NCBI RefSeq assembly: GCF_000284315.1
Contig: NC_017094.1
Span: forward strand, 186,001 to 250,000
Source: Leptospirillum ferrooxidans C2-3
GTDB taxonomy: Bacteria; Nitrospirota; Leptospirillia; Leptospirillales; Leptospirillaceae
Length of the DNA stretch: 64,000 nucleotides
Reading direction: 5' to 3'
Position numbers and translations under genes: made by a program. Positions 1 through 64,000 of the stretch are shown here, piece by piece. A model generated the notes under the pieces. It did no database searches, was not told the DNA's origin, and saw only the letters and a program-made list of their open reading frames with translations. Position 1 is the stretch's first letter. Each line of letters starts with the position of its first letter.

Positions 1-671
1 ACAATCTTTCTTCCTGTTACATTCGTCCATTGATGTATGTTGGTTATGGGGATATGGGTATCTACGCCAGACAGAATCCGATCTGTGTTTCCATTTCTGC
101 ATGGGAATGGGGAACCTACCTTGGTGAAGAGGGTCTATCCAAGGGAATCCGGGCCAAGATCAGTTCCTTTTCGCGTTTTGGTGTCAATACTTTTCTGAAC
201 AGGGCAAAGGTTTCGGCTCACTATGTCAACTCTCAGCTGGCAAAGTGGGAAGTCAAGATGGCTGGCTATGATGAAGCGATCCTCCTTGATCAGGACGGAT
301 TTGTTGCGGAAGGGCCAGGAGAGAATATCTTTATTGTCTCGGGTGGGGTCCTCCGGACACCAGCCTTGAAAACCGTTCTCGACGGAATCACCCGAAATGC
401 TGTGCAAACTCTTGCAAAAGAGATGGGAATTCCTGTTTGGGAAGGTGTGTTGACGAGAGATGATCTATATCTTGCCGATGAGGCTTTTTTTACAGGAACG
501 GCAGCCGAACTCACTCCGATCCGGGAAATTGACGAGCGCACGATCGGAACTGGTCGTCCGGGTCCCGTGACGCTGGCCCTTCAAAAGGCTTTTTTCGATG
601 TTGTCCATGGCCATGTGAAGGATCATTCCGAATGGCGCTATCCTGTGGCCGGCAGGCCTTCCGGAAAATAA
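1..671 (+). CDS. ilvE: Branched-chain amino acid aminotransferase, C-terminal part (cut by window edge)
   Basis: PLP-dependent class IV aminotransferase that interconverts branched-chain amino acids and their 2-keto acids in the cytoplasm. The open frame runs back to base 3 without a start, so the gene begins before the window. Visible residues include the family's SCYIRPL and GYG motifs, the AK...Y..S segment that carries the PLP lysine, GYDEAILLD and EGPGENIF. An internal TTG near base 30 is not a credible start because conserved sequence lies upstream of it. The stop (669-671) is 4 bases before polA, suggesting cotranscription. Confidence 0.9.
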   Translation, partial: NLSSCYIRPLMYVGYGDMGIYARQNPICVSISAWEWGTYLGEEGLSKGIRAKISSFSRFGVNTFLNRAKVSAHYVNSQLAKWEVKMAGYDEAILLDQDGFVAEGPGENIFIVSGGVLRTPALKTVLDGITRNAVQTLAKEMGIPVWEGVLTRDDLYLADEAFFTGTAAELTPIREIDERTIGTGRPGPVTLALQKAFFDVVHGHVKDHSEWRYPVAGRPSGK

Positions 672-675
672 TCCC

Positions 676-3282
676 ATGAATCAGTCACCCCGGGGCACCC
701 GCTCCGCCAACCCTGGGGATTTGACCTGGGCCAGTGTTCTTCCCAAAAACACCCTTTATCTTCTCGACGGTTTTGGGTATATCTTCCGGGCCTATCACAG
801 TCGGGTTGACTTCACGACTTCCAAGGGTTGTCCTACAGGTGCGTTCACTGTTTTTGCCAATATGCTCCTGTCCGTTGTCAGAGACTTCAATCCAGCTTAT
901 CTGGGGGTGATCTTTGAAGGTCAGGGCAAGAGTGTCAGGTCAGAGATTCTCCCTCAAATCAAAGCGAACCGTCCTTCCCCTCCTGATGATTTTCTGGTCC
1001 AGATCCCCTATATCGAACGATTGATCGCTGGACTTGGGATTTCCACGGTGTCTGTTGACGGGTATGAGGCAGATGATGTCATTGCGACACTGGCACACCG
1101 GTGGATTGACCAGGCTGACGGAGATTCTCATGTCGTTGTCATGTCGGCGGACAAGGATCTTTTGAATGTTGTCTCCGATCATGTAACGGTTTTTGATCCG
1201 ATGACGAAAAAGCGTTTTGGTGTTTCCCAGGTGATCGATCGCTGGGGTGTTCTACCGTCACAAATTCCGGACCTTCTCGCATTGATGGGAGATACCTCGG
1301 ACAATATTCCTGGTGTTCCCGGTGTTGGTCCTGTAACGGCGGCAAAACTGCTGGGGCAATCCGGTGACGGCGTTGAAGAGCTCTTATCCCGCATAGAGTC
1401 CGTGACGCCTCCCAGAATCAGGGATCTTTTGGTTGCCAACAGGGAGCAGATCCTTTTGAGTAAAAAGGTGACGATCCTTCATGATCGTCTTCCGATAGAA
1501 GCTTCTGCTGATTCGCTGTCCCTGTCCTCTCCAGATCTGCCATCTCTTGAAGCTCTTTTAAAAGAACTTGAGGCTCCGGCACTTTGGACGCGTATCCGAT
1601 CGTTGGAAAATAAGGATAGCCAAACCCGTTCCAAATCGTCTGACCCTTCAGAGACTCTTCCGAGCTCTTCCGGCAGGGAGAGATCTCATACGCTTTCTTC
1701 CGGGGGGCTTTCCGGAAAACACGGTATAGATCCGGTCTCCCCGAATGAAATCTGGTATCACGGCCCGGATCAATCCCTTTTGTTTTCCAAATCAGATCTT
1801 ACCGGCCTGCAAAAAATCTTGACAGCTCTTTCCGAACCGGTCTGGGTATCGGATAGTATGCTTCTCCATCGCCAATGGCCGGAGCTGATTCTTCCGGAGG
1901 TTGGATTTGATCTTGTCCTTGCCGCTTACTTGCTGGACCCTGGACACCGGGAAGACTCCTTGGCCGTGATTGCCTCACGTCATTTTTTGAATGTTGACGG
2001 GGAACGCCGTGAACTGGTCAGCAGTCTTTATCCTCTCCTTTATGAAGAAATTTCCCGTTTCCATTTATTGCCTGTACTTTTAAAGATCGAAGTGCCCCTT
2101 TCTGGAGTCCTGTCCAGAATGGAACGTTTTGGAGTATCGATTGACAAGAAACAGCTGGAAGCACTGAGACATCTTCTGTCCGGACGTCTTTCTGCCCTTG
2201 AAAAAGAAGTTCACGAATTGGCAGGAGAATCTTTTCTGATACTATCCCCGAAACAGGTGGCCCGGATCCTTTTTGAAAAACTGGCACTCCCGACTGCACG
2301 GAAAGGGAAGACAGGATATTCGACAGATGAAGAGACACTGGAATCCCTTCGAGAAAAACATCCCTTACCAGGGATGATTCTGGAATACCGTCAGCTTTCA
2401 AAGCTTCTTTCAACCTATGTTGAGGGAATTTCATCCAAAATGGATGAGAATGGTCGCTTGCATGGACAGTTTCATCAGACTGTAACTGCTACGGGAAGAC
2501 TTTCTTCTTCCGATCCCAATCTCCAGAATATCCCGATCCGTTCGGAATTGGGACTGGAAATCCGGAAATGTTTTGTTGCGCCGCCCGGGTCACTTCTTCT
2601 ATCAGCGGACTATTCCCAAATTGAGCTGAGACTTCTGGCCCATATGTCCGGGGACGCCTCTCTTGTCGAAGCGTTTACACAAGGAGAGGATATTCATTCC
2701 AATACGGCAAGGAGGCTGTTTGGAGAGCCTGTGACACCTGATTCAAGACGACGCGCCAAGACGGTCAACTTTGGAATTCTCTACGGGATGTCTTCTTACA
2801 GTTTGTCCCAGAGTCTTGGTGTGACAGCATCAGAGTCAAAAGAGGTGATTGACCGTTACTTTGCCACGTATCCGGGGATTGAGCCCTTTTTTTCATCCAT
2901 ACTCGATGAGGCCAGAAAAACCGGGATGGTTCGTACCATCTCAGGCAGAATCCGGCGCATTCCGGAGGTCCATTCCAGTGATCGAAGGTTGAGGGAATAT
3001 GGGGAACGAATGGCAGTGAACACGGTTCTTCAGGGGTCAGCTGCAGATCTGATCAAGAAGTCCATGGTGGAGCTATCCGGTCGTCTTGACGCCATTCCGG
3101 ACAAGGGTGCGAATCTCCTTATCCAGGTGCATGACGAGCTTCTCCTTGAGGTACCTTCTTCAAGGGTGGAGGAGATGTCTGTATTGTTGAAAGATGTTAT
3201 GGAAAAGGCTTTTGACTTGAAAGTTCCGCTGGTCGTTTCGACTGGTTGGGGAAAAAACTGGGTGGATGCCCATCCGGCATGA
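676..3282 (+). CDS. polA: DNA polymerase I
   Basis: Repair and Okazaki-fragment polymerase, 868 aa. Residues about 25-300 form the 5'-3' nuclease domain (DGYEADDVIATLA, GDTSDNIPGVPGVGPVTAAKLL). Residues about 480-868 form the family A polymerase: motif A DYSQIELRL near residue 645, motif B RRRAKTVNFGILYGMS, and motif C VHDELLLEVP near 819. The middle domain (about 350-465) keeps the 3'-5' exonuclease position but lacks the DxE of Exo I. Where Escherichia coli has NLKYD (Exo II), this protein has VSDSM in an ungapped alignment to the next FD, so proofreading is predicted lost. The gene follows ilvE by 4 bases. Confidence 0.97.
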   Translation: MNQSPRGTRSANPGDLTWASVLPKNTLYLLDGFGYIFRAYHSRVDFTTSKGCPTGAFTVFANMLLSVVRDFNPAYLGVIFEGQGKSVRSEILPQIKANRPSPPDDFLVQIPYIERLIAGLGISTVSVDGYEADDVIATLAHRWIDQADGDSHVVVMSADKDLLNVVSDHVTVFDPMTKKRFGVSQVIDRWGVLPSQIPDLLALMGDTSDNIPGVPGVGPVTAAKLLGQSGDGVEELLSRIESVTPPRIRDLLVANREQILLSKKVTILHDRLPIEASADSLSLSSPDLPSLEALLKELEAPALWTRIRSLENKDSQTRSKSSDPSETLPSSSGRERSHTLSSGGLSGKHGIDPVSPNEIWYHGPDQSLLFSKSDLTGLQKILTALSEPVWVSDSMLLHRQWPELILPEVGFDLVLAAYLLDPGHREDSLAVIASRHFLNVDGERRELVSSLYPLLYEEISRFHLLPVLLKIEVPLSGVLSRMERFGVSIDKKQLEALRHLLSGRLSALEKEVHELAGESFLILSPKQVARILFEKLALPTARKGKTGYSTDEETLESLREKHPLPGMILEYRQLSKLLSTYVEGISSKMDENGRLHGQFHQTVTATGRLSSSDPNLQNIPIRSELGLEIRKCFVAPPGSLLLSADYSQIELRLLAHMSGDASLVEAFTQGEDIHSNTARRLFGEPVTPDSRRRAKTVNFGILYGMSSYSLSQSLGVTASESKEVIDRYFATYPGIEPFFSSILDEARKTGMVRTISGRIRRIPEVHSSDRRLREYGERMAVNTVLQGSAADLIKKSMVELSGRLDAIPDKGANLLIQVHDELLLEVPSSRVEEMSVLLKDVMEKAFDLKVPLVVSTGWGKNWVDAHPA

Positions 3283-3329
3283 TGTGATAGGATCCGGATC
3301 CAATCTGATTTTTGTAAAGTGGGGGCTTC

Positions 3330-4052
3330 ATGGAGTTAAGAGGTACGACAGATCAGCATGCCCTTCTTGAGGGTTTGAATATGCCGATGCTGGAAATGGC
3401 TGTAATGACGGCATTGGTAGCGGTTCTTGTGGCCCTTTTGGGCACAGTCTTGATCCTCAGGCGCTACAAGGGGACATCGGAGGAAGAGAAAGTCCGGAAA
3501 GTGGCGCGCTTTGGATGGGTGGGGCTTATTGTCTATCTGGTAATCTTTTTGATTTATTATGAACAAAAAGCAACTCCAAAGACCATTCCCTATCCATTTG
3601 CGAAGGGGGATGCGGCTATTGCAAAGGGTGACTTCAAGACCGCGATTCAGGCGTATGAAGATGTGGTCAAGAAATATCCGACCATGGCCCAGGCCCATTT
3701 CAAGCTTGGGATGGTGTACAGGATGGTCAAAGCCATTCCCAAGGCGAAAGCAGAGCTTCAGATTGCAATTCAGGAAGATCCTGACAGGGCAGAGCCCTAT
3801 TTTGCCCTTGGATCCATTTTATGGAGTCAGGGTACCTCAATAGACGCTCTTCCTTATTTCCAGAAGGGGTTGAGTCTTGATCCTTCCAATCCCCAAAAGA
3901 ATTTTTTTATAAAAATCATTAACAGGGCCAAATTGGAACAAAAAGGTCTCCTGAAACCCGGATCCTCCGCTCGGCCAAGACTTTCTCCTCCTGCTCCGGA
4001 CACTTCTTCCTCTGCACCGGCCCCGTCTCCAAAGGGGGTGGTGAGCCCATGA
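3330..4052 (+). CDS. Membrane-anchored TPR protein
   Basis: 240 aa. Two hydrophobic segments lie near residues 18-44 and 61-78, followed by tetratricopeptide-type helices from about 88 to 195 (for example AIAKGDFKTAIQAYEDVVKK and AQAHFKLGMVYRMV). The tail from about 210 is rich in Pro, Ser and Ala. TPRs mediate protein-protein contacts; the partner is unknown. GGGGG lies 5 bases before the ATG. The stop overlaps the next gene's ATG (ATGA), so the two membrane proteins are probably translationally coupled. Confidence 0.8.
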   Translation: MELRGTTDQHALLEGLNMPMLEMAVMTALVAVLVALLGTVLILRRYKGTSEEEKVRKVARFGWVGLIVYLVIFLIYYEQKATPKTIPYPFAKGDAAIAKGDFKTAIQAYEDVVKKYPTMAQAHFKLGMVYRMVKAIPKAKAELQIAIQEDPDRAEPYFALGSILWSQGTSIDALPYFQKGLSLDPSNPQKNFFIKIINRAKLEQKGLLKPGSSARPRLSPPAPDTSSSAPAPSPKGVVSP

Positions 4053-4486
4053 TGATGCCGATGAGGACCAGAATCACGATCCTGATTGTGGCAATCCCTG
4101 GGCTTCTGGACATGACCTGGATATTGGAGAGATTTTTAGCACTTCCAGTTTCTTTGAGAAATCCGTCACTACTTCTCCTTGAATTACCGCTATTGATGGT
4201 TCTCCTGTCAGTGGTCATGTGGAGTTTTGCCATCAGGACCCTGACCTACAGGGGGACAGTCGGTTTGGTGGTAGTCAGTGGCTTTCTTCTGTTGAGCGGG
4301 TTGTTACGTCTTGGAATGATTGTCGCTGCCCCACTTGATGATCCACTTTTGAAGCCCCATCTGTTCGAGATCAGTGGGCTGGTGTTCGGATCGTTGATTT
4401 TGGGAATCGAAGCAGAATCTGGAAGGCGCTATTTCGTGAGAATCAAGGAAAAGTCCCTGAGTAATGATCCTGGAGTAAAGAGGTAG
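4049..4486 (+). CDS. Small integral membrane protein of unknown function
   Basis: 145 aa with about four hydrophobic stretches: residues 8-30, 40-62, 70-92 and 103-122. No catalytic motif or family is recognised. It overlaps the upstream TPR gene by 4 bases, and the coaE start follows its stop by 2 bases, so it sits inside an operon. Charged residues at the C-terminus suggest a cytoplasmic tail. A link between its function and the TPR protein is only positional inference. Confidence 0.7.
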   Translation: MMMPMRTRITILIVAIPGLLDMTWILERFLALPVSLRNPSLLLLELPLLMVLLSVVMWSFAIRTLTYRGTVGLVVVSGFLLLSGLLRLGMIVAAPLDDPLLKPHLFEISGLVFGSLILGIEAESGRRYFVRIKEKSLSNDPGVKR

Positions 4487-4488
4487 CG

Positions 4489-5085
4489 TTGTCGAAGGTC
4501 ATCGGACTGACCGGCGGGATCGCTTCTGGCAAATCCCACGTTGCCGCGGCATTTGTCCGGAAAAACATTCCTGTCGTAAGTGCCGATCTCTTGGCGAGAG
4601 AAGCCGTCAAGCCCGGATCAGAGGGACTGTTGGCTGTTTCCAGGGCCTTTCCGGAGGAAATGTCTTCAGACGGATCGATCAATCGTCAGTTGTTGGGCAG
4701 GAAGATCTTTCATGATCCACCGTCACGGATCCTGCTTGAAAAAATACTCCATCCGATTATTCGTCAGTTGTATTTGAAAAGAAAAGAAGCGTTGTCAAAA
4801 GAAAATCCGGTCATTGTCTATGAGGTTCCCCTTTTGTTTGAAAGTGGCGCAAACAAGGAGGTGGACCTTTGCGTTGTGGTCGATGTTCCGGAATCCCTGC
4901 AGCTTAGTCGCCTCATGGAGCGCGATGGCCTTTCGGAGAAAGAGTCCCTGTTGCGGATCAGAAGCCAGATGCCGAGGGCAGATCGTCTGCAGTTGGCAGA
5001 TCGGGTGATTGAGGGTAATCTTTCAAGGGTGTCCCTGGACTCGGTAATTGAAGATCTCATTCACCAAGTTCTTTCCGGGAAATGA
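4489..5085 (+). CDS. coaE: Dephospho-CoA kinase
   Basis: Last step of coenzyme A synthesis: ATP-dependent 3'-phosphorylation of dephospho-CoA. 198 aa, the usual length. The N-terminus carries the P-loop GLTGGIASGKS. Other family features are the Asp in VVSADLLAREAV, HPIIR, and VVYEVPLLFESG-type sequence (IVYEVPLLFESG). The start is TTG with AAGAGG 5-10 bases upstream, and it lies 2 bases after the stop of the preceding gene. Confidence 0.95.
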   Translation: MSKVIGLTGGIASGKSHVAAAFVRKNIPVVSADLLAREAVKPGSEGLLAVSRAFPEEMSSDGSINRQLLGRKIFHDPPSRILLEKILHPIIRQLYLKRKEALSKENPVIVYEVPLLFESGANKEVDLCVVVDVPESLQLSRLMERDGLSEKESLLRIRSQMPRADRLQLADRVIEGNLSRVSLDSVIEDLIHQVLSGK

Positions 5086-5151
5086 TCCTGAAAATCGGGT
5101 TTTTTCAAGGGAACCATGTCTCAACTGGGGAAAACATTATGGGGGGTCTGT

Positions 5152-6033
5152 ATGAAAGTTGACATTCGAAAAGCTCTTTTTCCGCTTGCTGGCCACGGAA
5201 CCCGATTCTTGCCCATGACAAAAGCTTCGCCAAAAGAGATGCTTCCATTGGTGGACAAGCCCGTTGTCCAATATGTAGTGGAGGAAGTTGTCGCGGCGGG
5301 TGTGAGCGAGGTCATCATGATCACTGGTCGGGGAAAAAGAGCGATCGAGGATCACTTTGACATCTCCTATGAGCTTGAGGACATGCTCAGAAAGAAGGGG
5401 AAGTTTGAGCTGCTCGAAGAAGTCCGTAAGATCTCCTTTCTGGCCGACTTTTCTTATACCAGGCAGAAAGAATCCAAGGGCTTGGGGCATGCTGTCTTTT
5501 GTGGCCGACAACTGATTGGAGATGAGCCTTTCGCTGTAGTTCTGGGCGATGAGGTCATTGACTCGGATGAGCCGGCCCTTTCTCAACTGGTCCGGGCATA
5601 CAAGCGATATCAGGGCCCTGTTCTGGGCGTTCAGAGGGTTCCCAAAAGTGATGTCAGTTCTTACGGAATTGCTGCTGGGCGATTGATTGAACCAGGACTT
5701 TTTGAGGTAACTTCCCTTGTGGAAAAACCAAAACCTGAGGATGCTCCCTCTGATTACGCTGTTATTGGGCGTTACATTTTGACCCCGGATATTTTTGATA
5801 TCCTCGAGAATCAGGAACCAGGGGTGGGTGGTGAAATTCAGCTGACAGATGCACTTCGGACCCTTTCAAGTCATCGTGCGATCTACGCAATTGAGGTTTC
5901 GGGAAATCGGTATGATACTGGAGACAAAATGGGGTTTTTGAAAGCTTCTGTCCAGTTTGGTCTGAAAAATCCTGATTTGGGACCTCAATTTCGGGAATAT
6001 CTGGACCAATTGCTCGGCTCATATAAAACCTGA
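5152..6033 (+). CDS. galU: UTP-glucose-1-phosphate uridylyltransferase
   Basis: Makes UDP-glucose from UTP and glucose-1-phosphate for envelope polysaccharides. The nucleotidyltransferase signature GTRFLPMTKASPKEMLPL is present, as are VEEVVAAG, LGDEVID, VEKPKPEDAPSDYAVIGRY and GGEIQLTDAL. I chose ATG 5152, preceded by a G6 run at 5 bases, because GalU proteins normally start right before the KA(L/V)xPxAGxGTR segment. An in-frame ATG at 5116 with AAGGG upstream would add 12 residues and remains possible. The gene is separate from coaE by a short gap without an obvious terminator. Confidence 0.95.
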   Translation: MKVDIRKALFPLAGHGTRFLPMTKASPKEMLPLVDKPVVQYVVEEVVAAGVSEVIMITGRGKRAIEDHFDISYELEDMLRKKGKFELLEEVRKISFLADFSYTRQKESKGLGHAVFCGRQLIGDEPFAVVLGDEVIDSDEPALSQLVRAYKRYQGPVLGVQRVPKSDVSSYGIAAGRLIEPGLFEVTSLVEKPKPEDAPSDYAVIGRYILTPDIFDILENQEPGVGGEIQLTDALRTLSSHRAIYAIEVSGNRYDTGDKMGFLKASVQFGLKNPDLGPQFREYLDQLLGSYKT

Positions 6034-6094
6034 TGAGACGAGTGAATAGGATCATTGCATCGTTTCAAAAAAGTTCGGAAAAGGGTTCTGTAAG

Positions 6095-7084
6095 GTGAAG
6101 GAGCGTGACCTCATTGATCGGATCGTTTCAAAATTGCCTCCATCTCCTCCGGAAATCCTTCATGGAATTGGTGATGATACAGCCCTCTTGAGAGTGCGGG
6201 AGTCCTCTGACCTGCTGGTGACAACCGACAGTCAGCGGGAAGGGGTCCATTTTCGTTGGGACTGGATGACACCCGAAGAGGTAGGGTATCGTCTTGTCGT
6301 TGTGAATGCCAGTGATGTGTATTCCAAGGGGGGGAAACCTTTTTCCGCATTTGTGACACTGGCTCTTCCATCCGGGTTTTCTGAGGCAACAGTTGACAAG
6401 CTTTACGACGGGATCCTTGCTGGGTGCCTTGAGTTTGGAGCATATCTGTCGGGAGGAGACATCTCTCGGACAACGGGTGGTGTCGACCTCACCATGACAC
6501 TTTTGGGAATGGTTCCAAAAGATCAATTTATTCCCAGAAATGGACTCGTTCATGGGGACAGAATCTATTCGATTGGTCGCCCGGGGTTTGCCAGAGCAGG
6601 TTATCTTGCCCTATCAAGGGGAGATTTTTCAGAAAAGTTATCAGAGCCAATCGCGACCTTCAAACGTCCCCGTACCTTTCCGTCTTTCCCTTCTTGGTTT
6701 TTGAAACATCCGTTTCTGTCGGCCTCGATGGATTCATCTGATGGTCTTGGACAAGCGCTTTCTTCCTTGGCCCGTTCTTCAGGTGTCTCGATTGTTCTGG
6801 ATTCTGCACCCGATCTGGATTATTTATCTCCTGTAGCCAATGTGCTGTCTGTTGATCCCAGGAAACTTGCACTGGAGGGAGGAGAGGACTATGACTTGGT
6901 TGTGGGCGTTTCTGAGGACAAGGCCAAAGAGTTTGAATCGGTCGCCAGGGACCTATTCCATGATCAGTCCCATGATCAGGTCACTTATTGGGGAAGAGTC
7001 GATTCTTCCGGAGTGGCTGGAGCAGTCGTGACAGATGGAACATATGACATTTGGGATTGGGGATTTGACCATGTTGGGGGTTAA
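6095..7084 (+). CDS. thiL: Thiamine-monophosphate kinase
   Basis: Phosphorylates thiamine monophosphate to thiamine diphosphate using ATP. 329 aa, typical size. Family features include GIGDDTALL (metal/ATP-binding Asp pair) near residue 22, TTDSQREGVHF, NASDVYSKGGKP, GGDISRT, SMDSSDGLGQAL and EGGEDYDLV. The start is GTG with AAAGGG about 10 bases upstream. The 3' end overlaps the start of the DUF2062 gene. Confidence 0.94.
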   Translation: MKERDLIDRIVSKLPPSPPEILHGIGDDTALLRVRESSDLLVTTDSQREGVHFRWDWMTPEEVGYRLVVVNASDVYSKGGKPFSAFVTLALPSGFSEATVDKLYDGILAGCLEFGAYLSGGDISRTTGGVDLTMTLLGMVPKDQFIPRNGLVHGDRIYSIGRPGFARAGYLALSRGDFSEKLSEPIATFKRPRTFPSFPSWFLKHPFLSASMDSSDGLGQALSSLARSSGVSIVLDSAPDLDYLSPVANVLSVDPRKLALEGGEDYDLVVGVSEDKAKEFESVARDLFHDQSHDQVTYWGRVDSSGVAGAVVTDGTYDIWDWGFDHVGG

Positions 7085-7556
7085 TGGAGCGAACTGGAAA
7101 GCAAAGCTTCGTGAACTGGTTCTCGCCCAGCCTGATCCACATAAAGTGGCACTCTCTCTCGCGATTGGCTGTTCTGCAGCGTTTTTGCCGCCCTTTGGAT
7201 TTCATACAGTCTTGGTGATAGCTGTCGCATCTCTCCTGAAAACAGGAGTCCCTTTGGCTGTTCTTGGTACATGGATCAACAACCCGTGGACGTTTATTCC
7301 AATTTTCCTACCAGCATATGTGATCGAGATAGAAATAGGGGAACACCTTCTCCGGGAGAATACGGTATTCCCCTCTCTCCGGGCTTTGTCCAAAATGCCA
7401 ACTTCTGCCATTATCGCCCAAGTGAAGCTGGTTCTTTGGCCATTCATTTGCGGGTCATTGATCGCTTCCGTTCTCGTCTTTCTTGTAACTTACCTGTTGA
7501 CCCGCGTTTTTATTCGTTTCAAGGGGAAGATTTCTTCGGAGCACCAAGCTCGATAA
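7071..7556 (+). CDS. DUF2062 membrane protein
   Basis: 161 aa from ATG 7071. It contains the DUF2062 pattern: PHKVALSLAIGCSAAFLPPFGFHTVL, then GTWINNPWTFIPIFLPAY, and a C-terminal transmembrane segment near residues 128-152. The family is of unknown biochemical role and often lies near envelope genes. A start at 7035 would overlap thiL by 50 bases; 7071 has GGGG about 8 bases upstream and overlaps by 14. The 3' end overlaps the convergent OmpA-like gene by 38 bases. Confidence 0.82.
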   Translation: MLGVNGANWKAKLRELVLAQPDPHKVALSLAIGCSAAFLPPFGFHTVLVIAVASLLKTGVPLAVLGTWINNPWTFIPIFLPAYVIEIEIGEHLLRENTVFPSLRALSKMPTSAIIAQVKLVLWPFICGSLIASVLVFLVTYLLTRVFIRFKGKISSEHQAR

Positions 7557-8139
7557 ATCGAACAGCCCTGCTTCTGGCATAACACTTCCAGTTTTTTGCC
7601 TTACAACGGTGAAATCCGTCTACCGGTTTGGGACCGACGGCCCTCAAGTAAATCTTGACATTTTTCACACCCATTTTTTTGATCATCCATCGAACAGCTG
7701 CCGCCCTCTTTAGTGAGAGTTTCCTGTTTAAAAACTCTTTTCCGGATGGATCCGTATGGCCAATCAAAAGAACTTTATTCAGATGTTTGGATAAAATATC
7801 ATTCACCCATGTCTTGACAACTGCTCTTGCTGACGGGGCAATCGATGCGCTATTGGGGAGAAAATAGATTTCTTTTTGAAGGGCGAGAGATGGGGCAGGC
7901 TTGGCTTTGGGGATTGGGGCTGGAAGGGGTTTTGGAGTGGGAACTTCATAGACTTGTTGTGATGTCTGTGTTTTTTCCAGTCCAACAAAAGGATGAGCTC
8001 TTCCATTGACCTCAACTCCAGGAATTTTATTCTTGTCGTCAGGACCGGGAGCGATTGATGTGAGTTCCTGATGGCTACAGGCTGCGAGGAAAAAGACGAG
8101 AACTAGCGTTGGAATAAAACGAATGGGGGAAAATGTCAT
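7519..8139 (-). CDS. OmpA-family lipoprotein
   Basis: 206 aa. The N-terminus is a lipoprotein signal with lipobox LAAC (Cys about residue 21), so it should be lipid-anchored in an envelope membrane. A Pro-rich linker (residues 65-95) leads to an OmpA/Pal-type peptidoglycan-binding domain from about 100: LLIGHTDPSG, NRKLSLKRAAAVRWMIKKMG, and a final SRAVRFIEL. Two cysteines flank the final segment (HRCKAKNWKCYARSRA). It probably tethers the outer membrane to the cell wall. It is convergent with and overlaps the DUF2062 gene. Confidence 0.85.
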   Translation of the reverse strand: MTFSPIRFIPTLVLVFFLAACSHQELTSIAPGPDDKNKIPGVEVNGRAHPFVGLEKTQTSQQVYEVPTPKPLPAPIPKAKPAPSLALQKEIYFLPNSASIAPSARAVVKTWVNDILSKHLNKVLLIGHTDPSGKEFLNRKLSLKRAAAVRWMIKKMGVKNVKIYLRAVGPKPVDGFHRCKAKNWKCYARSRAVRFIELGAPKKSSP

Positions 8140-8365
8140 TAGAAAATCTCCAGGTGAGTAAGAGGCTCAACAACATGATTGATCATAGCTAACGAGATGG
8201 TAGTCTGCCGAATGGCGATTTTCAAGTCATTATTTTTAGGAACTTTTGTTGTTTTTTGAAAAAAATGATTTTCTAATCATCCGTTTTACTGTTTTATTTT
8301 GTTACAACACTTTTTTGAAACAGGTTTTACAATGGGAAAGGGAATTGGTATCCGTTTTTGGTTAT

Positions 8366-8395
8366 AAAAAAAGGGCTGCGTGGCAGCCCTTTTTT
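8366..8395 (-). terminator. Rho-independent terminator of the Pal-like gene
   Basis: GGGCTGC (8373-8379) pairs with GCAGCCC (8383-8389) across a 3-base loop. It is flanked by A6 on one side and T6 on the other, so it could act on both strands. It lies 20 bases past the stop of the Pal-like gene. Confidence 0.9.
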
Positions 8396-8414
8396 GAGAC
8401 GGGATGGGAAAAGA

Positions 8415-8951
8415 TTACATGGTGATTTTCATGAAATGGGCAATACGATTTGCCTGCCAGCAGGATTCAGTATGGTCAGAGCAGGTATCATAACCAGGGA
8501 TGGATCTTTTGCCGTAGGAGACAATCTTGATACGTTTTTTGCTGATGCCCATGTGCACGAGGTACATCATTGCTGCTTTGGCGCGTTTTTGACCAAGAAC
8601 AATGTTGTATGTATCGGTTCCGCGCTCGTCGGCATGACCGGCAATGACAACCTTGACTGATGGGTTGGCGTTAAGGACTTTTGCATCCTTCTTGAGTGAT
8701 TCCCGATCGGAAGCAGTCAGGACAGCTTTATCAAAACCATAGGTGATGTCCTTGGAGAGAGTCTGATTGACTTCATCCTGAGCTGTCTGGGCTGCGCTTT
8801 CAGTGGCAGCAGGAGCAGGAGCCGGGGCAGTGTTCTGGGTCTCTGCTGCCGGGGTTGAAGTGGATGATCCACCGGTTGAAGAGCAACCTCCGGCAACAAG
8901 AATACCGGCAACGAGGATGGACATTGCGAGAAGAGATTTCTTTGAATTCAT
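8415..8951 (-). CDS. pal: Peptidoglycan-associated lipoprotein (Pal-like)
   Basis: 178 aa. Lipoprotein signal with lipobox VAGGC (Cys about 23), then an Ala/Pro/Thr-rich linker, then an OmpA-C domain: ITYGFDKAVLTASDRESLKKDA, GHADERGTDTYNIVLGQKRAKAA and KRIKIVSYGKR. Pal is the outer-membrane part of the Tol-Pal system and binds peptidoglycan. The start at 8951 is fixed by AAGGAG 7 bases upstream and by the signal peptide; a longer frame reaching 9071 adds an implausible N-terminus. No tol genes lie nearby, so the symbol is given on family grounds. Confidence 0.88.
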   Translation of the reverse strand: MNSKKSLLAMSILVAGILVAGGCSSTGGSSTSTPAAETQNTAPAPAPAATESAAQTAQDEVNQTLSKDITYGFDKAVLTASDRESLKKDAKVLNANPSVKVVIAGHADERGTDTYNIVLGQKRAKAAMMYLVHMGISKKRIKIVSYGKRSIPGYDTCSDHTESCWQANRIAHFMKITM

Positions 8952-9054
8952 TCTATTACTCCTTAAAATGTGATTTTCCCCGAAGGGCCCCTGATTTCCC
9001 GGCCTTACCGCATGCTGGGTCCTGTGGCTCAGCAGCGATTGGCCGAAGTTGTTT

Positions 9055-9558
9055 TTATCTGACCGAAACACCTGTTACGACGAGTGTTCCCATGGATGCC
9101 TTGTAATGAATAACAACTTTCTCCCCGCTCTTGATGTCTTTTGCGGAGATGTGTTTGCGGCCCTTCATGACCATGGTATGGCTGGTGATATCACCACCAA
9201 AAACAATGTCACCACCCTTTTTGCCGAGCGAGCGTGAGGCAACAATGGTCATGGGGGAGGAGTCCCTGTTTACTGCTGTCACGACGCCAACAAAGACTGG
9301 TCCATGATGCCCTTTTTTCTTGGCGGCAACCTTCTTTTTGGCGACAACTTTCTTTTTGGCAGCCACTTTTTTCTTGGCTACAGCAGGTTTTGCTGGGGCT
9401 GCTGGGGCCGCAGGAGCCGCTGCAGGTGCAGTTGCCGCTGGAGCTGCGGTATTGTCCGCAAAAGAAGTCTGAGGAAGACCAAGAATGGAGAGTGATCCGA
9501 TGATTGCCAAGCCGGCCAAGGCGATACGACCTGAACGAGTTACATGAAACTGGGACAT
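9055..9558 (-). CDS. Exported protein with lysine-rich AAKKK repeats
   Basis: 167 aa. The N-terminus looks like a signal peptide (residues 1-34, ending near TSFADN). An Ala/Pro-rich stretch follows, then tandem VAKKK/VAAKKK repeats (about residues 60-82) like those of bacterial histone-H1-like proteins. The C-terminal part (about 85-167) looks like a small beta-rich domain (FVGVVTAVNRDSSPMTIVASRS ... VVIHYKASMGTLVVTGVSV). The start at 9558 has AGGAGG 6 bases upstream; the longer frame to 9627 lacks the signal at its N-terminus. If exported, the basic repeats could bind anionic envelope polymers; this is inference. A 25-bp palindrome lies in its leader. Confidence 0.75.
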   Translation of the reverse strand: MSQFHVTRSGRIALAGLAIIGSLSILGLPQTSFADNTAAPAATAPAAAPAAPAAPAKPAVAKKKVAAKKKVVAKKKVAAKKKGHHGPVFVGVVTAVNRDSSPMTIVASRSLGKKGGDIVFGGDITSHTMVMKGRKHISAKDIKSGEKVVIHYKASMGTLVVTGVSVR

Positions 9559-9614
9559 GAGAGTCCTCCTGAAAGATAAATGGTTTTCTGTTTTCCCCCC
9601 GGGGATTTTTGGTA

Positions 9615-9639
9615 AGTTGGTGAACATTGTTCACCAACT
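9615..9639. promoter_or_regulatory. Perfect 25-bp palindrome (candidate operator)
   Basis: Left arm AGTTGGTGAACA (9615-9626), one central T, right arm TGTTCACCAACT (9628-9639), no mismatch. It lies 57-81 bases upstream of the start of the exported AAKKK protein. The architecture is that of a TetR- or GntR-type operator, or of an RNA hairpin in the leader. No matching regulator gene is adjacent. Confidence 0.6.
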
Positions 9640-10108
9640 CGCTTTTTGTCAGGCTCCCGGGGGACACACCTGCAAAAATGCAGATACGGGAAAGGTGAAG
9701 GTGCATCGAGTAACCGCTGGCCGACCATCCCGTATTCCGATATGAATTCACTAATGGTTACTTCAGAAAGCACTCATTCTGTTTATGACCGACTGTAGTC
9801 TATTCCGGGAATCTACCCCGGACGGCTCTCGGAATTCTAAAATAAATAATATTTAAAACCGATCCATCGTACACCAGAATGCATATCTTGCCAAGATCAC
9901 ATGCTAAAGGAATGCAACATGATGTGCAAGAGCACCTACTAAAAAGAATTTAGAGCAGTTTCTTGGATGAAAAGAGAGATGATCAGCATTGATAGAATGA
10001 ATTCATGAGTCCCTGGTTTTTCGTCCATCTCAAAGCTTTCCGCAAGCCTTTCGGCCATATTGTTTCCCATGATGAACCTTTTGTGTCAAACTGGAAGGGG
10101 TTAAATCA
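9640..10108. other. Gene-free intergenic stretch upstream of rnr
   Basis: Divergent promoter space between the AAKKK protein gene (-) and rnr (+). I see no convincing small ORF or RNA gene. An AT-rich segment near 9838-9860 (aataaataatatttaaaa) could be an UP-like or promoter region. Confidence 0.4.
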
Positions 10109-12409
10109 TTGATTGGAGGCGTTGTGGATCTATTGGAAGGGAATGAAAATCATTCTGGGGAGGAGTCTTTCAGGGATTCTCTTCTATCGTTTTTAAAGGA
10201 AACACCTTCTGTCCCGGTTAGGGAGGAAATTCTCCTTGAAAAATTGAAGAAAGGGAGAAAATCCTTGAAATTGATCCGGTCTGCCATGGATTCACTTCTT
10301 AAAGATGGGGCCATCCTCCAGGTTCCTGGTGCCGGTTTGGCCTTGAAAGAACGGCTTCCTACAGTGACCAAACCATTTCAGGCTCATCCGGACGGGTATG
10401 GGTTTGTTCTGGTTGGAGATGGACAGCCCGACCTTTTTATTCCGGCAGGAATGACCAAAGGAGCAATGCATCAGGACACCGTGGAGGCTGTGAGGACAGG
10501 AACTGACCGCCGAGGCCGCCAGGAGGGAGTGATCCTTTCTGTGGTTGATCGGGCCAGGACCTCTGTGGTGGGTACAGTACATAAGTTCGGAGCAAATACG
10601 ATCGTTCGGCCTCGGGATGCAAAGCTCAAGGCCGATTTTATTCTGGAGCCAAGCGAACCACCCGTCCAGTATTCCGAGGGTGATCTGGTTGTTCTGGAGA
10701 TTACCTCATATCCTGATTCGCTGAATTCCCCCCGGGGTCGAATTTTGGCTCAGTTGGGGCAGGCAGGTGATCCGAAGATCGATACGGAGATCGTTATGGC
10801 CTCCTTCGGTTTGTCGGAGGTGTTTCCTTCGGATGTTGTTCATGAGGCCGAGCGGGTAGCTCAGGAAACACCGATTGCTCCTGGAGATCATCGGGAAGAT
10901 TTCAGGGATTGGGATATTGTCACGATCGATGGGGATAATGCTCGGGATTTTGACGATGCCCTTTCTCTGGTCAGATTGAAGGATGGTTCTTTTGAGGTCG
11001 GTATACATATTGCGGATGTTGCAACTTATGTTCGCGAGGGAACGTCCCTGGACAAGGAAGCTTTCCGTCGGGGGACGAGTGTTTATTTCCCGGACAGGGT
11101 GGTTCCCATGTTTCCGGAGGTCCTCTCAAATGGTGTCCTTTCCCTGAAGCCAGATGAGGACCGGCTTGCCCGAAGCGTTGTCTTGAGGCTCGATCCGCAT
11201 ACTGCAGAAGTTCTCGACTCCAGGATCACTTTGTCTGTGATCAGAAGTCGTATGAGAATGACCTATTCAAAGGTCCATGATGTTCTTCGGGGGGCAAATG
11301 AAGACGCCCGGTATACTCCTTGGACATCTCTTCTCTCTGAACTCTGGTCTGTTGCCCAGATTTTGAGAAAAAAACGATTTTTAGGCGGAAGCCTTGATTT
11401 TGATCTTCCTGAACCTGAAATCATCCTTGATCTGAGGGGTCACCCAATCGATATCGTTCGTTCGCCCAGATATCTTTCCCACCAGTTGATTGAAGAATTC
11501 ATGCTGTTAGCCAATCAGGTCGTTGCCAAAGAATTGGTGATCAGATGGGGTGGAGGAATCTTCCGGGTGCATGAGGCGCCTTCTATTGAGCGGATTTCGG
11601 ATCTGAATCTCTTTTTGGGTGCCCTTGGTCTTGCCATGCCCATCAAGGAAGGTGAGGTTCCCACTTCAAAAACCCTTTCCAGGGTTCTTGAAGCCACCAG
11701 AGGGACCGTTCAGGAGAAAATGGTTCACTTTTCAGTTCTGAGATCTTTGAAACAGGCTCGTTATGATGTAAAGCCACTGGGCCATTTCGGTCTTGCCATG
11801 AGTGATTACACTCATTTCACCTCTCCAATTCGTCGCTATCCGGATCTTGTCGTCCATAGACTTCTTGGTGCCGACCGGTCCAAGCCGTTGAAAGATTCGG
11901 TCAAGACCGATATTTCAAAAGCCGCATCTCATTCTTCAGAACGGGAACGTGCCGCAGTCGATGCAGAAAGAATGTCGATTGACTTCAAGCGCATCCGATT
12001 CCTGGGAGATCATGTTGGAGAGGTTTTTTCAGGGGTCATCTCGGGTGTTGCCGGGTTTGGATTCTTTGTTGAACTTGATGATACTCCGGTGGAGGGGATG
12101 GTTCCCGTTTCTTCGTTATCGGATGATTATTATGTTTTTCAGGAAAAGCATCATAGCCTGAGAGGGGAGAGGACGCGAAAAGTTTACCGAATAGGGGATC
12201 CTGTCTCAGTGAGGATCATGCGTGTTGATCTTGAACGTCTCAAGTGTGAACTTGCCCTTGAAGGAATGGAGGAGTCTGCAGGAAGGCGAAGGAAAAAAAC
12301 GGAGCCTACCCTTGCTGCTGGACTGGTGGCAACAAAACCTAAGACAGAGAGTCCCGATGGGAAAAAAAGCCGACGGGGGAGAAAAGGCCGTCGGAGAAAA
12401 AAAGTCTGA
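10109..12409 (+). CDS. rnr: Ribonuclease R
   Basis: Processive 3'-5' exoribonuclease (RNase II family) for structured RNA and mRNA/tRNA quality control. 766 aa. N-terminal winged-helix region (about 20-80), cold-shock domains, then the catalytic RNB domain with DGDNARDFDDALSL (metal-binding Asp cluster, near residues 272-285), GIHIADVATYV, DRVVPMFPEVLSNGVLSL, and HFTSPIRRYPDLVVHR. An S1 domain follows (about 640-715), then a very basic tail (KKSRRGRKGRRRKK). TTG 10109 has GGAAGGGG 9 bases upstream; GTG 10124 with GGAGG at 4 bases is an alternative start. Confidence 0.96.
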   Translation: MIGGVVDLLEGNENHSGEESFRDSLLSFLKETPSVPVREEILLEKLKKGRKSLKLIRSAMDSLLKDGAILQVPGAGLALKERLPTVTKPFQAHPDGYGFVLVGDGQPDLFIPAGMTKGAMHQDTVEAVRTGTDRRGRQEGVILSVVDRARTSVVGTVHKFGANTIVRPRDAKLKADFILEPSEPPVQYSEGDLVVLEITSYPDSLNSPRGRILAQLGQAGDPKIDTEIVMASFGLSEVFPSDVVHEAERVAQETPIAPGDHREDFRDWDIVTIDGDNARDFDDALSLVRLKDGSFEVGIHIADVATYVREGTSLDKEAFRRGTSVYFPDRVVPMFPEVLSNGVLSLKPDEDRLARSVVLRLDPHTAEVLDSRITLSVIRSRMRMTYSKVHDVLRGANEDARYTPWTSLLSELWSVAQILRKKRFLGGSLDFDLPEPEIILDLRGHPIDIVRSPRYLSHQLIEEFMLLANQVVAKELVIRWGGGIFRVHEAPSIERISDLNLFLGALGLAMPIKEGEVPTSKTLSRVLEATRGTVQEKMVHFSVLRSLKQARYDVKPLGHFGLAMSDYTHFTSPIRRYPDLVVHRLLGADRSKPLKDSVKTDISKAASHSSERERAAVDAERMSIDFKRIRFLGDHVGEVFSGVISGVAGFGFFVELDDTPVEGMVPVSSLSDDYYVFQEKHHSLRGERTRKVYRIGDPVSVRIMRVDLERLKCELALEGMEESAGRRRKKTEPTLAAGLVATKPKTESPDGKKSRRGRKGRRRKKV

Positions 12410-12413
12410 GACG

Positions 12414-12779
12414 CTATTGTTTTGGATTTTCTCCACTGGCCAAAAGGCTTTCCTGGCTTGCGGTCTGGAAGTCTTCCGAGGCCAGCTCATATTGTTTTTG
12501 AGCCTGAACCGGGTTCCCCAGAAGAGAATATTCTTTTCCAGCCCTGATATGTGCATCTGCGGCGTTTGAGTATTTGTTAGCAGCCTCAAGATGGTTTAGA
12601 ATACCCGCTTCCCTATGTGCGGATTTTTCAGTGGCAGTTGCGTCCTGAGCAAATTTTTGTGCGGCTCCGAGATGATCGCCGACAACAGAATTGGTCATTG
12701 CGCAAGATGTTATCGGAAAAACGAGAGCCATAAGGGTAATCATGTGAGCGTAGCGGGACTTTTTTCCTTGACTTTGCAT
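12414..12779 (-). CDS. Small helical lipoprotein of unknown function
   Basis: 121 aa. The signal ends in the lipobox ITSC (Cys about 26). The rest is alpha-helical and rich in Ala, Gln and Lys (AAQKFAQDATATEK, AANKYSNAADAHIRAGKEY), resembling a short TPR-like or coiled protein. ATG 12779 starts the signal; a longer frame to 12884 gives a non-signal N-terminus. It is convergent with rnr, whose stop lies only 4 bases away. No family recognised. Confidence 0.7.
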   Translation of the reverse strand: MQSQGKKSRYAHMITLMALVFPITSCAMTNSVVGDHLGAAQKFAQDATATEKSAHREAGILNHLEAANKYSNAADAHIRAGKEYSLLGNPVQAQKQYELASEDFQTASQESLLASGENPKQ

Positions 12780-12946
12780 ATGGCCGTCCTGTCTGGTTTG
12801 TTTTTTGGAAATGGGTTGGAATCGTTCCGACTGACTGTGATGGCCGTGGAGCCAGATACATTGTATGATAAAATGATCAAACAATCGCGTTGATTATGCC
12901 ATATGTCGGTGAGTGAGACAAGAATCGACAGGTCTTCCAGAGGATT

Positions 12947-14131
12947 ATGAAACCTTTTAAACAAATAATGATTGCTTTTCCGGAAGCGGTGAGAGGGCTG
13001 TTTTTTGCTCTTCTTCTGCTTGTTGGTGGCTGTGAGGTCTTTGTCCCCCCCCCGGTGTATCCAACAATGCAAGCCGAATCCTACAAGCTGTCGATGATGA
13101 GCGGAAAGTCCATTCAGGGACTTTCTGTCACGGCAAGGACATGTTCCTCCAGATATATGGATATCCGTATCAAATGGCCAGCTGGATCAAGTCATGGCCG
13201 GGAGATCAGGATAGATAAGGTTTGGTCGGCGGGAACCGTCCATAATGAGTTGGCAAAGGATCTTTCTTTGCACGCAACCCTCTTGACCAGATCTTCTGAA
13301 GGAACACACCGGATCAGTCTGAGGGGAATTGTCCGGTTCTCCAATCTTTCTGTCTGCCAGATGGAGTCAGCTGTGCTGGTTGCCAGCTCTGATGATTCTG
13401 TTGTGGAGCCGCCAATCTATTTTCTGATGGTTGATTCTCCTTTGCATAAGGATCCCTGGGCACCCAGGGTCATTATTTATACCGGCTACAAGGAGAGGCT
13501 CAACGAGTTTTTTACGGTTATCGGCCCCATCCCTTTTCAGACATCTCAAAATGCTCCAATGAATCCGGTTGTTTTGGAGAATGGTGTGGCCGTTCCACAG
13601 GCAGATCTCCGGGGGGCAACCTCGACCGGACTTGATGGGCGCCTACATATGCGGTTGTGGCTGAAGTCCCGGCATAGTCCCATTGATATTTCAGGAAATG
13701 CTGACGAGGGGATCTTTTTTTCCACTAATCCGCATATGAAGGGAGTCGGAATCCTTTTGCCGGCGACTCATCCATTGGCAATCTATCCGCTTGAGCGTTA
13801 CCATTTTGTTTTGGGGGGAGGGTTGTTGGTTGAGGGCCCATTGGGCATTGATGGTGTCATCCGTTTTGACCGGGAGGCAGGCGTGTTTGAACTCAATGGG
13901 CAAGTCAATCAGGCGGGTTCAGTCATCAGGGGATTTCGAACCAATGGGCGCTTTGAAACGGGTTCCCGATCACGGTTCAAACTGTCTGGCGAGATAGACC
14001 TTTCTTTTCACTTCAATCATCAAATTATCAAACTTGCAATGTTTCCGGGGCGAGACGGAAAAACCTACTGGATTGGTGGATTGAATGAAAACCTTCTGGG
14101 AATGGCCATTCCGGAAGACTCAAAAGGGTAA
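12947..14131 (+). CDS. Large lipoprotein of unknown function
   Basis: 394 aa. A basic N-terminus precedes a hydrophobic segment (about residues 16-28) ending in lipobox VGGC (Cys about 29), followed by a PPP-containing linker. The mature part is predicted beta-rich (LRGIVRFSNLSVCQMESAVL, LHMRLWLKSRHSPIDISG, FELNGQVNQAGSVIRGF) with no motif I recognise. The repeated short strands near the end suggest an outer-envelope or assembly role, but this is inference. The next gene is a small membrane protein on the same strand. Confidence 0.7.
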   Translation: MKPFKQIMIAFPEAVRGLFFALLLLVGGCEVFVPPPVYPTMQAESYKLSMMSGKSIQGLSVTARTCSSRYMDIRIKWPAGSSHGREIRIDKVWSAGTVHNELAKDLSLHATLLTRSSEGTHRISLRGIVRFSNLSVCQMESAVLVASSDDSVVEPPIYFLMVDSPLHKDPWAPRVIIYTGYKERLNEFFTVIGPIPFQTSQNAPMNPVVLENGVAVPQADLRGATSTGLDGRLHMRLWLKSRHSPIDISGNADEGIFFSTNPHMKGVGILLPATHPLAIYPLERYHFVLGGGLLVEGPLGIDGVIRFDREAGVFELNGQVNQAGSVIRGFRTNGRFETGSRSRFKLSGEIDLSFHFNHQIIKLAMFPGRDGKTYWIGGLNENLLGMAIPEDSKG

Positions 14132-14195
14132 CCTGTCTCACCCCGATGGGGCGGGTTGGCCTCTGGACCCTGAACCTTAATCAATGAGGGAAACA

Positions 14196-14384
14196 ATGGA
14201 TGATTTGGATCATTTTGGGGAAGGTCCACCACCCCCCCCGGACATGAGCAAGACCCGTTCAAGGGTAGTTTCAATCCTTTTCAGGATGTTTACCCTTTTG
14301 GAATTTGGTTTTTTGGGGTTCATTCTTTTTGATTTATTCCGGAAGTATATCATTACCGGAAATTTGGACTGGTGGAAAAAATAG
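14196..14384 (+). CDS. Small single-pass membrane protein with pentaproline
   Basis: 62 aa. An acidic N-terminus with GEGPPPPPDM is followed by a basic patch (SKTRSRV) and one transmembrane helix (about residues 27-48). The C-terminus is NLDWWKK. ATG 14196 has GAGGG 5 bases upstream and is better supported than ATG 14184, which has no ribosome site. The upstream lipoprotein gene ends 64 bases before. Function unknown. Confidence 0.6.
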   Translation: MDDLDHFGEGPPPPPDMSKTRSRVVSILFRMFTLLEFGFLGFILFDLFRKYIITGNLDWWKK

Positions 14385-14480
14385 CGCTCAATACCAGTGA
14401 ACGGCAAAGCATTGAAGCAATAGAGGCAGGGCGGGCGGCCCCCCCTGCCAACTTGCCGGAGACCGCGATGGTATTTCCTT

Positions 14481-14768
14481 TTATTTAAGTCTGGAAATGG
14501 CGTTGTTCAATCCTGTCTTGAGGTCAGACAGCATTTGATCTGCCGTCACTTTAATCTTTTCCCAGTTCTCTGTGGTGGATTCATCGAGCTCTTTTATTTT
14601 CTGAAGGACATCATCCTGTTTTTCTTTGAGTGCATCGAGTTCTTTGGAATACTTGAGCTTCATGTCTGCTCCCTTGTTCTCGATCTTGGCATTCAATAGG
14701 TTGATTTGAGCATTCCACTCTTTGATCTGGGCATTTAGTTTTTGTTTGTAAGCTTCTTTTGAGTCCAT
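14481..14768 (-). CDS. Coiled-coil protein, about 95 aa
   Basis: The predicted protein is almost wholly helical with heptad-like spacing (IKEWNAQINLLNAKIENKGADMKLKYSKELDALKEKQDDVLQKIKEL), then a short C-terminal helix (MLSDLKTGLNNAISRLK). No signal peptide is visible. The start at 14768 has GGGAGGAAAAC before ATG; longer frames lack a ribosome site. It resembles small coiled-coil stress proteins found next to envelope genes, but I cannot assign a family. Confidence 0.7.
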   Translation of the reverse strand: MDSKEAYKQKLNAQIKEWNAQINLLNAKIENKGADMKLKYSKELDALKEKQDDVLQKIKELDESTTENWEKIKVTADQMLSDLKTGLNNAISRLK

Positions 14769-15137
14769 GTTTTCCTCCCGAATTTGTCCGAAAAGGACCA
14801 TTGTTCATTGCGTTTTAAAAGAGACCGGCTCCGGTGCTTTTCAAGCGCAAACCTCTTTATCGGAGAATCATTCCAACTCTTCAAAAAAGAACGAAATTGC
14901 GATTTTTCATAGTGCGGTGCTATTTTTTAATGGAACAGTCCGCTCCCTTCGGAGATTCTTTGGATGGGACATGCCGCCGCATTGAACAGAAACTGATGGG
15001 ATTTCATGAAACATTATGACACATTCTGTGGTTTCAGAGATTTTTCGTTTATATGTTTGAATTTCGGGAAGCAAATATTTTAATTTTCGATTTTACGGTC
15101 TGGGCAATGCTGAGCTCGGATTTGGAGGAGGTATTAT
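14769..15137. other. Intergenic stretch between coiled-coil gene and tRNA-fMet
   Basis: AT-rich DNA that must hold the promoter of the coiled-coil gene (-) and the end of the tRNA transcript (-). No supported ORF or RNA seen. Confidence 0.4.
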
Positions 15138-15214
<77 letters not shown>

Positions 15215-15219
15215 GGAGT

Positions 15220-15248
15220 AATATAGGTGAATATTGGTTTAAAGTCAA
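15220..15248 (-). promoter_or_regulatory. Sigma-70-type promoter of tRNA-fMet
   Basis: On the minus strand, -35 TTGACT (15243-15248) and -10 TATATT (15220-15225) are separated by exactly 17 bases. The mature tRNA begins 5 bases after the -10 hexamer, so transcription should start at or just inside the tRNA 5' end. Confidence 0.8.
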
Positions 15249-15317
15249 GGATCCCCTTGTGTTTTTCTCTTCTCAGGGGGGGATTTTTAGGTTGAAGATG
15301 AAACGGAAAGGGTTGCT

Positions 15318-16718
15318 TTGATTGTCGAAGGTCTGGATCGTTCTTTTGATTTGATTGTTATTGGCGGTGGTCCGGCAGGATATATGGGAGCCCTCCGGGC
15401 AAGTGAACTGGGCATGCGTGTTGCTCTTGTGGAGTCTCGAAAGGTGGGGGGGGTGTGTCTCCATCAGGGTTGTATTCCGACAAAGTCCCTGCTGGAAGTC
15501 TCCTCTCTTATCCAAAAAACCGCTACACCCACGAATGGCCTTTATTATGACCCTCCAAAGATCAAGCATGACGAAGTTGTGGCTTTTGGCCAGTCCGTCA
15601 TCAATCGTCTTCACCAGGGAATCAAGCATTTGCTGAAAACCGCAGGGGTCATGACATTTGAGTCTTCAGGCTCTCTTTTGGGTACAGGTAAAGTGGTCCT
15701 TTCGGAGGGGCTCTCCCCTCTTGTCCTGCATGCCAAAAATATTCTTTTGGCAACAGGTTCTCGTCCCAAGTCATTTCCTGGTCTTCCATTCGATCACGAA
15801 CGGGTGATCGACAGTTCGGATGCCCTTTTGTTAAATCCAGCCGGAAAAAAGATCGGAATCCTTGGTGGAGGTGTTGTCGGGGTTGAGTTTTCACAGATTT
15901 TTACCTCCCTTGGAGGGAGTGTCACGATTTTGGAGAGGGAGCCAACCCTATTGCCTGGCGAAGACTCCGAACTGGTTTCGATCCTGTCGCGGGAACTCGA
16001 CCGCCAGGGCGTGGTCTTAAAATGCGGGATTTCTATCAGGGACGTTGTCCGGACGGATCAAAATGTTTCTCTTTCCCTGAAACCATCGAATTCCTCAACG
16101 GAATCACCTCCTGAGGATCTTTCGTTTGATTATCTCCTTGTGGCGATTGGCCGAGTCCCAAACACAGAAACTCTGGGTCTTGATTCGGTGGGGCTTACAG
16201 TCTCTACTGGCGGGTTTGTTTTGGTGAATGGCTCAGGGTGGACCGGTGTTGAGGGTCTTTATGCGGCTGGTGATCTGGTTGGTGGGGCCATGCTTGCTCA
16301 TGCTGCCACCCATGAAGCGATCGTTAGTGTCGAACATATGGCTGGTCTGAACCCTCCTCCGAATGACCCCAATACTGTCCCCCGGGTGGTTTACACCCAT
16401 CCGGAACTTGTCTCAGTGGGGATGACCCTTGAACAGGCGAGAAAAAAAGGATTCCAGGCAATACTGAAGAAGTTTCCGATGATGGCAAACGGTCGTTCCT
16501 TGATTCACGGAGACAGAAGAGGAATTGTGAAGATGGTTGTCGATGAAGAGTCCGGAGCGTTGTTGGGGTTCGGAGGTGTGGGACCTGGTTTGTCGGAAAT
16601 CCTTCCGGTTGCGACCCTTGCCATTGGTTTGCCAGATGGTGCGGATCGATTGTCCCACTCGATTTTCCCTCACCCAACGGTCGCCGAAACAATATGGGAC
16701 GCATTAAAAAGCCGTTAA
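15318..16718 (+). CDS. lpdA: Dihydrolipoamide dehydrogenase (L-protein/E3)
   Basis: Flavoprotein that reoxidises dihydrolipoyl groups with NAD+, shared by the glycine cleavage system and 2-oxoacid dehydrogenases. 466 aa. FAD motif VIGGGPAGY near residue 16, redox disulfide GGVCLHQGCIPTKSLL near 47, NAD motif GILGGGVVGVEFSQIF near 180, FAD motif GLYAAGDLVGG near 318, and C-terminal HPTVAE with the catalytic His-Glu. TTG start with AAAGGG 6 bases before. No E1/E2 genes are adjacent; the gcv operon at 57-63 kb is the nearest likely partner. Confidence 0.93.
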   Translation: MIVEGLDRSFDLIVIGGGPAGYMGALRASELGMRVALVESRKVGGVCLHQGCIPTKSLLEVSSLIQKTATPTNGLYYDPPKIKHDEVVAFGQSVINRLHQGIKHLLKTAGVMTFESSGSLLGTGKVVLSEGLSPLVLHAKNILLATGSRPKSFPGLPFDHERVIDSSDALLLNPAGKKIGILGGGVVGVEFSQIFTSLGGSVTILEREPTLLPGEDSELVSILSRELDRQGVVLKCGISIRDVVRTDQNVSLSLKPSNSSTESPPEDLSFDYLLVAIGRVPNTETLGLDSVGLTVSTGGFVLVNGSGWTGVEGLYAAGDLVGGAMLAHAATHEAIVSVEHMAGLNPPPNDPNTVPRVVYTHPELVSVGMTLEQARKKGFQAILKKFPMMANGRSLIHGDRRGIVKMVVDEESGALLGFGGVGPGLSEILPVATLAIGLPDGADRLSHSIFPHPTVAETIWDALKSR

Positions 16719-16896
16719 TCTTCGATTGGACGACCTTTTGGGGTTTTGCTGGAGCCCTTTTGTGGTAGCATGGCGGTATACAATCTTTCGATGTCCATTT
16801 GACAAGGGGCCTTCAGCTTAAACCTTCTACCATTTTTCGAAGAGGCATCGGGTATGGCGGTTGTTCTAAACATTTTATCTGACGGAGAATAAAGGA

Positions 16897-18288
16897 TTGG
16901 GATTTTATATCTACTCCCGATCCATCAGGGATACCGCTCCGCATAAAAAAATTCTCGACCTGATTGTTGTCGATCCCCGAATAGCTTGTTTCATCGTTGA
17001 CGGGGATGGGAAAATTGTTCTGTTCAATGATACCCTTTCCTTTCACATTCAGGTTGGTTTCAAGTTTTTAGCCAGAAAACCCTATGAAGATGTTTTTGAA
17101 ATTCTGGATTCCCAAAAAGGGGGGGCCCAGGGAGATCCTCATCATTTTGAGGAAAAGTTTGGCATAAGGGAGTTCCGTAATTTTGGAAAAAAGGGTGTTC
17201 TTCTCATGAAGAGCTATCCCCTCGGTCATTTGCCATCACCCGTAGCGATCTACTTTCTCTCCAGGGAGGAGTTTCTTCCTTCAGAAAAAGAAATTTCCTC
17301 GACATTTCTTCCTTACCTTGCGCGGATGGCGGAAAAGCTTCAGCGTCCTGTCGGCAATATCCTTATGGGTAGCCATGACACAATGAGCATTGACAACCTT
17401 TCCCAGGGGTTGTTGACGACTCTTCCTGCAGCGTATCAGCTCATTAGGGTTTTTATGGCGGATGCGACATCCATGAGCGATTCAAGCCACTTTATCCGGA
17501 TGGTGTATGAAGGCCCTCCCGAGAGCATGCGACAAAGTACTGAGGGTGTTCTTTACGGAGATACCGTTTACTTCCGCACGCTTTCGGCTTCAATCGTCCG
17601 ACCGGCTCTTGTTGCCCATTCGGATCAATTGTGGAAGCACGAGGTTCTCCTTCCCTGCAACTGGTACCTTCATGTCTTTGCCTGGATAGGGATCCCGCTG
17701 ATCTCTTTCGATGTCTGGAAAGAGCCCCTTCGGATCCGTTGGCAGGAGATGGTTTCTGCCTGCGGATTTGAAATGGGAGAGTTCAGGAGCAAGGCTGGAT
17801 TGCTTCCCTTCTATCAGATTGATGAACAGGGCATTTTTGATCGGGAAAGTCTGATCTTGGCCATGGAACACATGATCGGCCAGTCTCCTGTGCGCCCTTT
17901 TTCGATGATTCTTTTTCGATTGAAGTTCCAGGAGATTCAGGATGAGTTTATTGATTTCCTGAAAAAAGCCAGAAGAAGCTCTGATCTTATCGGTAAAATT
18001 GATGAGGGAATTGTTATGATTTATCCTGATGTGGGGGACGGTGTTTCAACGAGTGTCGAGATCCGTTATAAGGGTATATTGGAACGATTGAGCCTTACGG
18101 ATTATCGCTTCCAGTGCAATCTCTCGAAGCATTCCTTTCCGTCTTCCAACTGGACCGGGGAGGAGCTTTTAGGTCAGCTGGTCAAGACTGAATCGATTCA
18201 GGTCAAGCCTCTGGAACATGCAGACAGGGAAATCCCCCAATTTGAAGATTGGTTTAAACGATTCCTTCTGTTAAAGGATTTTGATTGA
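16897..18288 (+). CDS. Sensor-like protein with a degenerate GGDEF domain
   Basis: 463 aa, no signal peptide. Residues about 18-110 look PAS-like (LIVVDPRIACFIVDGDGKIVLFNDT). The middle could be GAF-like. The C-terminal part (from about 310) aligns in outline with a diguanylate cyclase: FDRESLILAMEHM, then PFSMILFRL, then RSSDLIGKIDEGIVMIYPD. The last segment occupies the place of R..D..gR.GGDEF, but GGDEF is replaced by IDEGI, so no cyclase activity is expected. The start is TTG with GGAG about 9 bases upstream. It overlaps the phosphoesterase gene (TGATG). Family assignment is inference. Confidence 0.65.
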   Translation: MGFYIYSRSIRDTAPHKKILDLIVVDPRIACFIVDGDGKIVLFNDTLSFHIQVGFKFLARKPYEDVFEILDSQKGGAQGDPHHFEEKFGIREFRNFGKKGVLLMKSYPLGHLPSPVAIYFLSREEFLPSEKEISSTFLPYLARMAEKLQRPVGNILMGSHDTMSIDNLSQGLLTTLPAAYQLIRVFMADATSMSDSSHFIRMVYEGPPESMRQSTEGVLYGDTVYFRTLSASIVRPALVAHSDQLWKHEVLLPCNWYLHVFAWIGIPLISFDVWKEPLRIRWQEMVSACGFEMGEFRSKAGLLPFYQIDEQGIFDRESLILAMEHMIGQSPVRPFSMILFRLKFQEIQDEFIDFLKKARRSSDLIGKIDEGIVMIYPDVGDGVSTSVEIRYKGILERLSLTDYRFQCNLSKHSFPSSNWTGEELLGQLVKTESIQVKPLEHADREIPQFEDWFKRFLLLKDFD

Positions 18289-19313
18289 TGTCCAATGATG
18301 GTTTTTTGTTCAATGAAGTAATGATCCGAATGGTTTCAAGAGGGATGCTCCTGTTCGTTTCCTTGCTTTTTCCCGCTCTTTCCATGGCCTCCTCCCCTCC
18401 ACCGCATATTGTCATTTTCATTCTTGAAAACAAGGGTTATTCACAGATCATAGGCAATTCCCATGCACCGTTCCTGAATGCCCTTGCAAAAAAGAATATG
18501 GTTATGACGAACTATCACGCAATGACCCATCCGAGCCTTCCCAATTATGTGGAACTGGTTGCAGGATCCAGCGGTACAAGTCATTCGGATGATCCCTCCC
18601 AGAGATTTGCTGTCTCGACGGTGGTAGACAAACTGGAGTCAAAGGGATTCACGGTCAGTGGCTATTTCGAGGGGTTGCCCTATGCGGGATTCGATGGAGA
18701 CCGATATCCTTCCCGGCACCCTGTTTATGTTCAAAAGCATAATCCTTTCATGTTGATTCCCTCCCTGAGGAATGATCCCAAAAGAGCCGTATTCGACCGT
18801 CCGCTTGAAGATCTTGATAAAGATCTCAAGCGAGGCCATCTTCCCAATCTTTCTTACGTTGTTCCGGGACTTTGCCATGATATGCATGGAGGTGGGGCCT
18901 GCAAGAAAAACAGCACATCTTCATTGATTGAAGCAGGTGATTTATTTATGTCGAAATGGGTTCCCAAAATCATGGCTTCTGAAGATTTCAGAAAAGGTGG
19001 CGTCATCCTTATTGTCTGGGATGAGGGAAGGGGGTTTTTTCATCACCCTTTTTTACGCCAGCCGTTTCCGGGGAAGGGGGGGCGTGTTCCGCTGATTTGT
19101 GTGACAAGCCGCCACAAGGGCCACCTTGAATTTTCTGAATACAGCGACCATCGGGTTCTGCTGAATGCCATTCTTGCAAGATTCGGTTTGTCATCGGTTC
19201 CGAACGGAGATCCGCCGTCCAGATTCCCCGGAGTTTTTATGGAAGACGACTATCCGGGGAGTGGGACATTCTTTTACCCAGGAAAAATAAGTACAACCCA
19301 AGCAAAGCAGTGA
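18288..19313 (+). CDS. Exported phosphoesterase (acid phosphatase/phospholipase C-like family)
   Basis: 341 aa from ATG 18288, which overlaps the previous stop. The N-terminus has a hydrophobic signal (about residues 15-33, ending ALSMASS). The mature part begins with HIVIFILENKGYSQIIGNSHAPFLNALAKK, the start of the PF04185-type phosphoesterase fold. It continues with THPSLPNYVELVAGS, and further on has NLSYVVPGLCHDMHG and VILIVWDEG, the usual metal/substrate segments. It is likely to act on phosphate esters outside the cytoplasm; substrate unknown. Confidence 0.85.
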   Translation: MSNDGFLFNEVMIRMVSRGMLLFVSLLFPALSMASSPPPHIVIFILENKGYSQIIGNSHAPFLNALAKKNMVMTNYHAMTHPSLPNYVELVAGSSGTSHSDDPSQRFAVSTVVDKLESKGFTVSGYFEGLPYAGFDGDRYPSRHPVYVQKHNPFMLIPSLRNDPKRAVFDRPLEDLDKDLKRGHLPNLSYVVPGLCHDMHGGGACKKNSTSSLIEAGDLFMSKWVPKIMASEDFRKGGVILIVWDEGRGFFHHPFLRQPFPGKGGRVPLICVTSRHKGHLEFSEYSDHRVLLNAILARFGLSSVPNGDPPSRFPGVFMEDDYPGSGTFFYPGKISTTQAKQ

Positions 19314-19530
19314 CAGTCCCACAGATTGTAATCACTTGAAGTCCTGTATCTCCCACAAAGGAATGGGCGTGAATGTCATCTCTGACAAGACCGAGGAAAA
19401 CAGGGCCTATGGCTGAAGGGATGGCTGCGATGAAAATGATGATTCCGATGGTCATGAGGCGTTTTCTGATCAAGGGAGAACCTTTCTGTTGAATCTTGTT
19501 CTGTGCATTCTTCTGGAGCCTTCTGTCCAT
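19237..19530 (-). CDS. Small two-helix membrane protein
   Basis: 97 aa. A basic N-terminus (MDRRLQKNAQNKIQQKGSPLIRKR, shown here in part) is followed by two hydrophobic segments, about residues 25-46 and 66-86, ending in a basic tail. GGGA lies 7-8 bases before the ATG. The 3' end overlaps the convergent phosphoesterase gene by 77 bases, which lowers confidence slightly. No family recognised. Confidence 0.55.
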   Translation of the reverse strand: MDRRLQKNAQNKIQQKGSPLIRKRLMTIGIIIFIAAIPSAIGPVFLGLVRDDIHAHSFVGDTGLQVITICGTVTALLGLYLFFLGKRMSHSPDSRLP

Positions 19531-19654
19531 TCTAATTCCCGTCCTGTTTTTTATAAAGCGTCTTTTTCATCTCTCTCGACCATTGGCTCAAAAATGTTAT
19601 GATGGCAAAGAGGTGGATCCTTGTTGTTCTTTTTGATTAAAAGAGGGGGCGGTT

Positions 19655-20047
19655 GTGGAAAAACTATCAGTGGTTCTGGCTTCGGACGAGTTTGAAAAAC
19701 TTCAGGCTGGATGCATGATGGCTTCTGTTGCTTCAGTCTCGGGGATAGAGGTCAATGTTTTTGTCACGATGGCGGCAATGACCTGTTTTCGTCAAAAGAC
19801 GGTCGCTGACCGCAGTTTTCCCAAAATTGGTGAAGTGGGGCAGGCAGCAATCAGAAAGAAGGCTCCGCTCTTCTCCGATCTGTTGATTCAGGGAAAAGAG
19901 ATGGGGTCATTGAAGGTCTTTGCCTGTGCGTTGGCGCTTGACCTGATCGACTCAAAACTGGAGGAAATGGTTCCGGTCTTTGATGAGGTGGTTGGTGTCG
20001 CGACATTTTTGGGAAAAGCTGAAGGGGGACAGGTACTCTTTGTCTGA
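19655..20047 (+). CDS. DsrE/DsrF-like protein
   Basis: 130 aa, GTG start. The sequence has the DsrE2-type layout: KLSVVLASDEFEKLQAGCMMASVASVSGIEVNVFVTMAAMTCF near the N-terminus, then a helical middle, and VFACALALDLI near 90. Such proteins pass sulfane sulfur between carriers on Cys residues; candidate cysteines are near 20, 45 and 90. The next gene, 27 bases on, encodes a TusA carrier, supporting a sulfur-relay pair. Confidence 0.8.
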   Translation: MEKLSVVLASDEFEKLQAGCMMASVASVSGIEVNVFVTMAAMTCFRQKTVADRSFPKIGEVGQAAIRKKAPLFSDLLIQGKEMGSLKVFACALALDLIDSKLEEMVPVFDEVVGVATFLGKAEGGQVLFV

Positions 20048-20074
20048 AGGTGAAAAAGAGATAGGGAGAGAATC

Positions 20075-20320
20075 ATGAGTGAAGAAACTGTAAAACCAGA
20101 CGAGGTGATTGATGCAAGAGGGCTTTACTGTCCTGGCCCTCTTATGGAGCTGATCCGGGTCATCTCGGTCAAGCCCGTTGGAACTGTTTTGAAGGTGTTG
20201 TCCTCTGATGAGGGATCAGCCAAGGATATTCCGGCCTGGATTTCCAAGGTTGGCCAGCAATATATCGGCACAGAAAAATCCGATGGATACTGGGAACTGC
20301 TGGTCAAAAAAGTCAAGTAA
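20075..20320 (+). CDS. TusA-family sulfur carrier protein
   Basis: 81 aa. The TusA signature DARGLYCPGPLMELI carries the persulfide Cys at about residue 21 in CPGP. TusA proteins carry sulfane sulfur in tRNA thiolation, molybdenum cofactor synthesis or sulfur oxidation. GGGAGAG precedes the ATG. It forms a pair with the DsrE-like gene upstream; a second TusA lies at 37.4 kb. Confidence 0.9.
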   Translation: MSEETVKPDEVIDARGLYCPGPLMELIRVISVKPVGTVLKVLSSDEGSAKDIPAWISKVGQQYIGTEKSDGYWELLVKKVK

Positions 20321-20417
20321 CCGATGAATTGGACCTTCCCCTGGAGGGTGACTTCAGTGAAATACCGAATCAATCATTTTGAACGTTTTTTGAGGACTGA
20401 AATCACTCTCTCCAGGC

Positions 20418-21668
20418 TCATGCTTGTGAAAATTTCAGAATATAGCTGATCAGCTGCTTCTGAGTAATCCCGATATCGTGCGTCGAATAGGTCGGAAAAT
20501 GTCGTTCGTTTGTCCCGATGGCGAGTTCAATGGTGTAGGGTTTCTCCAGAAAAGTTTGACGTGCTGAAAAAAGAACAAGAATTTTGGCCATTCCTGTCAC
20601 GACGTCATCTCCCTGGTAACCCAGAAGAACTCCAATCTCCCCCCCTGACACTCCAATGAGCGTTCCCACGGGATAGATCCCTACCATATTGGCGAGTGTC
20701 CGGCTGATATCCCGGTCAAGCCCCATATTGTTCTGAAGAAGGAAGGACATGGCCTTGTGGGGAGTCATGCCTTTTCGGTAGACCCTGTCGGCGGTTAGCG
20801 CTTCATAGACATCAAGGACCATGATTCCCTGAGAAACAGGGTGAATGCTTGGAAGTTCCAGACCATAAGGATATCCCTTTCCTCCGTGACGCTCATGATG
20901 CTCCACAGCGACCTTTGCCGCGAGATTTCGAAGATCAGGTTCAGGAGATTTTTTCAGAAACTGGGAGCCCAAAAGAGGATGCTTTCGCATCTGCTCCCAC
21001 TCTTCCGGCGTGAGACGGGAAGGTTTTTTAAGGATCTCCATCGGAATAAAGATTTTCCCAAGATCATGGAGTGAGGCAGCCATGCCCCATGACATCCATT
21101 CTTCTTCAGGATATTTTTTTCTGATGGCATATCCGACCGCGAGCATCATTGTATTGGCTGAATGAACAAACGTCTCATCATCGTTTCCGGAAATGTCTGC
21201 AAGAAATGAGGTAGAGCTCTTGTTCTGAAGAATCATGTCGATCGTTTGCCGGACCATTTCCCGGATTTTCTTTGTATCCATCGCCCTGCCCATGCGGGCT
21301 TCATTGAAAGATCCTTCAAGAATAAAGGCTGTTTCTTTCTGGATTCGTTCGATTTCGGAGAGTTCCTTTGTGATCGGTTCCGGAAGTTCTGTTGTACCCT
21401 CTTCCGGTGGAGGGAGCGATTCACTATTGATGGTGTCAGGTTTTTTGTTGACCGTTTTGGAGGGGGAATCCTGTTTGGCTATGTGCCCTTTATCCACAAT
21501 AAATTCGACCGAGACCTTCTGGATTCCGTTTTTTCGGAGCCGCTCAATATCTTCGTTTGAGCGAATCGTAAAATGATGAGAGACAAGGGTTGTCTCAAAC
21601 CAGTTTCGATCAACTCCTACAACGGTCATCCCAATCTTGAGGTCGTTTACCAGTAACGTTTTTTTCAT
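20418..21668 (-). CDS. HD-GYP domain protein (putative cyclic di-GMP phosphodiesterase)
   Basis: 416 aa. The N-terminus (1-60) resembles the DUF3391 region common before HD-GYP domains (LLVNDLKIGMTVVGVDRNW, LRKNGIQKVSVEF). The HD-GYP domain spans about 140-330: ASLHDLGKIFIP (HD pair), KHPLLGSQFL, VEHHERHGGKGYP (HH and GYP), and DVYEALTADRVYRKGM. The key metal ligands look intact. A C-terminal beta extension follows. It would lower cyclic di-GMP levels; the cyclase that opposes it is not in this window. Confidence 0.9.
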   Translation of the reverse strand: MKKTLLVNDLKIGMTVVGVDRNWFETTLVSHHFTIRSNEDIERLRKNGIQKVSVEFIVDKGHIAKQDSPSKTVNKKPDTINSESLPPPEEGTTELPEPITKELSEIERIQKETAFILEGSFNEARMGRAMDTKKIREMVRQTIDMILQNKSSTSFLADISGNDDETFVHSANTMMLAVGYAIRKKYPEEEWMSWGMAASLHDLGKIFIPMEILKKPSRLTPEEWEQMRKHPLLGSQFLKKSPEPDLRNLAAKVAVEHHERHGGKGYPYGLELPSIHPVSQGIMVLDVYEALTADRVYRKGMTPHKAMSFLLQNNMGLDRDISRTLANMVGIYPVGTLIGVSGGEIGVLLGYQGDDVVTGMAKILVLFSARQTFLEKPYTIELAIGTNERHFPTYSTHDIGITQKQLISYILKFSQA

Positions 21669-21715
21669 CAGGTCCCTTCCCGGAGTCTAGGGGGATTCCG
21701 TTTCGGAGAGATCTA

Positions 21716-22711
21716 TTACCAATCGATTCCCTTCCCGGGATCTCCAATCAGACTCAGCGCTTCTCCCATTTGGGAGGTTAAACCTCCCATCATTAACAAC
21801 GTGGCTGCTTGCCAGATCAATGCCTTTCGATGAGGATGAAGAGGGTTCTTGATGAGTTCGTGATAGTACAGTGTATAAGCCTCCGTTGTCGGAGGAACGG
21901 TGATGGGTTCAACCTTTTCATTAACCGGTGGGAGAAACTCCGGAACAAGATCCGGAATGGAGTTGACTGGAACGATTTTTGTAGCTCTGTGGGTAAAGAG
22001 TCCAATACTCCCCTCTTGCCCTCCAACGAAGGTTACTTTTGCATGAGGATGGGCTGCCCTGACCATGGATTCCATGGCTGGGAGAATCGTTTCGTGGAAA
22101 TATCCGATCGCCAAATGAGAGACATTCATGGGGTTCAAGGCTTTTTCGACAGTGTTGAAAAGGGATCGAAGGCCGAGCTCCCTTCTGATCGGGGCCATTC
22201 GGGCGAGCTCGGGAGTGATATCCTCCTGTGACAGACAGACAATGCTATTTTTTTCTAAATCCGATAAGGCATTTTCCGGTCTGGAAACGGAAAGTCCCAG
22301 ATTCTTCCAAAGGGGGATCAGGCCAACACCAAACTTTGCGGGGAGATCCTGGTAGCCGTGGAGAACAATAGGAAGTCCTGCCCTTGATGCGAGTATGGCA
22401 GCTGGAATCCATAAGCCCGGACTCCTTGAGTGGCCATCATAGGGGCACCCGAGATCAAGTGCCTTGAGAGGTGTTGCTGAAGGAGGAATTTTGAGGAAGG
22501 ACTGGAGTGCGAGAAGAAAACCCTCCATTTCAGACGATGTTTCTCCTTTTGTCCTTAATGCCAGTAGAAATCCTCCAATTTGGGCAGGTGTTGCACTTCC
22601 TGACAAGATCAGCTGACAAGCTTCAAAAGCTTCATCACGTGAAAGACCTCTTGACCCCTTGGGGCCGGTACCGATGGATTTGATGAGTTCTTTCATCTTG
22701 TTTTCAGTCAT
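21716..22711 (-). CDS. Anthranilate phosphoribosyltransferase-like protein (TrpD2/YbiB type)
   Basis: 331 aa. Layout of the glycosyltransferase family 3 fold: an N-terminal helical domain (LSRDEAFEACQLILSGSATPAQIGGFLLALRTKGET) and an alpha/beta domain. In place of the TrpD GTGGD phosphate loop it has LDLGCPYDGHSRS, like the CNYDGR of TrpD2 proteins. RRELGLRSLFNTVEKALNP is the family's RxLGxRTxFNxLGPLxNP segment. TrpD2 proteins bind nucleic acid in E. coli; real TrpD activity is doubtful. Overlaps mazG by 4 bases (ATGA). Confidence 0.8.
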   Translation of the reverse strand: MTENKMKELIKSIGTGPKGSRGLSRDEAFEACQLILSGSATPAQIGGFLLALRTKGETSSEMEGFLLALQSFLKIPPSATPLKALDLGCPYDGHSRSPGLWIPAAILASRAGLPIVLHGYQDLPAKFGVGLIPLWKNLGLSVSRPENALSDLEKNSIVCLSQEDITPELARMAPIRRELGLRSLFNTVEKALNPMNVSHLAIGYFHETILPAMESMVRAAHPHAKVTFVGGQEGSIGLFTHRATKIVPVNSIPDLVPEFLPPVNEKVEPITVPPTTEAYTLYYHELIKNPLHPHRKALIWQAATLLMMGGLTSQMGEALSLIGDPGKGIDW

Positions 22712-23538
22712 CCGGATCCCTCTTTTTTCTTGGCTTCAATCCACATGTCGTTCCACTCTTCCGGTGACAGCGATGACAGGGCTCTGTTAGAGAGGGAAGC
22801 ATCCAGCTCCATTTGATGGAAACGATCCCTAAAGCGTTTGTTGGCCTGGAGGAGTGCCTCTTCCGTCCGGATTCCGAGATGCCTGCCATAGGAGGATAGT
22901 GCCAGAAGCAAATCTCCCAGTTCGTGTTTCAGTCGATCAGGAGATTCATGGCGCGCTTGAGAGAGTTCTTCAAGCTCTTCTTCGACTTTTTCCCATGCAC
23001 CATCTGCGGATACCCAGTCAAACCCCACCCGACCCGCTTTTTTGCCAAGTTTTTGTGCAGCATCAAGTGCCGACATTGATTTCGGGATACCGTCAAGCAT
23101 CGATTTTCTGTCCTGATGTTCTTCTTCGGTTTTTTTGATTGCTTCCCATGTTTCCCATATAGCCTCAATTTTCTTATCAGGATTGGGCTCAAGGAACACA
23201 TGAGGGTGCCGACGAATCATCTTGTCTGCGGACATGTTGAAAAGATCTGATGTCAGAAGGCCGTTTTTTTCCCAGAGGATTTGTCGCATGAAGAGCAGAA
23301 CAGTGAAGAGATCTGATATCTCTGATGAAATTTCAGGCAAGTTGTCTGTCGAGATTGCATCAGCCAGCTCATGAAACTCTTCCCGTAGGTCTTCAAGAAG
23401 TTTCGGAAGAGTCTGTGCCCGGTCAAACGCACATCCTTCAGGTCCACGAAGTCGTCCAATGACATCAATCAATCTGGAAAGAGCTTCCCCATCGGGGTCT
23501 TTTCCCGTTTTCTTGTCGAAATCTGTCGGTTCTTTCAA
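22708..23538 (-). CDS. mazG: Nucleoside triphosphate pyrophosphohydrolase
   Basis: 276 aa, two tandem MazG domains. Domain 1 has RLRGPEGCAFDRAQTLPKLLEDLREEFHELADAI and EISSEISDLFTVLLF; domain 2 has WEKVEEELEELSQA, LKHELGDLLLALSSYGRHLGI and ALLQANKRFRDRF. EExxE and ExxD metal sites are present. The enzyme hydrolyses noncanonical NTPs to NMP and PPi. Its first domain is a little divergent from the usual WDxEQTHxSL. Confidence 0.92.
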   Translation of the reverse strand: MKEPTDFDKKTGKDPDGEALSRLIDVIGRLRGPEGCAFDRAQTLPKLLEDLREEFHELADAISTDNLPEISSEISDLFTVLLFMRQILWEKNGLLTSDLFNMSADKMIRRHPHVFLEPNPDKKIEAIWETWEAIKKTEEEHQDRKSMLDGIPKSMSALDAAQKLGKKAGRVGFDWVSADGAWEKVEEELEELSQARHESPDRLKHELGDLLLALSSYGRHLGIRTEEALLQANKRFRDRFHQMELDASLSNRALSSLSPEEWNDMWIEAKKKEGSG

Positions 23539-23784
23539 TCACTTTGTCCTTTCATTGTCTGAATAACTGCGATCATAAAATGGTGCAAGAAAATATTCAA
23601 TGAGTCCGGCTTATTTTTAAAGATGGTAACAGAAAAAGGAAAAAGCATCGTGGAAAATGGTGTATGCCCGTGATCTTTTGAAAGATTGGAAAATGGCCGG
23701 TTCATGGGGTTGCGGAAAGGTATGGGGGAAATCGGACCGGATACGATGGAATGGACGTAAGGGAGTATCAGGTTATAGAAACTG

Positions 23785-23819
23785 AAAACAGGGTCCCCAT
23801 CCTATGAATGGGAACCCTG
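23785..23819 (-). terminator. Terminator after the 43-aa membrane protein gene
   Basis: CAGGGTCCCCAT (23789-23800) pairs with ATGGGAACCCTG (23808-23819), 11 of 12 positions complementary, loop of 7 bases. On the minus strand it is followed by TTTTC. It lies 11 bases past the small ORF's stop. Confidence 0.85.
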
Positions 23820-23829
23820 CTTCGATCAA

Positions 23830-23961
23830 TCAGAAGGTTCCGATACCACCGATAAGGGGAGCCTGAAATTTCTCGAAAATCACAAAAAGAAGAACAGGGA
23901 AAACGGTAATAAAGGCAAAAAGGACCATTGGGGCTGCACCAACTGATGCTTGTTTGTTCAT
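23830..23961 (-). CDS. 43-aa single-span membrane protein under sigma-54-type control
   Basis: Short ORF of 43 codons plus TGA. Residues 1-9 are polar (MNKQASVGA), residues about 10-30 form one strongly hydrophobic helix with two Pro (FAFITVFPVLLFVIFEKF), and the end is glycine-rich (LIGGIGTF). AAGGAG lies 8 bases before ATG. The gene has its own terminator and a candidate -24/-12 promoter about 95 bases upstream, next to the gene of a sigma-54 activator. The complete set of signals makes it a real gene. I recognise no family; it could be a small subunit of a membrane complex or a stress peptide. Confidence 0.75.
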   Translation of the reverse strand: MNKQASVGAAPMVLFAFITVFPVLLFVIFEKFQAPLIGGIGTF

Positions 23962-24054
23962 TGTCCGGCTCCTTTTAAAAACCCGCTAGGGCTTCCATTA
24001 TGAATGGTTTTGATGTGGTACCAATCCTGTGCGGATGGTTACGAAAGTGGTTAA

Positions 24055-24069
24055 GCAAGCGGTATGCCC
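24055..24069 (-). promoter_or_regulatory. Sigma-54-type (-24/-12) promoter
   Basis: On the minus strand the sequence is GGGCATACCGCTTGC. This fits the RpoN consensus TGGCACG-N4-TTGC with exactly 10 bases between the GG at -24 and the GC at -12. It lies about 95 bases upstream of the 43-aa gene and about 100-180 bases downstream of a cluster of inverted repeats, the usual spacing for an enhancer-bound activator. Confidence 0.7.
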
Positions 24070-24169
24070 AGAAATGATGAGGAGAATTTTTGAATTAAGT
24101 TATTGCGGGATAGTATTATTTTTTATAAGGAGAAATTGCGGCTATGTGAATGTTTCTTTCTTGAATCAA

Positions 24170-24238
24170 TGTTGCGAAACAATGTTTCTTCATAGTTTCA
24201 AAAATGAAACGAGTTTTGTTTCATGTTCAATCGTTTCA
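24170..24238. promoter_or_regulatory. Clustered GTTTCA/TGAAAC repeats (candidate upstream activating sites)
   Basis: Within 70 bases lie TGTTGCGAAACA (24170-24181), the perfect palindrome GAAACAATGTTTC (24176-24188), the perfect inverted repeat GTTTCA-AAAA-TGAAAC (24195-24210) and two more GTTTCA copies (24218-24223 and 24233-24238). The last part overlaps the 3' coding end of the activator gene. This resembles enhancer sites for a Fis-type HTH regulator. Confidence 0.65.
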
Positions 24239-25568
24239 TATGACGCCAAAGCGTAATTCTGCTGATTCCTAGAATAAACGCTGCTGCTTCGATCTTCCCG
24301 TTTGAAGAGCGAAGGGCTTTTTCAATTCTGCGACGTTCAAACAGTTCCGGGTCAAGAGAATCTTCGTAATAGGGATGGGTTTCCTCATGGATTTTATCTG
24401 TCTGTGGATAGAACCCGGTGGACCCCTTTTGTACGGACTCCGGCAGGTCCGAAAGTTCTATGGGCCTATGTGGATCGGAAACGGCCAGGACAGACTCTAC
24501 CAAATGTTTCAACTCCCTTATGTTTCCGGGAAAGTGATAAGAGGAAAGGGCCTGCATGGCTTCTGATGAAAATGAAGATGAGGAACTCCTGTTTTGTTTT
24601 TGAAAGATCGAACGGAAATGTTCGACAAGAATGGGGAGGTCTTCGGTTCGTTTCCTGAGGGGAGGAATCTGGAGGGAGAGTCCATTCAGGCGATAGAAAA
24701 GGTCCGGTCTCATCCGTCCTTCCCGAAGAAGCTTTTCAGGGTCCTCGTTTGTTGCGGCAATGATCCTTGTCGAGATGGCTTGGGACTGGTTCGAACCCAT
24801 GGGCTCAAAGCTGCCATCTTCCAGAAATCGCAATAATCGCGTCTGGACAGCAGGGGGAATATTCTCAATTTCATCAATAAAGAGTGTGCCGCCATGCGCT
24901 CGGGAAAGTCTCCCGCTCTGGGAAGAAACAGCTCCGGTAAAGGCGCCCCTCTGGTGGCCGAAAAGTGCGTCTTCCACCAGGGTCTCCGGAATGACAGAAA
25001 GATCAAGTGCGACAAAGGGGCCATGAGATCTGCGGCTTCTTTCATGGATCAGACGGGCGAGGCATTCTTTGCCAGTTCCTGTTTCTCCAATAAGTAGCAC
25101 CGGGATTTCGGTTTTTGCGATACGTGTGAGTTTTTCCAGAAAGGGTTCTGCCCAGTCTCTGGATGCGACAAAAGTATGCTGTTGGTTTTTCGGGAGGGAG
25201 TCATGCAATAAGGGTTGGAACGATTTGAGGAGAAGTGGATAGCCGCTCAGATCGGAGCTGATCCTTTCCGTATTGATGCTGATATTGCCAAATGTTGGCT
25301 CAAGACATGGTTGGGGAATCCCCCGTTCCGATAATGGATTGGAAAAGAAATGGGATATTTTCTGGCAGCTCCCGGAACAAATCTTCCCCTCCAGGGAGTC
25401 CGGACATAGAGAACCGATGCTTTCGGTTGTCAGTCCCAACGACTGCGAGGCAGAATCGGATATCCATGCAATCCGGAACAGATGGTCGATCAACACCATG
25501 GGAGAATTGGTGGCTTTTGAGATCGGTTCCATGATGGCGTTCAGGTTGATTTTGGATTGGGGTGCCAT
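24198..25568 (-). CDS. Sigma-54-dependent transcriptional activator (NtrC family)
   Basis: 456 aa from ATG 25568. A PAS-like N-terminal sensor (about 20-75) contains three cysteines at 55, 64 and 68 (spacing C-x8-C-x3-C). The AAA+ domain (about 135-365) has Walker A GETGTGKE, the sigma-54-contacting GAFTGA loop, LFIDEIENIP (Walker B) and PLRKRTEDLP. A Fis-type HTH ends the protein (IEAAAFILGISRITLWRHM). There is no receiver domain, so it probably senses a signal directly; the cysteines hint at metal or redox sensing (inference). ATG 25568 has GGAG 7-8 bases upstream; ATG 25598 has no clear ribosome site. tRNA-Ser(CGA) ends 50 bases upstream on the same strand. Confidence 0.92.
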   Translation of the reverse strand: MAPQSKINLNAIMEPISKATNSPMVLIDHLFRIAWISDSASQSLGLTTESIGSLCPDSLEGKICSGSCQKISHFFSNPLSERGIPQPCLEPTFGNISINTERISSDLSGYPLLLKSFQPLLHDSLPKNQQHTFVASRDWAEPFLEKLTRIAKTEIPVLLIGETGTGKECLARLIHERSRRSHGPFVALDLSVIPETLVEDALFGHQRGAFTGAVSSQSGRLSRAHGGTLFIDEIENIPPAVQTRLLRFLEDGSFEPMGSNQSQAISTRIIAATNEDPEKLLREGRMRPDLFYRLNGLSLQIPPLRKRTEDLPILVEHFRSIFQKQNRSSSSSFSSEAMQALSSYHFPGNIRELKHLVESVLAVSDPHRPIELSDLPESVQKGSTGFYPQTDKIHEETHPYYEDSLDPELFERRRIEKALRSSNGKIEAAAFILGISRITLWRHMKRLNMKQNSFHF

Positions 25569-25618
25569 TCTCCCACTCCTGTTCTGTTTTTCAGACATAT
25601 GGGGATTTCCCGGACGGG

Positions 25619-25708
25619 TGGCGGAGAGAGAGGGATTTGAACCCCCGCTGGAGTTCCCCCCAGAGTTGATTTCGAGTCAACCGCCTTCAGCCTCTCGGCC
25701 ATCTCTCC
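25619..25708 (-). tRNA. tRNA-Ser (CGA)
   Basis: 90 nt with encoded CCA and discriminator G. Acceptor GGAGAGA pairs with the 3' end; anticodon stem GTTGA/TCAAC with loop CTCGAAA gives anticodon CGA (reads UCG). A long variable arm is present, as in all serine tRNAs. Confidence 0.96.
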
Positions 25709-25727
25709 ACAGATTTTCCTGATTCTA

Positions 25728-26207
25728 TCATAGATGGTCTTGTGGTCCCAAACGTTTTTTAAGAAAAAAATTTCGAAGCAGTTCTTGAACAGGTCCATCG
25801 AGAATACCTTCCCGGACAATAATTTTATGAGACCATCTTGGGTCGTTTTGGAGGTCATACAAAGAGCCCATGACTCCGGATCGGGGTTCCCTGACAGAAA
25901 AGACAACTTCTGTGACTCTGGCTTCCATGATCGCTCCAAAGCACATTGGGCAAGGTTCGACAGTGACGTAAAGGGAGGCTCCAGTGAGCCTGTAATTTTT
26001 GATTGTCTGGGCAGCTTTTCGAATTGCAAGTATTTCGGCGTGTCCTGTTGGGTCAAAGGTACTTATGCGAGCGTTATGAGCAGTCGAAAGGACCTTGTCT
26101 CCCAATAAAAGAACGGCTCCAACCGGGACTTCGTCGATCAGGACAGCTTTTTCTGCTTCTGAAATCGCCAATTCCATAAAATACTGATCTTTTTCGAATT
26201 GTGACAT
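25728..26207 (-). CDS. tadA: tRNA adenosine(34) deaminase
   Basis: 159 aa. Zinc deaminase fold with HAE near residue 56 (TGHAEILAIRKAA) and PCPMC near 85 (TVEPCPMCFGAI). It converts A34 to inosine in tRNA-Arg(ACG). The length and motifs fit TadA well. Its stop is 20 bases before the 5' end of tRNA-Ser(CGA), so the deaminase and this tRNA may share a transcript. Confidence 0.93.
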   Translation of the reverse strand: MSQFEKDQYFMELAISEAEKAVLIDEVPVGAVLLLGDKVLSTAHNARISTFDPTGHAEILAIRKAAQTIKNYRLTGASLYVTVEPCPMCFGAIMEARVTEVVFSVREPRSGVMGSLYDLQNDPRWSHKIIVREGILDGPVQELLRNFFLKKRLGPQDHL

Positions 26208-26259
26208 ATATCACCTTTTTTAATCTGGAAAAACGGGTTGTTTCTGATAGAATCGAAAA

Positions 26260-27078
26260 ATGAAAAAATTATTGTCCGGTCTTTTGTCGACCTTTTTCCT
26301 TTCAATTGTTCCCCTGCCACTTTGGGCCATTCCCCTTGCGACCCCATCTGATCCTGTGGAATTACAGAAGAAGCTTCCAAAAATGGCCGCGCTTATTATG
26401 AAAGGAAAAGCCGGTCTTGCGCTACCTGAGCTTAAAAAACTCGATCGCCGTTATCCTGACCATGCAAGTGTGCATTTTCTGACAGGAATTGCCTATGGAA
26501 AGCTTGGAATGAATGAAGAAGCTGTGCATGAAGAAAAACAGGCCCTTTCCAATAACCCACAATATGTGCCAGCCCGTATTTCCTTGGGCATTGCCGAAGG
26601 AAATACGGGTCACTTCAAGCAGGAAATCCGGGAGGAGAGAATTGTTCTCGCCTCAGACCTCAAAAACGAGTCTGCATGGGAGGCGACCGGTTGGGCGTAC
26701 GCTTCGCTCGCAAAATGGAGTCTTGCCAGAGAAGCGGAAGAGCAGGCTGTCCGCCTGAATCCTTTTGATGATCAGGCACATATGGTTCTGGGCATTTCCT
26801 TGGCTCATCTGGGATTTTACCAGGAAGCCCTTATGGAAGAACTGAAGGCAAAAAAGCTCAACCCAAAAGATGGGGGGACACTGCGGGCCATTACCTGGAT
26901 CAAAACGCTGATTGCTCCCGAGCATCCTCAAAAACATGAAAAAGAGGATCAGACGATCAATCCGTTGCTTGCGCCGGATCAGGGAGATATTCCCCAGGGC
27001 GCTCCCGGAATCATTCCCCAGTCCGGGGGAATAAATTCCGGAAATTCTGGTAACCTGAGGGCTCCTGCAAGACCTTAG
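26260..27078 (+). CDS. Exported TPR protein
   Basis: 272 aa with a signal peptide (residues 1-23, ending PLWA). Tandem tetratricopeptide repeats fill about 45-230 (ASVHFLTGIAYGKLGMNEEAVHEEKQAL, ARISLGIAEGNTGHFKQEI and so on). The C-terminus is a low-complexity Gly/Pro/Asn-rich tail. It is probably periplasmic and may scaffold protein complexes; no partner is visible. It is divergent from tadA with a gap of 52 bases. Confidence 0.8.
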   Translation: MKKLLSGLLSTFFLSIVPLPLWAIPLATPSDPVELQKKLPKMAALIMKGKAGLALPELKKLDRRYPDHASVHFLTGIAYGKLGMNEEAVHEEKQALSNNPQYVPARISLGIAEGNTGHFKQEIREERIVLASDLKNESAWEATGWAYASLAKWSLAREAEEQAVRLNPFDDQAHMVLGISLAHLGFYQEALMEELKAKKLNPKDGGTLRAITWIKTLIAPEHPQKHEKEDQTINPLLAPDQGDIPQGAPGIIPQSGGINSGNSGNLRAPARP

Positions 27079-27184
27079 CGGTTTGCTTTTTTAAGATCTG
27101 AGCGTGTGTTGTCAGGTTTTTCAAAGATTCGCTTAGAGTGAGTGTGGAAGAACATCTTCTTTTGTGGTACATTTTCAGCCGTTT

Positions 27185-27270
27185 GGAGGGGTGGCCGAGT
27201 GGTCGATGGCGGCGGTCTTGAAAACCGTAGAGCGAAAGCTCCGTGGGTTCGAATCCTACCCCCTCCGCCA
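27185..27270 (+). tRNA. tRNA-Ser (TGA)
   Basis: 86 nt with encoded GCCA end. Acceptor GGAGGGG/CCCCTCC, anticodon stem GCGGT/ACCGT with loop CTTGAAA gives anticodon TGA. Short but clear class II variable arm (AGAGCGAAAGCTC). Confidence 0.96.
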
Positions 27271-27707
27271 AATCCCATCTCTTTTCAGAACGCTTCCGGT
27301 GAGAGCCAGAATGCGTCTCGCCCACTTTCCCCTGTTGGGTCAATCCATTTGCCCCAGTGTGTGTTTCCATTCAGATCCAAAGATCCTTCCTCCAAACTCC
27401 TGAAGCGTTAGTCCGATCTGATCGCTTCATTCTGTCGGCCGGAAAGGTTCAAGTTTTTTTTGACTTGTTCCCGAGCAGGGAGAAGGTCCTGAGTATGGGG
27501 TAAATGTGGTGTTGGTATCACTGAATAATGGTTTTTGTATTGAATGTTTGTCTCGTTTTGGGGTATCCTTTGTGGCCGCTCCCGCTAGCCGGACCGTCCT
27601 GTTTTTGACATTCGAGATGAATGGATCAGCCTCATGACCGGATGGTAGGGGGCTTTATACTGTATTGTGTTTATTTTGAACAAATGTTCGAGACCAGTAG
27701 TGATTTT
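27271..27707. other. Gene-free spacer between two tRNA-Ser genes
   Basis: 437 bases with no supported ORF, repeat or terminator. TTGACA at about 27607 and TATACT at about 27656 are too far apart to form one promoter. Nothing else recognised. Confidence 0.4.
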
Positions 27708-27799
27708 GGAGAGGTGGCCGAGTGGTCGAAGGCGTCCGCCTGCTAAGCGGATGTGGGGCTAAAACCCCACCCAGGGTTCGAATCCCTGCCTCTCCGCCA
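27708..27799 (+). tRNA. tRNA-Ser (GCT)
   Basis: 92 nt with encoded CCA. Acceptor GGAGAGG/CCTCTCC; anticodon stem CCGC/GCGG and loop CTGCTAA give anticodon GCT (reads AGC/AGU). Variable arm GTGGGGCTAAAACCCCAC forms a long stem. Confidence 0.96.
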
Positions 27800-27878
27800 T
27801 TTGTGTTTCCCCGTATCTTCCCCGATTCGATCATTCATGGACTTTCTGTGAGATTTTCTGGCCCAAGGAGTTCTTGCC

Positions 27879-28796
27879 ATGTTTCCCTCTGATGAATTAA
27901 AGGCGCATCTTGCAAGCCTCCATGAGATGCTTCCTTCAGGATCCTTCTCTGAACATCATGAAAAAATTCTTTTTTCCTTGGGAAAAACTCCTGTTACAAT
28001 TGCGGGTCTTGTTGATTTTTTCCTGATCATCATCCTTGGTATTCTTGTCCGGCGTGCCGTGATGAAAGCCTTGAATATCAAGGCCGAGAGGGAGTCCAGT
28101 AGCCAATCCAGAAATCTCATTTTGCTGGGATCAAAGCTTGCGGGAACGATTGTCCTTTTCCTCACAGGGCTTTTGGCACTTGATAATATTGGGGTCAAGC
28201 TGACATCCGTTGAGGGTGTCCTTGGAATGGTTGGCCTTGGATTCGGGATCGGACTTCAGTCAGTTGCTGCCAACGTGATCGCCCTTGGAGTGATTCTTGC
28301 CGAAAAGTCTGTTCAGCCGGGAGATATTATTGAAATCGATGGCATTGTTGGAACAGTCAAGGAAATTCGCCCAAGAAGTACTGTCATCATGAGCACCGAC
28401 AATATCGCCGTTATCGTTCCCAATGGCCATTTCATCTCAAACAAGGTTATCAACTGGAGCCATCTGGAATCTAAAATCCGGACGCATATCAAGGTAGGCG
28501 TTGGGATGACCCAAAAGGATCTTGAGTCGGCGGTGAGAATCATGAAGGAAGTGGCGGGGAACCATCCGTTGGTTCTGAAGGATCCGGCCCCGGACGTATG
28601 GTTCGCCTCATTCGGTGAGTCAACCTATGATCTGGATCTTGTTTTCTGGCTTAAGGATGCCACTGTCCGCTATCAGGTGACCAGTGATCTTGGCTTCTCC
28701 CTGAGCAAGGCATTTTTTGAGGAGGGAGTCAATATCCCTTATCCCATCCGTACCCTGTTTGTGGATCAACGACCCGCCACTCAGCCGAGGCTGTAG
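27879..28796 (+). CDS. mscS: Small-conductance mechanosensitive channel (MscS family)
   Basis: 305 aa. Three hydrophobic segments (about 40-60, 85-105, 110-150). The pore helix region is GVLGMVGLGFGIGLQSVAANVIALGVIL with the Gly/Ala pattern of TM3. The beta domain follows: QPGDIIEIDGIVGTVKEIRPRSTVIMSTDNIAVIVPNGHF, then the alpha/beta C-terminal vestibule. The channel releases solutes on hypo-osmotic shock from the inner membrane. A decayed TnpB element begins immediately downstream. Confidence 0.92.
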   Translation: MFPSDELKAHLASLHEMLPSGSFSEHHEKILFSLGKTPVTIAGLVDFFLIIILGILVRRAVMKALNIKAERESSSQSRNLILLGSKLAGTIVLFLTGLLALDNIGVKLTSVEGVLGMVGLGFGIGLQSVAANVIALGVILAEKSVQPGDIIEIDGIVGTVKEIRPRSTVIMSTDNIAVIVPNGHFISNKVINWSHLESKIRTHIKVGVGMTQKDLESAVRIMKEVAGNHPLVLKDPAPDVWFASFGESTYDLDLVFWLKDATVRYQVTSDLGFSLSKAFFEEGVNIPYPIRTLFVDQRPATQPRL

Positions 28797-28823
28797 TGGG
28801 GGGGTAAAGTTCAAACGTTCGAT

Positions 28824-29533
28824 TCAGACTGCGATAGGCCGATTGATTGCGGCCTTGAAGCGAATGTTCCGTGCGGCATTGATGTCCGCATGTTCGGTGT
28901 GTTTACAGGTCAAACAGAAGAATTGGTCTTGAGACGTTCGGTTGTTTTGTTCGCAATGTCCACAGACAGAGCATGAGCGGGAGGTGTTTCATGGATCAAT
29001 CAGAACCACGGAAACCCCTTCCAGAACAGCCTTATAGGTGATAAAGCATCTCAACTGGTCAAACGCCCATTTTCCGAATCGTTCCTTTGGGCTCTTTCCA
29101 ACCATTGTCCGGCCGTTGAATCCCTTGAGATCCTCAAGGGCAATACCGCGTCCGGTGCCTTTTGCCACGAAACGGTGATCCGTCCGTGGACCGTGGCCAT
29201 GGACGCGTGGGAGAGGGACTTGAAAGACAGAAGACGCTTGTCGTATTCCATGGCGGAATGTTTCTTGAAAAAGTGGAGCGATTTCTTCTCCGTCCTGTAG
29301 CTGTCGGAGACCTTGGCAATGGCCCGGACGATCATCTGGGAGGTGAGGGCGGGAAACCTCTCCCTCACTTCAAAATAGACCATATGGTGGAGTTTCATCT
29401 GGTACGGTGTTCCGGCCTCGAAGGACTTTCTGAAAATCCAGTTACAGGCGTCGTTGAAGGTCTCGATCGTCTCCAGAAGAGACTTGGCCTGTTCTTTGGT
29501 CGGGGTCAGTTTGACCTTCAATATTTTTTTCAT
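28824..29533 (-). pseudogene. tnpB: Decayed IS200/IS605-type TnpB
   Basis: The start (MKKILKVKLTPTKEQ) and N-terminal part run from 29533 to about 29168. There the frame breaks and roughly the middle third, including the first RuvC Asp region, is missing. The sequence resumes in another frame with GRGIALEDLKGF ... SPKERFGKWAFDQL. A CGA-to-TGA change interrupts the DPRNTSR motif (reads DP*NTSR, near 28990), and the zinc ribbon CSVCGHC...CLTCKH and DINAARNI remain to the stop at 28824-28826. No tnpA is present. TnpB is normally an RNA-guided nuclease; this copy cannot be active. Confidence 0.85.
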
Positions 29534-29542
29534 AGACCCATC

Positions 29543-29563
29543 ACAGGAAACATTGTTTCCTGT
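29543..29563. repeat. 21-bp perfect palindrome just upstream of the TnpB remnant
   Basis: ACAGGAAACA (29543-29552), central T, TGTTTCCTGT (29554-29563). Its core GAAACATTGTTTC is identical to the palindrome in the sigma-54 module at 24176-24188 (opposite strand reading). It may be part of the element's left end or an operator. Confidence 0.6.
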
Positions 29564-29600
29564 CTCAATTCCTAACAGATGATGAAGGAGAAGCGCATTC

Positions 29601-29638
29601 CTCCCGTTCCCTGACATAAACCGTCCAGGGAACGGGAG
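29601..29638. repeat. 13-bp inverted repeat between prfC and the TnpB remnant
   Basis: CTCCCGTTCCCTG (29601-29613) and CAGGGAACGGGAG (29626-29638) are perfectly complementary with a 12-base loop. No T-run follows on either strand, so it is more like a subterminal transposon hairpin than a standard terminator, though it might also end the prfC transcript. Confidence 0.55.
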
Positions 29639-29693
29639 ACTAGGCTAAATACTGATGAACCTGCCATGGGGGAGGCCACGCAGAAATCCTCTG

Positions 29694-31328
29694 TCAAGGG
29701 GTAAATGTTCTGGGCGAAGTTCCATGGAAGGTGAGTTTCGGATATTTTTCCACAGCATACCTGAGTGCCCATTCGTTTCTGAAAAGAGCAACCGGCTTTT
29801 TATCCTGATCATAGACAAGAAGCGTGTCGAGAGTTCCTGCCAGAGCGCGGATCATGGAATCTTCTCCCGTGATCCACCTGACGCGATCATATCCTAGCGT
29901 GTCGAGCTTGACCGGGGCCTTGTACTCATGAAGAAGCCGGAATTTCAGAACATCAAATTGCAACATTCCGACCGCACCGACAATCATGTCCCGCTCCCCA
30001 TCCTGGTCCATGCTGAAGATCTGGATTCCACCCTCCTGGGCGATTTGCAGGAGTCCCTTGTTCATGTGCTTTCTTTTCATGGGGTCTTCTATCTGGACCC
30101 TGGAAAAATATTCAGGGGAGAAATGCGGAATCCCCTCAAATGTAAAGTTCCCTTTTTCACAGAGAGTATCCCCGATATGAAAGACCCCCGGATCATGAAG
30201 TCCGACAATATCTCCCGGAAAAGCTTCTTCCACAAGTTCCCTTCGTTGTCCGAGGAACTGAAGTGTTTTTGTGAGCTTTATTTCTTGTCCGGTATTATTG
30301 TTCCGGACCGTCATGCCTTTCTTGAATTTTCCTGAACAAACTCTTAAAAACGCAAATCGATCCCTGTGAAGTGGGTCCATGTTGGCCTGAATTTTAAAAA
30401 TGAAGCCAGAAAAAACGGGATTCGAGGGTTCGATTGGTCCCTGGCTTGAGGCTCTGGGTTGCGGCGGTGGCACAAGGGGCAGAAATCCTTCCAGAAACAT
30501 TTCGACGCCAAAATTATTCAGAGCGCTTCCAAAGAAAACGGGGGTAACGTCTCCTTTTTGAAAAAGAGTGGTGTCCCATAGATTCTGTTCCATCAGCAGG
30601 AGTTCGCGCTCATCTTCAAATGCGTTCGCAAGACCGATAGTACCCAGGACATTGGAAAGTTCCGGTGAACCGGCTGGAAGGATCTTTTCTTCAGATTTTT
30701 GTCCGCCATGCTCGAGAGAGGTGAACAGGTGGGCTGTTCCGTCGATCAAATCATAGACACCACGAAAGTCACGCCCCGTTCCGATGGGCCAGTTCCGGGG
30801 AATGGCACGTATATTCAGTGTGCGCTCAATTTCGGCGAGAAGGTCCAATGGTGGGACGCCTTCCCTGTCGACCTTGTTGATGAAGGTGACAATGGGCAGG
30901 TTCCTGAGTCTCGCCACTTCAAAGAGTTTCAATGTTTGTGGCTCGATTCCCTTGGCTCCGTCCAGAAGCATGATGACTGAATCAACGGCTTCAAGTGTCC
31001 GGTAGGTGTCTTCGCTGAAGTCCTTGTGGCCCGGGGTATCAAGGATATTGATTCCGTACCCTTTGTAATCAAACTGGAGAGCGCTGGAGGTGACGCTGAT
31101 TCCTCTCTGGCGCTCGATCTCCATCCAGTCACTCGTCGCATGGCGCTGGGCCTTTCTGCTTTTGATGGAACCAGCAACATGAATGGCTCCTCCATAAAGC
31201 AAAAGTTTTTCCGTAAGGGTTGTCTTGCCAGCGTCCGGATGTGAAATGATGGCGAATGTCCGCCGTCTTTTGATCGCGTTTTCGAGTTCTTCGACGGACT
31301 GGGTGATTTCGGATGGAGTTGTTTCCAA
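29694..31328 (-). CDS. prfC: Peptide chain release factor 3
   Basis: GTPase that removes RF1/RF2 from the ribosome after termination. G-motifs: ISHPDAGKTTLTEKLL (P-loop), RQRGISVTSS (switch I), LDTPGHKDFSEDTYRTL (switch II) and FINKVDREG (NKxD). RF3-specific DWMEIERQRG and the C-terminal MLQFDVLKFRLLHEYKAPV are present. I chose TTG 31328 because AAGGAG lies 6 bases upstream; ATG 31349 would add 7 residues but has a weak site. About 544 aa, close to the usual 530. Confidence 0.95.
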   Translation of the reverse strand: METTPSEITQSVEELENAIKRRRTFAIISHPDAGKTTLTEKLLLYGGAIHVAGSIKSRKAQRHATSDWMEIERQRGISVTSSALQFDYKGYGINILDTPGHKDFSEDTYRTLEAVDSVIMLLDGAKGIEPQTLKLFEVARLRNLPIVTFINKVDREGVPPLDLLAEIERTLNIRAIPRNWPIGTGRDFRGVYDLIDGTAHLFTSLEHGGQKSEEKILPAGSPELSNVLGTIGLANAFEDERELLLMEQNLWDTTLFQKGDVTPVFFGSALNNFGVEMFLEGFLPLVPPPQPRASSQGPIEPSNPVFSGFIFKIQANMDPLHRDRFAFLRVCSGKFKKGMTVRNNNTGQEIKLTKTLQFLGQRRELVEEAFPGDIVGLHDPGVFHIGDTLCEKGNFTFEGIPHFSPEYFSRVQIEDPMKRKHMNKGLLQIAQEGGIQIFSMDQDGERDMIVGAVGMLQFDVLKFRLLHEYKAPVKLDTLGYDRVRWITGEDSMIRALAGTLDTLLVYDQDKKPVALFRNEWALRYAVEKYPKLTFHGTSPRTFTP

Positions 31329-31365
31329 TAGGGGCTCCTTTAAAAGCATGGGGTGGTTCCCAAGA

Positions 31366-32016
31366 TCACATCAATCTTCGGCCTTCGACTGAACGGATGA
31401 GGGTCATGTCATCAACATATTCAAGCTCAAGGCCGACCGGAATACCAAAAGCGATACGGCTGATCCTGATGCCGACCGGCTTGAAAAGTCGGGAGATGTA
31501 GAGAGCTGTTGCCTCCCCTTCCGTTGTGGGAGAAGTCGCAACGATAATTTCTCTGACCTGGCCGGTTTCCACTCGGGAAATAAGTTCCTTGATCCTTATG
31601 GAATCAGGTCCTATTCCATCAAGGGGGGAAAGGCGTCCCATCAAAACATGGTAAAGCCCCTGAAACTCTCCGGACCGTTCCACGGCATAAAGTGTCTGGA
31701 CATCCTCGACGACCATGATCAGTCCATCATCTCTTGAAGGATCCCTGCACAGGGTGCAAACGGTGTCATCGGTGCTGGCGTTCTCAGGCAGTTCCCTGAT
31801 GTTCTGACAGACTGAGCATAGGACCAGCTCTTTCTTCATGAGAGAAAGATGACCTGAAAGTGCAAAGACCTCCTCATCTGAGGATTTCAGAAGATGAAAA
31901 GCCAGTTTTGTGGCTGTCCTGACACCTATTCCGGGAAGAGTTCTTAATGCCTCGATGACCCGATAGAATGGCATCGGGTAAGGGGAGGGGTTTCGGTCAC
32001 CGGGTTTTTGCGGCAT
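31366..32016 (-). CDS. recR: Recombination mediator RecR
   Basis: 216 aa. N-terminal HhH (LRTLPGIGVRTATKLAFHLL), a C4 zinc motif (CSVCQNIRE...DDTVCTLC), and a Toprim domain (IMVVEDVQTLYAVERSGEFQGLYHVLMGRLSPLDGIGPDSI). It works with RecO/RecF to load RecA at gaps. It lies directly after ybaB and dnaX, the common dnaX-ybaB-recR order. Confidence 0.95.
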   Translation of the reverse strand: MPQKPGDRNPSPYPMPFYRVIEALRTLPGIGVRTATKLAFHLLKSSDEEVFALSGHLSLMKKELVLCSVCQNIRELPENASTDDTVCTLCRDPSRDDGLIMVVEDVQTLYAVERSGEFQGLYHVLMGRLSPLDGIGPDSIRIKELISRVETGQVREIIVATSPTTEGEATALYISRLFKPVGIRISRIAFGIPVGLELEYVDDMTLIRSVEGRRLM

Positions 32017-32027
32017 AGGGCGATCTG

Positions 32028-32345
32028 TCAGAAGCCGGGAAATCCCGGCAATCCACCGGGCATGCCGGAAGCTTCAAGCATGGATTTGGTCATGAGGGTT
32101 CGCGCTTTTTCTCCAGCTTGATTGATTGCCTGGCATAGAAGCCTTTCAAGGTCTTCTCTTGAGGCCTCCTGGTGAAGCTTTGGTGTGATCGTGATGGAGA
32201 GAACTTCGGATTTCCCGTTCATGGTTACGATCACTCCGTCAGCTTCTCCTGCGATTCCGATAAGACGTGCATTCTGCAATTCTTCTTGGACTTGTCCGAT
32301 CTTTCCTTTCATTTCCATGGCCTTCTTCAGGAAGTCCGGCATCAT
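32028..32345 (-). CDS. ybaB: YbaB/EbfC nucleoid-associated protein
   Basis: 105 aa. The N-terminal helix (MMPDFLKKAMEMKGKIGQVQEELQNA) leads to the core (GIAGEADGVIVTMNGKSEVLSITITPKL) and a helical dimer segment. The C-terminus is the Gly/Pro/Met-rich GMPGGLPGFPGF typical of the family. It binds DNA without strong sequence preference. The start at 32345 has GGAG 8 bases upstream; the frame extending to 32489 is part of the dnaX tail region. Confidence 0.93.
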   Translation of the reverse strand: MMPDFLKKAMEMKGKIGQVQEELQNARLIGIAGEADGVIVTMNGKSEVLSITITPKLHQEASREDLERLLCQAINQAGEKARTLMTKSMLEASGMPGGLPGFPGF

Positions 32346-32361
32346 GTCTGGATCTCCTTTT

Positions 32362-33993
32362 TTATGGGTCTTTTTTAGGACTGCTCTGGTTTTTAACCGA
32401 TATGATCTCTGCTCCAAAAATATTTTGGGCTTCCTTGACAAGGTGATGATCTTTTGCCTGTTCGACAGGTGACTGGATTTTGGGGCCACCCGTTTGCGAT
32501 TGCACTTTTGTCAGGATGGTAACGGCCTCCCCCTCGCGCTGGAGGAAGGATTCCCTGAGGAGCGGGATGTGTTCCCGGACCCTGCTTTCAAAGAATGCCT
32601 TTGAGACGAACAGTGTGATTGTTTTGGGATCTGTTCTCTGGATCTGGCACTCCTCAAGGAGTTCTCGGTCATGAGGTTCGAGCCCCTTGATTTCCCTCAG
32701 AAATCTTTTCCAGTCTCCCGGAATCCTGATATCGAGGTGGGATGGCTTTTGTTCAGGTTGGATGTCGGGATTCTTTTTCTGGTTCCCGTCCATCCCTTTC
32801 TCTTCAGGAGAAATTGGTTTTGATGGAATGGTTTCTCTTTTGCTGTTGTCCGGAACGGAGTTCCTGAGGGATGCAAGAATTTGTGCAAGCGGTTCTGCAT
32901 CCTTGAGATGGCAGATACGGCAAAGGATCAGAAGAAAGGTGATCGAAGGCTGGGGAGATTTTCTCAGCTCTTCCTCTCCTCTTAAAAGGAGCGTCAGCAT
33001 CTGTTCAAGGAAGATCTCCGAGGGGGTTCTTGTGAGAAAGGACGGGGGAATGGCTTCCTGCATCCATTCGAACGGTTTTCCCGTCAAGGGGCTCGCCAGG
33101 ACAGATGACATCAGAAGGTCTCTTGTGCGCTTAGAAAGATTTTTTAATTGATTTCTGGGGTCAATCCCGATTGAGAGCAGGTTTTCCGCGATCTTGAGTG
33201 TGTCCGGAAGTTTTCCTGAAAGGAGTGAGTCCAGCAAATCTCTTTCCAGATGGGCTGGGGTCATGCCCAAAAACAGGGAAATATCCTCAAGGGATATTCC
33301 GCCCTGGGAAAGGGCCCGAATCTGGTCTGTGAGACTCAGTGCATCCCTCAGGCTGCCTTCTGCTGCTTGCGAAAGGAGGTTCAGGACTTCCGGAGAAAAG
33401 TCGAGTCCTTCGGCCAGGCATATTTTCTGAAGCTGATTTTTGATTTCGGGTATGGTGAGATTCCTGAATCTGAAATGCTGACACCTGGACTGGATGGTGT
33501 CAGGAACCTTGTGGGCTTCGGTGGTGGCAAAGATAAAGATGACATGGGACGGGGGCTCTTCCAATGTTTTCAGAAGGGCATTGAAAGCTGCAGTCGAAAG
33601 CATATGGACTTCATCGATGATGTAGATCCTGGCCCTTCCCGAAAAGGGAAGAAAATGGATCCCTTCCCTGAGGGAACGTACATCGTCAACACTGGTATTG
33701 GAAGCGCCATCGATTTCCATCACATCAGGTGAAGAACCCTTTGCGATTTCAAGACAGGAGGAGCATGAAAGGCAGGGAGCTGTTGTTGGACCATCCTTGC
33801 AGTTGATGGATTTTGCGAGAAGTCTTGCTACTGTTGTTTTTCCGACTCCCCTGTCTCCGGAAAAAAGATAGGCTTGCGGAAGGTTTTTGGCTTTCAATGC
33901 AAAAGTGATCGCCTTGAAAACCGATTCCTGTCCAACAAGGTCAGAAAAGGTTTGGGGGCGCCATTTTCGGGCGAGGGAGATGACAGTTGACAT
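32362..33993 (-). CDS. dnaX: DNA polymerase III subunits gamma/tau
   Basis: Clamp-loader ATPase, 543 aa. LARKWRPQTFSDLVGQE start, Walker A GDRGVGKTTVARLLAKSINC, zinc module C...CLSCSSC, EIDGASNTSVDDVRSLREG, Walker B IIDEVHMLSTAAFNALLKTLEEPP and sensor 1 ATTEAHKVPDTIQSRCQHF. A charged, low-complexity linker (about 390-440) precedes the tau-like C-terminal domain. ATG 33993 begins the conserved MSTVISLARKWRP; the longer frame to 34059 has no support. A single A6 run (coding LKN) lies near 33137; a gamma frameshift there is not established. Confidence 0.95.
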   Translation of the reverse strand: MSTVISLARKWRPQTFSDLVGQESVFKAITFALKAKNLPQAYLFSGDRGVGKTTVARLLAKSINCKDGPTTAPCLSCSSCLEIAKGSSPDVMEIDGASNTSVDDVRSLREGIHFLPFSGRARIYIIDEVHMLSTAAFNALLKTLEEPPSHVIFIFATTEAHKVPDTIQSRCQHFRFRNLTIPEIKNQLQKICLAEGLDFSPEVLNLLSQAAEGSLRDALSLTDQIRALSQGGISLEDISLFLGMTPAHLERDLLDSLLSGKLPDTLKIAENLLSIGIDPRNQLKNLSKRTRDLLMSSVLASPLTGKPFEWMQEAIPPSFLTRTPSEIFLEQMLTLLLRGEEELRKSPQPSITFLLILCRICHLKDAEPLAQILASLRNSVPDNSKRETIPSKPISPEEKGMDGNQKKNPDIQPEQKPSHLDIRIPGDWKRFLREIKGLEPHDRELLEECQIQRTDPKTITLFVSKAFFESRVREHIPLLRESFLQREGEAVTILTKVQSQTGGPKIQSPVEQAKDHHLVKEAQNIFGAEIISVKNQSSPKKDP

Positions 33994-34171
33994 GATCAGG
34001 GATCCAATCGGGTGGTCGTATGGAGGCCCTCGGAGGGAGACCAGGTGATTCCGGGGCACACTGAGTATTCCGTTACCGTTGCTTCCTTCCGGACCTGGCG
34101 GAGTTCACGGCACTCTGTTGCACGGAGCCTGGCCCCCCCCGGAAGGTCTCCCGGTGACCCAGGGGGAAAAA

Positions 34172-34264
34172 TGGCGGAGAGAGAGGGATTCGAACCCTCG
34201 AGGCGCTTATTAGGCACCTACACGATTTCCAGTCGTGCTCCTTCGGCCGCTCGGACATCTCTCC
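34172..34264 (-). tRNA. tRNA-Ser (GGA)
   Basis: 93 nt with encoded CCA. Acceptor GGAGAGA pairs with the 3' arm; anticodon stem CACGA/TCGTG and loop CTGGAAA give anticodon GGA (reads UCC/UCU). Long variable arm GGTGCCTAATAAGCGCC. Confidence 0.96.
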
Positions 34265-34603
34265 AGTTGACCCCAAAATAACTCTTTTAGAGGACAAGTA
34301 TCCCGCTAGGATATTCTAAACAGGACAAAAATACAAGACACAACCGGGACAATCACGCTTTTGACTGCAGGAAAAACTCGTTGGGTAATAGGCATCACTT
34401 ACCGAGAAAACATTTTCAGCCGTTTTTGTCTTGGAACTCTGTGAATATCTTGCTCAAGGAGGGAGGATAAGAGATGTTCCCATGATGTTTTCCGCTCTTT
34501 ATGGCATGTATCCAGAATGGGATGGAAAGTCAGGTCAGAGGCGTGGAAACGGCTTTCTGTCTATGGTCAGTTTGTCAAATTTTGCCCAGAACGGGGAGTC
34601 ATG
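34265..34603. other. Intergenic stretch between tRNA-Ser(GGA) and a TolC-like gene
   Basis: 339 bases. AAGGAGGGAGG at about 34456-34466 on the + strand is followed by a three-codon ORF (ATG at 34473) and then a 41-codon ORF from 34482 to the TAG near 34607. Codon content is unremarkable and the spacing is poor, so I do not call a gene. Confidence 0.35.
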
Positions 34604-36148
34604 CTAGTCGTCAAGGAATCGGGAGCTTGCTGTTACGGCTTCCTGATCTGAGAGGGCGTTGTAGTAGTTGATCAGACTTTTGAAGCGGTTATACCTGGAC
34701 TGATGAAAGTTATTGAGTGTTGTAATGAGGTATAAAAAACTGATTTTTTGGTTTTCATACGCACCAAGAGCCAGTGTAAAGGCCAGTTCCGCATCTGGAA
34801 GGATCTCCTGATCGTTTATTTCAAAGGTTTTGAAGGCGACGATTGTTTTGGTCTGGGAGTTGAGAGATTCTGTTACAGCTAAGGACTTTTGCCAGCGAAG
34901 AAGCCATTTTTTTGCGGAAATGGTCTGCTTGAGAGATTCAATTTTTTTTTGTTGTTTGATAGAGAAAAAAATCGGAAAGTTAAAACTCACGCCCAGTGAG
35001 TAACAGTTTGTGTTGGAAAAACCATAACACCCGATGTCACCTTCAGCTCCCTGGAGCTGAAAGTCAGGAAGATAGTCCATCTCTGCCCTGGAAAGCTGTT
35101 GGATGCCCAGTTCGATAGATCCCTGAAGCTTTTTGACGTCAGGCCGTTTTTTGTCGAGGGAAAGGTCAAGGTCCTTGGTCGGTAAAAAATGGACAGGAGG
35201 TTTTTGGGGGACTTCGGGCAATCGTATCTGAATAACGGTTTTGAGTGGAATATTGAGAAGAGTATCAAGCTGACGTTTGTCGGACAAGAATTGAAGATTA
35301 TAGGTGATACGTCTCAATATTGCCTGTTTGACAGCATTTTTGGCACTCAGATAATCGAGGAGGGGTGCCTTATTGGCCACAACCCTTATCCTGGTTATTT
35401 CCTGGACACGTTTGAGCCAGTCAATGAGCCGGCGATTTTCCCGAAGCCTTTCCTGATCCAGCAGAAGCGTGTAGCAGGCTTTTTCAGTCTGATTGATGAG
35501 GTTTCTGCGCTTTTCAATATAGTCTTCATGGAGAAGAGATGCTTGAGACTTCGATATGCTTTTGTCGATCCATGATTTTCCTGGAAAGAGCATGTTTTGG
35601 AAAATGGACCAGCCGGTTCCAGAACCATAAGGGGTGTTGGCCCCCTGGTTACCCTCGCCGTAAAGAAATTCGATGATGGGGTCAGACGGGGCTATGGCGG
35701 TTTCTTCTAAAAATGTTTTTGCCTTCCATGTGGATCGCAGGGACAAAATGGAAGTGTTTTGCGAGAGAGCAATCCTGACCGCGTCATCAACAGAGATTTC
35801 CTTGCTCTTCGGGGCGACCTGTTGGAGAGAGTTTTCGATTGGTGTTTGTGTTGAATTGGCAACAGAAATTTTTCCGGCCACAAGAAACAGAAAAACCAAG
35901 AAAAGCGGGAATGCGAACTTTTTGAACGTAAGATAGCGGCTTGGGAATGGATCCTTCCGGGGGGGATCCTCCAAAGAGGCTGATCCCCGGATGGAATGCC
36001 CTGTCTTTTCAGAATTTTCCGAGGATTTCATGCGCCATTTTAAAAGACCCAAGTCCGCATTGGTGAGATGTCCGACAGACAGGAGCGGTTTGAGTTGAAC
36101 GGCTGGAACCCAAGCAGGGGGCCTTTTTGCGGGTGCATTCACTTTCAT
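34604..36148 (-). CDS. TolC-family outer-membrane factor (orphan)
   Basis: 514 aa. The outer-membrane efflux fold is visible: ISVDDAVRIALSQNTSILSLRSTW, then TGWSIFQNMLFPGKSWIDKSISKSQ, long alpha-barrel helices, and PDFQLQGAEGDIGCYGF with a second repeat. It is clearly related in layout to the CzcC-like protein at 42-43.5 kb (shared FPGKS, YLPDFQ, YGF, YENQK.FLYLI). A signal-like hydrophobic segment lies only at about residues 78-97, so either the true start is further in or it has an unusual 75-residue leader. No pump genes are adjacent. Confidence 0.85.
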   Translation of the reverse strand: MKVNAPAKRPPAWVPAVQLKPLLSVGHLTNADLGLLKWRMKSSENSEKTGHSIRGSASLEDPPRKDPFPSRYLTFKKFAFPLFLVFLFLVAGKISVANSTQTPIENSLQQVAPKSKEISVDDAVRIALSQNTSILSLRSTWKAKTFLEETAIAPSDPIIEFLYGEGNQGANTPYGSGTGWSIFQNMLFPGKSWIDKSISKSQASLLHEDYIEKRRNLINQTEKACYTLLLDQERLRENRRLIDWLKRVQEITRIRVVANKAPLLDYLSAKNAVKQAILRRITYNLQFLSDKRQLDTLLNIPLKTVIQIRLPEVPQKPPVHFLPTKDLDLSLDKKRPDVKKLQGSIELGIQQLSRAEMDYLPDFQLQGAEGDIGCYGFSNTNCYSLGVSFNFPIFFSIKQQKKIESLKQTISAKKWLLRWQKSLAVTESLNSQTKTIVAFKTFEINDQEILPDAELAFTLALGAYENQKISFLYLITTLNNFHQSRYNRFKSLINYYNALSDQEAVTASSRFLDD

Positions 36149-36392
36149 TGGATCCTGATTATGGATTCTTGCCAGTATCCTGGTGCTCTTTTTCCATATC
36201 TGCTGACACCCTTCTTTTAAACTCCAAGAGCATTCTTCCGGGTCCCCTGACTGTTTTCCTGTGTTCCCGAAACAGGAAATCCTGCATGGGCCAGAGATAT
36301 TAGTACCATGCGACGAACCTTCCCCTCAATCAAGACCATGAGAGATTTTTTTGACTGAAGGGGGACTCCCGTCTCTTTTTAGTGATAAACGA

Positions 36393-36641
36393 TCAGATAT
36401 TGGCGGGAAGAAGGAGACGGGAAGCTTTCTTGATCAAGGCATAGGTTTCATCCCAGGAAATTTCGGGATAATGATTTTGTGACTCACCCTTGACAGACAG
36501 AACCTGACCATTGGATTCGCCAGGCCAAACAACGGAAGAATTCAGGAGTATTGCCCTGTTTTCCGGAGAGTCTTTTAAGATGGACTGAACCATCCGGAGA
36601 TGGGATTCGGCAAGGGGGCTTCGAAGCAGAACAAGAGTCAT
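36393..36641 (-). CDS. DsrH/TusB-like protein
   Basis: 82 aa from ATG 36641 (GAGG 8 bases upstream). The small alpha/beta sequence MTLVLLRSPLAESHLRMV ... ALIKKASRLLLP fits the DsrH/TusB fold. It lies last in a - strand set tusA-dsrE-dsrF-dsrH, the order expected for a TusBCD/DsrEFH sulfur relay. It has no cysteine, unlike many TusB. Confidence 0.65.
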   Translation of the reverse strand: MTLVLLRSPLAESHLRMVQSILKDSPENRAILLNSSVVWPGESNGQVLSVKGESQNHYPEISWDETYALIKKASRLLLPANI

Positions 36642-36650
36642 GTTCAATCC

Positions 36651-37010
36651 TCAGAAAAAAAGGAACTGGGAATATCGGGTGATGTGTTCGGAGAGCTCAT
36701 CTGGCGTCATGGGCAATGCTCCTGCCGGCGGATTCGTCCCTTCCTCCGGTTCATAGTAGATTTCAACCCCCATTTCGGGAAATCCAGTCCAGAATTTCAT
36801 CAGGATTTCCCCATCTTCGAGGTCTTCCAGATTTTCCATGAAGAGGGGCAGGGCCTCCTTGAACAGGTAGATCCCCACAGGAATCTCCCCCCCAACGAGC
36901 CCCGCTGTGACACGGACCGCTTCAGCCGGTCTGGGGCTTTCCCTAGGATCGCTCTGGATAAAGACAAGTGTACTGTTTGAGGCTGGATTCCCGTTTGGTG
37001 TTTGGGTCAT
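36651..37010 (-). CDS. DsrF/TusC-like protein
   Basis: 119 aa. DsrE-fold layout: a leading beta strand (STLVFIQSDPRESPRPAEAVRVTAGLVG), then IPVGIYLFKEALPLF. No cysteine is present, as expected for a structural DsrF/TusC-type subunit. It is 9 bases from the DsrH-like start and 18 bases after the DsrE-like stop. Confidence 0.7.
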   Translation of the reverse strand: MTQTPNGNPASNSTLVFIQSDPRESPRPAEAVRVTAGLVGGEIPVGIYLFKEALPLFMENLEDLEDGEILMKFWTGFPEMGVEIYYEPEEGTNPPAGALPMTPDELSEHITRYSQFLFF

Positions 37011-37028
37011 CGATATTCTTTCTGAAAG

Positions 37029-37331
37029 TCAGTTGAAGGAGACAAAGCGATCGCATCCTTCCATGATTTGTGTCAGCATTACAAGACCGCAAAAGGTTGT
37101 TTTCCCTGGATCATTGATACGCCGGGATTGAGCTCCATAGGCGCAGCTATAAACATGTACCGCGGAGCTTGGCAGATTTTGAACCCATTCCTCAGGAATA
37201 AATCGGGTGCCTTCGTCGAGAAGGTAGAGGTAGACCGTATCTCCGCATTTCTGGGCTGCCTGGATCAGGTTTTGTACGGCCGGCCCGTCTCCCTTGTCGG
37301 GGTGTGTGGACAGTAATATCCCGAATTTCAT
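37029..37331 (-). CDS. DsrE/TusD-like sulfur-relay protein
   Basis: 100 aa. MKFGILLSTHPDKGDGPAVQNLIQAAQKCGDTVYLYLLDEG is the DsrE/TusD N-terminus. The active-site Cys is probably in VYSCAYGAQSRRI (about residue 65). It would accept sulfane sulfur from TusA and pass it on. ATG 37331 starts the family core; a longer frame to 37523 gives unrelated sequence that overlaps tusA. Confidence 0.82.
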   Translation of the reverse strand: MKFGILLSTHPDKGDGPAVQNLIQAAQKCGDTVYLYLLDEGTRFIPEEWVQNLPSSAVHVYSCAYGAQSRRINDPGKTTFCGLVMLTQIMEGCDRFVSFN

Positions 37332-37359
37332 GGCTTGTCCAGGATGTGTTGAGGGGCTT

Positions 37360-37599
37360 TCACGCCGATGCCTTTTTGAGCCGAAGATCGAAAAGTCCGT
37401 CCGGCCGCTCCGAAATGGATAGGATCTCGTGGCCTTCTTCCTGCGCGGAGCGGGGAACATTCTTGATGGGCTCTCCTGGATCCAAGACAACCTTGAGGAC
37501 TTGGCCCGGGGCCATCCCTTCAAGCTTAAGCTTGGTTTTTACAAAATTGAAGGGACATTTGACTCCCCTCAGGTCCAAATGGATATCTTCCTCGCTCAT
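37360..37599 (-). CDS. tusA: TusA-family sulfur carrier protein
   Basis: 79 aa. LDLRGVKCPFNFVKTKLKLEGM carries the persulfide Cys at about residue 15 within CPFNFVKTK, a motif common in the family. It heads the cluster with DsrE/F/H-like genes and probably starts a sulfur relay for tRNA 2-thiouridine or sulfane-sulfur handling. It is distinct from the CPGP-type TusA at 20.1 kb. Confidence 0.88.
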   Translation of the reverse strand: MSEEDIHLDLRGVKCPFNFVKTKLKLEGMAPGQVLKVVLDPGEPIKNVPRSAQEEGHEILSISERPDGLFDLRLKKASA

Positions 37600-37727
37600 T
37601 TCTCGGGCTCCTTGTTAAAACATCAGATCCTGATAAAAGGACAAAAAATTCTGTTGAAAGATCCTACCACGCCGGGAACCCGAGGAAAAGTGTTTCTTCT
37701 GATCGAGGTCAGTCGGGCAATGGTGTT

Positions 37728-38948
37728 CTATTCCAGATTCAAAAAGTCCGATAGGCGCATCGGTGGATCGATAGGAAGCTTGATGCGGGATTTCATATTT
37801 TTCCAGACCACCGATGTGGCCTGCTCAAGGGAGCAGCCCCTTAGCATGATGATTCCCAATCCCTTCTCCCAGTCCAAAAAAAGCGGGTCGGGGATCCTGT
37901 GGGACTTTTGAAGCCCTGGCAGGGTGGCTTGGCTTAATCCCCATATGGGTAACACCGGAGTATTGCCCGCTTCGGTGGATGTATTCTCTGAAAGGAGTTT
38001 GGCGATGGGCATGAGGCCATGGGGGGCGTAACCCTGGCCTGACCAAAACTTGCTGAAATGGAACTTGGGGCTATGGAACTGTTGGGCGCTCATGACCGAC
38101 TGGCGGGAGAATTCCCTCAAATAGGATGAAAACTGGTCCACGCCAAACTGATTGAGTTTCTGATGGCTGATGGAAACCCAGAAAAGAGGCAGAACCTGTC
38201 CTATGAACATGGGTGTTCTCATCATGACATCGACCCCTTCCATGTAGGCTTGTAGACGCATGGTGGGGATGTACCCGCTGGGTTCTTCAGAGTCAAATAT
38301 GTCCCTGATCCATTTTCCGGATCGGTTTTCGTAAAAAAGGTGAGCTCCCTGTTTTTCTTTTCCGACCCCGATATAAGTGTTGATGCGGTGAATATGGAGA
38401 GAGAGAGAGAGTTCTTCCGGGAGGAGGTTGATTGCCTGGGTAATCAGTTCTTCTGTTTCAGCATCCTCAAACCATGTCCCGAGCGCAGAAAAAAGAGACT
38501 TGAGTTTGCTTGTGTCTATCGTCTTTTGCAGTTCAACGCATTCCTTCAGATCGGATGCAGGAGATAAGGACAGGTGGGTACCAAATGGTGTGTGGGTCAG
38601 GATAATGCCCAAAAACAAAAACTCCCCCATTGAGTTTGGCACCAAGATGAACCGGTCTGTTATGGAGGATTCAAGGTGTTCGGCTTTTTCTAGAAACTCG
38701 TTCAGGTGGCTTCGTTCACCAATTGTGACATGTTGGGAAAGGTGCTCCAGAAAATCGTCCAGAGATCTCTCATGGCCAACATATTTCCAGATTCCCTTGA
38801 GTGTTGGTGAATAGAGGACCAGTCGCTTGTTTTGATAGAATAATCCCTGATATGGTCCCATGGTTTTCTCGAGAATGTCGAAAATCTTCCTGGGGGGGAA
38901 TGGTGGTCCAAAAAAAGCTCTTGGACTGCGATTTTCATAAAGAAGCAT
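37728..38948 (-). CDS. Putative sensor protein of unknown function
   Basis: 406 aa, no signal or membrane segment. Residues about 20-110 may be PAS-like (ILEKTMGPYQGLFYQNKRLVLYSPTLKGIWKYVG). The middle and C-terminal parts (ELSLSLHIHRINTYIGVG, GLGIIMLRGCSLEQATSVVWKNM) show no known motif. General appearance resembles the proteins at 16.9 and 51.8 kb. It is divergent from the acyltransferase gene, starting 47 bases from it. Confidence 0.6.
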   Translation of the reverse strand: MLLYENRSPRAFFGPPFPPRKIFDILEKTMGPYQGLFYQNKRLVLYSPTLKGIWKYVGHERSLDDFLEHLSQHVTIGERSHLNEFLEKAEHLESSITDRFILVPNSMGEFLFLGIILTHTPFGTHLSLSPASDLKECVELQKTIDTSKLKSLFSALGTWFEDAETEELITQAINLLPEELSLSLHIHRINTYIGVGKEKQGAHLFYENRSGKWIRDIFDSEEPSGYIPTMRLQAYMEGVDVMMRTPMFIGQVLPLFWVSISHQKLNQFGVDQFSSYLREFSRQSVMSAQQFHSPKFHFSKFWSGQGYAPHGLMPIAKLLSENTSTEAGNTPVLPIWGLSQATLPGLQKSHRIPDPLFLDWEKGLGIIMLRGCSLEQATSVVWKNMKSRIKLPIDPPMRLSDFLNLE

Positions 38949-38994
38949 ATTGAATATCCTGTCTGGAGGCGAAAAACTGGATCCCCGTGGTCAA

Positions 38995-39762
38995 ATGGAA
39001 AAATCTTCCAAACTTAAAAAAAGGTACGTCATATTAGGTCTTATCGGTTCTCTTATTGTCCGGTTGATCTGGATAACGAACAAGAAGACCTTTATCGGTT
39101 TTCAGGACTATTGGTCCAAAACGGCAGATGGAAATGGTGTTCTTGTGACATTCTGGCATAATCAGGGTCTCTTGATGCCGCTGGCCTGGAAGGGTTTGCG
39201 AGGGCGCTCCAGAATCATCGTTTCCCGTTCAAAAGATGGCGATCTGATTGCGGGACTCCTTCGTATCTTTGGCATCTTGTGTGTCAGGGGATCATCAACC
39301 CGGGGAGGGAAAGAAGCCCTGTCGGATATACTGATCGCCGGGAGCGACCCGGGAATGACACTTGTTGTTACCCCGGATGGTCCCAAGGGTCCCGCCGGAA
39401 TAGTCAAGGAAGGTGTTTCCTACCTTGCCCTGAAAACAGGTCGCCCTCTTTATTGCCTATCAGTATCCTACACACGGGTCCATATGTTCAAAAGCTGGGA
39501 CGGATTCCTGTTGCCATGGCCCTTTGGTCGGTCCTTCTTTGTGTGTCGTGGACCTATCTTTTTGTCCGGTGGAGTCGATAAATTTGCCAGAAAGAGAGTT
39601 GGTGAACAAATACAATGGCATCTTGATCGTGTCAACGAATACTCCAGAGCTTTATCTCTTGGTCATGTTGATATCAGGACTGTTGAAAAAAGGCTGCAGG
39701 AGATTTGTCCTTTCGATGAATCGGTGGTTGTTTCGGGGGGGGCGGATCTTCCGGATTCTTGA
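38995..39762 (+). CDS. Lysophospholipid/lipid A-type acyltransferase (DUF374)
   Basis: 255 aa from ATG 38995. A membrane-anchor helix (about residues 12-28) is followed by FWHNQGLLMPLAWKGLRGRSRIIVSRSKDGDLIAGLLRIFGILCVRGSS and VVTPDGPKGPAGIVKEGVSYLALKTG, the DUF374 pattern. Similar to LpxL-type enzymes that acylate lipid A. An upstream TTG (38950) would add 15 residues but has no ribosome site. Confidence 0.82.
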   Translation: MEKSSKLKKRYVILGLIGSLIVRLIWITNKKTFIGFQDYWSKTADGNGVLVTFWHNQGLLMPLAWKGLRGRSRIIVSRSKDGDLIAGLLRIFGILCVRGSSTRGGKEALSDILIAGSDPGMTLVVTPDGPKGPAGIVKEGVSYLALKTGRPLYCLSVSYTRVHMFKSWDGFLLPWPFGRSFFVCRGPIFLSGGVDKFARKRVGEQIQWHLDRVNEYSRALSLGHVDIRTVEKRLQEICPFDESVVVSGGADLPDS

Positions 39763-39818
39763 GTTATTGCCCAGGCTTATTGGGGGAAGTGGTTGATGAA
39801 AAAGTGGTTGCACAATAC

Positions 39819-39842
39819 TATAGTATAGGGCTCTATACTATA
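39819..39842. promoter_or_regulatory. 24-bp inverted repeat (candidate operator)
   Basis: TATAGTATAG (39819-39828), 4-base spacer GGCT, CTATACTATA (39833-39842), perfectly complementary. It is AT-rich and so unlikely to terminate transcription. It lies about 205 bases upstream of the outer-membrane protein start. A related CATAGTAT octamer occurs at 39952-39959. Confidence 0.55.
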
Positions 39843-40046
39843 TGACATCGCTTTTTAAATGGGGAAATATCTTTCTTCAAGATATTGTTTCCAAGGAGAC
39901 CTTGCTTGACAGTTCTCCATTTCAGGGATAGGATCCATATCATACATGAGACATAGTATCATTACTGATTTTGGGAGAACGGGATTTTTTATCCATTCTG
40001 AGCCCGGGAAGTATCGTTGTCTTTTTTTATGTCTTTAGGAGAATCA

Positions 40047-41135
40047 ATGTCGTTTCCGTTCCGCCTTAATGTATTTTTCCCAGTCCTTTTTTTGCTTTTG
40101 TTCGGGGTGGCTCCGGTGAATGCGGAGAGTGCCATGGATCTTTCTGGGGTTCCCACTCCCTTCCCGGGGCTTGAGGTTCCATGGGGATTCGGTTCATTGG
40201 CTGAGACATCGCCTGTTTCCGGGCAAGGTGGCATGAGCGACCATCCTAGTGGTTTGCCTTCCGCGACAACCACGACGAATATGCTTTCAAGCGGGATTGC
40301 TCATGCGGGTAACCGGATCTTTATTGAACCCCTTATTGTCAAGGATGGAGATATCGATAATCAGTTGACCCTTATGCCCGCTTTTGGCGGAATGCCGGGA
40401 AGAAGCAGTGCCTTTACGACTCCCGTGATGCTGGAAAAACGCATCACTCATCACTTCAGTCTGCGGGTTGATACCCATTATATTGATCTCTGGACGCCCA
40501 ACCATCCTTATTCCGGGTTTCAGTATGCCGGGATCCAGGGGAAGTATCTGATGTATGAAAATGACCCTCATGAAATTTTTACGACGTTCATCATGAGGGG
40601 TATTGTTCCTGTCGGAGGAACGCCTGTCGGTCAGGGGAATCCATTTACACTCTACTCTTACCTTGTTTTTAACAAGGGACTCGGTGACGTTCCTGTTTCT
40701 TGGATTCGTCCTTTTGCGTTTCAGACCGATGTGGCGGGGATCGTTCCGTTCGGGGCTGGTCCGATGGCTTTGTCCGACTATATGGGAACCTATGATTTTC
40801 AGGACTCTATCCGTTTTGACGGGGCAATTGAATACAGCCTTCTCTATCTTCACGATATCATCGGTGTCAACGTTCCTTCTTTCCTTGCCCATTTGACGCC
40901 AGCTGTTGAATCGAGAACTCTGGTCAACCTTTCGGATAACGGGTACTACGGTCGGACGGAGGGGTACCTGTCTTACGAGATGAACTATCAGGCGGACTGG
41001 TATCAGGTCAGCCTTGCCTACCAAAGCCCGTATGGAGCGGATGCCTCTTTTCAGGGACAACGGTATGTTTTTTATACGACGTTTTTCTATGGCTGGCTTC
41101 TTCGAAAAATGGGTTACCATGCAACACCGTATTAG
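40047..41135 (+). CDS. Outer-membrane beta-barrel protein
   Basis: 362 aa. A signal peptide (1-25, ending VNAES) begins after ATG 40047, which has AGGAG 6-7 bases upstream. The mature chain is rich in aromatic and alternating residues (FSLRVDTHYIDLWTPNHPYSGFQYAGIQGKYLMYEN, GYYGRTEGYLSYEMNYQADWYQVSLAYQSP) as in a beta-barrel of 12 or more strands. It lies upstream of an HTH protein and a metal-efflux operon, and CATAGTAT sits in its upstream region. Substrate unknown. Confidence 0.8.
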   Translation: MSFPFRLNVFFPVLFLLLFGVAPVNAESAMDLSGVPTPFPGLEVPWGFGSLAETSPVSGQGGMSDHPSGLPSATTTTNMLSSGIAHAGNRIFIEPLIVKDGDIDNQLTLMPAFGGMPGRSSAFTTPVMLEKRITHHFSLRVDTHYIDLWTPNHPYSGFQYAGIQGKYLMYENDPHEIFTTFIMRGIVPVGGTPVGQGNPFTLYSYLVFNKGLGDVPVSWIRPFAFQTDVAGIVPFGAGPMALSDYMGTYDFQDSIRFDGAIEYSLLYLHDIIGVNVPSFLAHLTPAVESRTLVNLSDNGYYGRTEGYLSYEMNYQADWYQVSLAYQSPYGADASFQGQRYVFYTTFFYGWLLRKMGYHATPY

Positions 41136-41211
41136 TATCCCTCCGTTGTTCCAGGAAACTTGAAATGTGTTTTCTCTTGACAACCAAAACTCCTCTAATT
41201 AACATTTGCGA

Positions 41212-41835
41212 ATGAAAACTTCACAAATGTTAAGACTTCTGGATGCGACAGGATGTTCTCCTGAAGAGCTTGGAAAAATGATTGGTGTTTCAGGAATGAC
41301 CTTGCGTCGCTGGCTGAGGAAGGATGCAATGGTTGTTCCTTCTGTCTATGTTGCGGCTATTCGAGATACCTGTTACAGGCTTATTGCTGAAAATCGGCTG
41401 GATCCGGGTTTGCCGGTGGTGAGAGAGATTCTTGCCGACGCTCCTTCCAATGAATATCAGGCGGCAGTCCAGAACCTTGGCCTCTCCAAGGGTTTTGAAG
41501 TCGGAGAGAAGGTCTCCCAGGACCGTATCCTTGGTTGTCTTTCCCAGATTGGCTCATCTGTCGAGAAGCAGAAGAAGGTCAAGAAGGATTCGAAAAAGGT
41601 TTCGTCATTCAAAGGTCTGGGAGAGGAATGGTCAGAGCGAATAACACTTTTGTGGAAGGTGGTTCGTTCAAAAAGTCTGTCCTCTCCGGATAAGCTGGTT
41701 GCCTATGGTGCTCTTTTTTACCTTTTGACACCGATCGATTTTATTCCTGACCATATCCCGTTTTTTGGGATGCTGGATGATTTTTGGGTGCTGGGTATCG
41801 CGTCTGCTTACTATGCCAAAAAGCTTGAACCGTGA
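41212..41835 (+). CDS. Helix-turn-helix protein with C-terminal DUF1232 membrane domain
   Basis: 207 aa. The N-terminal segment (CSPEELGKMIGVSGMTLRRWLRK) is an Xre-type HTH. A Lys-rich linker (SSVEKQKKVKKDSKKVSS) follows. The C-terminus (about 150-207) is DUF1232/YkvA-like: SPDKLVAYGALFYLLTPIDFIPDHIPFFGMLDDFWVLG. This fusion links DNA binding with a membrane-associated domain. TTG 41206 or ATG 41212 could be the start; neither has a clear ribosome site. Confidence 0.75.
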   Translation: MKTSQMLRLLDATGCSPEELGKMIGVSGMTLRRWLRKDAMVVPSVYVAAIRDTCYRLIAENRLDPGLPVVREILADAPSNEYQAAVQNLGLSKGFEVGEKVSQDRILGCLSQIGSSVEKQKKVKKDSKKVSSFKGLGEEWSERITLLWKVVRSKSLSSPDKLVAYGALFYLLTPIDFIPDHIPFFGMLDDFWVLGIASAYYAKKLEP

Positions 41836-41895
41836 TAGGTAACGATTGAGCATGCATTCGTTTATATACTCCCCCCTTGTATTTTGTTTTAAATT

Positions 41896-41908
41896 GATAC
41901 ATAGTATC
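41896..41908. promoter_or_regulatory. GATACATAGTATC inverted repeat upstream of the efflux operon
   Basis: Arms GATAC and GTATC with a 3-base spacer. It lies 138-150 bases before the czcC-like start. It shares CATAGTAT with sites at 39952-39959 and 54040-54047, which suggests one regulator (inference). Confidence 0.5.
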
Positions 41909-42045
41909 GAAATGATGAATTCTTGATGAAAATGAAACTTGTTTATGAAATGAAAGTGGTTCTATTTTGATTGGATCTTTTGAGGACTATCGTTTGAAGA
42001 ACCATAGACTGTCATCCGGAAGAGGTTTTCCCTGTGGGAGATAGC

Positions 42046-43452
42046 ATGCCGACTTTTTTAAAAACGCTTCGATCTGTTCTGATCTTTTTGCCTCTATTCA
42101 TGATCCTTTTCTCTGGGGAGTCTTATGCGGCATCTGCCGAAACGGAAGTGGGGCAGAATCCCAGTCCCAAAATCGCAGAAGAGCAAAGCGCTCATTCTCC
42201 GGTGGCACGAAGGCTGACGGTCGCTCAGGCAGTGGATATCGCCCTGCGGAAAAACCCGGATATCTTGGCCTACAAGGCGTCCTGGAAATCGACCAAAAAA
42301 CTCGAGGTAACAGCCCTGGCTCCTGCCGATCCACAGATCCAGTACCTGTTTGGAGCAGGAGAACAGGGGAATGGCCCCAACGGTCAGGGGCTTCCTTATC
42401 AGTCCGGGAATAACTGGGCGATCACCCAGAGTGTCCTGTTTCCCGGAAAGTCGGAGATCGGATACCAGATCAACAAGGACAATACGGAGACATCCTACCT
42501 GGCATACAGGGCCCAAAGAGTCTCTCTCCGGAACCAGACGGAAATGGCTTGCTACCAGTTGCTTCTGGCCCAGAAAGCTCTTTCCTTGAACCTTGAAATG
42601 CAAAATTGGCTGGCGAGGGTTCTGGACATCACAAGAACCAAGCTGTCTGTGGGATCGGCCCAGATCCTTGATGTGGTCAATGCGAAGGTCCAGCTGTCAC
42701 AGGCCAAGCTGGACCAGCTTACAGCCGAGATGTCGGAGATGATTGCAAGACGCCAGCTGAATGCCCTTTTGGCTTACTCTCCAGACACTCCGATCGAGAT
42801 CGATTCTCCGGAAGCACCTGTAGCGTTTTCCAGACCTCTTCCCGGACTTGAAGTCCAGGCACTGAAAAATCGTCCGGATCTCCTGTCCAGTGAGACCAAC
42901 CTCGAGTTGAATCGCCATCAGCTGACCCTGACAAAGATGGGTTACCTTCCGGATTTCCAGTTTGAGGGGTCGATGGGTGGGGAGTCCTGTTATGGATTTT
43001 CCGGTCTGAACTGTTATTACGCTGGTCTTCAGGTCAATGTGCCAATCTTCGCCATGATGAAGCAAAAGCCACAGGTCGATTCGGCATCAGATCAGGTCAG
43101 GTCTGCAAATTTTCAATATCAGTGGCAGGTGATGCAAGTTCGGCTCAATGTGGATAACTCCTATTCACAGGTTGTTCTGGGATATCGGCAGTATGAAATC
43201 AGCGATCGTGAAATCATTCCACAGACACGACTGGCCTTTGATCTGGCTTTGACGGGTTATGAAAACCAGAAAAACGATTTTTTATACCTGATCAGCGCAA
43301 TACAGGCCTACAAGCAGGCCCGTTATGCCGGGTATCAAAATCTGATCGGATATTACCAGGCCCTTTCAAATCTTGAAGCGGCGGTTGGAGAATCTCTCCC
43401 TGAACTGAACGGGGGAGTTGTCGGGGCGGAAGGTCGGGAAGAGGTGAAGTGA
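42046..43452 (+). CDS. czcC: CzcC/TolC-type outer-membrane factor of RND efflux pump
   Basis: 468 aa. A signal peptide (1-28, ending SYAAS) precedes LTVAQAVDIALRKNPDILAYKASW and the long barrel helices; FPGKSEIGYQ and YLPDFQFEGSMGG mark the two half repeats. It forms the outer-membrane duct for the pump below. ATG 42046 has GGGAG 6 bases upstream. The stop TGA overlaps the next ATG (TGATG). Confidence 0.9.
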   Translation: MPTFLKTLRSVLIFLPLFMILFSGESYAASAETEVGQNPSPKIAEEQSAHSPVARRLTVAQAVDIALRKNPDILAYKASWKSTKKLEVTALAPADPQIQYLFGAGEQGNGPNGQGLPYQSGNNWAITQSVLFPGKSEIGYQINKDNTETSYLAYRAQRVSLRNQTEMACYQLLLAQKALSLNLEMQNWLARVLDITRTKLSVGSAQILDVVNAKVQLSQAKLDQLTAEMSEMIARRQLNALLAYSPDTPIEIDSPEAPVAFSRPLPGLEVQALKNRPDLLSSETNLELNRHQLTLTKMGYLPDFQFEGSMGGESCYGFSGLNCYYAGLQVNVPIFAMMKQKPQVDSASDQVRSANFQYQWQVMQVRLNVDNSYSQVVLGYRQYEISDREIIPQTRLAFDLALTGYENQKNDFLYLISAIQAYKQARYAGYQNLIGYYQALSNLEAAVGESLPELNGGVVGAEGREEVK

Positions 43453-44564
43453 TGAACTTTGGAGGTTTTTTGGCGTTGGGGTTTTTGATGATGTCACTGT
43501 TTGTCCCGGGTGGATGGATCCATCCCCATCCTGTTTTTGCATCACCACCGGACTCCATTCCCCTGACATTGACCCCCGAGCAGATCAAGGCGGGTTGGGT
43601 CAAGACGGAAGTTGCCGTTCCCCGAAGAATTTCCCGAACGATCCGGAGAACCGGAACGATCAACTTTGACGAAGGAAAGGTTTCCGTCATTTCTGCCAGA
43701 GTGGCTGCGAGAGAAGTAAAAATCTTGGCCTTTGAGGGGCAACGGGTTTCAAAAAACGATGATTTGGCTAAAGTCTATAGTCCTGACTTTGTAACGGCTG
43801 AGGTGGAGTACCTGAATGCTTTCAGGGTGGCGAAGACATCCCAGGACGCGTCGGAAGCCAAGTCCTATATCCAGGCGGTGGCAAAGAAGCTTTTGCTGAT
43901 GGGGGCTTCCGAAAAGGACCTGACAAGACTTTCCAAAACGGGAAAGATTGATCCTTACCTGACGATTCATTCTCCCAGGGCAGGAACAATCCTCAACTCC
44001 CAGCTGAGAGAAGGTCTCTTCATGAATCCGGGGGATCAGCTTCTGACCATTGCGGACCTGTCCAAGCTTTGGGTCTATATGGATATTTTTGAAGGGGATC
44101 TGCCTCTTGTCCGCCAGGGGCAAAAAATCAATGTGCATACAGTGGCCTATCCCGAAATGAGCTTTGCAGGGAAGATCATTTATCTGGGCGGGATGGTCGA
44201 TCCGGCAACAAGAACATTTCATGTCAGGGGGGAAATTTCAAATCCCGATAATTTGCTGAAGCCGGGGATGTTTGCCTCGGTTATCATCAGTCTTGACCGG
44301 CCAACGGGAGAAATTGCGCTTCCTGATGCGTCCTTTATCAGGGACGATCAGGGATACCATGTATTTGTTGAAACGGCACCTGGAACGTTTGTGACTCGGG
44401 AGGTCTCTGCCGGTGATGAGTCGGACGGGGAAATGACGGTTTTTTCAGGAGTCTCTTCCGGGGAAGCGGTTGCGACATCTGGTGCGATCCTTCTTGAAAA
44501 TATTCGTCAGGACCTACAGAACCGCGGGGTGCTGCCCCAACCACGAAAGCGACAGGTCCGTTAA
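43452..44564 (+). CDS. czcB: RND periplasmic adaptor (CzcB/CusB type)
   Basis: 370 aa. Signal-like N-terminus (1-30), then a barrel-sandwich hybrid and hairpin: SARVAAREVKILAFEGQRVSKNDDLAKVYSPDFVTAEVEYLNAF, SPRAGTILNSQLREGLFMNPGDQLLTIADLSKLWVYMDIFEGDL, and VRGEISNPDNLLKPGMFASV. It links the inner-membrane pump to the outer-membrane factor. Its stop TAA overlaps the next ATG by one base. Confidence 0.92.
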   Translation: MNFGGFLALGFLMMSLFVPGGWIHPHPVFASPPDSIPLTLTPEQIKAGWVKTEVAVPRRISRTIRRTGTINFDEGKVSVISARVAAREVKILAFEGQRVSKNDDLAKVYSPDFVTAEVEYLNAFRVAKTSQDASEAKSYIQAVAKKLLLMGASEKDLTRLSKTGKIDPYLTIHSPRAGTILNSQLREGLFMNPGDQLLTIADLSKLWVYMDIFEGDLPLVRQGQKINVHTVAYPEMSFAGKIIYLGGMVDPATRTFHVRGEISNPDNLLKPGMFASVIISLDRPTGEIALPDASFIRDDQGYHVFVETAPGTFVTREVSAGDESDGEMTVFSGVSSGEAVATSGAILLENIRQDLQNRGVLPQPRKRQVR

Positions 44565-47500
44565 TGAGAACACTTCTGAAACTGGCTCTCAGGGAGAGGG
44601 TTTTTGTTTATCTGTTGAGCGTTGTGGTTGTTGTTCTGGGTGTCGTTTCCTATCAGAACCTCCAAATCGAGCCATATCCGGATGTTTCTCCCCTTATGGT
44701 AAGGGTTTTGACCCAGTGGCCCGGTCGTGGTGCGGAAGAAGTGGAAAGACAGATCACCCTGCCCATTGAGATTGCGATTAACGGCACTCCTGGCATGAAG
44801 GCACAGCGATCCATCTCCATGTACGGGCTTTCCGTCGTGATGGCCATCTTTTCGGATGGAGTGAATGATTTTGAGGCCAGGCACCGCATTTATAACCGGA
44901 CGGCTCAGGCCAATCTTCCTGCCGGTATCGTTCCGGTGCTGGATATCAATACACCCGCAACCGGTGAGATCTATCGATACACCCTTTCGGGAGCGCCACT
45001 CGATGAGCTGAAAACTCTGGATGACTGGGTTCTTGAACGGCGTTTCAAGGAAATCCCCGGAGTGGCTGACGAATCGGGAATGGGCGGATGGATCAGACAG
45101 TATCAGATCCTGGTGGATATGAGCCGACTCAGAGATTACAACCTGACTCTCTCCCAGGTGATGAATGCTGTGTCTGCAGCGAACAACAATGTTGGGGCGT
45201 ATGTCCTGAACTTTGGTGAAACGGCCCAGGTGGTCAGGGGTATCGGACTTTTGCGCAATCGTGATGATATTGGCAAGATCATGGTTGCGGAGGTCAAGGG
45301 AACGCCCGTTTTGATCAGGGATATTGCAACCGTTCAGATCGGCCCCCAGCCCAGGCTTGGCAGGGTGGGAAGAAATTTGAACAACGATACGGTCGAAGGG
45401 GTTGTCCTTTTATTGCGCGGTGCAAATACCCGTCATGTTCTGGAGCGAGTTCACAAAAAGGTGGCGGAAATCCGGGCCCATGACCTGCCAAAAGGGGTCA
45501 GGATCAATACCTTCTACGACAGAACGGAATTGATGGGATGGACTCTTCATACCGTTCTGGAGAATCTGTCTCTGGGTATTACTCTGGTTCTTTTGACATT
45601 GTACGTTTTTTTGGGAAATTTGAGGTCTGCCCTGATTGTCGCCATTACGATTCCGGTTGCCCTTCTTGCAGCGTTCTCCCTCATGAAGCTCAAAGGCATA
45701 TCTGCCAATCTCCTGTCATTGGGAGCGATCGATTTCGGTATTTTGGTGGATGCTTCGGTCATCGTTGTGGAAAATATTTACCGGCATCTGATGGAACGTC
45801 CATCTGGTGATAAAACGGACACCCGGTCGATTGTTTTTTCAGCAGTGACGGAAGTGCAGGGAGCGACGGTCTTTTCCACGATGATTGTATTTGCGGCCTA
45901 TGTTCCCCTTTTGTTTATGAAGGGGGTTGAAGGAAAGATCTTTACCCCCATGGCCTATACCATGGGGGGAGGTCTTCTGGCGGCAGTGATCTTGTCGATG
46001 ACCCTGTCTCCCGCAATTTCATCGTCAGCTCTTTCCAATGTTGCTCCCCATGAAGATACATTGCTGATGCGTCTTGTAAAGAGATCCTACCGGTTTCTCC
46101 TATCATGGGTTCTGGCGCACAAGGCTGTAACACTGTCTCTGGCCGGAGGCTTCTTGATCTTGACGTTATTGATCATTCTTCCGAGGCTTGGAACGGAGTT
46201 TCTTCCTAAACTAGAGGAAAACAACCTTTATATCCGGGCAACCTATCCCGTATCGGTCAGTCTTCCCTACGGGGCAAAAATGACGGATGGCATCAGGAGA
46301 ATGATTCTGGAGACTCCGGAGATCAAGGTTGTGACTTCTGAGGAAGGACGTCCGGATGATGCTTATGATGTCGGAGGGTTCTGGAACGCAGAGTTTGCCG
46401 TGTTTTTCAAACCCGAGAAACAATGGCGTCCCGGCGTGACCAAAGCGATGATCCAGAAGGAAATCCTGACAAAGCTTCACGGAATTCCGGGAGTGACGTT
46501 TAATGTGTCCCAGTATATTGAAGACAATGTGGAAGAGGCTGTCTCAGGGGTCAAGGGGCAGAACAGCCTGAAAATTTTTGGTCCGGATCCGAAGGAGCTT
46601 GAGCGACTTGCCCAGAAGACCGTTTCTCTCCTGGCTTCCGTCAAGGGAATGACCGATCTGGGGATTTTCAGGATTCGAGGGGGTCAGGAGCTTCTCATTC
46701 GTGTCGATCCCTCCGCCTGTGCCCGTTATGGAGTTCATGCCCAGGATGTGGAGAATGTCATCCAGACCGCTGTGGGTGGAGTCGCTGTGACCCAGATCCT
46801 GAAAGAAGAGGAGCGTTTTGACGTGACAATCCGGCTTGCCGGAAAATACCGAAAGGATATCAAGGCCATCCGATCCATTTTGGTGGATACTCCGGACGGG
46901 TCACATATTCCTCTCTCCCAGCTGTCGACGATTGAGGTCAAGAACGGAAACTCCTATATCTTCCGGGAGCAGAATTCCCGCTATATCCCTGTGAAGTTTT
47001 CGGTGAGACATCGGGATATCGGTAGCGCGGTCGATGAAGCCAAGAGCCTCATTTCAAAAAATGTTCCAATGCCAACCGGTTACAGGATCCAGTGGTACGG
47101 GGAATACAGGGAGATGAAGGAAGCCCAGTCGCGTCTTCTTGTTCTGGCTCCCATTGCTGTTGCGATCATGTTTTTGCTCTTGTATTGGTCCTATCAATCT
47201 GTCGGGTATGCTCTTGTACAGCTTCTCTCTGTGCCATTTGCCCTTACCGGAGGGGTCTGGGCCCTGTACCTGACGGGACATCATCTCTCCATTTCTGCTG
47301 CAATCGGATTCCTGTCGCTTTTTGGCATTGCGATCCAGGATGGCATGATCCTGATCAATTTTGTAACAAGACTGAGGCAGGAAGGAATGGGAATGGCCGA
47401 AGCCATTACAAGGGGCGGGGAGCTTAGAGTCCGGCCCGTCCTGATGACAGCGCTTCTTGCGGGTCTTGGACTTCTTCCGGCAGCCCTTTCAACCGGAATC

Positions 47501-47653
47501 GGCAATCAGGCTCAAAAACCTCTTGCGATCGTTATTGTGGGAGGAGTCGTGACAGCCATTCTCTTTACCCTTCTTGTACTGCCTGTGGTGTATTCCCTGA
47601 CAGGGAAGCTGCCACAGGCTCCGAAGGGCTTTACCGGCGATGAGATCTCCTGA
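44564..47653 (+). CDS. czcA: Heavy-metal RND efflux pump (CzcA/CusA type)
   Basis: 1029 aa, 12 transmembrane helices expected. The TM4 region reads DFGILVDASVIVVEN, with the D/E charges of heavy-metal exporters; the DFG form is more like divalent-cation (Zn/Co/Ni/Cd) pumps than the AIG form of Cu/Ag CusA. Further family features: QWPGRGAEEVERQITLPIEIAINGTPGM, FDVTIRLAGKYRKDIKAIRSILVDTP, and IGFLSLFGIAIQDGMILI. It exports metal from periplasm and/or cytoplasm using the proton gradient. The metal itself is not proven. Confidence 0.94.
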   Translation: MRTLLKLALRERVFVYLLSVVVVVLGVVSYQNLQIEPYPDVSPLMVRVLTQWPGRGAEEVERQITLPIEIAINGTPGMKAQRSISMYGLSVVMAIFSDGVNDFEARHRIYNRTAQANLPAGIVPVLDINTPATGEIYRYTLSGAPLDELKTLDDWVLERRFKEIPGVADESGMGGWIRQYQILVDMSRLRDYNLTLSQVMNAVSAANNNVGAYVLNFGETAQVVRGIGLLRNRDDIGKIMVAEVKGTPVLIRDIATVQIGPQPRLGRVGRNLNNDTVEGVVLLLRGANTRHVLERVHKKVAEIRAHDLPKGVRINTFYDRTELMGWTLHTVLENLSLGITLVLLTLYVFLGNLRSALIVAITIPVALLAAFSLMKLKGISANLLSLGAIDFGILVDASVIVVENIYRHLMERPSGDKTDTRSIVFSAVTEVQGATVFSTMIVFAAYVPLLFMKGVEGKIFTPMAYTMGGGLLAAVILSMTLSPAISSSALSNVAPHEDTLLMRLVKRSYRFLLSWVLAHKAVTLSLAGGFLILTLLIILPRLGTEFLPKLEENNLYIRATYPVSVSLPYGAKMTDGIRRMILETPEIKVVTSEEGRPDDAYDVGGFWNAEFAVFFKPEKQWRPGVTKAMIQKEILTKLHGIPGVTFNVSQYIEDNVEEAVSGVKGQNSLKIFGPDPKELERLAQKTVSLLASVKGMTDLGIFRIRGGQELLIRVDPSACARYGVHAQDVENVIQTAVGGVAVTQILKEEERFDVTIRLAGKYRKDIKAIRSILVDTPDGSHIPLSQLSTIEVKNGNSYIFREQNSRYIPVKFSVRHRDIGSAVDEAKSLISKNVPMPTGYRIQWYGEYREMKEAQSRLLVLAPIAVAIMFLLLYWSYQSVGYALVQLLSVPFALTGGVWALYLTGHHLSISAAIGFLSLFGIAIQDGMILINFVTRLRQEGMGMAEAITRGGELRVRPVLMTALLAGLGLLPAALSTGIGNQAQKPLAIVIVGGVVTAILFTLLVLPVVYSLTGKLPQAPKGFTGDEIS

Positions 47654-47664
47654 GTCTTGCCCGG

Positions 47665-48465
47665 CTACTGTGTGGATTCCAGGAGAAAGCCTGTCATGGA
47701 AATGCAATGGTAGGAGATATCCCTGTTGGGGACGGAGATCTTTCTTTCCGGGGAGCATTCCAGTGAACGGCTTGCCCATCCGGCAAAAGCCAAAAGCGGA
47801 AGAAAATGCTCTTCAGTGGGGTGGTTCCTGCTTCCGTATGGAGCGGCGGTCCTGTAATGGATCAAGTCATCCCAGTTTCCGGCCTGAACGGTCTTGACAG
47901 TCCAGTCATCAAATTCTTCAGCCCACCGGGCGTTTCCTCCGGTGGTGACCCTTGCCTCAAAAAGATTGTGGGTGATTCCTCCGCTCGCCAGAAAAAAGAG
48001 ATCGTTCCCAGCGATATCATGAAGGTCCCGTCCAAACTGAAACATCTCCCCTGTTCCCATCTCTCGTGAAAGGGAGATGGGAACAACCGGGATTTGAGAG
48101 TCCGGGCTCATTGTCATGAGGGGAATCCAGACTCCATGGTCTAACCCCCTATTGTTCTCCATTTTGGATATCCATCCGGATTTGGACAGATTTTCGTTCA
48201 AGTTCATGGCAACCGAAGGGGATCCGGGTGCTGGGTAGCGCATTTGATAGAGCTCTTCCGGGAAACCTCCAAAGTCGTGAATGGTTTTTGGGTGGGGATT
48301 GCCTGAAATGGTGAGTTCTTTTTCCATCCAATGGGCGGAGATGACGGCAATGGCCCTGTAGTTCTTTTCGGGTTTCAGGTAAGTTTGCCAGGAATGCAAG
48401 GCCCTGTCGGTTCCGAGAATGATATCCGGCGCTCCATGGCTAACAAATCCAGCATTTTTTTGCAA
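47665..48465 (-). CDS. Extradiol-type dioxygenase (YgiD/DODA family)
   Basis: 266 aa if it starts at TTG 48465, the usual family length. GFVSHGAPDIIL, AIAVISAHWMEKE, NRGLDHGVWIPLMTM and FLASGGITHNLFE supply the conserved His residues of the class III ring-cleavage fold. E. coli YgiD is a zinc/iron-dependent 4,5-DOPA dioxygenase. The frame extends to ATG 48618, only 4 bases from the divergent DksA-like start, but that N-terminal part is not family-like. Natural substrate unknown. Confidence 0.85.
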   Translation of the reverse strand: MQKNAGFVSHGAPDIILGTDRALHSWQTYLKPEKNYRAIAVISAHWMEKELTISGNPHPKTIHDFGGFPEELYQMRYPAPGSPSVAMNLNENLSKSGWISKMENNRGLDHGVWIPLMTMSPDSQIPVVPISLSREMGTGEMFQFGRDLHDIAGNDLFFLASGGITHNLFEARVTTGGNARWAEEFDDWTVKTVQAGNWDDLIHYRTAAPYGSRNHPTEEHFLPLLAFAGWASRSLECSPERKISVPNRDISYHCISMTGFLLESTQ

Positions 48466-48621
48466 CGAAGACCCCCACTTTGACAATGATGACGGAAAGA
48501 TTGTTGAAGGATTGTCCCTTGCTGTGTATAGTCGATATGATGGAATGGGTTCATGCCGCTTGGCAAGTTCTTTGCCGCGGACTGTGGCGTCTTTTTTGAT
48601 GTTCAAAGGGAGAGTCATTCA

Positions 48622-49041
48622 ATGGACGAGTTTTCCTCTGGCAGTTCAGGTCAGGATTCTCCACCACAGCCAAGTAGTGGTCGGGACTTTTCTCGCATAG
48701 AAAGGCTTTTGCTGGATCAGCGGGATCAAATCCTGAAAGAGGCGGGAAGGGTTGTTGGTATCGGTGTCGCCAATGTTGCCGGTTTGACTCCTGATCCCAC
48801 AGATATGGCTACAAGAGAAGAGCATGAGGCGTTTTCTCTCCGTCTGAAGGAGAGGGAGAAGAACCTTCTCCGGAAGATTGATCTCGCTATCGAAAGGATC
48901 AAGGAAGGTGATTTTGGCATATGCGAAGAGTGTGGCGAACCAATTGAAGAAAAACGTCTGATGGCCAGACCAGTCACAACACTTTGTATTGATTGCAAAA
49001 CACTTCAGGAGATTCAGGAAAACGCAAAACGTCCTTCCTGA
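48622..49041 (+). CDS. DksA/TraR-type zinc-finger regulator
   Basis: 139 aa. An acidic, Ser-rich N-terminus is followed by coiled-coil helices (MATREEHEAFSLRLKEREKNLLRKIDLAIERIKEG) and a C4 zinc finger CEECGEPI ... CIDC near residues 108-130. DksA-type proteins bind the RNA polymerase secondary channel and adjust transcription with ppGpp. GGGAG lies 9 bases before ATG 48622; a longer frame to 48553 has no site. Confidence 0.88.
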   Translation: MDEFSSGSSGQDSPPQPSSGRDFSRIERLLLDQRDQILKEAGRVVGIGVANVAGLTPDPTDMATREEHEAFSLRLKEREKNLLRKIDLAIERIKEGDFGICEECGEPIEEKRLMARPVTTLCIDCKTLQEIQENAKRPS

Positions 49042-49045
49042 GCCA

Positions 49046-49789
49046 ATGAACAAAATCGTGTGGGTAACGGGGACGTCAAACGGTTTGGGGAAAGCCCTTG
49101 CATCAGAACTTCTTCAGTGCGGGTTTGATGTGCTGGGTTTTGTCCGTTCTTCTGCTCCGGCCACTGATTTGCCCGCTAACGGGTTTCGCTATGAGCAAAT
49201 TGTTCTGGATCTTTCGGATCTTTCCGCTTGCCGGAAATTCCTCCGGGAAGATCCTTGGGCAGATATGATTCCATGGCTTGTCATCCACAATGCTTCGATA
49301 CTCCCTTCGAGAAATCCTTTATGGGAAGAGCCTTGGGAAGATATTGAAAGGGCTTTTGCTGTCAATGTCGAAGCTCCCCTCCTGTTTTCAAGCCATCTGA
49401 TGGCCCGGCAGATCGTATCAAACCCTGGTGGTGGCCATCTTTTTCTTTCCTCCGGAGTCGGCCGAAGGGTTCGTTCCGGTTGGGGGAGCTACGGCATTTC
49501 CAAGCTTTGTATCGAAGCGCTTTCCCAAACGCTGGCTTCGGATCTGCCAGAGCCTTTTTTTGCTGCAACCCTGAATCCCGGTAAAATGAGAACAAAGATG
49601 AGGCAATTCGCCTATCCTCTCGAGGATCCCGGCAGCTTGCCTTCCCCTTCGCGGATTGCTTTTGATATCGCCCGATTTGTAAGGTATCTGTCTTGGACCG
49701 GTGGACGGGAGTTCAATGGCTCGGTCCTTGAGATGGAGGATATCGTGAAATGGACACCATCGGGGAGAGGTCATGATGGACTGGTGTGA
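49046..49789 (+). CDS. Short-chain dehydrogenase/reductase
   Basis: 247 aa. Rossmann N-terminus VWVTGTSNGLGKALASELL (TGxxxGxG), VIHNAS (NxAG-like), SSGVGRRVRSGWGSYGISK with catalytic Ser and YxxxK, and LNPGKMRTKM (the usual PG motif). NADP or NAD use cannot be decided. ATG 49046 starts the fold, 4 bases after the DksA-like stop. Substrate unknown. Confidence 0.9.
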   Translation: MNKIVWVTGTSNGLGKALASELLQCGFDVLGFVRSSAPATDLPANGFRYEQIVLDLSDLSACRKFLREDPWADMIPWLVIHNASILPSRNPLWEEPWEDIERAFAVNVEAPLLFSSHLMARQIVSNPGGGHLFLSSGVGRRVRSGWGSYGISKLCIEALSQTLASDLPEPFFAATLNPGKMRTKMRQFAYPLEDPGSLPSPSRIAFDIARFVRYLSWTGGREFNGSVLEMEDIVKWTPSGRGHDGLV

Positions 49790-50669
49790 TTTGGATAAAG
49801 GGAAGCGCCTTGTCAGCGTTTTTGGCATGTTTCTTTTGGGGGGATCCCTGTTTTTTCCCGGATGCATGATGGCTCAACCGGAAAAGAATAATGCTCTTGT
49901 GGTCCAGAATAACGCTCGATTCCTTCATGCATACAAGGATGCCAGGGTGGATTTATCCCAAAATCAATTTTCAAAAGCGGAAGCGATTGACCAGGCATGG
50001 AAAAAATATCCCTATCTGACTGCAACCAATCAGCATTTGCTGCTGGGGCTTGATCACCAGATTGGGAGGGACGAGGCCATCTACCGGATGGGGGAGGCTC
50101 GGCAGCTTGAACGGGTGGGGCATCTGAATGAAGCTTTGTCCAAGGTTTCCCAGGCGGCCCGTCTGGATCCGTCGTGGGTCATTCCCAAGAGAGCCCGCAG
50201 GCATCTCCTTATTTTGATCGAGGTTCAGAACCAGATGGGAAGGCAATGGGAGTCATTGTCTGCCCGACTGCTCCTTTTGAGGAAAGAGGGACCGGCCAAT
50301 CCCGAGCTTGACCGGACATTGTCCTGGGCGTACCGGCACCTGGCTCAAACCAGACTCTCTTCAAACCATCTGCCTGGCGCCTATCGGTCCGTCAAAAGAG
50401 CCCTTCTGCTTGATCCGTCAGATAACGATGCAATCGAACTCAAAAAACGCATTCTGGAACAGGTCAATACGCATATTGCACACGGAGAAGCCTATTTCAG
50501 GAACAATCAGATTCGAAAAGCTGTCCAATCATTTCGCGAGGCATTGCTGATACGACCCTCTGACCCAAGAGCCCAAAAAGATCTGGATATGGCGCTTGAG
50601 GCCCAGGCACTCGGCAATAATTCCCGCCATCCATCGAGTTCTCCCCAGTCACCCGCACCAAGACTGTGA
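49773..50669 (+). CDS. TPR lipoprotein
   Basis: 298 aa. A hydrophobic segment ends in lipobox FFPGC (Cys about 31). TPR-type helices follow at about 90-150 (MGEARQLERVGHLNEALSKVSQAARLDPSWVIPK), 185-225 and 238-280 (AYFRNNQIRKAVQSFREALLIRPSDPRAQ). The tail is Ser/Pro-rich. It overlaps the 3' end of the dehydrogenase gene by 17 bases. Probably an envelope scaffold; role unknown. Confidence 0.82.
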   Translation: MMDWCDLDKGKRLVSVFGMFLLGGSLFFPGCMMAQPEKNNALVVQNNARFLHAYKDARVDLSQNQFSKAEAIDQAWKKYPYLTATNQHLLLGLDHQIGRDEAIYRMGEARQLERVGHLNEALSKVSQAARLDPSWVIPKRARRHLLILIEVQNQMGRQWESLSARLLLLRKEGPANPELDRTLSWAYRHLAQTRLSSNHLPGAYRSVKRALLLDPSDNDAIELKKRILEQVNTHIAHGEAYFRNNQIRKAVQSFREALLIRPSDPRAQKDLDMALEAQALGNNSRHPSSSPQSPAPRL

Positions 50670-50715
50670 CCGTTGAACATCATGAACATTAACCCTATCG
50701 GAAAGGATCTTTGAA

Positions 50716-51594
50716 ATGGCTTTGGAACAGGATTTTATCAAGTCGCATGGATTGGGAAATGATTATATTGTCATGACGGCTCCACCTCCCGGTCTTTCGT
50801 GGTCTCCTGAAATCATTCGACTGATCTGTGACCGGAATTATGGTGTGGGTTCTGATGGAATATTGCTTTTAACCAGGGATCATGAGCCTTTTGGCCTCCG
50901 TATTTTTAACCCGGATGGCAGCGAAGCGGAGAAAAGCGGAAATGGGCTAAGGATCTTTGCGAAGTTCCTGTATGAATACGGTTATGCAAAAAAAGAATCT
51001 TTCGAGATCGAAACCTTGGGAGGAATGGTTTCTGCCAAGGTGACATTGGGAGAGGATCGACTGGTGAAAAGAGTTCTTGTGGATATGGGAAACTATACGC
51101 TGGATCCGGATAAGGTTGGTGTCAAAGGTGCATTGTCTCCTCATATTGAAGGAGAAATTGATCTTGCACCGAACTTGAGGCTCAAGGGGACGGCTGTTTC
51201 GGTCGGGAATCCTCATTTTGTCTTTTTTGTGGACAAGATCGATGAAGACTGGATCAAAAAATGGGGGTCGGCGATTGAAAATAATGCTCTTTTTCCTCGT
51301 CGAATCAATACACAGATGGTTAAAGTGACAGGCGAGGATCGGATTGAAATCCGTATTTGGGAAAGGGGAGCCGGTTATACTCTGGCTTCCGGGTCTTCTT
51401 CTTGCGCTGCTGCAGCTGTTTCGGTTCACCTTGGCAAAGTCAAAAGCCCTGTTCGTGTATCAATGCCAGGGGGGGAATTGACGATTGATGTTTCGAAAAC
51501 CGGAGAAATCCGGATGGAAGGCCCCGTTGCTTCCGTCATGAGCGGCCGATTTACTTCCGAGTTTTTATCAGAACTGAAACATATTGCGGGTTAA
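50716..51594 (+). CDS. dapF: Diaminopimelate epimerase-family protein lacking both catalytic cysteines
   Basis: 292 aa. The DapF fold is clear: KSHGLGNDYIVM, NPDGSEAEKSGNGLRIFAKFLYEYG, VSVGNPHFVFFVD, and RIWERGAGYTLASGSSSCAAAAVSV. In E. coli the two catalytic bases are Cys73 (QCGNG) and Cys217 (QACGSGACA). Here the matching residues are Ser74 (KSGNG) and Ser225 (LASGSSSC). The enzyme should not work as a normal two-Cys epimerase; it may use serine, act on another substrate, or have another role. Assigned symbol reflects family only. Confidence 0.85.
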   Translation: MALEQDFIKSHGLGNDYIVMTAPPPGLSWSPEIIRLICDRNYGVGSDGILLLTRDHEPFGLRIFNPDGSEAEKSGNGLRIFAKFLYEYGYAKKESFEIETLGGMVSAKVTLGEDRLVKRVLVDMGNYTLDPDKVGVKGALSPHIEGEIDLAPNLRLKGTAVSVGNPHFVFFVDKIDEDWIKKWGSAIENNALFPRRINTQMVKVTGEDRIEIRIWERGAGYTLASGSSSCAAAAVSVHLGKVKSPVRVSMPGGELTIDVSKTGEIRMEGPVASVMSGRFTSEFLSELKHIAG

Positions 51595-51600
51595 TAAGCG

Positions 51601-51789
51601 TTAATGTTTTTGTCCGGCAGGAATTTCCTTATGCTGGGTTGCAAAGCCGACAAAATCCTGATGGGCCAAGTGCCAAAGATTGGTTCCCATGATCAAAAGA
51701 AAAATGACTGCGATCGGAAGGAGCATCCAGAATAGGGACCGGTCTTTTTTGGTTGTCTGGTTTGGGTCTCTCGGGTCGAAATCAATCAT
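51601..51789 (-). CDS. Small single-pass membrane protein
   Basis: 62 aa. A charged N-terminus (MIDFDPRDPNQTTKKDR) precedes one transmembrane helix (about residues 20-42, WMLLPIAVIFLLIMGTNLW) and a polar tail. AGAGG lies about 6 bases before ATG 51789. The stop is only 7 bases from the convergent dapF-like stop. No family recognised. Confidence 0.65.
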   Translation of the reverse strand: MIDFDPRDPNQTTKKDRSLFWMLLPIAVIFLLIMGTNLWHLAHQDFVGFATQHKEIPAGQKH

Positions 51790-51830
51790 GACTTTCCTCT
51801 TTTTGTATTGGAGGTTGCGGTTCCGCCGAC

Positions 51831-53177
51831 TTATCCAAATGGATTCTTCGCTCGGATGTCCATTCTTGTCTGGGGGCTTTCCTGAAAGGCGGCCCTCAGA
51901 AGCTTGAGTGGTGATGCTCCATCTTCCGGAGCATGACAAGATGTGAATTTTGCCAGTAGACTGCTATTCCCGGCCACTTCTGCCAAAAGTGCCGTTTTCA
52001 TTCTGGCGAGTGCTTTTTCTGTTCCCAGTCTTGATGTGTCCGGAAGGAAAACCAGAAATTCCATGGGAGACATTCTTCCCAAAAGGTCGGAGTACCTGGT
52101 AAATAGCTCCAGGTGTTCAACCAATGGGAAGACTCCTCTCGCTTCTGTAAGAGTGATGCCTATGACGCCCACTCCCTGATGTCTCAGTGAGGCCATTTCA
52201 ATCAGGTCGGCAAGTCCGTCGATCAATCCTCTTCTGGACAGAAGGGCTGAGTCAGGATCACGATTCAGCGGGCTGATCAACCGGAGCTCTTCCCTGTTCC
52301 TGAAAATTTTTCTTGTCAGGTCATTGGCTTTTTGCTGGATATGTTGGGTATTGCTTGTTTCTTTCTGTTCTTGAGAGGTCAATTTTTGGAGCATCCAACC
52401 CAGATGAGATGTTTCCCGGAAAAGGGGAATAATCATATGAATGCTTTCCGGGTCGGCTTCCTTGATAAAGAATGACCGGGAGACAGGAATGGATATGGAC
52501 TGGATGACCTGTTCAGGGATAATGGCTGAGATGGCTGTGGTAATCGGCATCTGATGATCGGCCGAAGTTCTTGTCGAGACTTGGATCAGCGAAGAGTTCT
52601 TCTGCCATTTTGAGGTGGTCCACAGGAATATTTTTGGCGGTTCTGGCAGATTGGATTCTTCCCAGAATGGATCGGCAAGCGTTTCCAGAATCTTCTCATG
52701 ATCAAGCGAGTCAAGAAGAATGGATGCCATTTCCTCGGATAGTTCTGTAAAGATTCGGGATAAGGAGTTGTCGAGAGATGCTGAATGGTTTGCTACTCTA
52801 AAAAAAAGGACCGCTTCCTCATCGGAGTCAGTGATGGCGGCACGAAAAAGTTCCAAAGACGCTTCGCCGAAAGGAACGGATGTCTGCCAGAGCCCACCGG
52901 AAGCCGGAGTATTTCCCCGAATCCAGGTGTTGATCTGGCTGGCATTCGCCGGGAGTATTTTGGTCAGAAATGTTTTTTCAATGTCCGCTTGTGGGATCGT
53001 TCCGACGGAAATGATTTTTTTGTCCAGGAAAGAAAGAAACAAACTGTCGGCAGCCCGTAAGAATCCCTTTTTGGAAAGAAGGGCAAACCCGATCATTTCT
53101 TTTTCACAAATCTGGTTGACCTTTTGCAGGACGCTTGTCATGGGGCGGATAGAAGAATGGCCCAGTAGAATCGACAT
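51831..53177 (-). CDS. Protein with a degenerate GGDEF domain
   Basis: 448 aa, soluble. The C-terminal part (from about 310) follows a diguanylate cyclase: SRRGLIDGLADLIEMASLRH, VGVIGITLTE, then LFTRYSDLLGRMSPMEFLVFLPDTS, where MSPMEF stands in place of the GGDEF loop. Cyclase activity is therefore unlikely. The N-terminal 300 residues may hold sensor domains. ATG 53177 has AAAGGGGG immediately upstream. A partner of the 16.9 kb protein by domain style only. Confidence 0.7.
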   Translation of the reverse strand: MSILLGHSSIRPMTSVLQKVNQICEKEMIGFALLSKKGFLRAADSLFLSFLDKKIISVGTIPQADIEKTFLTKILPANASQINTWIRGNTPASGGLWQTSVPFGEASLELFRAAITDSDEEAVLFFRVANHSASLDNSLSRIFTELSEEMASILLDSLDHEKILETLADPFWEESNLPEPPKIFLWTTSKWQKNSSLIQVSTRTSADHQMPITTAISAIIPEQVIQSISIPVSRSFFIKEADPESIHMIIPLFRETSHLGWMLQKLTSQEQKETSNTQHIQQKANDLTRKIFRNREELRLISPLNRDPDSALLSRRGLIDGLADLIEMASLRHQGVGVIGITLTEARGVFPLVEHLELFTRYSDLLGRMSPMEFLVFLPDTSRLGTEKALARMKTALLAEVAGNSSLLAKFTSCHAPEDGASPLKLLRAAFQESPQTRMDIRAKNPFG

Positions 53178-53285
53178 GTCCCCCCCCTTTGGTCAGTCTA
53201 ATTGGCGCATATCCAGTCCGATTGACCTATTGTAACATATTGCTGGAGAGTCTTTTGAGCATGGAGCCTCAACGGAGGAAAAAAA

Positions 53286-53951
53286 TTGATAAATGAGAAT
53301 CCGTATGACAGGCAACGGTTTTTCTTTCAACAGGCCTATGATTCGGGAAAGACCGGATGGCCGAAGGTTGGGGCCTCAAAAGTGGTGGGTATTGCGGGTG
53401 AAATGGGGCTTTTAAAAACGGGAATGAGGTTTCTTGAGATAGGCTGTGGTCAGGGTCGAAACCTTCTTCCTCCGCTTTCTTCAGGCTGCCACACCGTTGG
53501 CCTTGATTCTGTAATGGCTCCCCTGATCGGAGTCAGGCGTGATCCCGCTTTTTCGGGAGTATCGCTGGTCAATGGAGAGCTCTTTAGTCTTCCATTTCGT
53601 CGTGGGAGCTTTGATGTTGTTCTGGATTTCGGAGTTCTGCACCACATGCGGCTTGAGCAACGGAAAAAATATCCCGAATGGATTGGTGAGATCCTCAAGC
53701 CATCAGGAGTTTTTCTTTTGGGAGCTTTTTCCGAGCTTTTCCAACACTATCCGGGAGAAAAGAGAAAGCGGAACTGGATTTTCCATCGGGATCATTATGA
53801 TGTGTTTTTTGATCAGGATGACTTTTCTAGGGTTATGGGGCCAAACTGGAAACTGTTACATCAGTCGGAAGAAACAGCTGGTGGTGATCTTTATCATTAT
53901 AGACTCGGTGTGTTTACTCGTTCGGAGAGTCAGTCCTATCAGGAATTTTGA
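53286..53951 (+). CDS. SAM-dependent methyltransferase
   Basis: 221 aa, class I Rossmann fold. FLEIGCGQGRNLLPPL (motif I), LPFRRGSFDVVLDFGVLHHM (motif II to post-II), and an ILKPSGVFLLGAF segment (motif III). TTG start with GGAGG 6-7 bases upstream. The substrate is unknown. The gene stands alone between divergent and hypothetical neighbours. Confidence 0.86.
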   Translation: MINENPYDRQRFFFQQAYDSGKTGWPKVGASKVVGIAGEMGLLKTGMRFLEIGCGQGRNLLPPLSSGCHTVGLDSVMAPLIGVRRDPAFSGVSLVNGELFSLPFRRGSFDVVLDFGVLHHMRLEQRKKYPEWIGEILKPSGVFLLGAFSELFQHYPGEKRKRNWIFHRDHYDVFFDQDDFSRVMGPNWKLLHQSEETAGGDLYHYRLGVFTRSESQSYQEF

Positions 53952-54294
53952 ACAAACGGTGAACGCATTCCTCTTTCCGGTCCCAGGACAAGAGGGGGTT
54001 AGCGAACGACCTGTTTTTCTGCTATCGTTTCCATATTATCATAGTATAGGATGAATATGATGCAGATCGAAATGCGGTCTCTTCGGCGTTTCAAATGCCA
54101 AAATCTCCACAGGGGGCTCAGGGCCGGAAAGGTCTTGAAATACATGCCTGCGGAGGGACCGACAAAACGGGAAACCCTCCGGAAGCCGCGAAGAGCTTGG
54201 AGGCGGGAGAGTTCATGCTCTTCTTCAGGATATGCTATTATAAGCAGTCTTGATGTTGATCATCCATCAATCCGTTAATCAAAAGAGGTGACCA
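53952..54294. other. Intergenic stretch, possible structured RNA or regulatory DNA
   Basis: 343 bases. It contains CATAGTAT (54040-54047) and a 7-bp stem CGGAGGG/CCCTCCG (54151-54157 with 54175-54181). A 75-codon + strand frame from 54051 has a very basic, low-complexity product and no ribosome site, so I do not call it a gene. Confidence 0.4.
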
Positions 54295-54582
54295 TTGGAA
54301 TACAGGCCAATTGCCTATCATTTTCAGTCCGGAGAAACTGTTTTGGTAAAGGTCACCAATCAGTTGGGGATCGTTGAAAGCCGGACGAGGGGATACTGGA
54401 AGGCAAACGAATACGATGTCATTATTCCTCCAGGAAACGGGCGGATGCGTGTCCGTGAGGAAAATCTCGAAAAGGTTCCGAGAGAAAACTGGATCACTCA
54501 TCTGGAAAGTTTGGCAGGTATCGTCGAAATTCCCGTTTATGGACGTCCACCAGCTCATACATTGCCACCCAAAAAATCCTGA
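54295..54582 (+). CDS. Conserved-looking small protein of unknown function
   Basis: 95 aa. TTG start with AGAGGTG 6 bases upstream. The N-terminal half is beta-rich (GETVLVKVTNQLGIVESRTRGYWKANEYDVIIP), like a small barrel; the tail is Pro/Lys-rich. No family recognised. A hairpin follows the stop. Confidence 0.65.
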   Translation: MEYRPIAYHFQSGETVLVKVTNQLGIVESRTRGYWKANEYDVIIPPGNGRMRVREENLEKVPRENWITHLESLAGIVEIPVYGRPPAHTLPPKKS

Positions 54583-54603
54583 AAACTGTTTTTTGCGGTA
54601 AAA

Positions 54604-54636
54604 CTCCTCAGGATGTTCAAGAGACATCCTGAGGGG
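54604..54636. terminator. Hairpin between converging genes
   Basis: CTCCTCAGGATGT (54604-54616) pairs with ACATCCTGAGGGG (54624-54636), 13 pairs including one G-T, loop of 7. On the minus strand it is followed by AGTTTTA, so it can end the rhodanese gene; on the + strand there is no T-run. Confidence 0.7.
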
Positions 54637-54641
54637 ATTGG

Positions 54642-54986
54642 TTAGTATCTTGGCAATGACGGGTCCACGTGGATGGCGTACGCATCAATTCCGCCCTTCA
54701 GATTCTGAACCTTTTCGTAACCTGCCTTTTTCATCGCCATACAGGCCTGGAGACTTCTGGCTCCATGGTGGCAGTAAACCACCACAGTGGCTTCCTTATG
54801 AATATCCCCCAGGACCCTGTTCAGCTGTCCAAGTGGAATATGCTTTGCTCCGGGGATCTTGACCCTCGAGTGTTCCCAATCTTCCCTTACATCAAGAAGG
54901 ATCAGCTCTTCTCCTGCATCGATCCTCTTTTTCAGCTCCTTTGGGTCAAGCTGTAAATCGTTTCCTCCTCCAAACAATCCAAACAT
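54642..54986 (-). CDS. Single-domain rhodanese-like sulfurtransferase
   Basis: 114 aa. LDPKELKKRIDAGEELILLDVREDWEHSRVKIPGAKHIPLGQL is the rhodanese start; the active loop is VVYCHHGARS with catalytic Cys at about residue 71. It transfers sulfane sulfur to an acceptor such as a TusA protein; no partner lies adjacent. Confidence 0.9.
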   Translation of the reverse strand: MFGLFGGGNDLQLDPKELKKRIDAGEELILLDVREDWEHSRVKIPGAKHIPLGQLNRVLGDIHKEATVVVYCHHGARSLQACMAMKKAGYEKVQNLKGGIDAYAIHVDPSLPRY

Positions 54987-55261
54987 CCCACTCTCCTCCC
55001 TCTTTTCAATATTTATGAGTATTCATGGTCCCAATTTTTCCTGGTGAGGATCTTTATGATTGCGCGGGGTTAACAATCAAGTGCCTTGCTCCATTGTAGC
55101 GGTGAAACGGGCTCTGGACAACCGTCAGTCTTTGTTTTACTGCTGAATGGGGGATGCGCGGTCAAGATCAGAAAGATATTGTTCCGGAGAGTTTTTGCCG
55201 AAGAGAGTGTGGAGATTTTTTCCAAAAACATTGCTCATCTTCATTTAAAAAGGAGCTTCAA

Positions 55262-55810
55262 ATGGTTTCCTTAAGGAAAGGTTTTTTCATTATTGGATCT
55301 TTTTTGGTCATCTCTCTTTCAATGCTTTTCGGGTTCCCTGCGCTTGTTCATGCATCTCCGGGTTCTTCCAATGCCTTCGGAGTGGGAATAGAGGTTGAGG
55401 GAGCTGATCCCGTCAATGTTCCGGGATCGAATGGGGACATGTATTATGGCGGTGGGGTTGATCTCCAGTATTGGTTCACGAAAGATGTCGGTGTTCGTGC
55501 CGGAATCGATTATCTGAATCAGTCAAAGACCAGTTCTATTCTCCCGAACAATATCTTCCCTTTTTACAGTGGTCTTTTGGTCAATCTTTTTGCAACTTCC
55601 TACATGTCCCTTGATCTGGAAGGGGATTTTGGTCAGGCTCTTCTTTCCGGAGTTGCGAATACTTACTTTGATGTGGGAATGATGCTGAATGCCCCGTTAT
55701 CATCTGCAAGACAGTTTTTTCTCGATGTTCGGTACAGGGAGGTTGGCGTCGGAACGATGGCACAGCCTTGGGAGTTTATCACCGCCGGTGTCGGGGTGAA
55801 TTTCTTTTAG
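55262..55810 (+). CDS. Small outer-membrane beta-barrel protein
   Basis: 182 aa. A signal peptide (1-30, ending LVHAS) is followed by strands typical of an eight-stranded barrel (AFGVGIEVEGADPVN, YYGGGVDLQYWFTKDVGVRAGIDYLNQ, EFITAGVGVNFF) and ends in Phe, as in outer-membrane proteins. AAGGAG lies 8-9 bases before ATG 55262. A strong terminator follows. Confidence 0.82.
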   Translation: MVSLRKGFFIIGSFLVISLSMLFGFPALVHASPGSSNAFGVGIEVEGADPVNVPGSNGDMYYGGGVDLQYWFTKDVGVRAGIDYLNQSKTSSILPNNIFPFYSGLLVNLFATSYMSLDLEGDFGQALLSGVANTYFDVGMMLNAPLSSARQFFLDVRYREVGVGTMAQPWEFITAGVGVNFF

Positions 55811-55830
55811 ATGGGGATATTAGAGGGTTA

Positions 55831-55865
55831 AAAGGTCCCCACCGGATCCGGTGGGGACCTTTTTC
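55831..55865. terminator. Strong bidirectional terminator
   Basis: A perfect palindrome from 55834 to 55859 with left arm GGTCCCCACCGGA forms a 13-bp stem with little or no loop at full pairing. It is flanked by A4 on the left and T5 on the right. It ends the outer-membrane gene on + and the SurA_N gene on -. Confidence 0.93.
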
Positions 55866-56579
55866 TTAAAGCAAAGCCTGTGAAACTTTTTTCAGCACAT
55901 CCTGGTCAATCTTGATACTTGCGCTATTTTCAAGTTGTGTCTGAAAGGATTGGACCGTCTCCTCCTCAAGCTTCAGCATGTTTTTTTGCTGGTCGATCAT
56001 CGATGCTGTCGGTGGAGCAGGTGAACCCGGTTGTGGAAAAGGGGATCCGGCCGTTGCCCTGACAATGACTTGGGCCCTTTGAACCAGAAGGTCTTTCCGG
56101 ATCGATTCCTCAAATTGTTTTGCCGTTTGATGGGTTCCGGTCAGGAAGCGGGTATAAATTTGTTTTGAGAATCGCGGTGGAGTTCCATCCATGAAAAAAG
56201 GAATCTGTGAAATTTCACGGATGATGGTTTCATCGGAGACTACCAATCCGAGTTTTTTTCCCTCGTCGGCCCATAACTGTCTATAGATCATGTTTCTCAG
56301 GACAAGTCCAGGAAAGTTCAGCTGTTTGAGAATCTTTGAGCCCATGGGACCATTCAGCATCTGTTGGTAATTGTTCTTCATGATTGAAAAGTCCCTGGCA
56401 AATTCTGTACTTTTTATGGGTGTTCCATTGATTCTGGCGACGATATCACCTTGAGAGGAGCGGGAATTCGCAAATCCCCACCAGCCCATCGATATGGTAA
56501 ATATCAATGCGATGAAGAGGATCAGTCCTCCCAGAACCTTTGGCTTTTCAATGGCAAATTTTCTGATCATTTCGAGCAT
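55866..56579 (-). CDS. Membrane-anchored SurA_N-type chaperone-like protein
   Basis: 237 aa. One transmembrane helix near residues 15-35 is followed by the SurA N-terminal domain (DIVARINGTPIKSTEFARDFSIMKNNYQQML, LNFPGLVLRNMIYRQLWADEGKKLGLVVSDETIIREI). PpiD and PrsA proteins continue with a PPIase domain, but this one ends at residue 237. It may be a chaperone without isomerase activity. Confidence 0.85.
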   Translation of the reverse strand: MLEMIRKFAIEKPKVLGGLILFIALIFTISMGWWGFANSRSSQGDIVARINGTPIKSTEFARDFSIMKNNYQQMLNGPMGSKILKQLNFPGLVLRNMIYRQLWADEGKKLGLVVSDETIIREISQIPFFMDGTPPRFSKQIYTRFLTGTHQTAKQFEESIRKDLLVQRAQVIVRATAGSPFPQPGSPAPPTASMIDQQKNMLKLEEETVQSFQTQLENSASIKIDQDVLKKVSQALL

Positions 56580-56696
56580 GGTTCTGCCTGTTTTCCCTGA
56601 GTTAGATATGCATTTTCGAATGTAGCCCCTTTTCGGGGCCCCGATAGTATTGGAACAATCCCCGCATTCTACCCGAGCATGTGTCTGTGAGGCAAT

Positions 56697-57164
56697 CTAT
56701 GACCGATTCTCCTGGAGGGCCCTCAATCGTCTGAGAGTTGTTTCCAGACGATTGGCAAAGCGTTCCTTGTCTCCATTTGTCATGGCAGGAGGGCCTCCTG
56801 TTGCCAAGCCTGCACTCCTGAGCTCGCTCATGAAAGTCCTTGTGGATAGATATTCCCCAATATTGTCTAAGGTGAACTCATCTCCCCTGGGTGACAGGAC
56901 TGATCCGCCTTTGGCGATGACCAGATCCGCAAGAATGATATCGCCGCTGATGACCAGATCTCCCGATTCGACTTTTTCAACAATGGCCTTGTCTGCCATA
57001 TCTGACCCTTTGGGAACGGTCAATGTGCTGATCATCGATGAGCGTGGTGTTGCGAGGGGTGAGTTGGCGACAAGTATCAGAGGGATCTTTGTCCTGTCGG
57101 CCGAACGGTAAAGAATGTCCTTGATTGCACGGGGGCAAGCATCTGCATCAACCCATATGTTCAA
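56697..57164 (-). CDS. YaiI/YqxD family (DUF188) protein
   Basis: 155 aa. MNIWVDADACPRAIKDILYRSADR, VESGDLVISGDIILADLVIAKGGSVLSPRG and RTFMSELRSAGLATGGPPAMTNGDKERFANRLE are typical of the family. The acidic residues resemble a PIN-like nuclease fold; the function of the family is not established. Confidence 0.93.
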   Translation of the reverse strand: MNIWVDADACPRAIKDILYRSADRTKIPLILVANSPLATPRSSMISTLTVPKGSDMADKAIVEKVESGDLVISGDIILADLVIAKGGSVLSPRGDEFTLDNIGEYLSTRTFMSELRSAGLATGGPPAMTNGDKERFANRLETTLRRLRALQENRS

Positions 57165-57442
57165 GGTCGTCCTTATCTCTGGAAGTGCTGAATGTGTGGC
57201 TTATCAAGAAAGGGCATGAATGAAGATTATCCAGTCTTCAGAAAAAGTGCAAATGATGAATAAATAATTTTTTATTCGTTTAAAAATGAAATTATAGATA
57301 TTACACTGTTTTTGATTCTTGCAATTCCCCAATCCATTGACTAAAATCACGGCAATAAGTTTTTTTCCTCCGGTTTCCAATACCGGTTTGTCGATGGTAT
57401 TTTGAAGCCCGCCTCATGCGGAAGTAGGTAGCCCCCTCGCCG

Positions 57443-58345
57443 ATGCAACTCCCTGATTCCAAGTCTTTTATCCTCTTGCGAGAGCGTCTTCCCGAACAGA
57501 TGAAGCGTCCCCTTCCGACCCCCAAGGTTCTTTCTGTCGGAAAAGTCCTGTCGGAGCTCTCCCTGGCCACCGTTTGTGAAGAAGCCTCTTGCCCAAACAG
57601 GGCGGAGTGCTACGGACAGGGACATGTTTCTTTCATGATCCTGGGGGATGTTTGTACCAGGGGTTGCTCGTACTGCGGTGTTTCCAAAGGCAAGCCTGTT
57701 TCGATGGAGAAGCTGTCCGACGAGCCGGAACGTCTTGCGTCTGCCGTCAGGAGGCTCGGGCTTGACCATGTGGTTGTGACATCCGTTGCGAGAGATGACC
57801 TTCCGGACGGAGGGGCCGGCCACTTCAGACGGGTGATGAAAACGATCAGGGACTCCTGTCCGGGAGTCACTGTGGAGCTTCTTGTTCCCGAGTTCCTGTC
57901 AACAGACGGGGGATGGCCGATGGAAGCGTATTTTCTTCTTGATGACCGACCCGATGTTTTCAACCACAATATTGAGACAGTCAGAAGATTGACGCGCTCT
58001 TTCCGTCCTCAAGGAGATTACGACCGCTCTCTTTCCTTCCTTTCTCTGGCAAGATCAAAAGGTCTGCTTACAAAATCCGGTTTTATGGTGGGTTGCGGAG
58101 AAACCGAAAGGGAAATCCGGGAAGTCATCAGGGACCTCTCCCTTTCCGGTGTCGAAATTCTCACGATTGGTCAATACATTCCTCCAACAGGCCATTCAAA
58201 GCCTGTCCAGGGTTTCCTTCCTGAGGAAAGCTTTCAAAATTTTAAAAAATGGGCTATTGACATGGGAATCAGGGAGGTTCTTTCTGGCGCCCTCGTTCGA
58301 AGTTCGTACCTTGCCAATCGCCTCCAAAAAGGAGAATTGAAATGA
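57443..58345 (+). CDS. lipA: Lipoyl synthase
   Basis: Radical SAM enzyme that inserts two sulfurs into octanoyl groups on lipoyl domains. 300 aa. The auxiliary cluster motif CEEASCPNRAEC and the radical SAM motif CTRGCSYCG are both present, near residues 48-60 and 73-82. The C-terminal RSSYLA carries the serine that ligates the auxiliary cluster. It heads the gcv operon and overlaps gcvT by 4 bases. The start at 57443 has no strong ribosome site. Confidence 0.96.
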   Translation: MQLPDSKSFILLRERLPEQMKRPLPTPKVLSVGKVLSELSLATVCEEASCPNRAECYGQGHVSFMILGDVCTRGCSYCGVSKGKPVSMEKLSDEPERLASAVRRLGLDHVVVTSVARDDLPDGGAGHFRRVMKTIRDSCPGVTVELLVPEFLSTDGGWPMEAYFLLDDRPDVFNHNIETVRRLTRSFRPQGDYDRSLSFLSLARSKGLLTKSGFMVGCGETEREIREVIRDLSLSGVEILTIGQYIPPTGHSKPVQGFLPEESFQNFKKWAIDMGIREVLSGALVRSSYLANRLQKGELK

Positions 58346-59463
58346 GTAGCCCCGTTATTCTTCCCCTTGATGGCCTCCACAAGGAAATGGGTGGACATAT
58401 GACGGATTTCCACGGGTTCCTCTTGCCTGTCCGTTTTTCTTCCATAACGGCAGAATGTCAGGCAGTCAGGACCGCCGCAGGGTTATTCGATATCAGCCAC
58501 ATGGGCCGATTTGTGCTCAGTGGGGAAGGTGCTGCCGATGCGATGAACCGCCTGATGACATCAAATCTTCTGGGCGTTTCACCGGGAAAGGCCCTGTACG
58601 GGATCCTTTCCAATGAGGCCGGAGGAGCGATCGACGATATTATGGCCTACCGCTTTTCCGAGAGTCGAGTTGATCTGGTCGTCAATGCCTCAAACCGGGA
58701 GGACGACAGAAAATGGATTGGAGATCATTTGCCTCAGGGGGTCACACTTGAAGACCCTTCTCCTTCACATGTGGGGTTTGCCCTTCAGGGACCGGCGTCC
58801 AGGGAGATTCTGAATCTGGTGGAACCCCGCGCTGTCGAGCTTCCCAGACGTGGTGCCATTCTAATGACTGTACCCGGTGGTGAGATTCTGGTCAGTCGGA
58901 CCGGATACACGGGTGAAGATGGATGGGAGTTTTTCGGACCGGCGGAGGAGGTATCCCGTATCTACAGAAAGTGTCTCTCCGTTGGGGATGCCTTCGGCCT
59001 CAAGCCTTGTGGACTCGGGGCCAGGGATCTTCTGCGGCTTGAGATGGGATATCCTCTTTACGGTCAGGAGCTTACGGCAGAAACAACCCCTTTTGATGCA
59101 GGTCTTGGATTCGCGGTATCGTTGAAAAAGGGAGACTTTATTGGTCGAAAAATCCTTCTTGATGAGAAGGGTAACCCCATTCATCATGACAATCATCGAC
59201 TTCTGGTCGGATTTTCTGTCCAGGGGAGAGGTATTCCCCGAACCGATTGCATTGTGTCTTCGGCAACGACAGGAAAAGTGACCGGGACTGTGACATCAGG
59301 CGGATATTCTCCCGCTGCGGGGGGAGGGTTTGGTCTGGCTTACCTGGACAGGTCCTTTGCCGAAGAGTTTTCTGTCGGGGCTCCTGCCTATGTTCGGATA
59401 CATGACCAGTCCTTGCCTATCGTATTTCGCACACGTCCTTTCATTCAGGGAGGATTGAACTGA
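58342..59463 (+). CDS. gcvT: Aminomethyltransferase (glycine cleavage T-protein)
   Basis: 373 aa. HKEMGGHMTDFHGFLLPVRF, AGLFDISHMGRF, SRTGYTGEDGWEFF and GLGARDLLRLEMGYPLYGQEL are the T-protein landmarks, with the folate-binding segments intact. It releases ammonia from the aminomethyl group on GcvH and forms methylene-THF. Stop to gcvH start is 62 bases. Confidence 0.96.
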   Translation: MSSPVILPLDGLHKEMGGHMTDFHGFLLPVRFSSITAECQAVRTAAGLFDISHMGRFVLSGEGAADAMNRLMTSNLLGVSPGKALYGILSNEAGGAIDDIMAYRFSESRVDLVVNASNREDDRKWIGDHLPQGVTLEDPSPSHVGFALQGPASREILNLVEPRAVELPRRGAILMTVPGGEILVSRTGYTGEDGWEFFGPAEEVSRIYRKCLSVGDAFGLKPCGLGARDLLRLEMGYPLYGQELTAETTPFDAGLGFAVSLKKGDFIGRKILLDEKGNPIHHDNHRLLVGFSVQGRGIPRTDCIVSSATTGKVTGTVTSGGYSPAAGGGFGLAYLDRSFAEEFSVGAPAYVRIHDQSLPIVFRTRPFIQGGLN

Positions 59464-59525
59464 ATTCCCTTTGATGTCGGGATTCCGTTGAATATTGAAT
59501 ATGTTTCAAATCTAAGGAGGACCTT

Positions 59526-59924
59526 GTGGAAAAACGTTATACCCAAACGCACGAATGGATTGCCTTGAACGAAAGTGGTTCGGAAGGAACTGTGGGAATA
59601 ACCGATTTTGCCCAGAAAGAAGTCACCGATGTTGTTTTTGTCGAGCTTCCGAAAATCGGCAAGAGAGTCCCCAAGGGAGGTGAGGCGGCTATTATTGAAT
59701 CCGTAAAAGCCGCATTTTCCATTTATGCTCCAATGGGTGGATCTGTTATTGCAGGAAATCAGGCACTTGACTCCAATCCGGCTCTTTTGAACCAGGATCC
59801 TTTGGGGCAAGGATGGATTTTCCGATTGAAGCTGGACGATCCAACGGAGTTTTCATCCCTGATGGATGAAAAAGCCTACAATGCTTATCTTTCTGATGGG
59901 GGAGGGCAGCCCGGTCATGGCTGA
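59526..59924 (+). CDS. gcvH: Glycine cleavage H-protein
   Basis: 132 aa. THEWI, GTVGITDFAQKEVTDVVFVELP and GGEAAIIESVKAA place the lipoyl-lysine at residue 61. GTG start with a strong AAGGAGG site about 5 bases upstream. It overlaps gcvPA by 8 bases. Confidence 0.97.
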   Translation: MEKRYTQTHEWIALNESGSEGTVGITDFAQKEVTDVVFVELPKIGKRVPKGGEAAIIESVKAAFSIYAPMGGSVIAGNQALDSNPALLNQDPLGQGWIFRLKLDDPTEFSSLMDEKAYNAYLSDGGGQPGHG

Positions 59925-61290
59925 TTTTATTCCGCACACACCTTCCGAAACCCGAGAAATGTTGAAGGAAATTGGTGTGGACAGGCTTGAAGACCTCTTG
60001 GCTCCCTATCCAAAGGATCATGTACTGCCGGACCTTTCCGACATTCCTTCCGGTTTGACCGAGTCTTCCCTGATAAGGCGCATGCAGGAGATGGCATCCC
60101 GGAACAAGGCCGGTGGTTCCGTGCCGATTTTCCGTGGAGCCGGAGCTTATGACCATTTTATCCCCCAAGCAGTTTCACCTCTGGTGAGCAGGGGGGAGTT
60201 CCTGACGGCCTATACTCCTTATCAGCCTGAAGTTTCGCAGGGTCTGCTCCAGGTCATTTTCGAATATCAAACGACAATGGCGAATCTGTACGGGATGGAT
60301 CTCTCCAATGCATCCGTTTACGACGGGGCCACAGCCCTGGCCGAAGCATGTCTGGTGGCCCATCGACAAGAGGGGCGTTCCAAAATCCTGATTTCCGAAG
60401 GTGTGGATCCGGATATTGCCAAAGTGGTCAAGACCTATGTCGAGGGAGTCGGATGTTCACTGAACCCCATCCCCCTTGTATCAGGGAAAACCAGGCTTCA
60501 GGACGTCATTGCCCATCTGGATGATCAGACCGCCTGTTTTGTCGGAGCCATTCCGACCTTTTGGGGAACAGTCGAGGACTTTTCCGGATTTGCGGATGCA
60601 CTCCACCAAAATGGTTCCCTGCTGATTTTTCATGCAAATCCCCATTCTCTGGCTGTCCTTCGGACCCCCGGATCTTGGGGTGCGGATCTGGCGACAGGGG
60701 AAGGTCAGCCCCTTGGAATCCCCCTTTCCGGAGGAGGACCCTATCTGGGTATCCTCACTGCGGCAAGACCCTTTATGCGTAAAATTCCGGGGCGGCTTGT
60801 GGGAAAGACGCTGGACAGGGAGGGCAGAACAGCTTATGTGTTGACCCTTCAGGCCAGAGAGCAGCACATCCGCCGGGAGAAGGCCAATTCGAATATCTGC
60901 TCCAACGAGACACTTCTCTCGATTCAGGCGCTGGTGACTCTTTCCCTTTTGGGCCCGGAGGGATTTCGCGAGGCGGCCCTTGGATCGATGAAAAATGCCA
61001 GAAAGCTCAGATCCCGTCTCCTATCGATTCCCGGTGTTTCCGCAGTCTGGGAGGAAACTCCGTTTTTTCATGAATTCATTCTTGAAATGCCTATGGAATC
61101 GAGAGAACTCAGTCGACTGGTCTTGTCTGAGGGATTTCTCTCCGGTCTCCCCTTGGCGGGGTATCCCTCACCAGGAGGGAAAAACCGCATGTTATGGTGC
61201 GCGACCGAAATGCGGACAGAGGAAGAGATCGAAAATCTTGGACGAACCATTGAAAAGGTGCTTGCCCGCCATGGAGGAAGAAAATCATGA
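59917..61290 (+). CDS. gcvPA: Glycine dehydrogenase (decarboxylating) subunit 1
   Basis: 457 aa from ATG 59917, with GGAGG about 13 bases before. FIPHTPSETREMLKEIGV, FRGAGAYDHFIPQAVSPLVSRGEFLTAYTPYQPEVSQGLLQVIFEYQTTMANLYGMDLSNASVYDGATA and RRDKATSNICSNE-like (RREKANSNICSNETLL) define the N-terminal half of P-protein. The PLP lysine lies in subunit 2. Frame extension to 59866 is spurious. Confidence 0.96.
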   Translation: MADFIPHTPSETREMLKEIGVDRLEDLLAPYPKDHVLPDLSDIPSGLTESSLIRRMQEMASRNKAGGSVPIFRGAGAYDHFIPQAVSPLVSRGEFLTAYTPYQPEVSQGLLQVIFEYQTTMANLYGMDLSNASVYDGATALAEACLVAHRQEGRSKILISEGVDPDIAKVVKTYVEGVGCSLNPIPLVSGKTRLQDVIAHLDDQTACFVGAIPTFWGTVEDFSGFADALHQNGSLLIFHANPHSLAVLRTPGSWGADLATGEGQPLGIPLSGGGPYLGILTAARPFMRKIPGRLVGKTLDREGRTAYVLTLQAREQHIRREKANSNICSNETLLSIQALVTLSLLGPEGFREAALGSMKNARKLRSRLLSIPGVSAVWEETPFFHEFILEMPMESRELSRLVLSEGFLSGLPLAGYPSPGGKNRMLWCATEMRTEEEIENLGRTIEKVLARHGGRKS

Positions 61291-62798
61291 CAATCAGGGC
61301 GAACAGTGAAGAGAGGTCGGCAAGACCGGATATGCATCCCACCTTATGGGAGATCTCAAGGCCTGGCGCAAGGGGAGTCTTCCCACCAAGCGTTTCCGGA
61401 TCTACGGATTTTGGAGTCCCAGAGGTTTCGATGAGGGACTCTCCTCCGTGTCTGCCAGAACTTTCAGAACTTGAGGTTGTCAGACATTTTACAAATCTCT
61501 CCCATCTCTCCCGAGGTGTGGATACCCACTTTATTCCGCTTGGATCTTGCACCATGAAATATAACCCCAAGGTATCCGACAAGGTGGCTTCGCTGCCGGG
61601 ATTCTCTGACCTTCACCCAAGAACGGACCCGGAGGGGATGGAGGGACTTCTTGAAGCGATGGGGACCCTGTCAGATCTTTTGAAGTCCCTTTTGGGAATG
61701 GATGCCGTGACTCTTGCACCTGCTGCGGGAGCCCATGGAGAATTGACAGGAATCCTGATCGCCAGAAAGTATTTTGAGTCCAGGGGAGAAACATCCAGAA
61801 AAGTGATTCTGGTTCCGGACTCCGCTCATGGAACCAATCCTGCGAGTGCCTCCATGGGAGGGATGGTTGTTCGCTCAATCACTTCAAAGCCATCCGGCCA
61901 TATCGACACGGCAGCCCTTGAGAAAGCCCTGTCCTCCGAGACAGCCATGGTCATGATCACAGCGCCCAGTACTCTCGGGCTTTTTGAAGAGGAATTGTCG
62001 GAGGTTGTTCGTCTGGTTCACAAGGCCGGAGCACTGGTTTATATGGACGGTGCGAACATGAATGCCTTTCTGGGTGTGCTGAAGCCGGGCGATCTGGGAT
62101 TCGACATTGTTCATATCAATACCCACAAGACATTGGCGACTCCTCATGGCGGCGGAGGTCCGGGTTCAGGGCCGGTGGGTGTGAAATCCCATCTTGCACC
62201 CTTTCTGCCAACACCTGTCATTGTCAAGATGAACCATGTCTACTCCTTTGCAAATCCGGAAGATTCCTCTTCGATTGGTCCGGTCCGATCCTTTCTTGGG
62301 TCGACCGGGGTGTTGCTCAGAGCTCTATCCTATGTCCTTTTGCTGGGCAGGGAGGGGCTTCCGAGAGTGGCTCTGTATGCATTGCTGAATGCAAACTACC
62401 TGAAAAAAAAGCTCGATGGAGTCTTGCCTGGGGAGGGCCCTGGTTTGTGCGCCCATGAATTTGTTCTTTCTGCCAAGCCTCTGGCTGCGTTCGGAGTGCA
62501 TGCGGGTGATCTTGCGAAAGGATTGCTCGATGCGGGATATTATGCGCCAACGATCCACTTCCCTCTCATTGTGCCGGAAGCATTGATGATCGAACCGACG
62601 GAGTGTGAGAGCAAGTCCATGCTGGATGCATTTGCCGAGGATTTTTCAAGGATCGTGGAAAAGGCAGCACTCCATCCGTCCGAGATTCTCTCTGCGCCGT
62701 TGCGGACTCCGGTATCCCGTCCGGATGAAGTTCTGGCGGCCAGGGACCCGGTGTTAAAAGATCCGACTGTTTCTTCTGGAAATCTCCGGAAGGATTGA
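61287..62798 (+). CDS. gcvPB: Glycine dehydrogenase (decarboxylating) subunit 2
   Basis: 503 aa. LSRGVDTHFIPLGSCTMKYNPKV, VPDSAHGTNPASASMGG, YMDGANMNAFLGVLKPGDLGFDIVHINTHKTLATPHGGGGPGSGP (PLP lysine in HKT) are typical. Two-subunit P-proteins are common outside Proteobacteria. It overlaps gcvPA by 4 bases and the next gene by one base. Confidence 0.96.
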   Translation: MTIRANSEERSARPDMHPTLWEISRPGARGVFPPSVSGSTDFGVPEVSMRDSPPCLPELSELEVVRHFTNLSHLSRGVDTHFIPLGSCTMKYNPKVSDKVASLPGFSDLHPRTDPEGMEGLLEAMGTLSDLLKSLLGMDAVTLAPAAGAHGELTGILIARKYFESRGETSRKVILVPDSAHGTNPASASMGGMVVRSITSKPSGHIDTAALEKALSSETAMVMITAPSTLGLFEEELSEVVRLVHKAGALVYMDGANMNAFLGVLKPGDLGFDIVHINTHKTLATPHGGGGPGSGPVGVKSHLAPFLPTPVIVKMNHVYSFANPEDSSSIGPVRSFLGSTGVLLRALSYVLLLGREGLPRVALYALLNANYLKKKLDGVLPGEGPGLCAHEFVLSAKPLAAFGVHAGDLAKGLLDAGYYAPTIHFPLIVPEALMIEPTECESKSMLDAFAEDFSRIVEKAALHPSEILSAPLRTPVSRPDEVLAARDPVLKDPTVSSGNLRKD

Positions 62799-63445
62799 TG
62801 CTGCGCCCAGGAAAGAAAATCGCCATCCCGCTTTTTTCAGACCACATGCGGGGGGCATCGGAGCAAATGGGCATGGATCAATCTCTTCTGGAGGGAATGG
62901 CCACTCTCTCAAAGGATGACAAGATCTTTTATAGCCTTTTGAGAACCTACCGGATTGCTCCAGGGCAGGTTACAGTTGGCCGGACGTATCGAGGAACTCC
63001 ACCTGAAGACTGGAGAGTGGAGAATGGCCGTTGGGTTGTTCGTCCAACAGGAGGAGGTGCGGTTCTCCATGGTCAGGATCTCTGTTTTTCCCTTATGATG
63101 CCGATTCGTCCACGGATGGTTCTTGTCGATCTCTATGGATTTCTGCATATTTTTTTGGGAAAGTTTGTTGGAGATTTGGGAATAGAATCCTCTCTTGGTG
63201 GAAAGCCCGAAAGGGCGCATGATGGCCGTGGAACCTGTTTTTCGGAACCTGTTTGTGGGGATTTGATCTCAAACTCGAAAAAAATTCTGGGAGGGGCCAT
63301 CCGGATGGGTCGGTCGGGTTTCCTCTACCAGGGCTCTCTTCTGGTGGAAGGTTTTTCTCCTCTGGAGATTCAGGACCGCTTTCTATCGTGGTACAGGGGT
63401 GCCAATCGTCTTTTCCTTCATGATGGGGTTCTTGTGTGTCAATGA
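62798..63445 (+). CDS. Lipoate-protein ligase A-family protein
   Basis: 215 aa from ATG 62798 (TGATG overlap). RPTGGGAVLHGQDLCFSLMMP is the ligase/transferase lipoyl-binding loop, and KKILGGAIRMGRSGFLYQGSLL carries the catalytic Lys (K in SKKILGGA). It is shorter than E. coli LplA and resembles LipM/LipL-type octanoyl transferases. Placed with lipA and gcvH, it should supply octanoyl or lipoyl groups to GcvH. Confidence 0.88.
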   Translation: MLRPGKKIAIPLFSDHMRGASEQMGMDQSLLEGMATLSKDDKIFYSLLRTYRIAPGQVTVGRTYRGTPPEDWRVENGRWVVRPTGGGAVLHGQDLCFSLMMPIRPRMVLVDLYGFLHIFLGKFVGDLGIESSLGGKPERAHDGRGTCFSEPVCGDLISNSKKILGGAIRMGRSGFLYQGSLLVEGFSPLEIQDRFLSWYRGANRLFLHDGVLVCQ

Positions 63446-63493
63446 GTGAGGCGTTTTCGGACCGTGTCCATGTTTCAATAGAGGGGAGACCTG

Positions 63494-63883
63494 ATGGTTT
63501 GGATCAATACGCGGGTGGAATGCGAGAAACTTGCTGACGGGATGGAAATCGCAGAGGATGTCCTTGATTCATCCGGAAGGATTTTGCTGAAAGCCCCCCA
63601 GACGGTGAACGGTTCCCTGAAAAAAATTCTCGGCTCCAGGGGGGTGCTGTCGGTTGTTACCCGAACATGGAGGGATAAAGAGTCAGATGAGCTTCTTCTG
63701 GAGCTCAGGATGGAAATTGCTGCCTTATGTGACAGACATCGATATCTGAAAGACGATCCGCGACGAATGGATTCTGTGAAGCTCTTTGCGAGAGCCTTTG
63801 AGCTTTCAAAAAAGATCTGTTTGCCACCTGGGGAGAGTCTTTGCAATCAACTACCCACCACTAAACAAGGAGAACGGTTGTAA
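63494..63883 (+). CDS. Small protein resembling the region preceding HD-GYP domains
   Basis: 129 aa. The N-terminal part (CEKLADGMEIAEDVLDSSGRILLKAPQTVNGSLKKILGSRGVLSVVTR) follows the pattern often found before HD-GYP domains: L.dGM.ia.DV.d..GriLL..g...L....i.rL...Gv..v.v. The rest is helical with no catalytic motif. A role in cyclic di-GMP signalling is inference. GAGGGGAGA lies about 6 bases before the ATG. Confidence 0.6.
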   Translation: MVWINTRVECEKLADGMEIAEDVLDSSGRILLKAPQTVNGSLKKILGSRGVLSVVTRTWRDKESDELLLELRMEIAALCDRHRYLKDDPRRMDSVKLFARAFELSKKICLPPGESLCNQLPTTKQGERL

Positions 63884-63910
63884 CGGGGTTTTGCAGTTCA
63901 AGCGTTCAAT

Positions 63911-64000
63911 TCAGACTGCGATAGGCGGGTTGATGGTCGCCTTGAAACGGATATTTCGTGCGGCATTGATGTCCGTATTTTCAATATGTTCGCATTCTTG
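63911..64000 (-). CDS. tnpB: TnpB C-terminus (second copy, cut by window edge)
   Basis: Minus-strand reading gives CEHIENTDINAARNIRFKA...INPPIAV and a stop at 63911-63913, closely matching the end of the decayed copy at 28824. The 3' flank after the stop (GAAT-GAACG-TTGAACT, then C-rich) is also shared. The rest of the element lies beyond the window, so its integrity is unknown. Confidence 0.8.
   Translation of the reverse strand, partial: QECEHIENTDINAARNIRFKATINPPIAV

Follow-up and report, generated by a model that had tools for sequence, protein, structure and literature searches.

A membrane microprotein of Leptospirillum ferrooxidans under a probable one-component sigma-54 switch

A 1.8-kb block on the minus strand of the window (the whole stretch of 64,000 nucleotides from L. 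ferrooxidans C2-3 that was analysed) probably encodes a membrane microprotein together with a one-component sigma-54 switch that controls it and that may operate within a membrane-adaptation response. Downstream of a tRNA gene, the block runs from an activator gene through a cluster of repeats, a -24/-12 site and a 43-amino-acid ORF to a terminator, and all elements of the block read in one direction within 1.8 kb, as had been predicted from the sequence. Comparison among relatives provides good support for the regulatory part of this reading, namely the predicted activator, enhancer, sigma-54 promoter and translated microprotein, and a function of the microprotein as an accessory subunit within the membrane-adaptation response is weakly favoured. 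No published description of this locus was found, literature searches on Leptospirillum and sigma-54 having yielded general transcriptomes. The genome (G000) is a single complete contig of 2,559,538 bp. The Leptospirillum family comprises iron-oxidising acid-mine bacteria. The features of the locus are as follows:

25622-25708: tRNA gene upstream of the activator; the sole Rfam match passing threshold at the locus
24198-25568, minus: sigma-54 enhancer-binding activator (Pfam/NCBIfam matches, GAFTGA, Walker A)
25215-25538, minus: predicted PAS sensor domain (alignment of 16 orthologues; AlphaFold model and Foldseek)
24420-25148, minus: AAA+ sigma-54 interaction domain and lid, with GAFTGA at 24930-24947
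24228-24347, minus: Fis-type HTH GISRITLWRHMKRL (PF02954, 39.9 bits, cut-off 22)
24195-24210, minus: putative enhancer site 1 GTTTCATTTTTGAAAC, whose sequence overlaps the stop codon of the activator gene
24176-24188, minus: inner inverted repeat GAAACATTGTTTC, with a TGAAAC-N3-GTTTCA counterpart in G071 and G061
24152-24167, minus: putative enhancer site 2 GATTCAAGAAAGAAAC, with one mismatch, 43 bp past site 1
24055-24069, minus: -24/-12 promoter GGGCATACCGCTTGC, the top score of the upstream region
23969-23974, minus: ribosome-binding site AAGGAG; GGAG precedes the ORF in 13 of 13 genomes
23830-23961, minus: 43-aa single-TM microprotein MNKQASVGAAPMVLFAFITVFPVLLFVIFEKFQAPLIGGIGTF (conserved ORF, purifying selection)
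23785-23823, minus: intrinsic terminator with an 18-bp stem and a T tail (fold z = -7.66)

The activator and its predicted PAS sensor

Pfam domain matches and a motif check verified an NtrC-type activator with GAFTGA and a Fis HTH. The protein scores 199 bits against Sigma54_activat (PF00158) and also matches the AAA lid and HTH_8 families, with the Walker A motif GETGTGKE at residues 171-178 and GAFTGA at residues 218-223. No receiver domain was matched in the Pfam scan, again as predicted, and a PAS fold is found there instead. The longest ORF starts at the ATG at 25598 and encodes 466 aa, and a start at the ATG at 25568 would give 456 aa; the latter is favoured because of the AGGAG that precedes it and the alignment of MAPQSK/MTPQSK with relatives. 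The activator stays below every NCBIfam equivalog cut-off shown (NtrC, NorR, PspF and RtcR), scoring for example 236.6 against the PspF model with its cut-off of 443.55, and by that test it is therefore none of these four proteins.

PspF is a receiver-less sigma-54 activator that controls small membrane proteins, has no sensor domain at its N-terminus and is restrained by PspA. The activator described here resembles it in the missing receiver and in a small membrane protein as its predicted target, but differs from it by its PAS domain. The architecture of PAS, AAA+ and Fis is common to PAS-type one-component sigma-54 activators, from which this group is set apart by a fourth invariant cysteine and by the adjoining microprotein.

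The cysteine-containing, PAS-like sensor of the original prediction was corroborated by alignment and by structural modelling. In the N-terminal 145 residues examined, 14 positions are invariant among 16 activator orthologues and four of these are cysteines (C65, C74, C78 and C98 in the 466-aa numbering). The top Foldseek PDB matches of the AlphaFold model (pLDDT 73) are PpsR, BvgS, E. coli DOS/DosP and FixL, and all 13 matches at E <= 0.001 are PAS-containing proteins; a sequence-only Pfam scan returned no PAS match in the sensor. A second Leptospirillum-family activator has a C-x8-C-x3-C core as well but not the fourth cysteine, and sensor matches above 120 bits are restricted to the Leptospirillum family. 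From its conserved cysteines and modelled fold, this predicted cytosolic PAS domain would most likely sense redox, oxygen or a metal cluster. A second activator paralogue with a four-cysteine PAS was observed in G019:C8 (L134 6351-7748), where it precedes TTTGGCAAGAAGCTTGCTTT and a 229-aa protein that matches no Pfam family; it adjoins a multicopper oxidase/cytochrome c cluster of the same type as the one beside the activator-peptide pair of G010.

Conservation of the pair, the enhancer and the promoter

The activator-small ORF pair was searched across Nitrospirota. The peptide is encoded once per genome in 13 of the 21 family genomes, distributed over four genera, and in each of the 13 an activator orthologue lies directly upstream in the same direction. 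It was not found beyond the Leptospirillum family in a phylum search and a contig scan, matches being obtained only from Leptospirillum and acid-mine Nitrospirae. Weak phylum matches above approximately E 0.02 were dismissed as relatives of the peptide, most of them lying in long or interrupted frames. The gene order tadA, activator, peptide, mazG is found in this genus and in G037, the pair is inverted relative to tadA in the g3 genomes, and in G010 it is located away from tadA beside the aforementioned oxidase/cytochrome cluster. As the pair is kept while neighbouring genes vary, it travels as a unit. Six peptide-less g3 genomes are also without an activator orthologue (these assemblies are incomplete), and in the g5 genomes G078 and G095 the activator still adjoins mazG and the peptide, promoter and enhancer are all absent.

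The repeats, originally described as GTTTCA/TGAAAC, are present on the minus strand and are better written as GTTTC-N6-GAAAC. An exact copy is located at the activator stop codon in 11 of the 13 genomes with the pair, and a second copy (exact or with one mismatch) follows 42-43 bp further on in seven genomes and 32 bp further on in G010. These spacings are close to whole helical turns, like those of paired enhancers. The alternative pattern TGTTTC-N(0-4)-GAAACA has the wrong spacing and yielded no site at the locus.

The -24/-12 promoter with its 10-base GG-GC spacing was also recovered, approximately 140 bp beyond the enhancer sites at the activator stop codon. It meets GG-N10-GC in a TGGCAC/TTGC context, which makes it a sigma-54 promoter by sequence match, and its score was reached by none of 500 dinucleotide shuffles. 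In the 11 enhancer-bearing genomes the best -24/-12 match is found 77-100 bp upstream of the ORF, with shuffle p values of at most 0.004 in ten genomes and 0.098 in G037. The original prediction had been staked on conservation of the ORF and the -24/-12 site in relatives; both are conserved. RpoN is encoded in this genome and in most relatives. Beside the normal rpoN gene, a weak second match to the RpoN DNA-binding domain (36.9 bits) was noted at G000:C1:575954-576445.

The sister genomes G074 and G028 (L041, L042) have lost both the enhancer and the -24/-12 site from the activator-peptide intergenic region, which now contains a sigma-70-like TTGnnn-17-TATAAT with a longer spacer. Such a joint loss is what a functional link between the two elements predicts. 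It could also be read as a sign that repeats and -24/-12 site are coincidental and that the ORF is transcribed by sigma-70, and one sigma-70-like match, at chance level, does lie upstream in this genome. However, the position of the enhancer and the -24/-12 site are conserved across genera, and a chance layout is considered extremely unlikely. The arrangement is judged to exceed chance because four genera have the pair, the enhancer and the promoter in common. The lineages without the promoter, without the peptide or without both constitute natural experiments.

The microprotein and its proposed role

The predicted 43-codon membrane ORF was found together with its AAGGAG and the terminator that follows it, and its product has a mean hydropathy of 2.7 over residues 11-29. 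The peptides share F, P, L, F-E-K, G, G and F as invariant residues, the tail having the form G-x-G-x-F. No computable comparison gave an omega above 0.27, and pairwise comparison of five g3 genomes (G092, G051, G098, G056 and G066) gave 0-1 nonsynonymous versus 4-14 synonymous changes. This dominance of synonymous changes among relatives indicates that the ORF is coding and under purifying selection. No curated family in Pfam or NCBIfam and no PDB entry gave a convincing match, and by sequence comparison the protein represents a previously unclassified microprotein family. Sarcolamban matches in Pfam (3 of 10 microproteins, best E 9e-4) were judged probably to reflect TM composition only. A GC hairpin with a T run, terminator-like in appearance, is located directly before the ribosome-binding site (23977-23992, minus strand), with similar structures in G071 and G061; it was rejected as an attenuator because leader folding is no better than that of shuffles.

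The nearest described design is found in Pseudomonas and Azotobacter, where the sigma-54 activator gene cbrB is followed by its own short target, the separate gene crcZ, whose sigma-54 promoter is directly activated by CbrB (PMC8871633). This arrangement is syntenic across its family, and CbrB has other targets (PMC8871633). CbrB is a phosphorylated response regulator, whereas the activator described here is without a receiver and would be a one-component PAS sensor. The shared architecture might indicate that the transcript functions mainly as a regulatory sRNA, comparable to the CrcZ that follows cbrB, and that the ORF is incidental. Against this stand the prevalence of synonymous changes, the conserved ribosome-binding site, the absence of any Rfam family but tRNA above threshold and a leader that folds no better than shuffles, and a predominantly RNA function is thus regarded as very improbable. 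With crcZ being non-coding and the present target an ORF under purifying selection, the locus would parallel the CbrB-CrcZ design in coding form, the sRNA being replaced by a microprotein.

Little probability is likewise given to the 43-aa protein being a type I-like membrane toxin or a holin. A small single-TM peptide with a strong terminator of its own would suit such a role, but the gene occurs in one copy per genome and always adjoins the activator, no antitoxin was seen, no match was obtained in phage records or PADLOC, and the soluble tail is strongly conserved. A different comparison is offered by CydX, KdpF and CcoQ, small accessory subunits of membrane complexes with approximately 30-60 residues and one TM helix. 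The microprotein is like them in size and in its single TM helix; no sequence relationship was found, and its gene, in contrast to theirs, does not share an operon with the genes of a complex. Its single-TM form and conserved tail, together with an enhancer type common to a desaturase gene, are the reasons why the accessory-subunit view is favoured.

According to the proposed mechanism, the PAS domain with its four cysteines would control the AAA+ ATPase and the Fis HTH would bind the paired GTTTC-N6-GAAAC sites. The activator oligomer would then open the sigma-54 holoenzyme and give rise to a short, monocistronic message that encodes the 43-aa protein. This protein may be a small subunit of a membrane complex, with an accessory or regulatory role, and its conserved FEK...GxGxF tail would make the contact. 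It would belong to a broader response of membrane adaptation, one that may extend in many relatives to a desaturase with the same enhancer type. An uncharacterised microprotein family thereby gains a regulatory handle, consisting of an adjacent activator and a defined enhancer and promoter.

Further candidate targets of the activator

The notion of a dedicated activator with one tiny target was only partly upheld. Position and co-conservation tie the activator to the adjacent promoter, but the description as self-contained was overstated, and the closed circuit did not survive comparison with relatives: the activator persists without the peptide in G078 and G095, and enhancer and -24/-12 site also precede a desaturase gene in about ten relatives. 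This gene encodes a fatty-acid desaturase paralogue (PF03405), and GTTTC-N6-GAAAC (exact or with one mismatch) is located approximately 85-135 bp upstream of its -24/-12 site in G089, G056, G019, G028, G044, G086, G078, G051, G066 and G037 (L162, L163, L167-L174). In G044, G086 and G089 the desaturase enhancer is present and this activator is absent, so that another activator may read the motif; a second activator, whose HTH (GIGRSTLWRKL) is related, is a candidate by its sequence. Neither desaturase gene of G000 has the enhancer.

The expectation of a single target was also called into question within the same genome. Seven exact copies of GTTTC-N6-GAAAC exist in the 2.56-Mb G000, five of them inside long ORFs and only two intergenic, and the second intergenic copy is located where the promoter would lie for another single-TM membrane protein of 43 aa, likewise conserved (MKRISDSGGVAFTYVSVIGTLVALVIVFGHFYAVANHTPIGGL, microprotein 2), whose gene is flanked by RNase III and a TusA-like gene. 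This palindrome (G000:C1:2466625-2466640; with the ORF, G000:C1:2466625-2466893; L077 3026-3294) overlaps a promoter-like sequence, TTGACA-17-TACGTT. It is kept in G071 and G061, and microprotein 2 is present without the exact palindrome in G010 and G095. A sigma-54 promoter at microprotein 2 was discarded, the -24/-12-like match in G061 falling inside the coding sequence.

These observations bear on the question whether the activator mainly controls other genes, such as the desaturase and the second microprotein, with the 43-aa gene being an adjacent target by chance. The g5 activators without a peptide, the G078 desaturase with its enhancer and -24/-12 site and the second intergenic site in this genome, G071 and G061 favour such a regulon, whereas the desaturase genes of G000 without enhancer, the mere two of seven exact sites that are intergenic and the desaturase enhancers in three genomes without the activator speak against it. 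This reading is taken seriously and given somewhat less than an even chance. Under the preferred reading of a switch for the adjacent microprotein, the activator probably has further targets as well, and the predicted circuit is thus not fully self-contained. Sigma-54 control of membrane composition, through microproteins and the desaturase, is suggested for these acidophiles.

The position of the palindrome over the -10 region of the microprotein 2 promoter suggests repression. A reciprocal switch, in which one PAS activator would turn microprotein 1 on via sigma-54 and microprotein 2 off via the palindrome at the sigma-70-like -10 region, is conceivable and rather unlikely; if true, two 43-residue proteins would be exchanged in some membrane complex. 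A further sequence was observed in G028:C36 (L222 1349-1470), where GTTTCTCCGATGAAAC is followed downstream by ATGGCACAGCGATTGCTT and then by a gene with a signal-peptide-like start.
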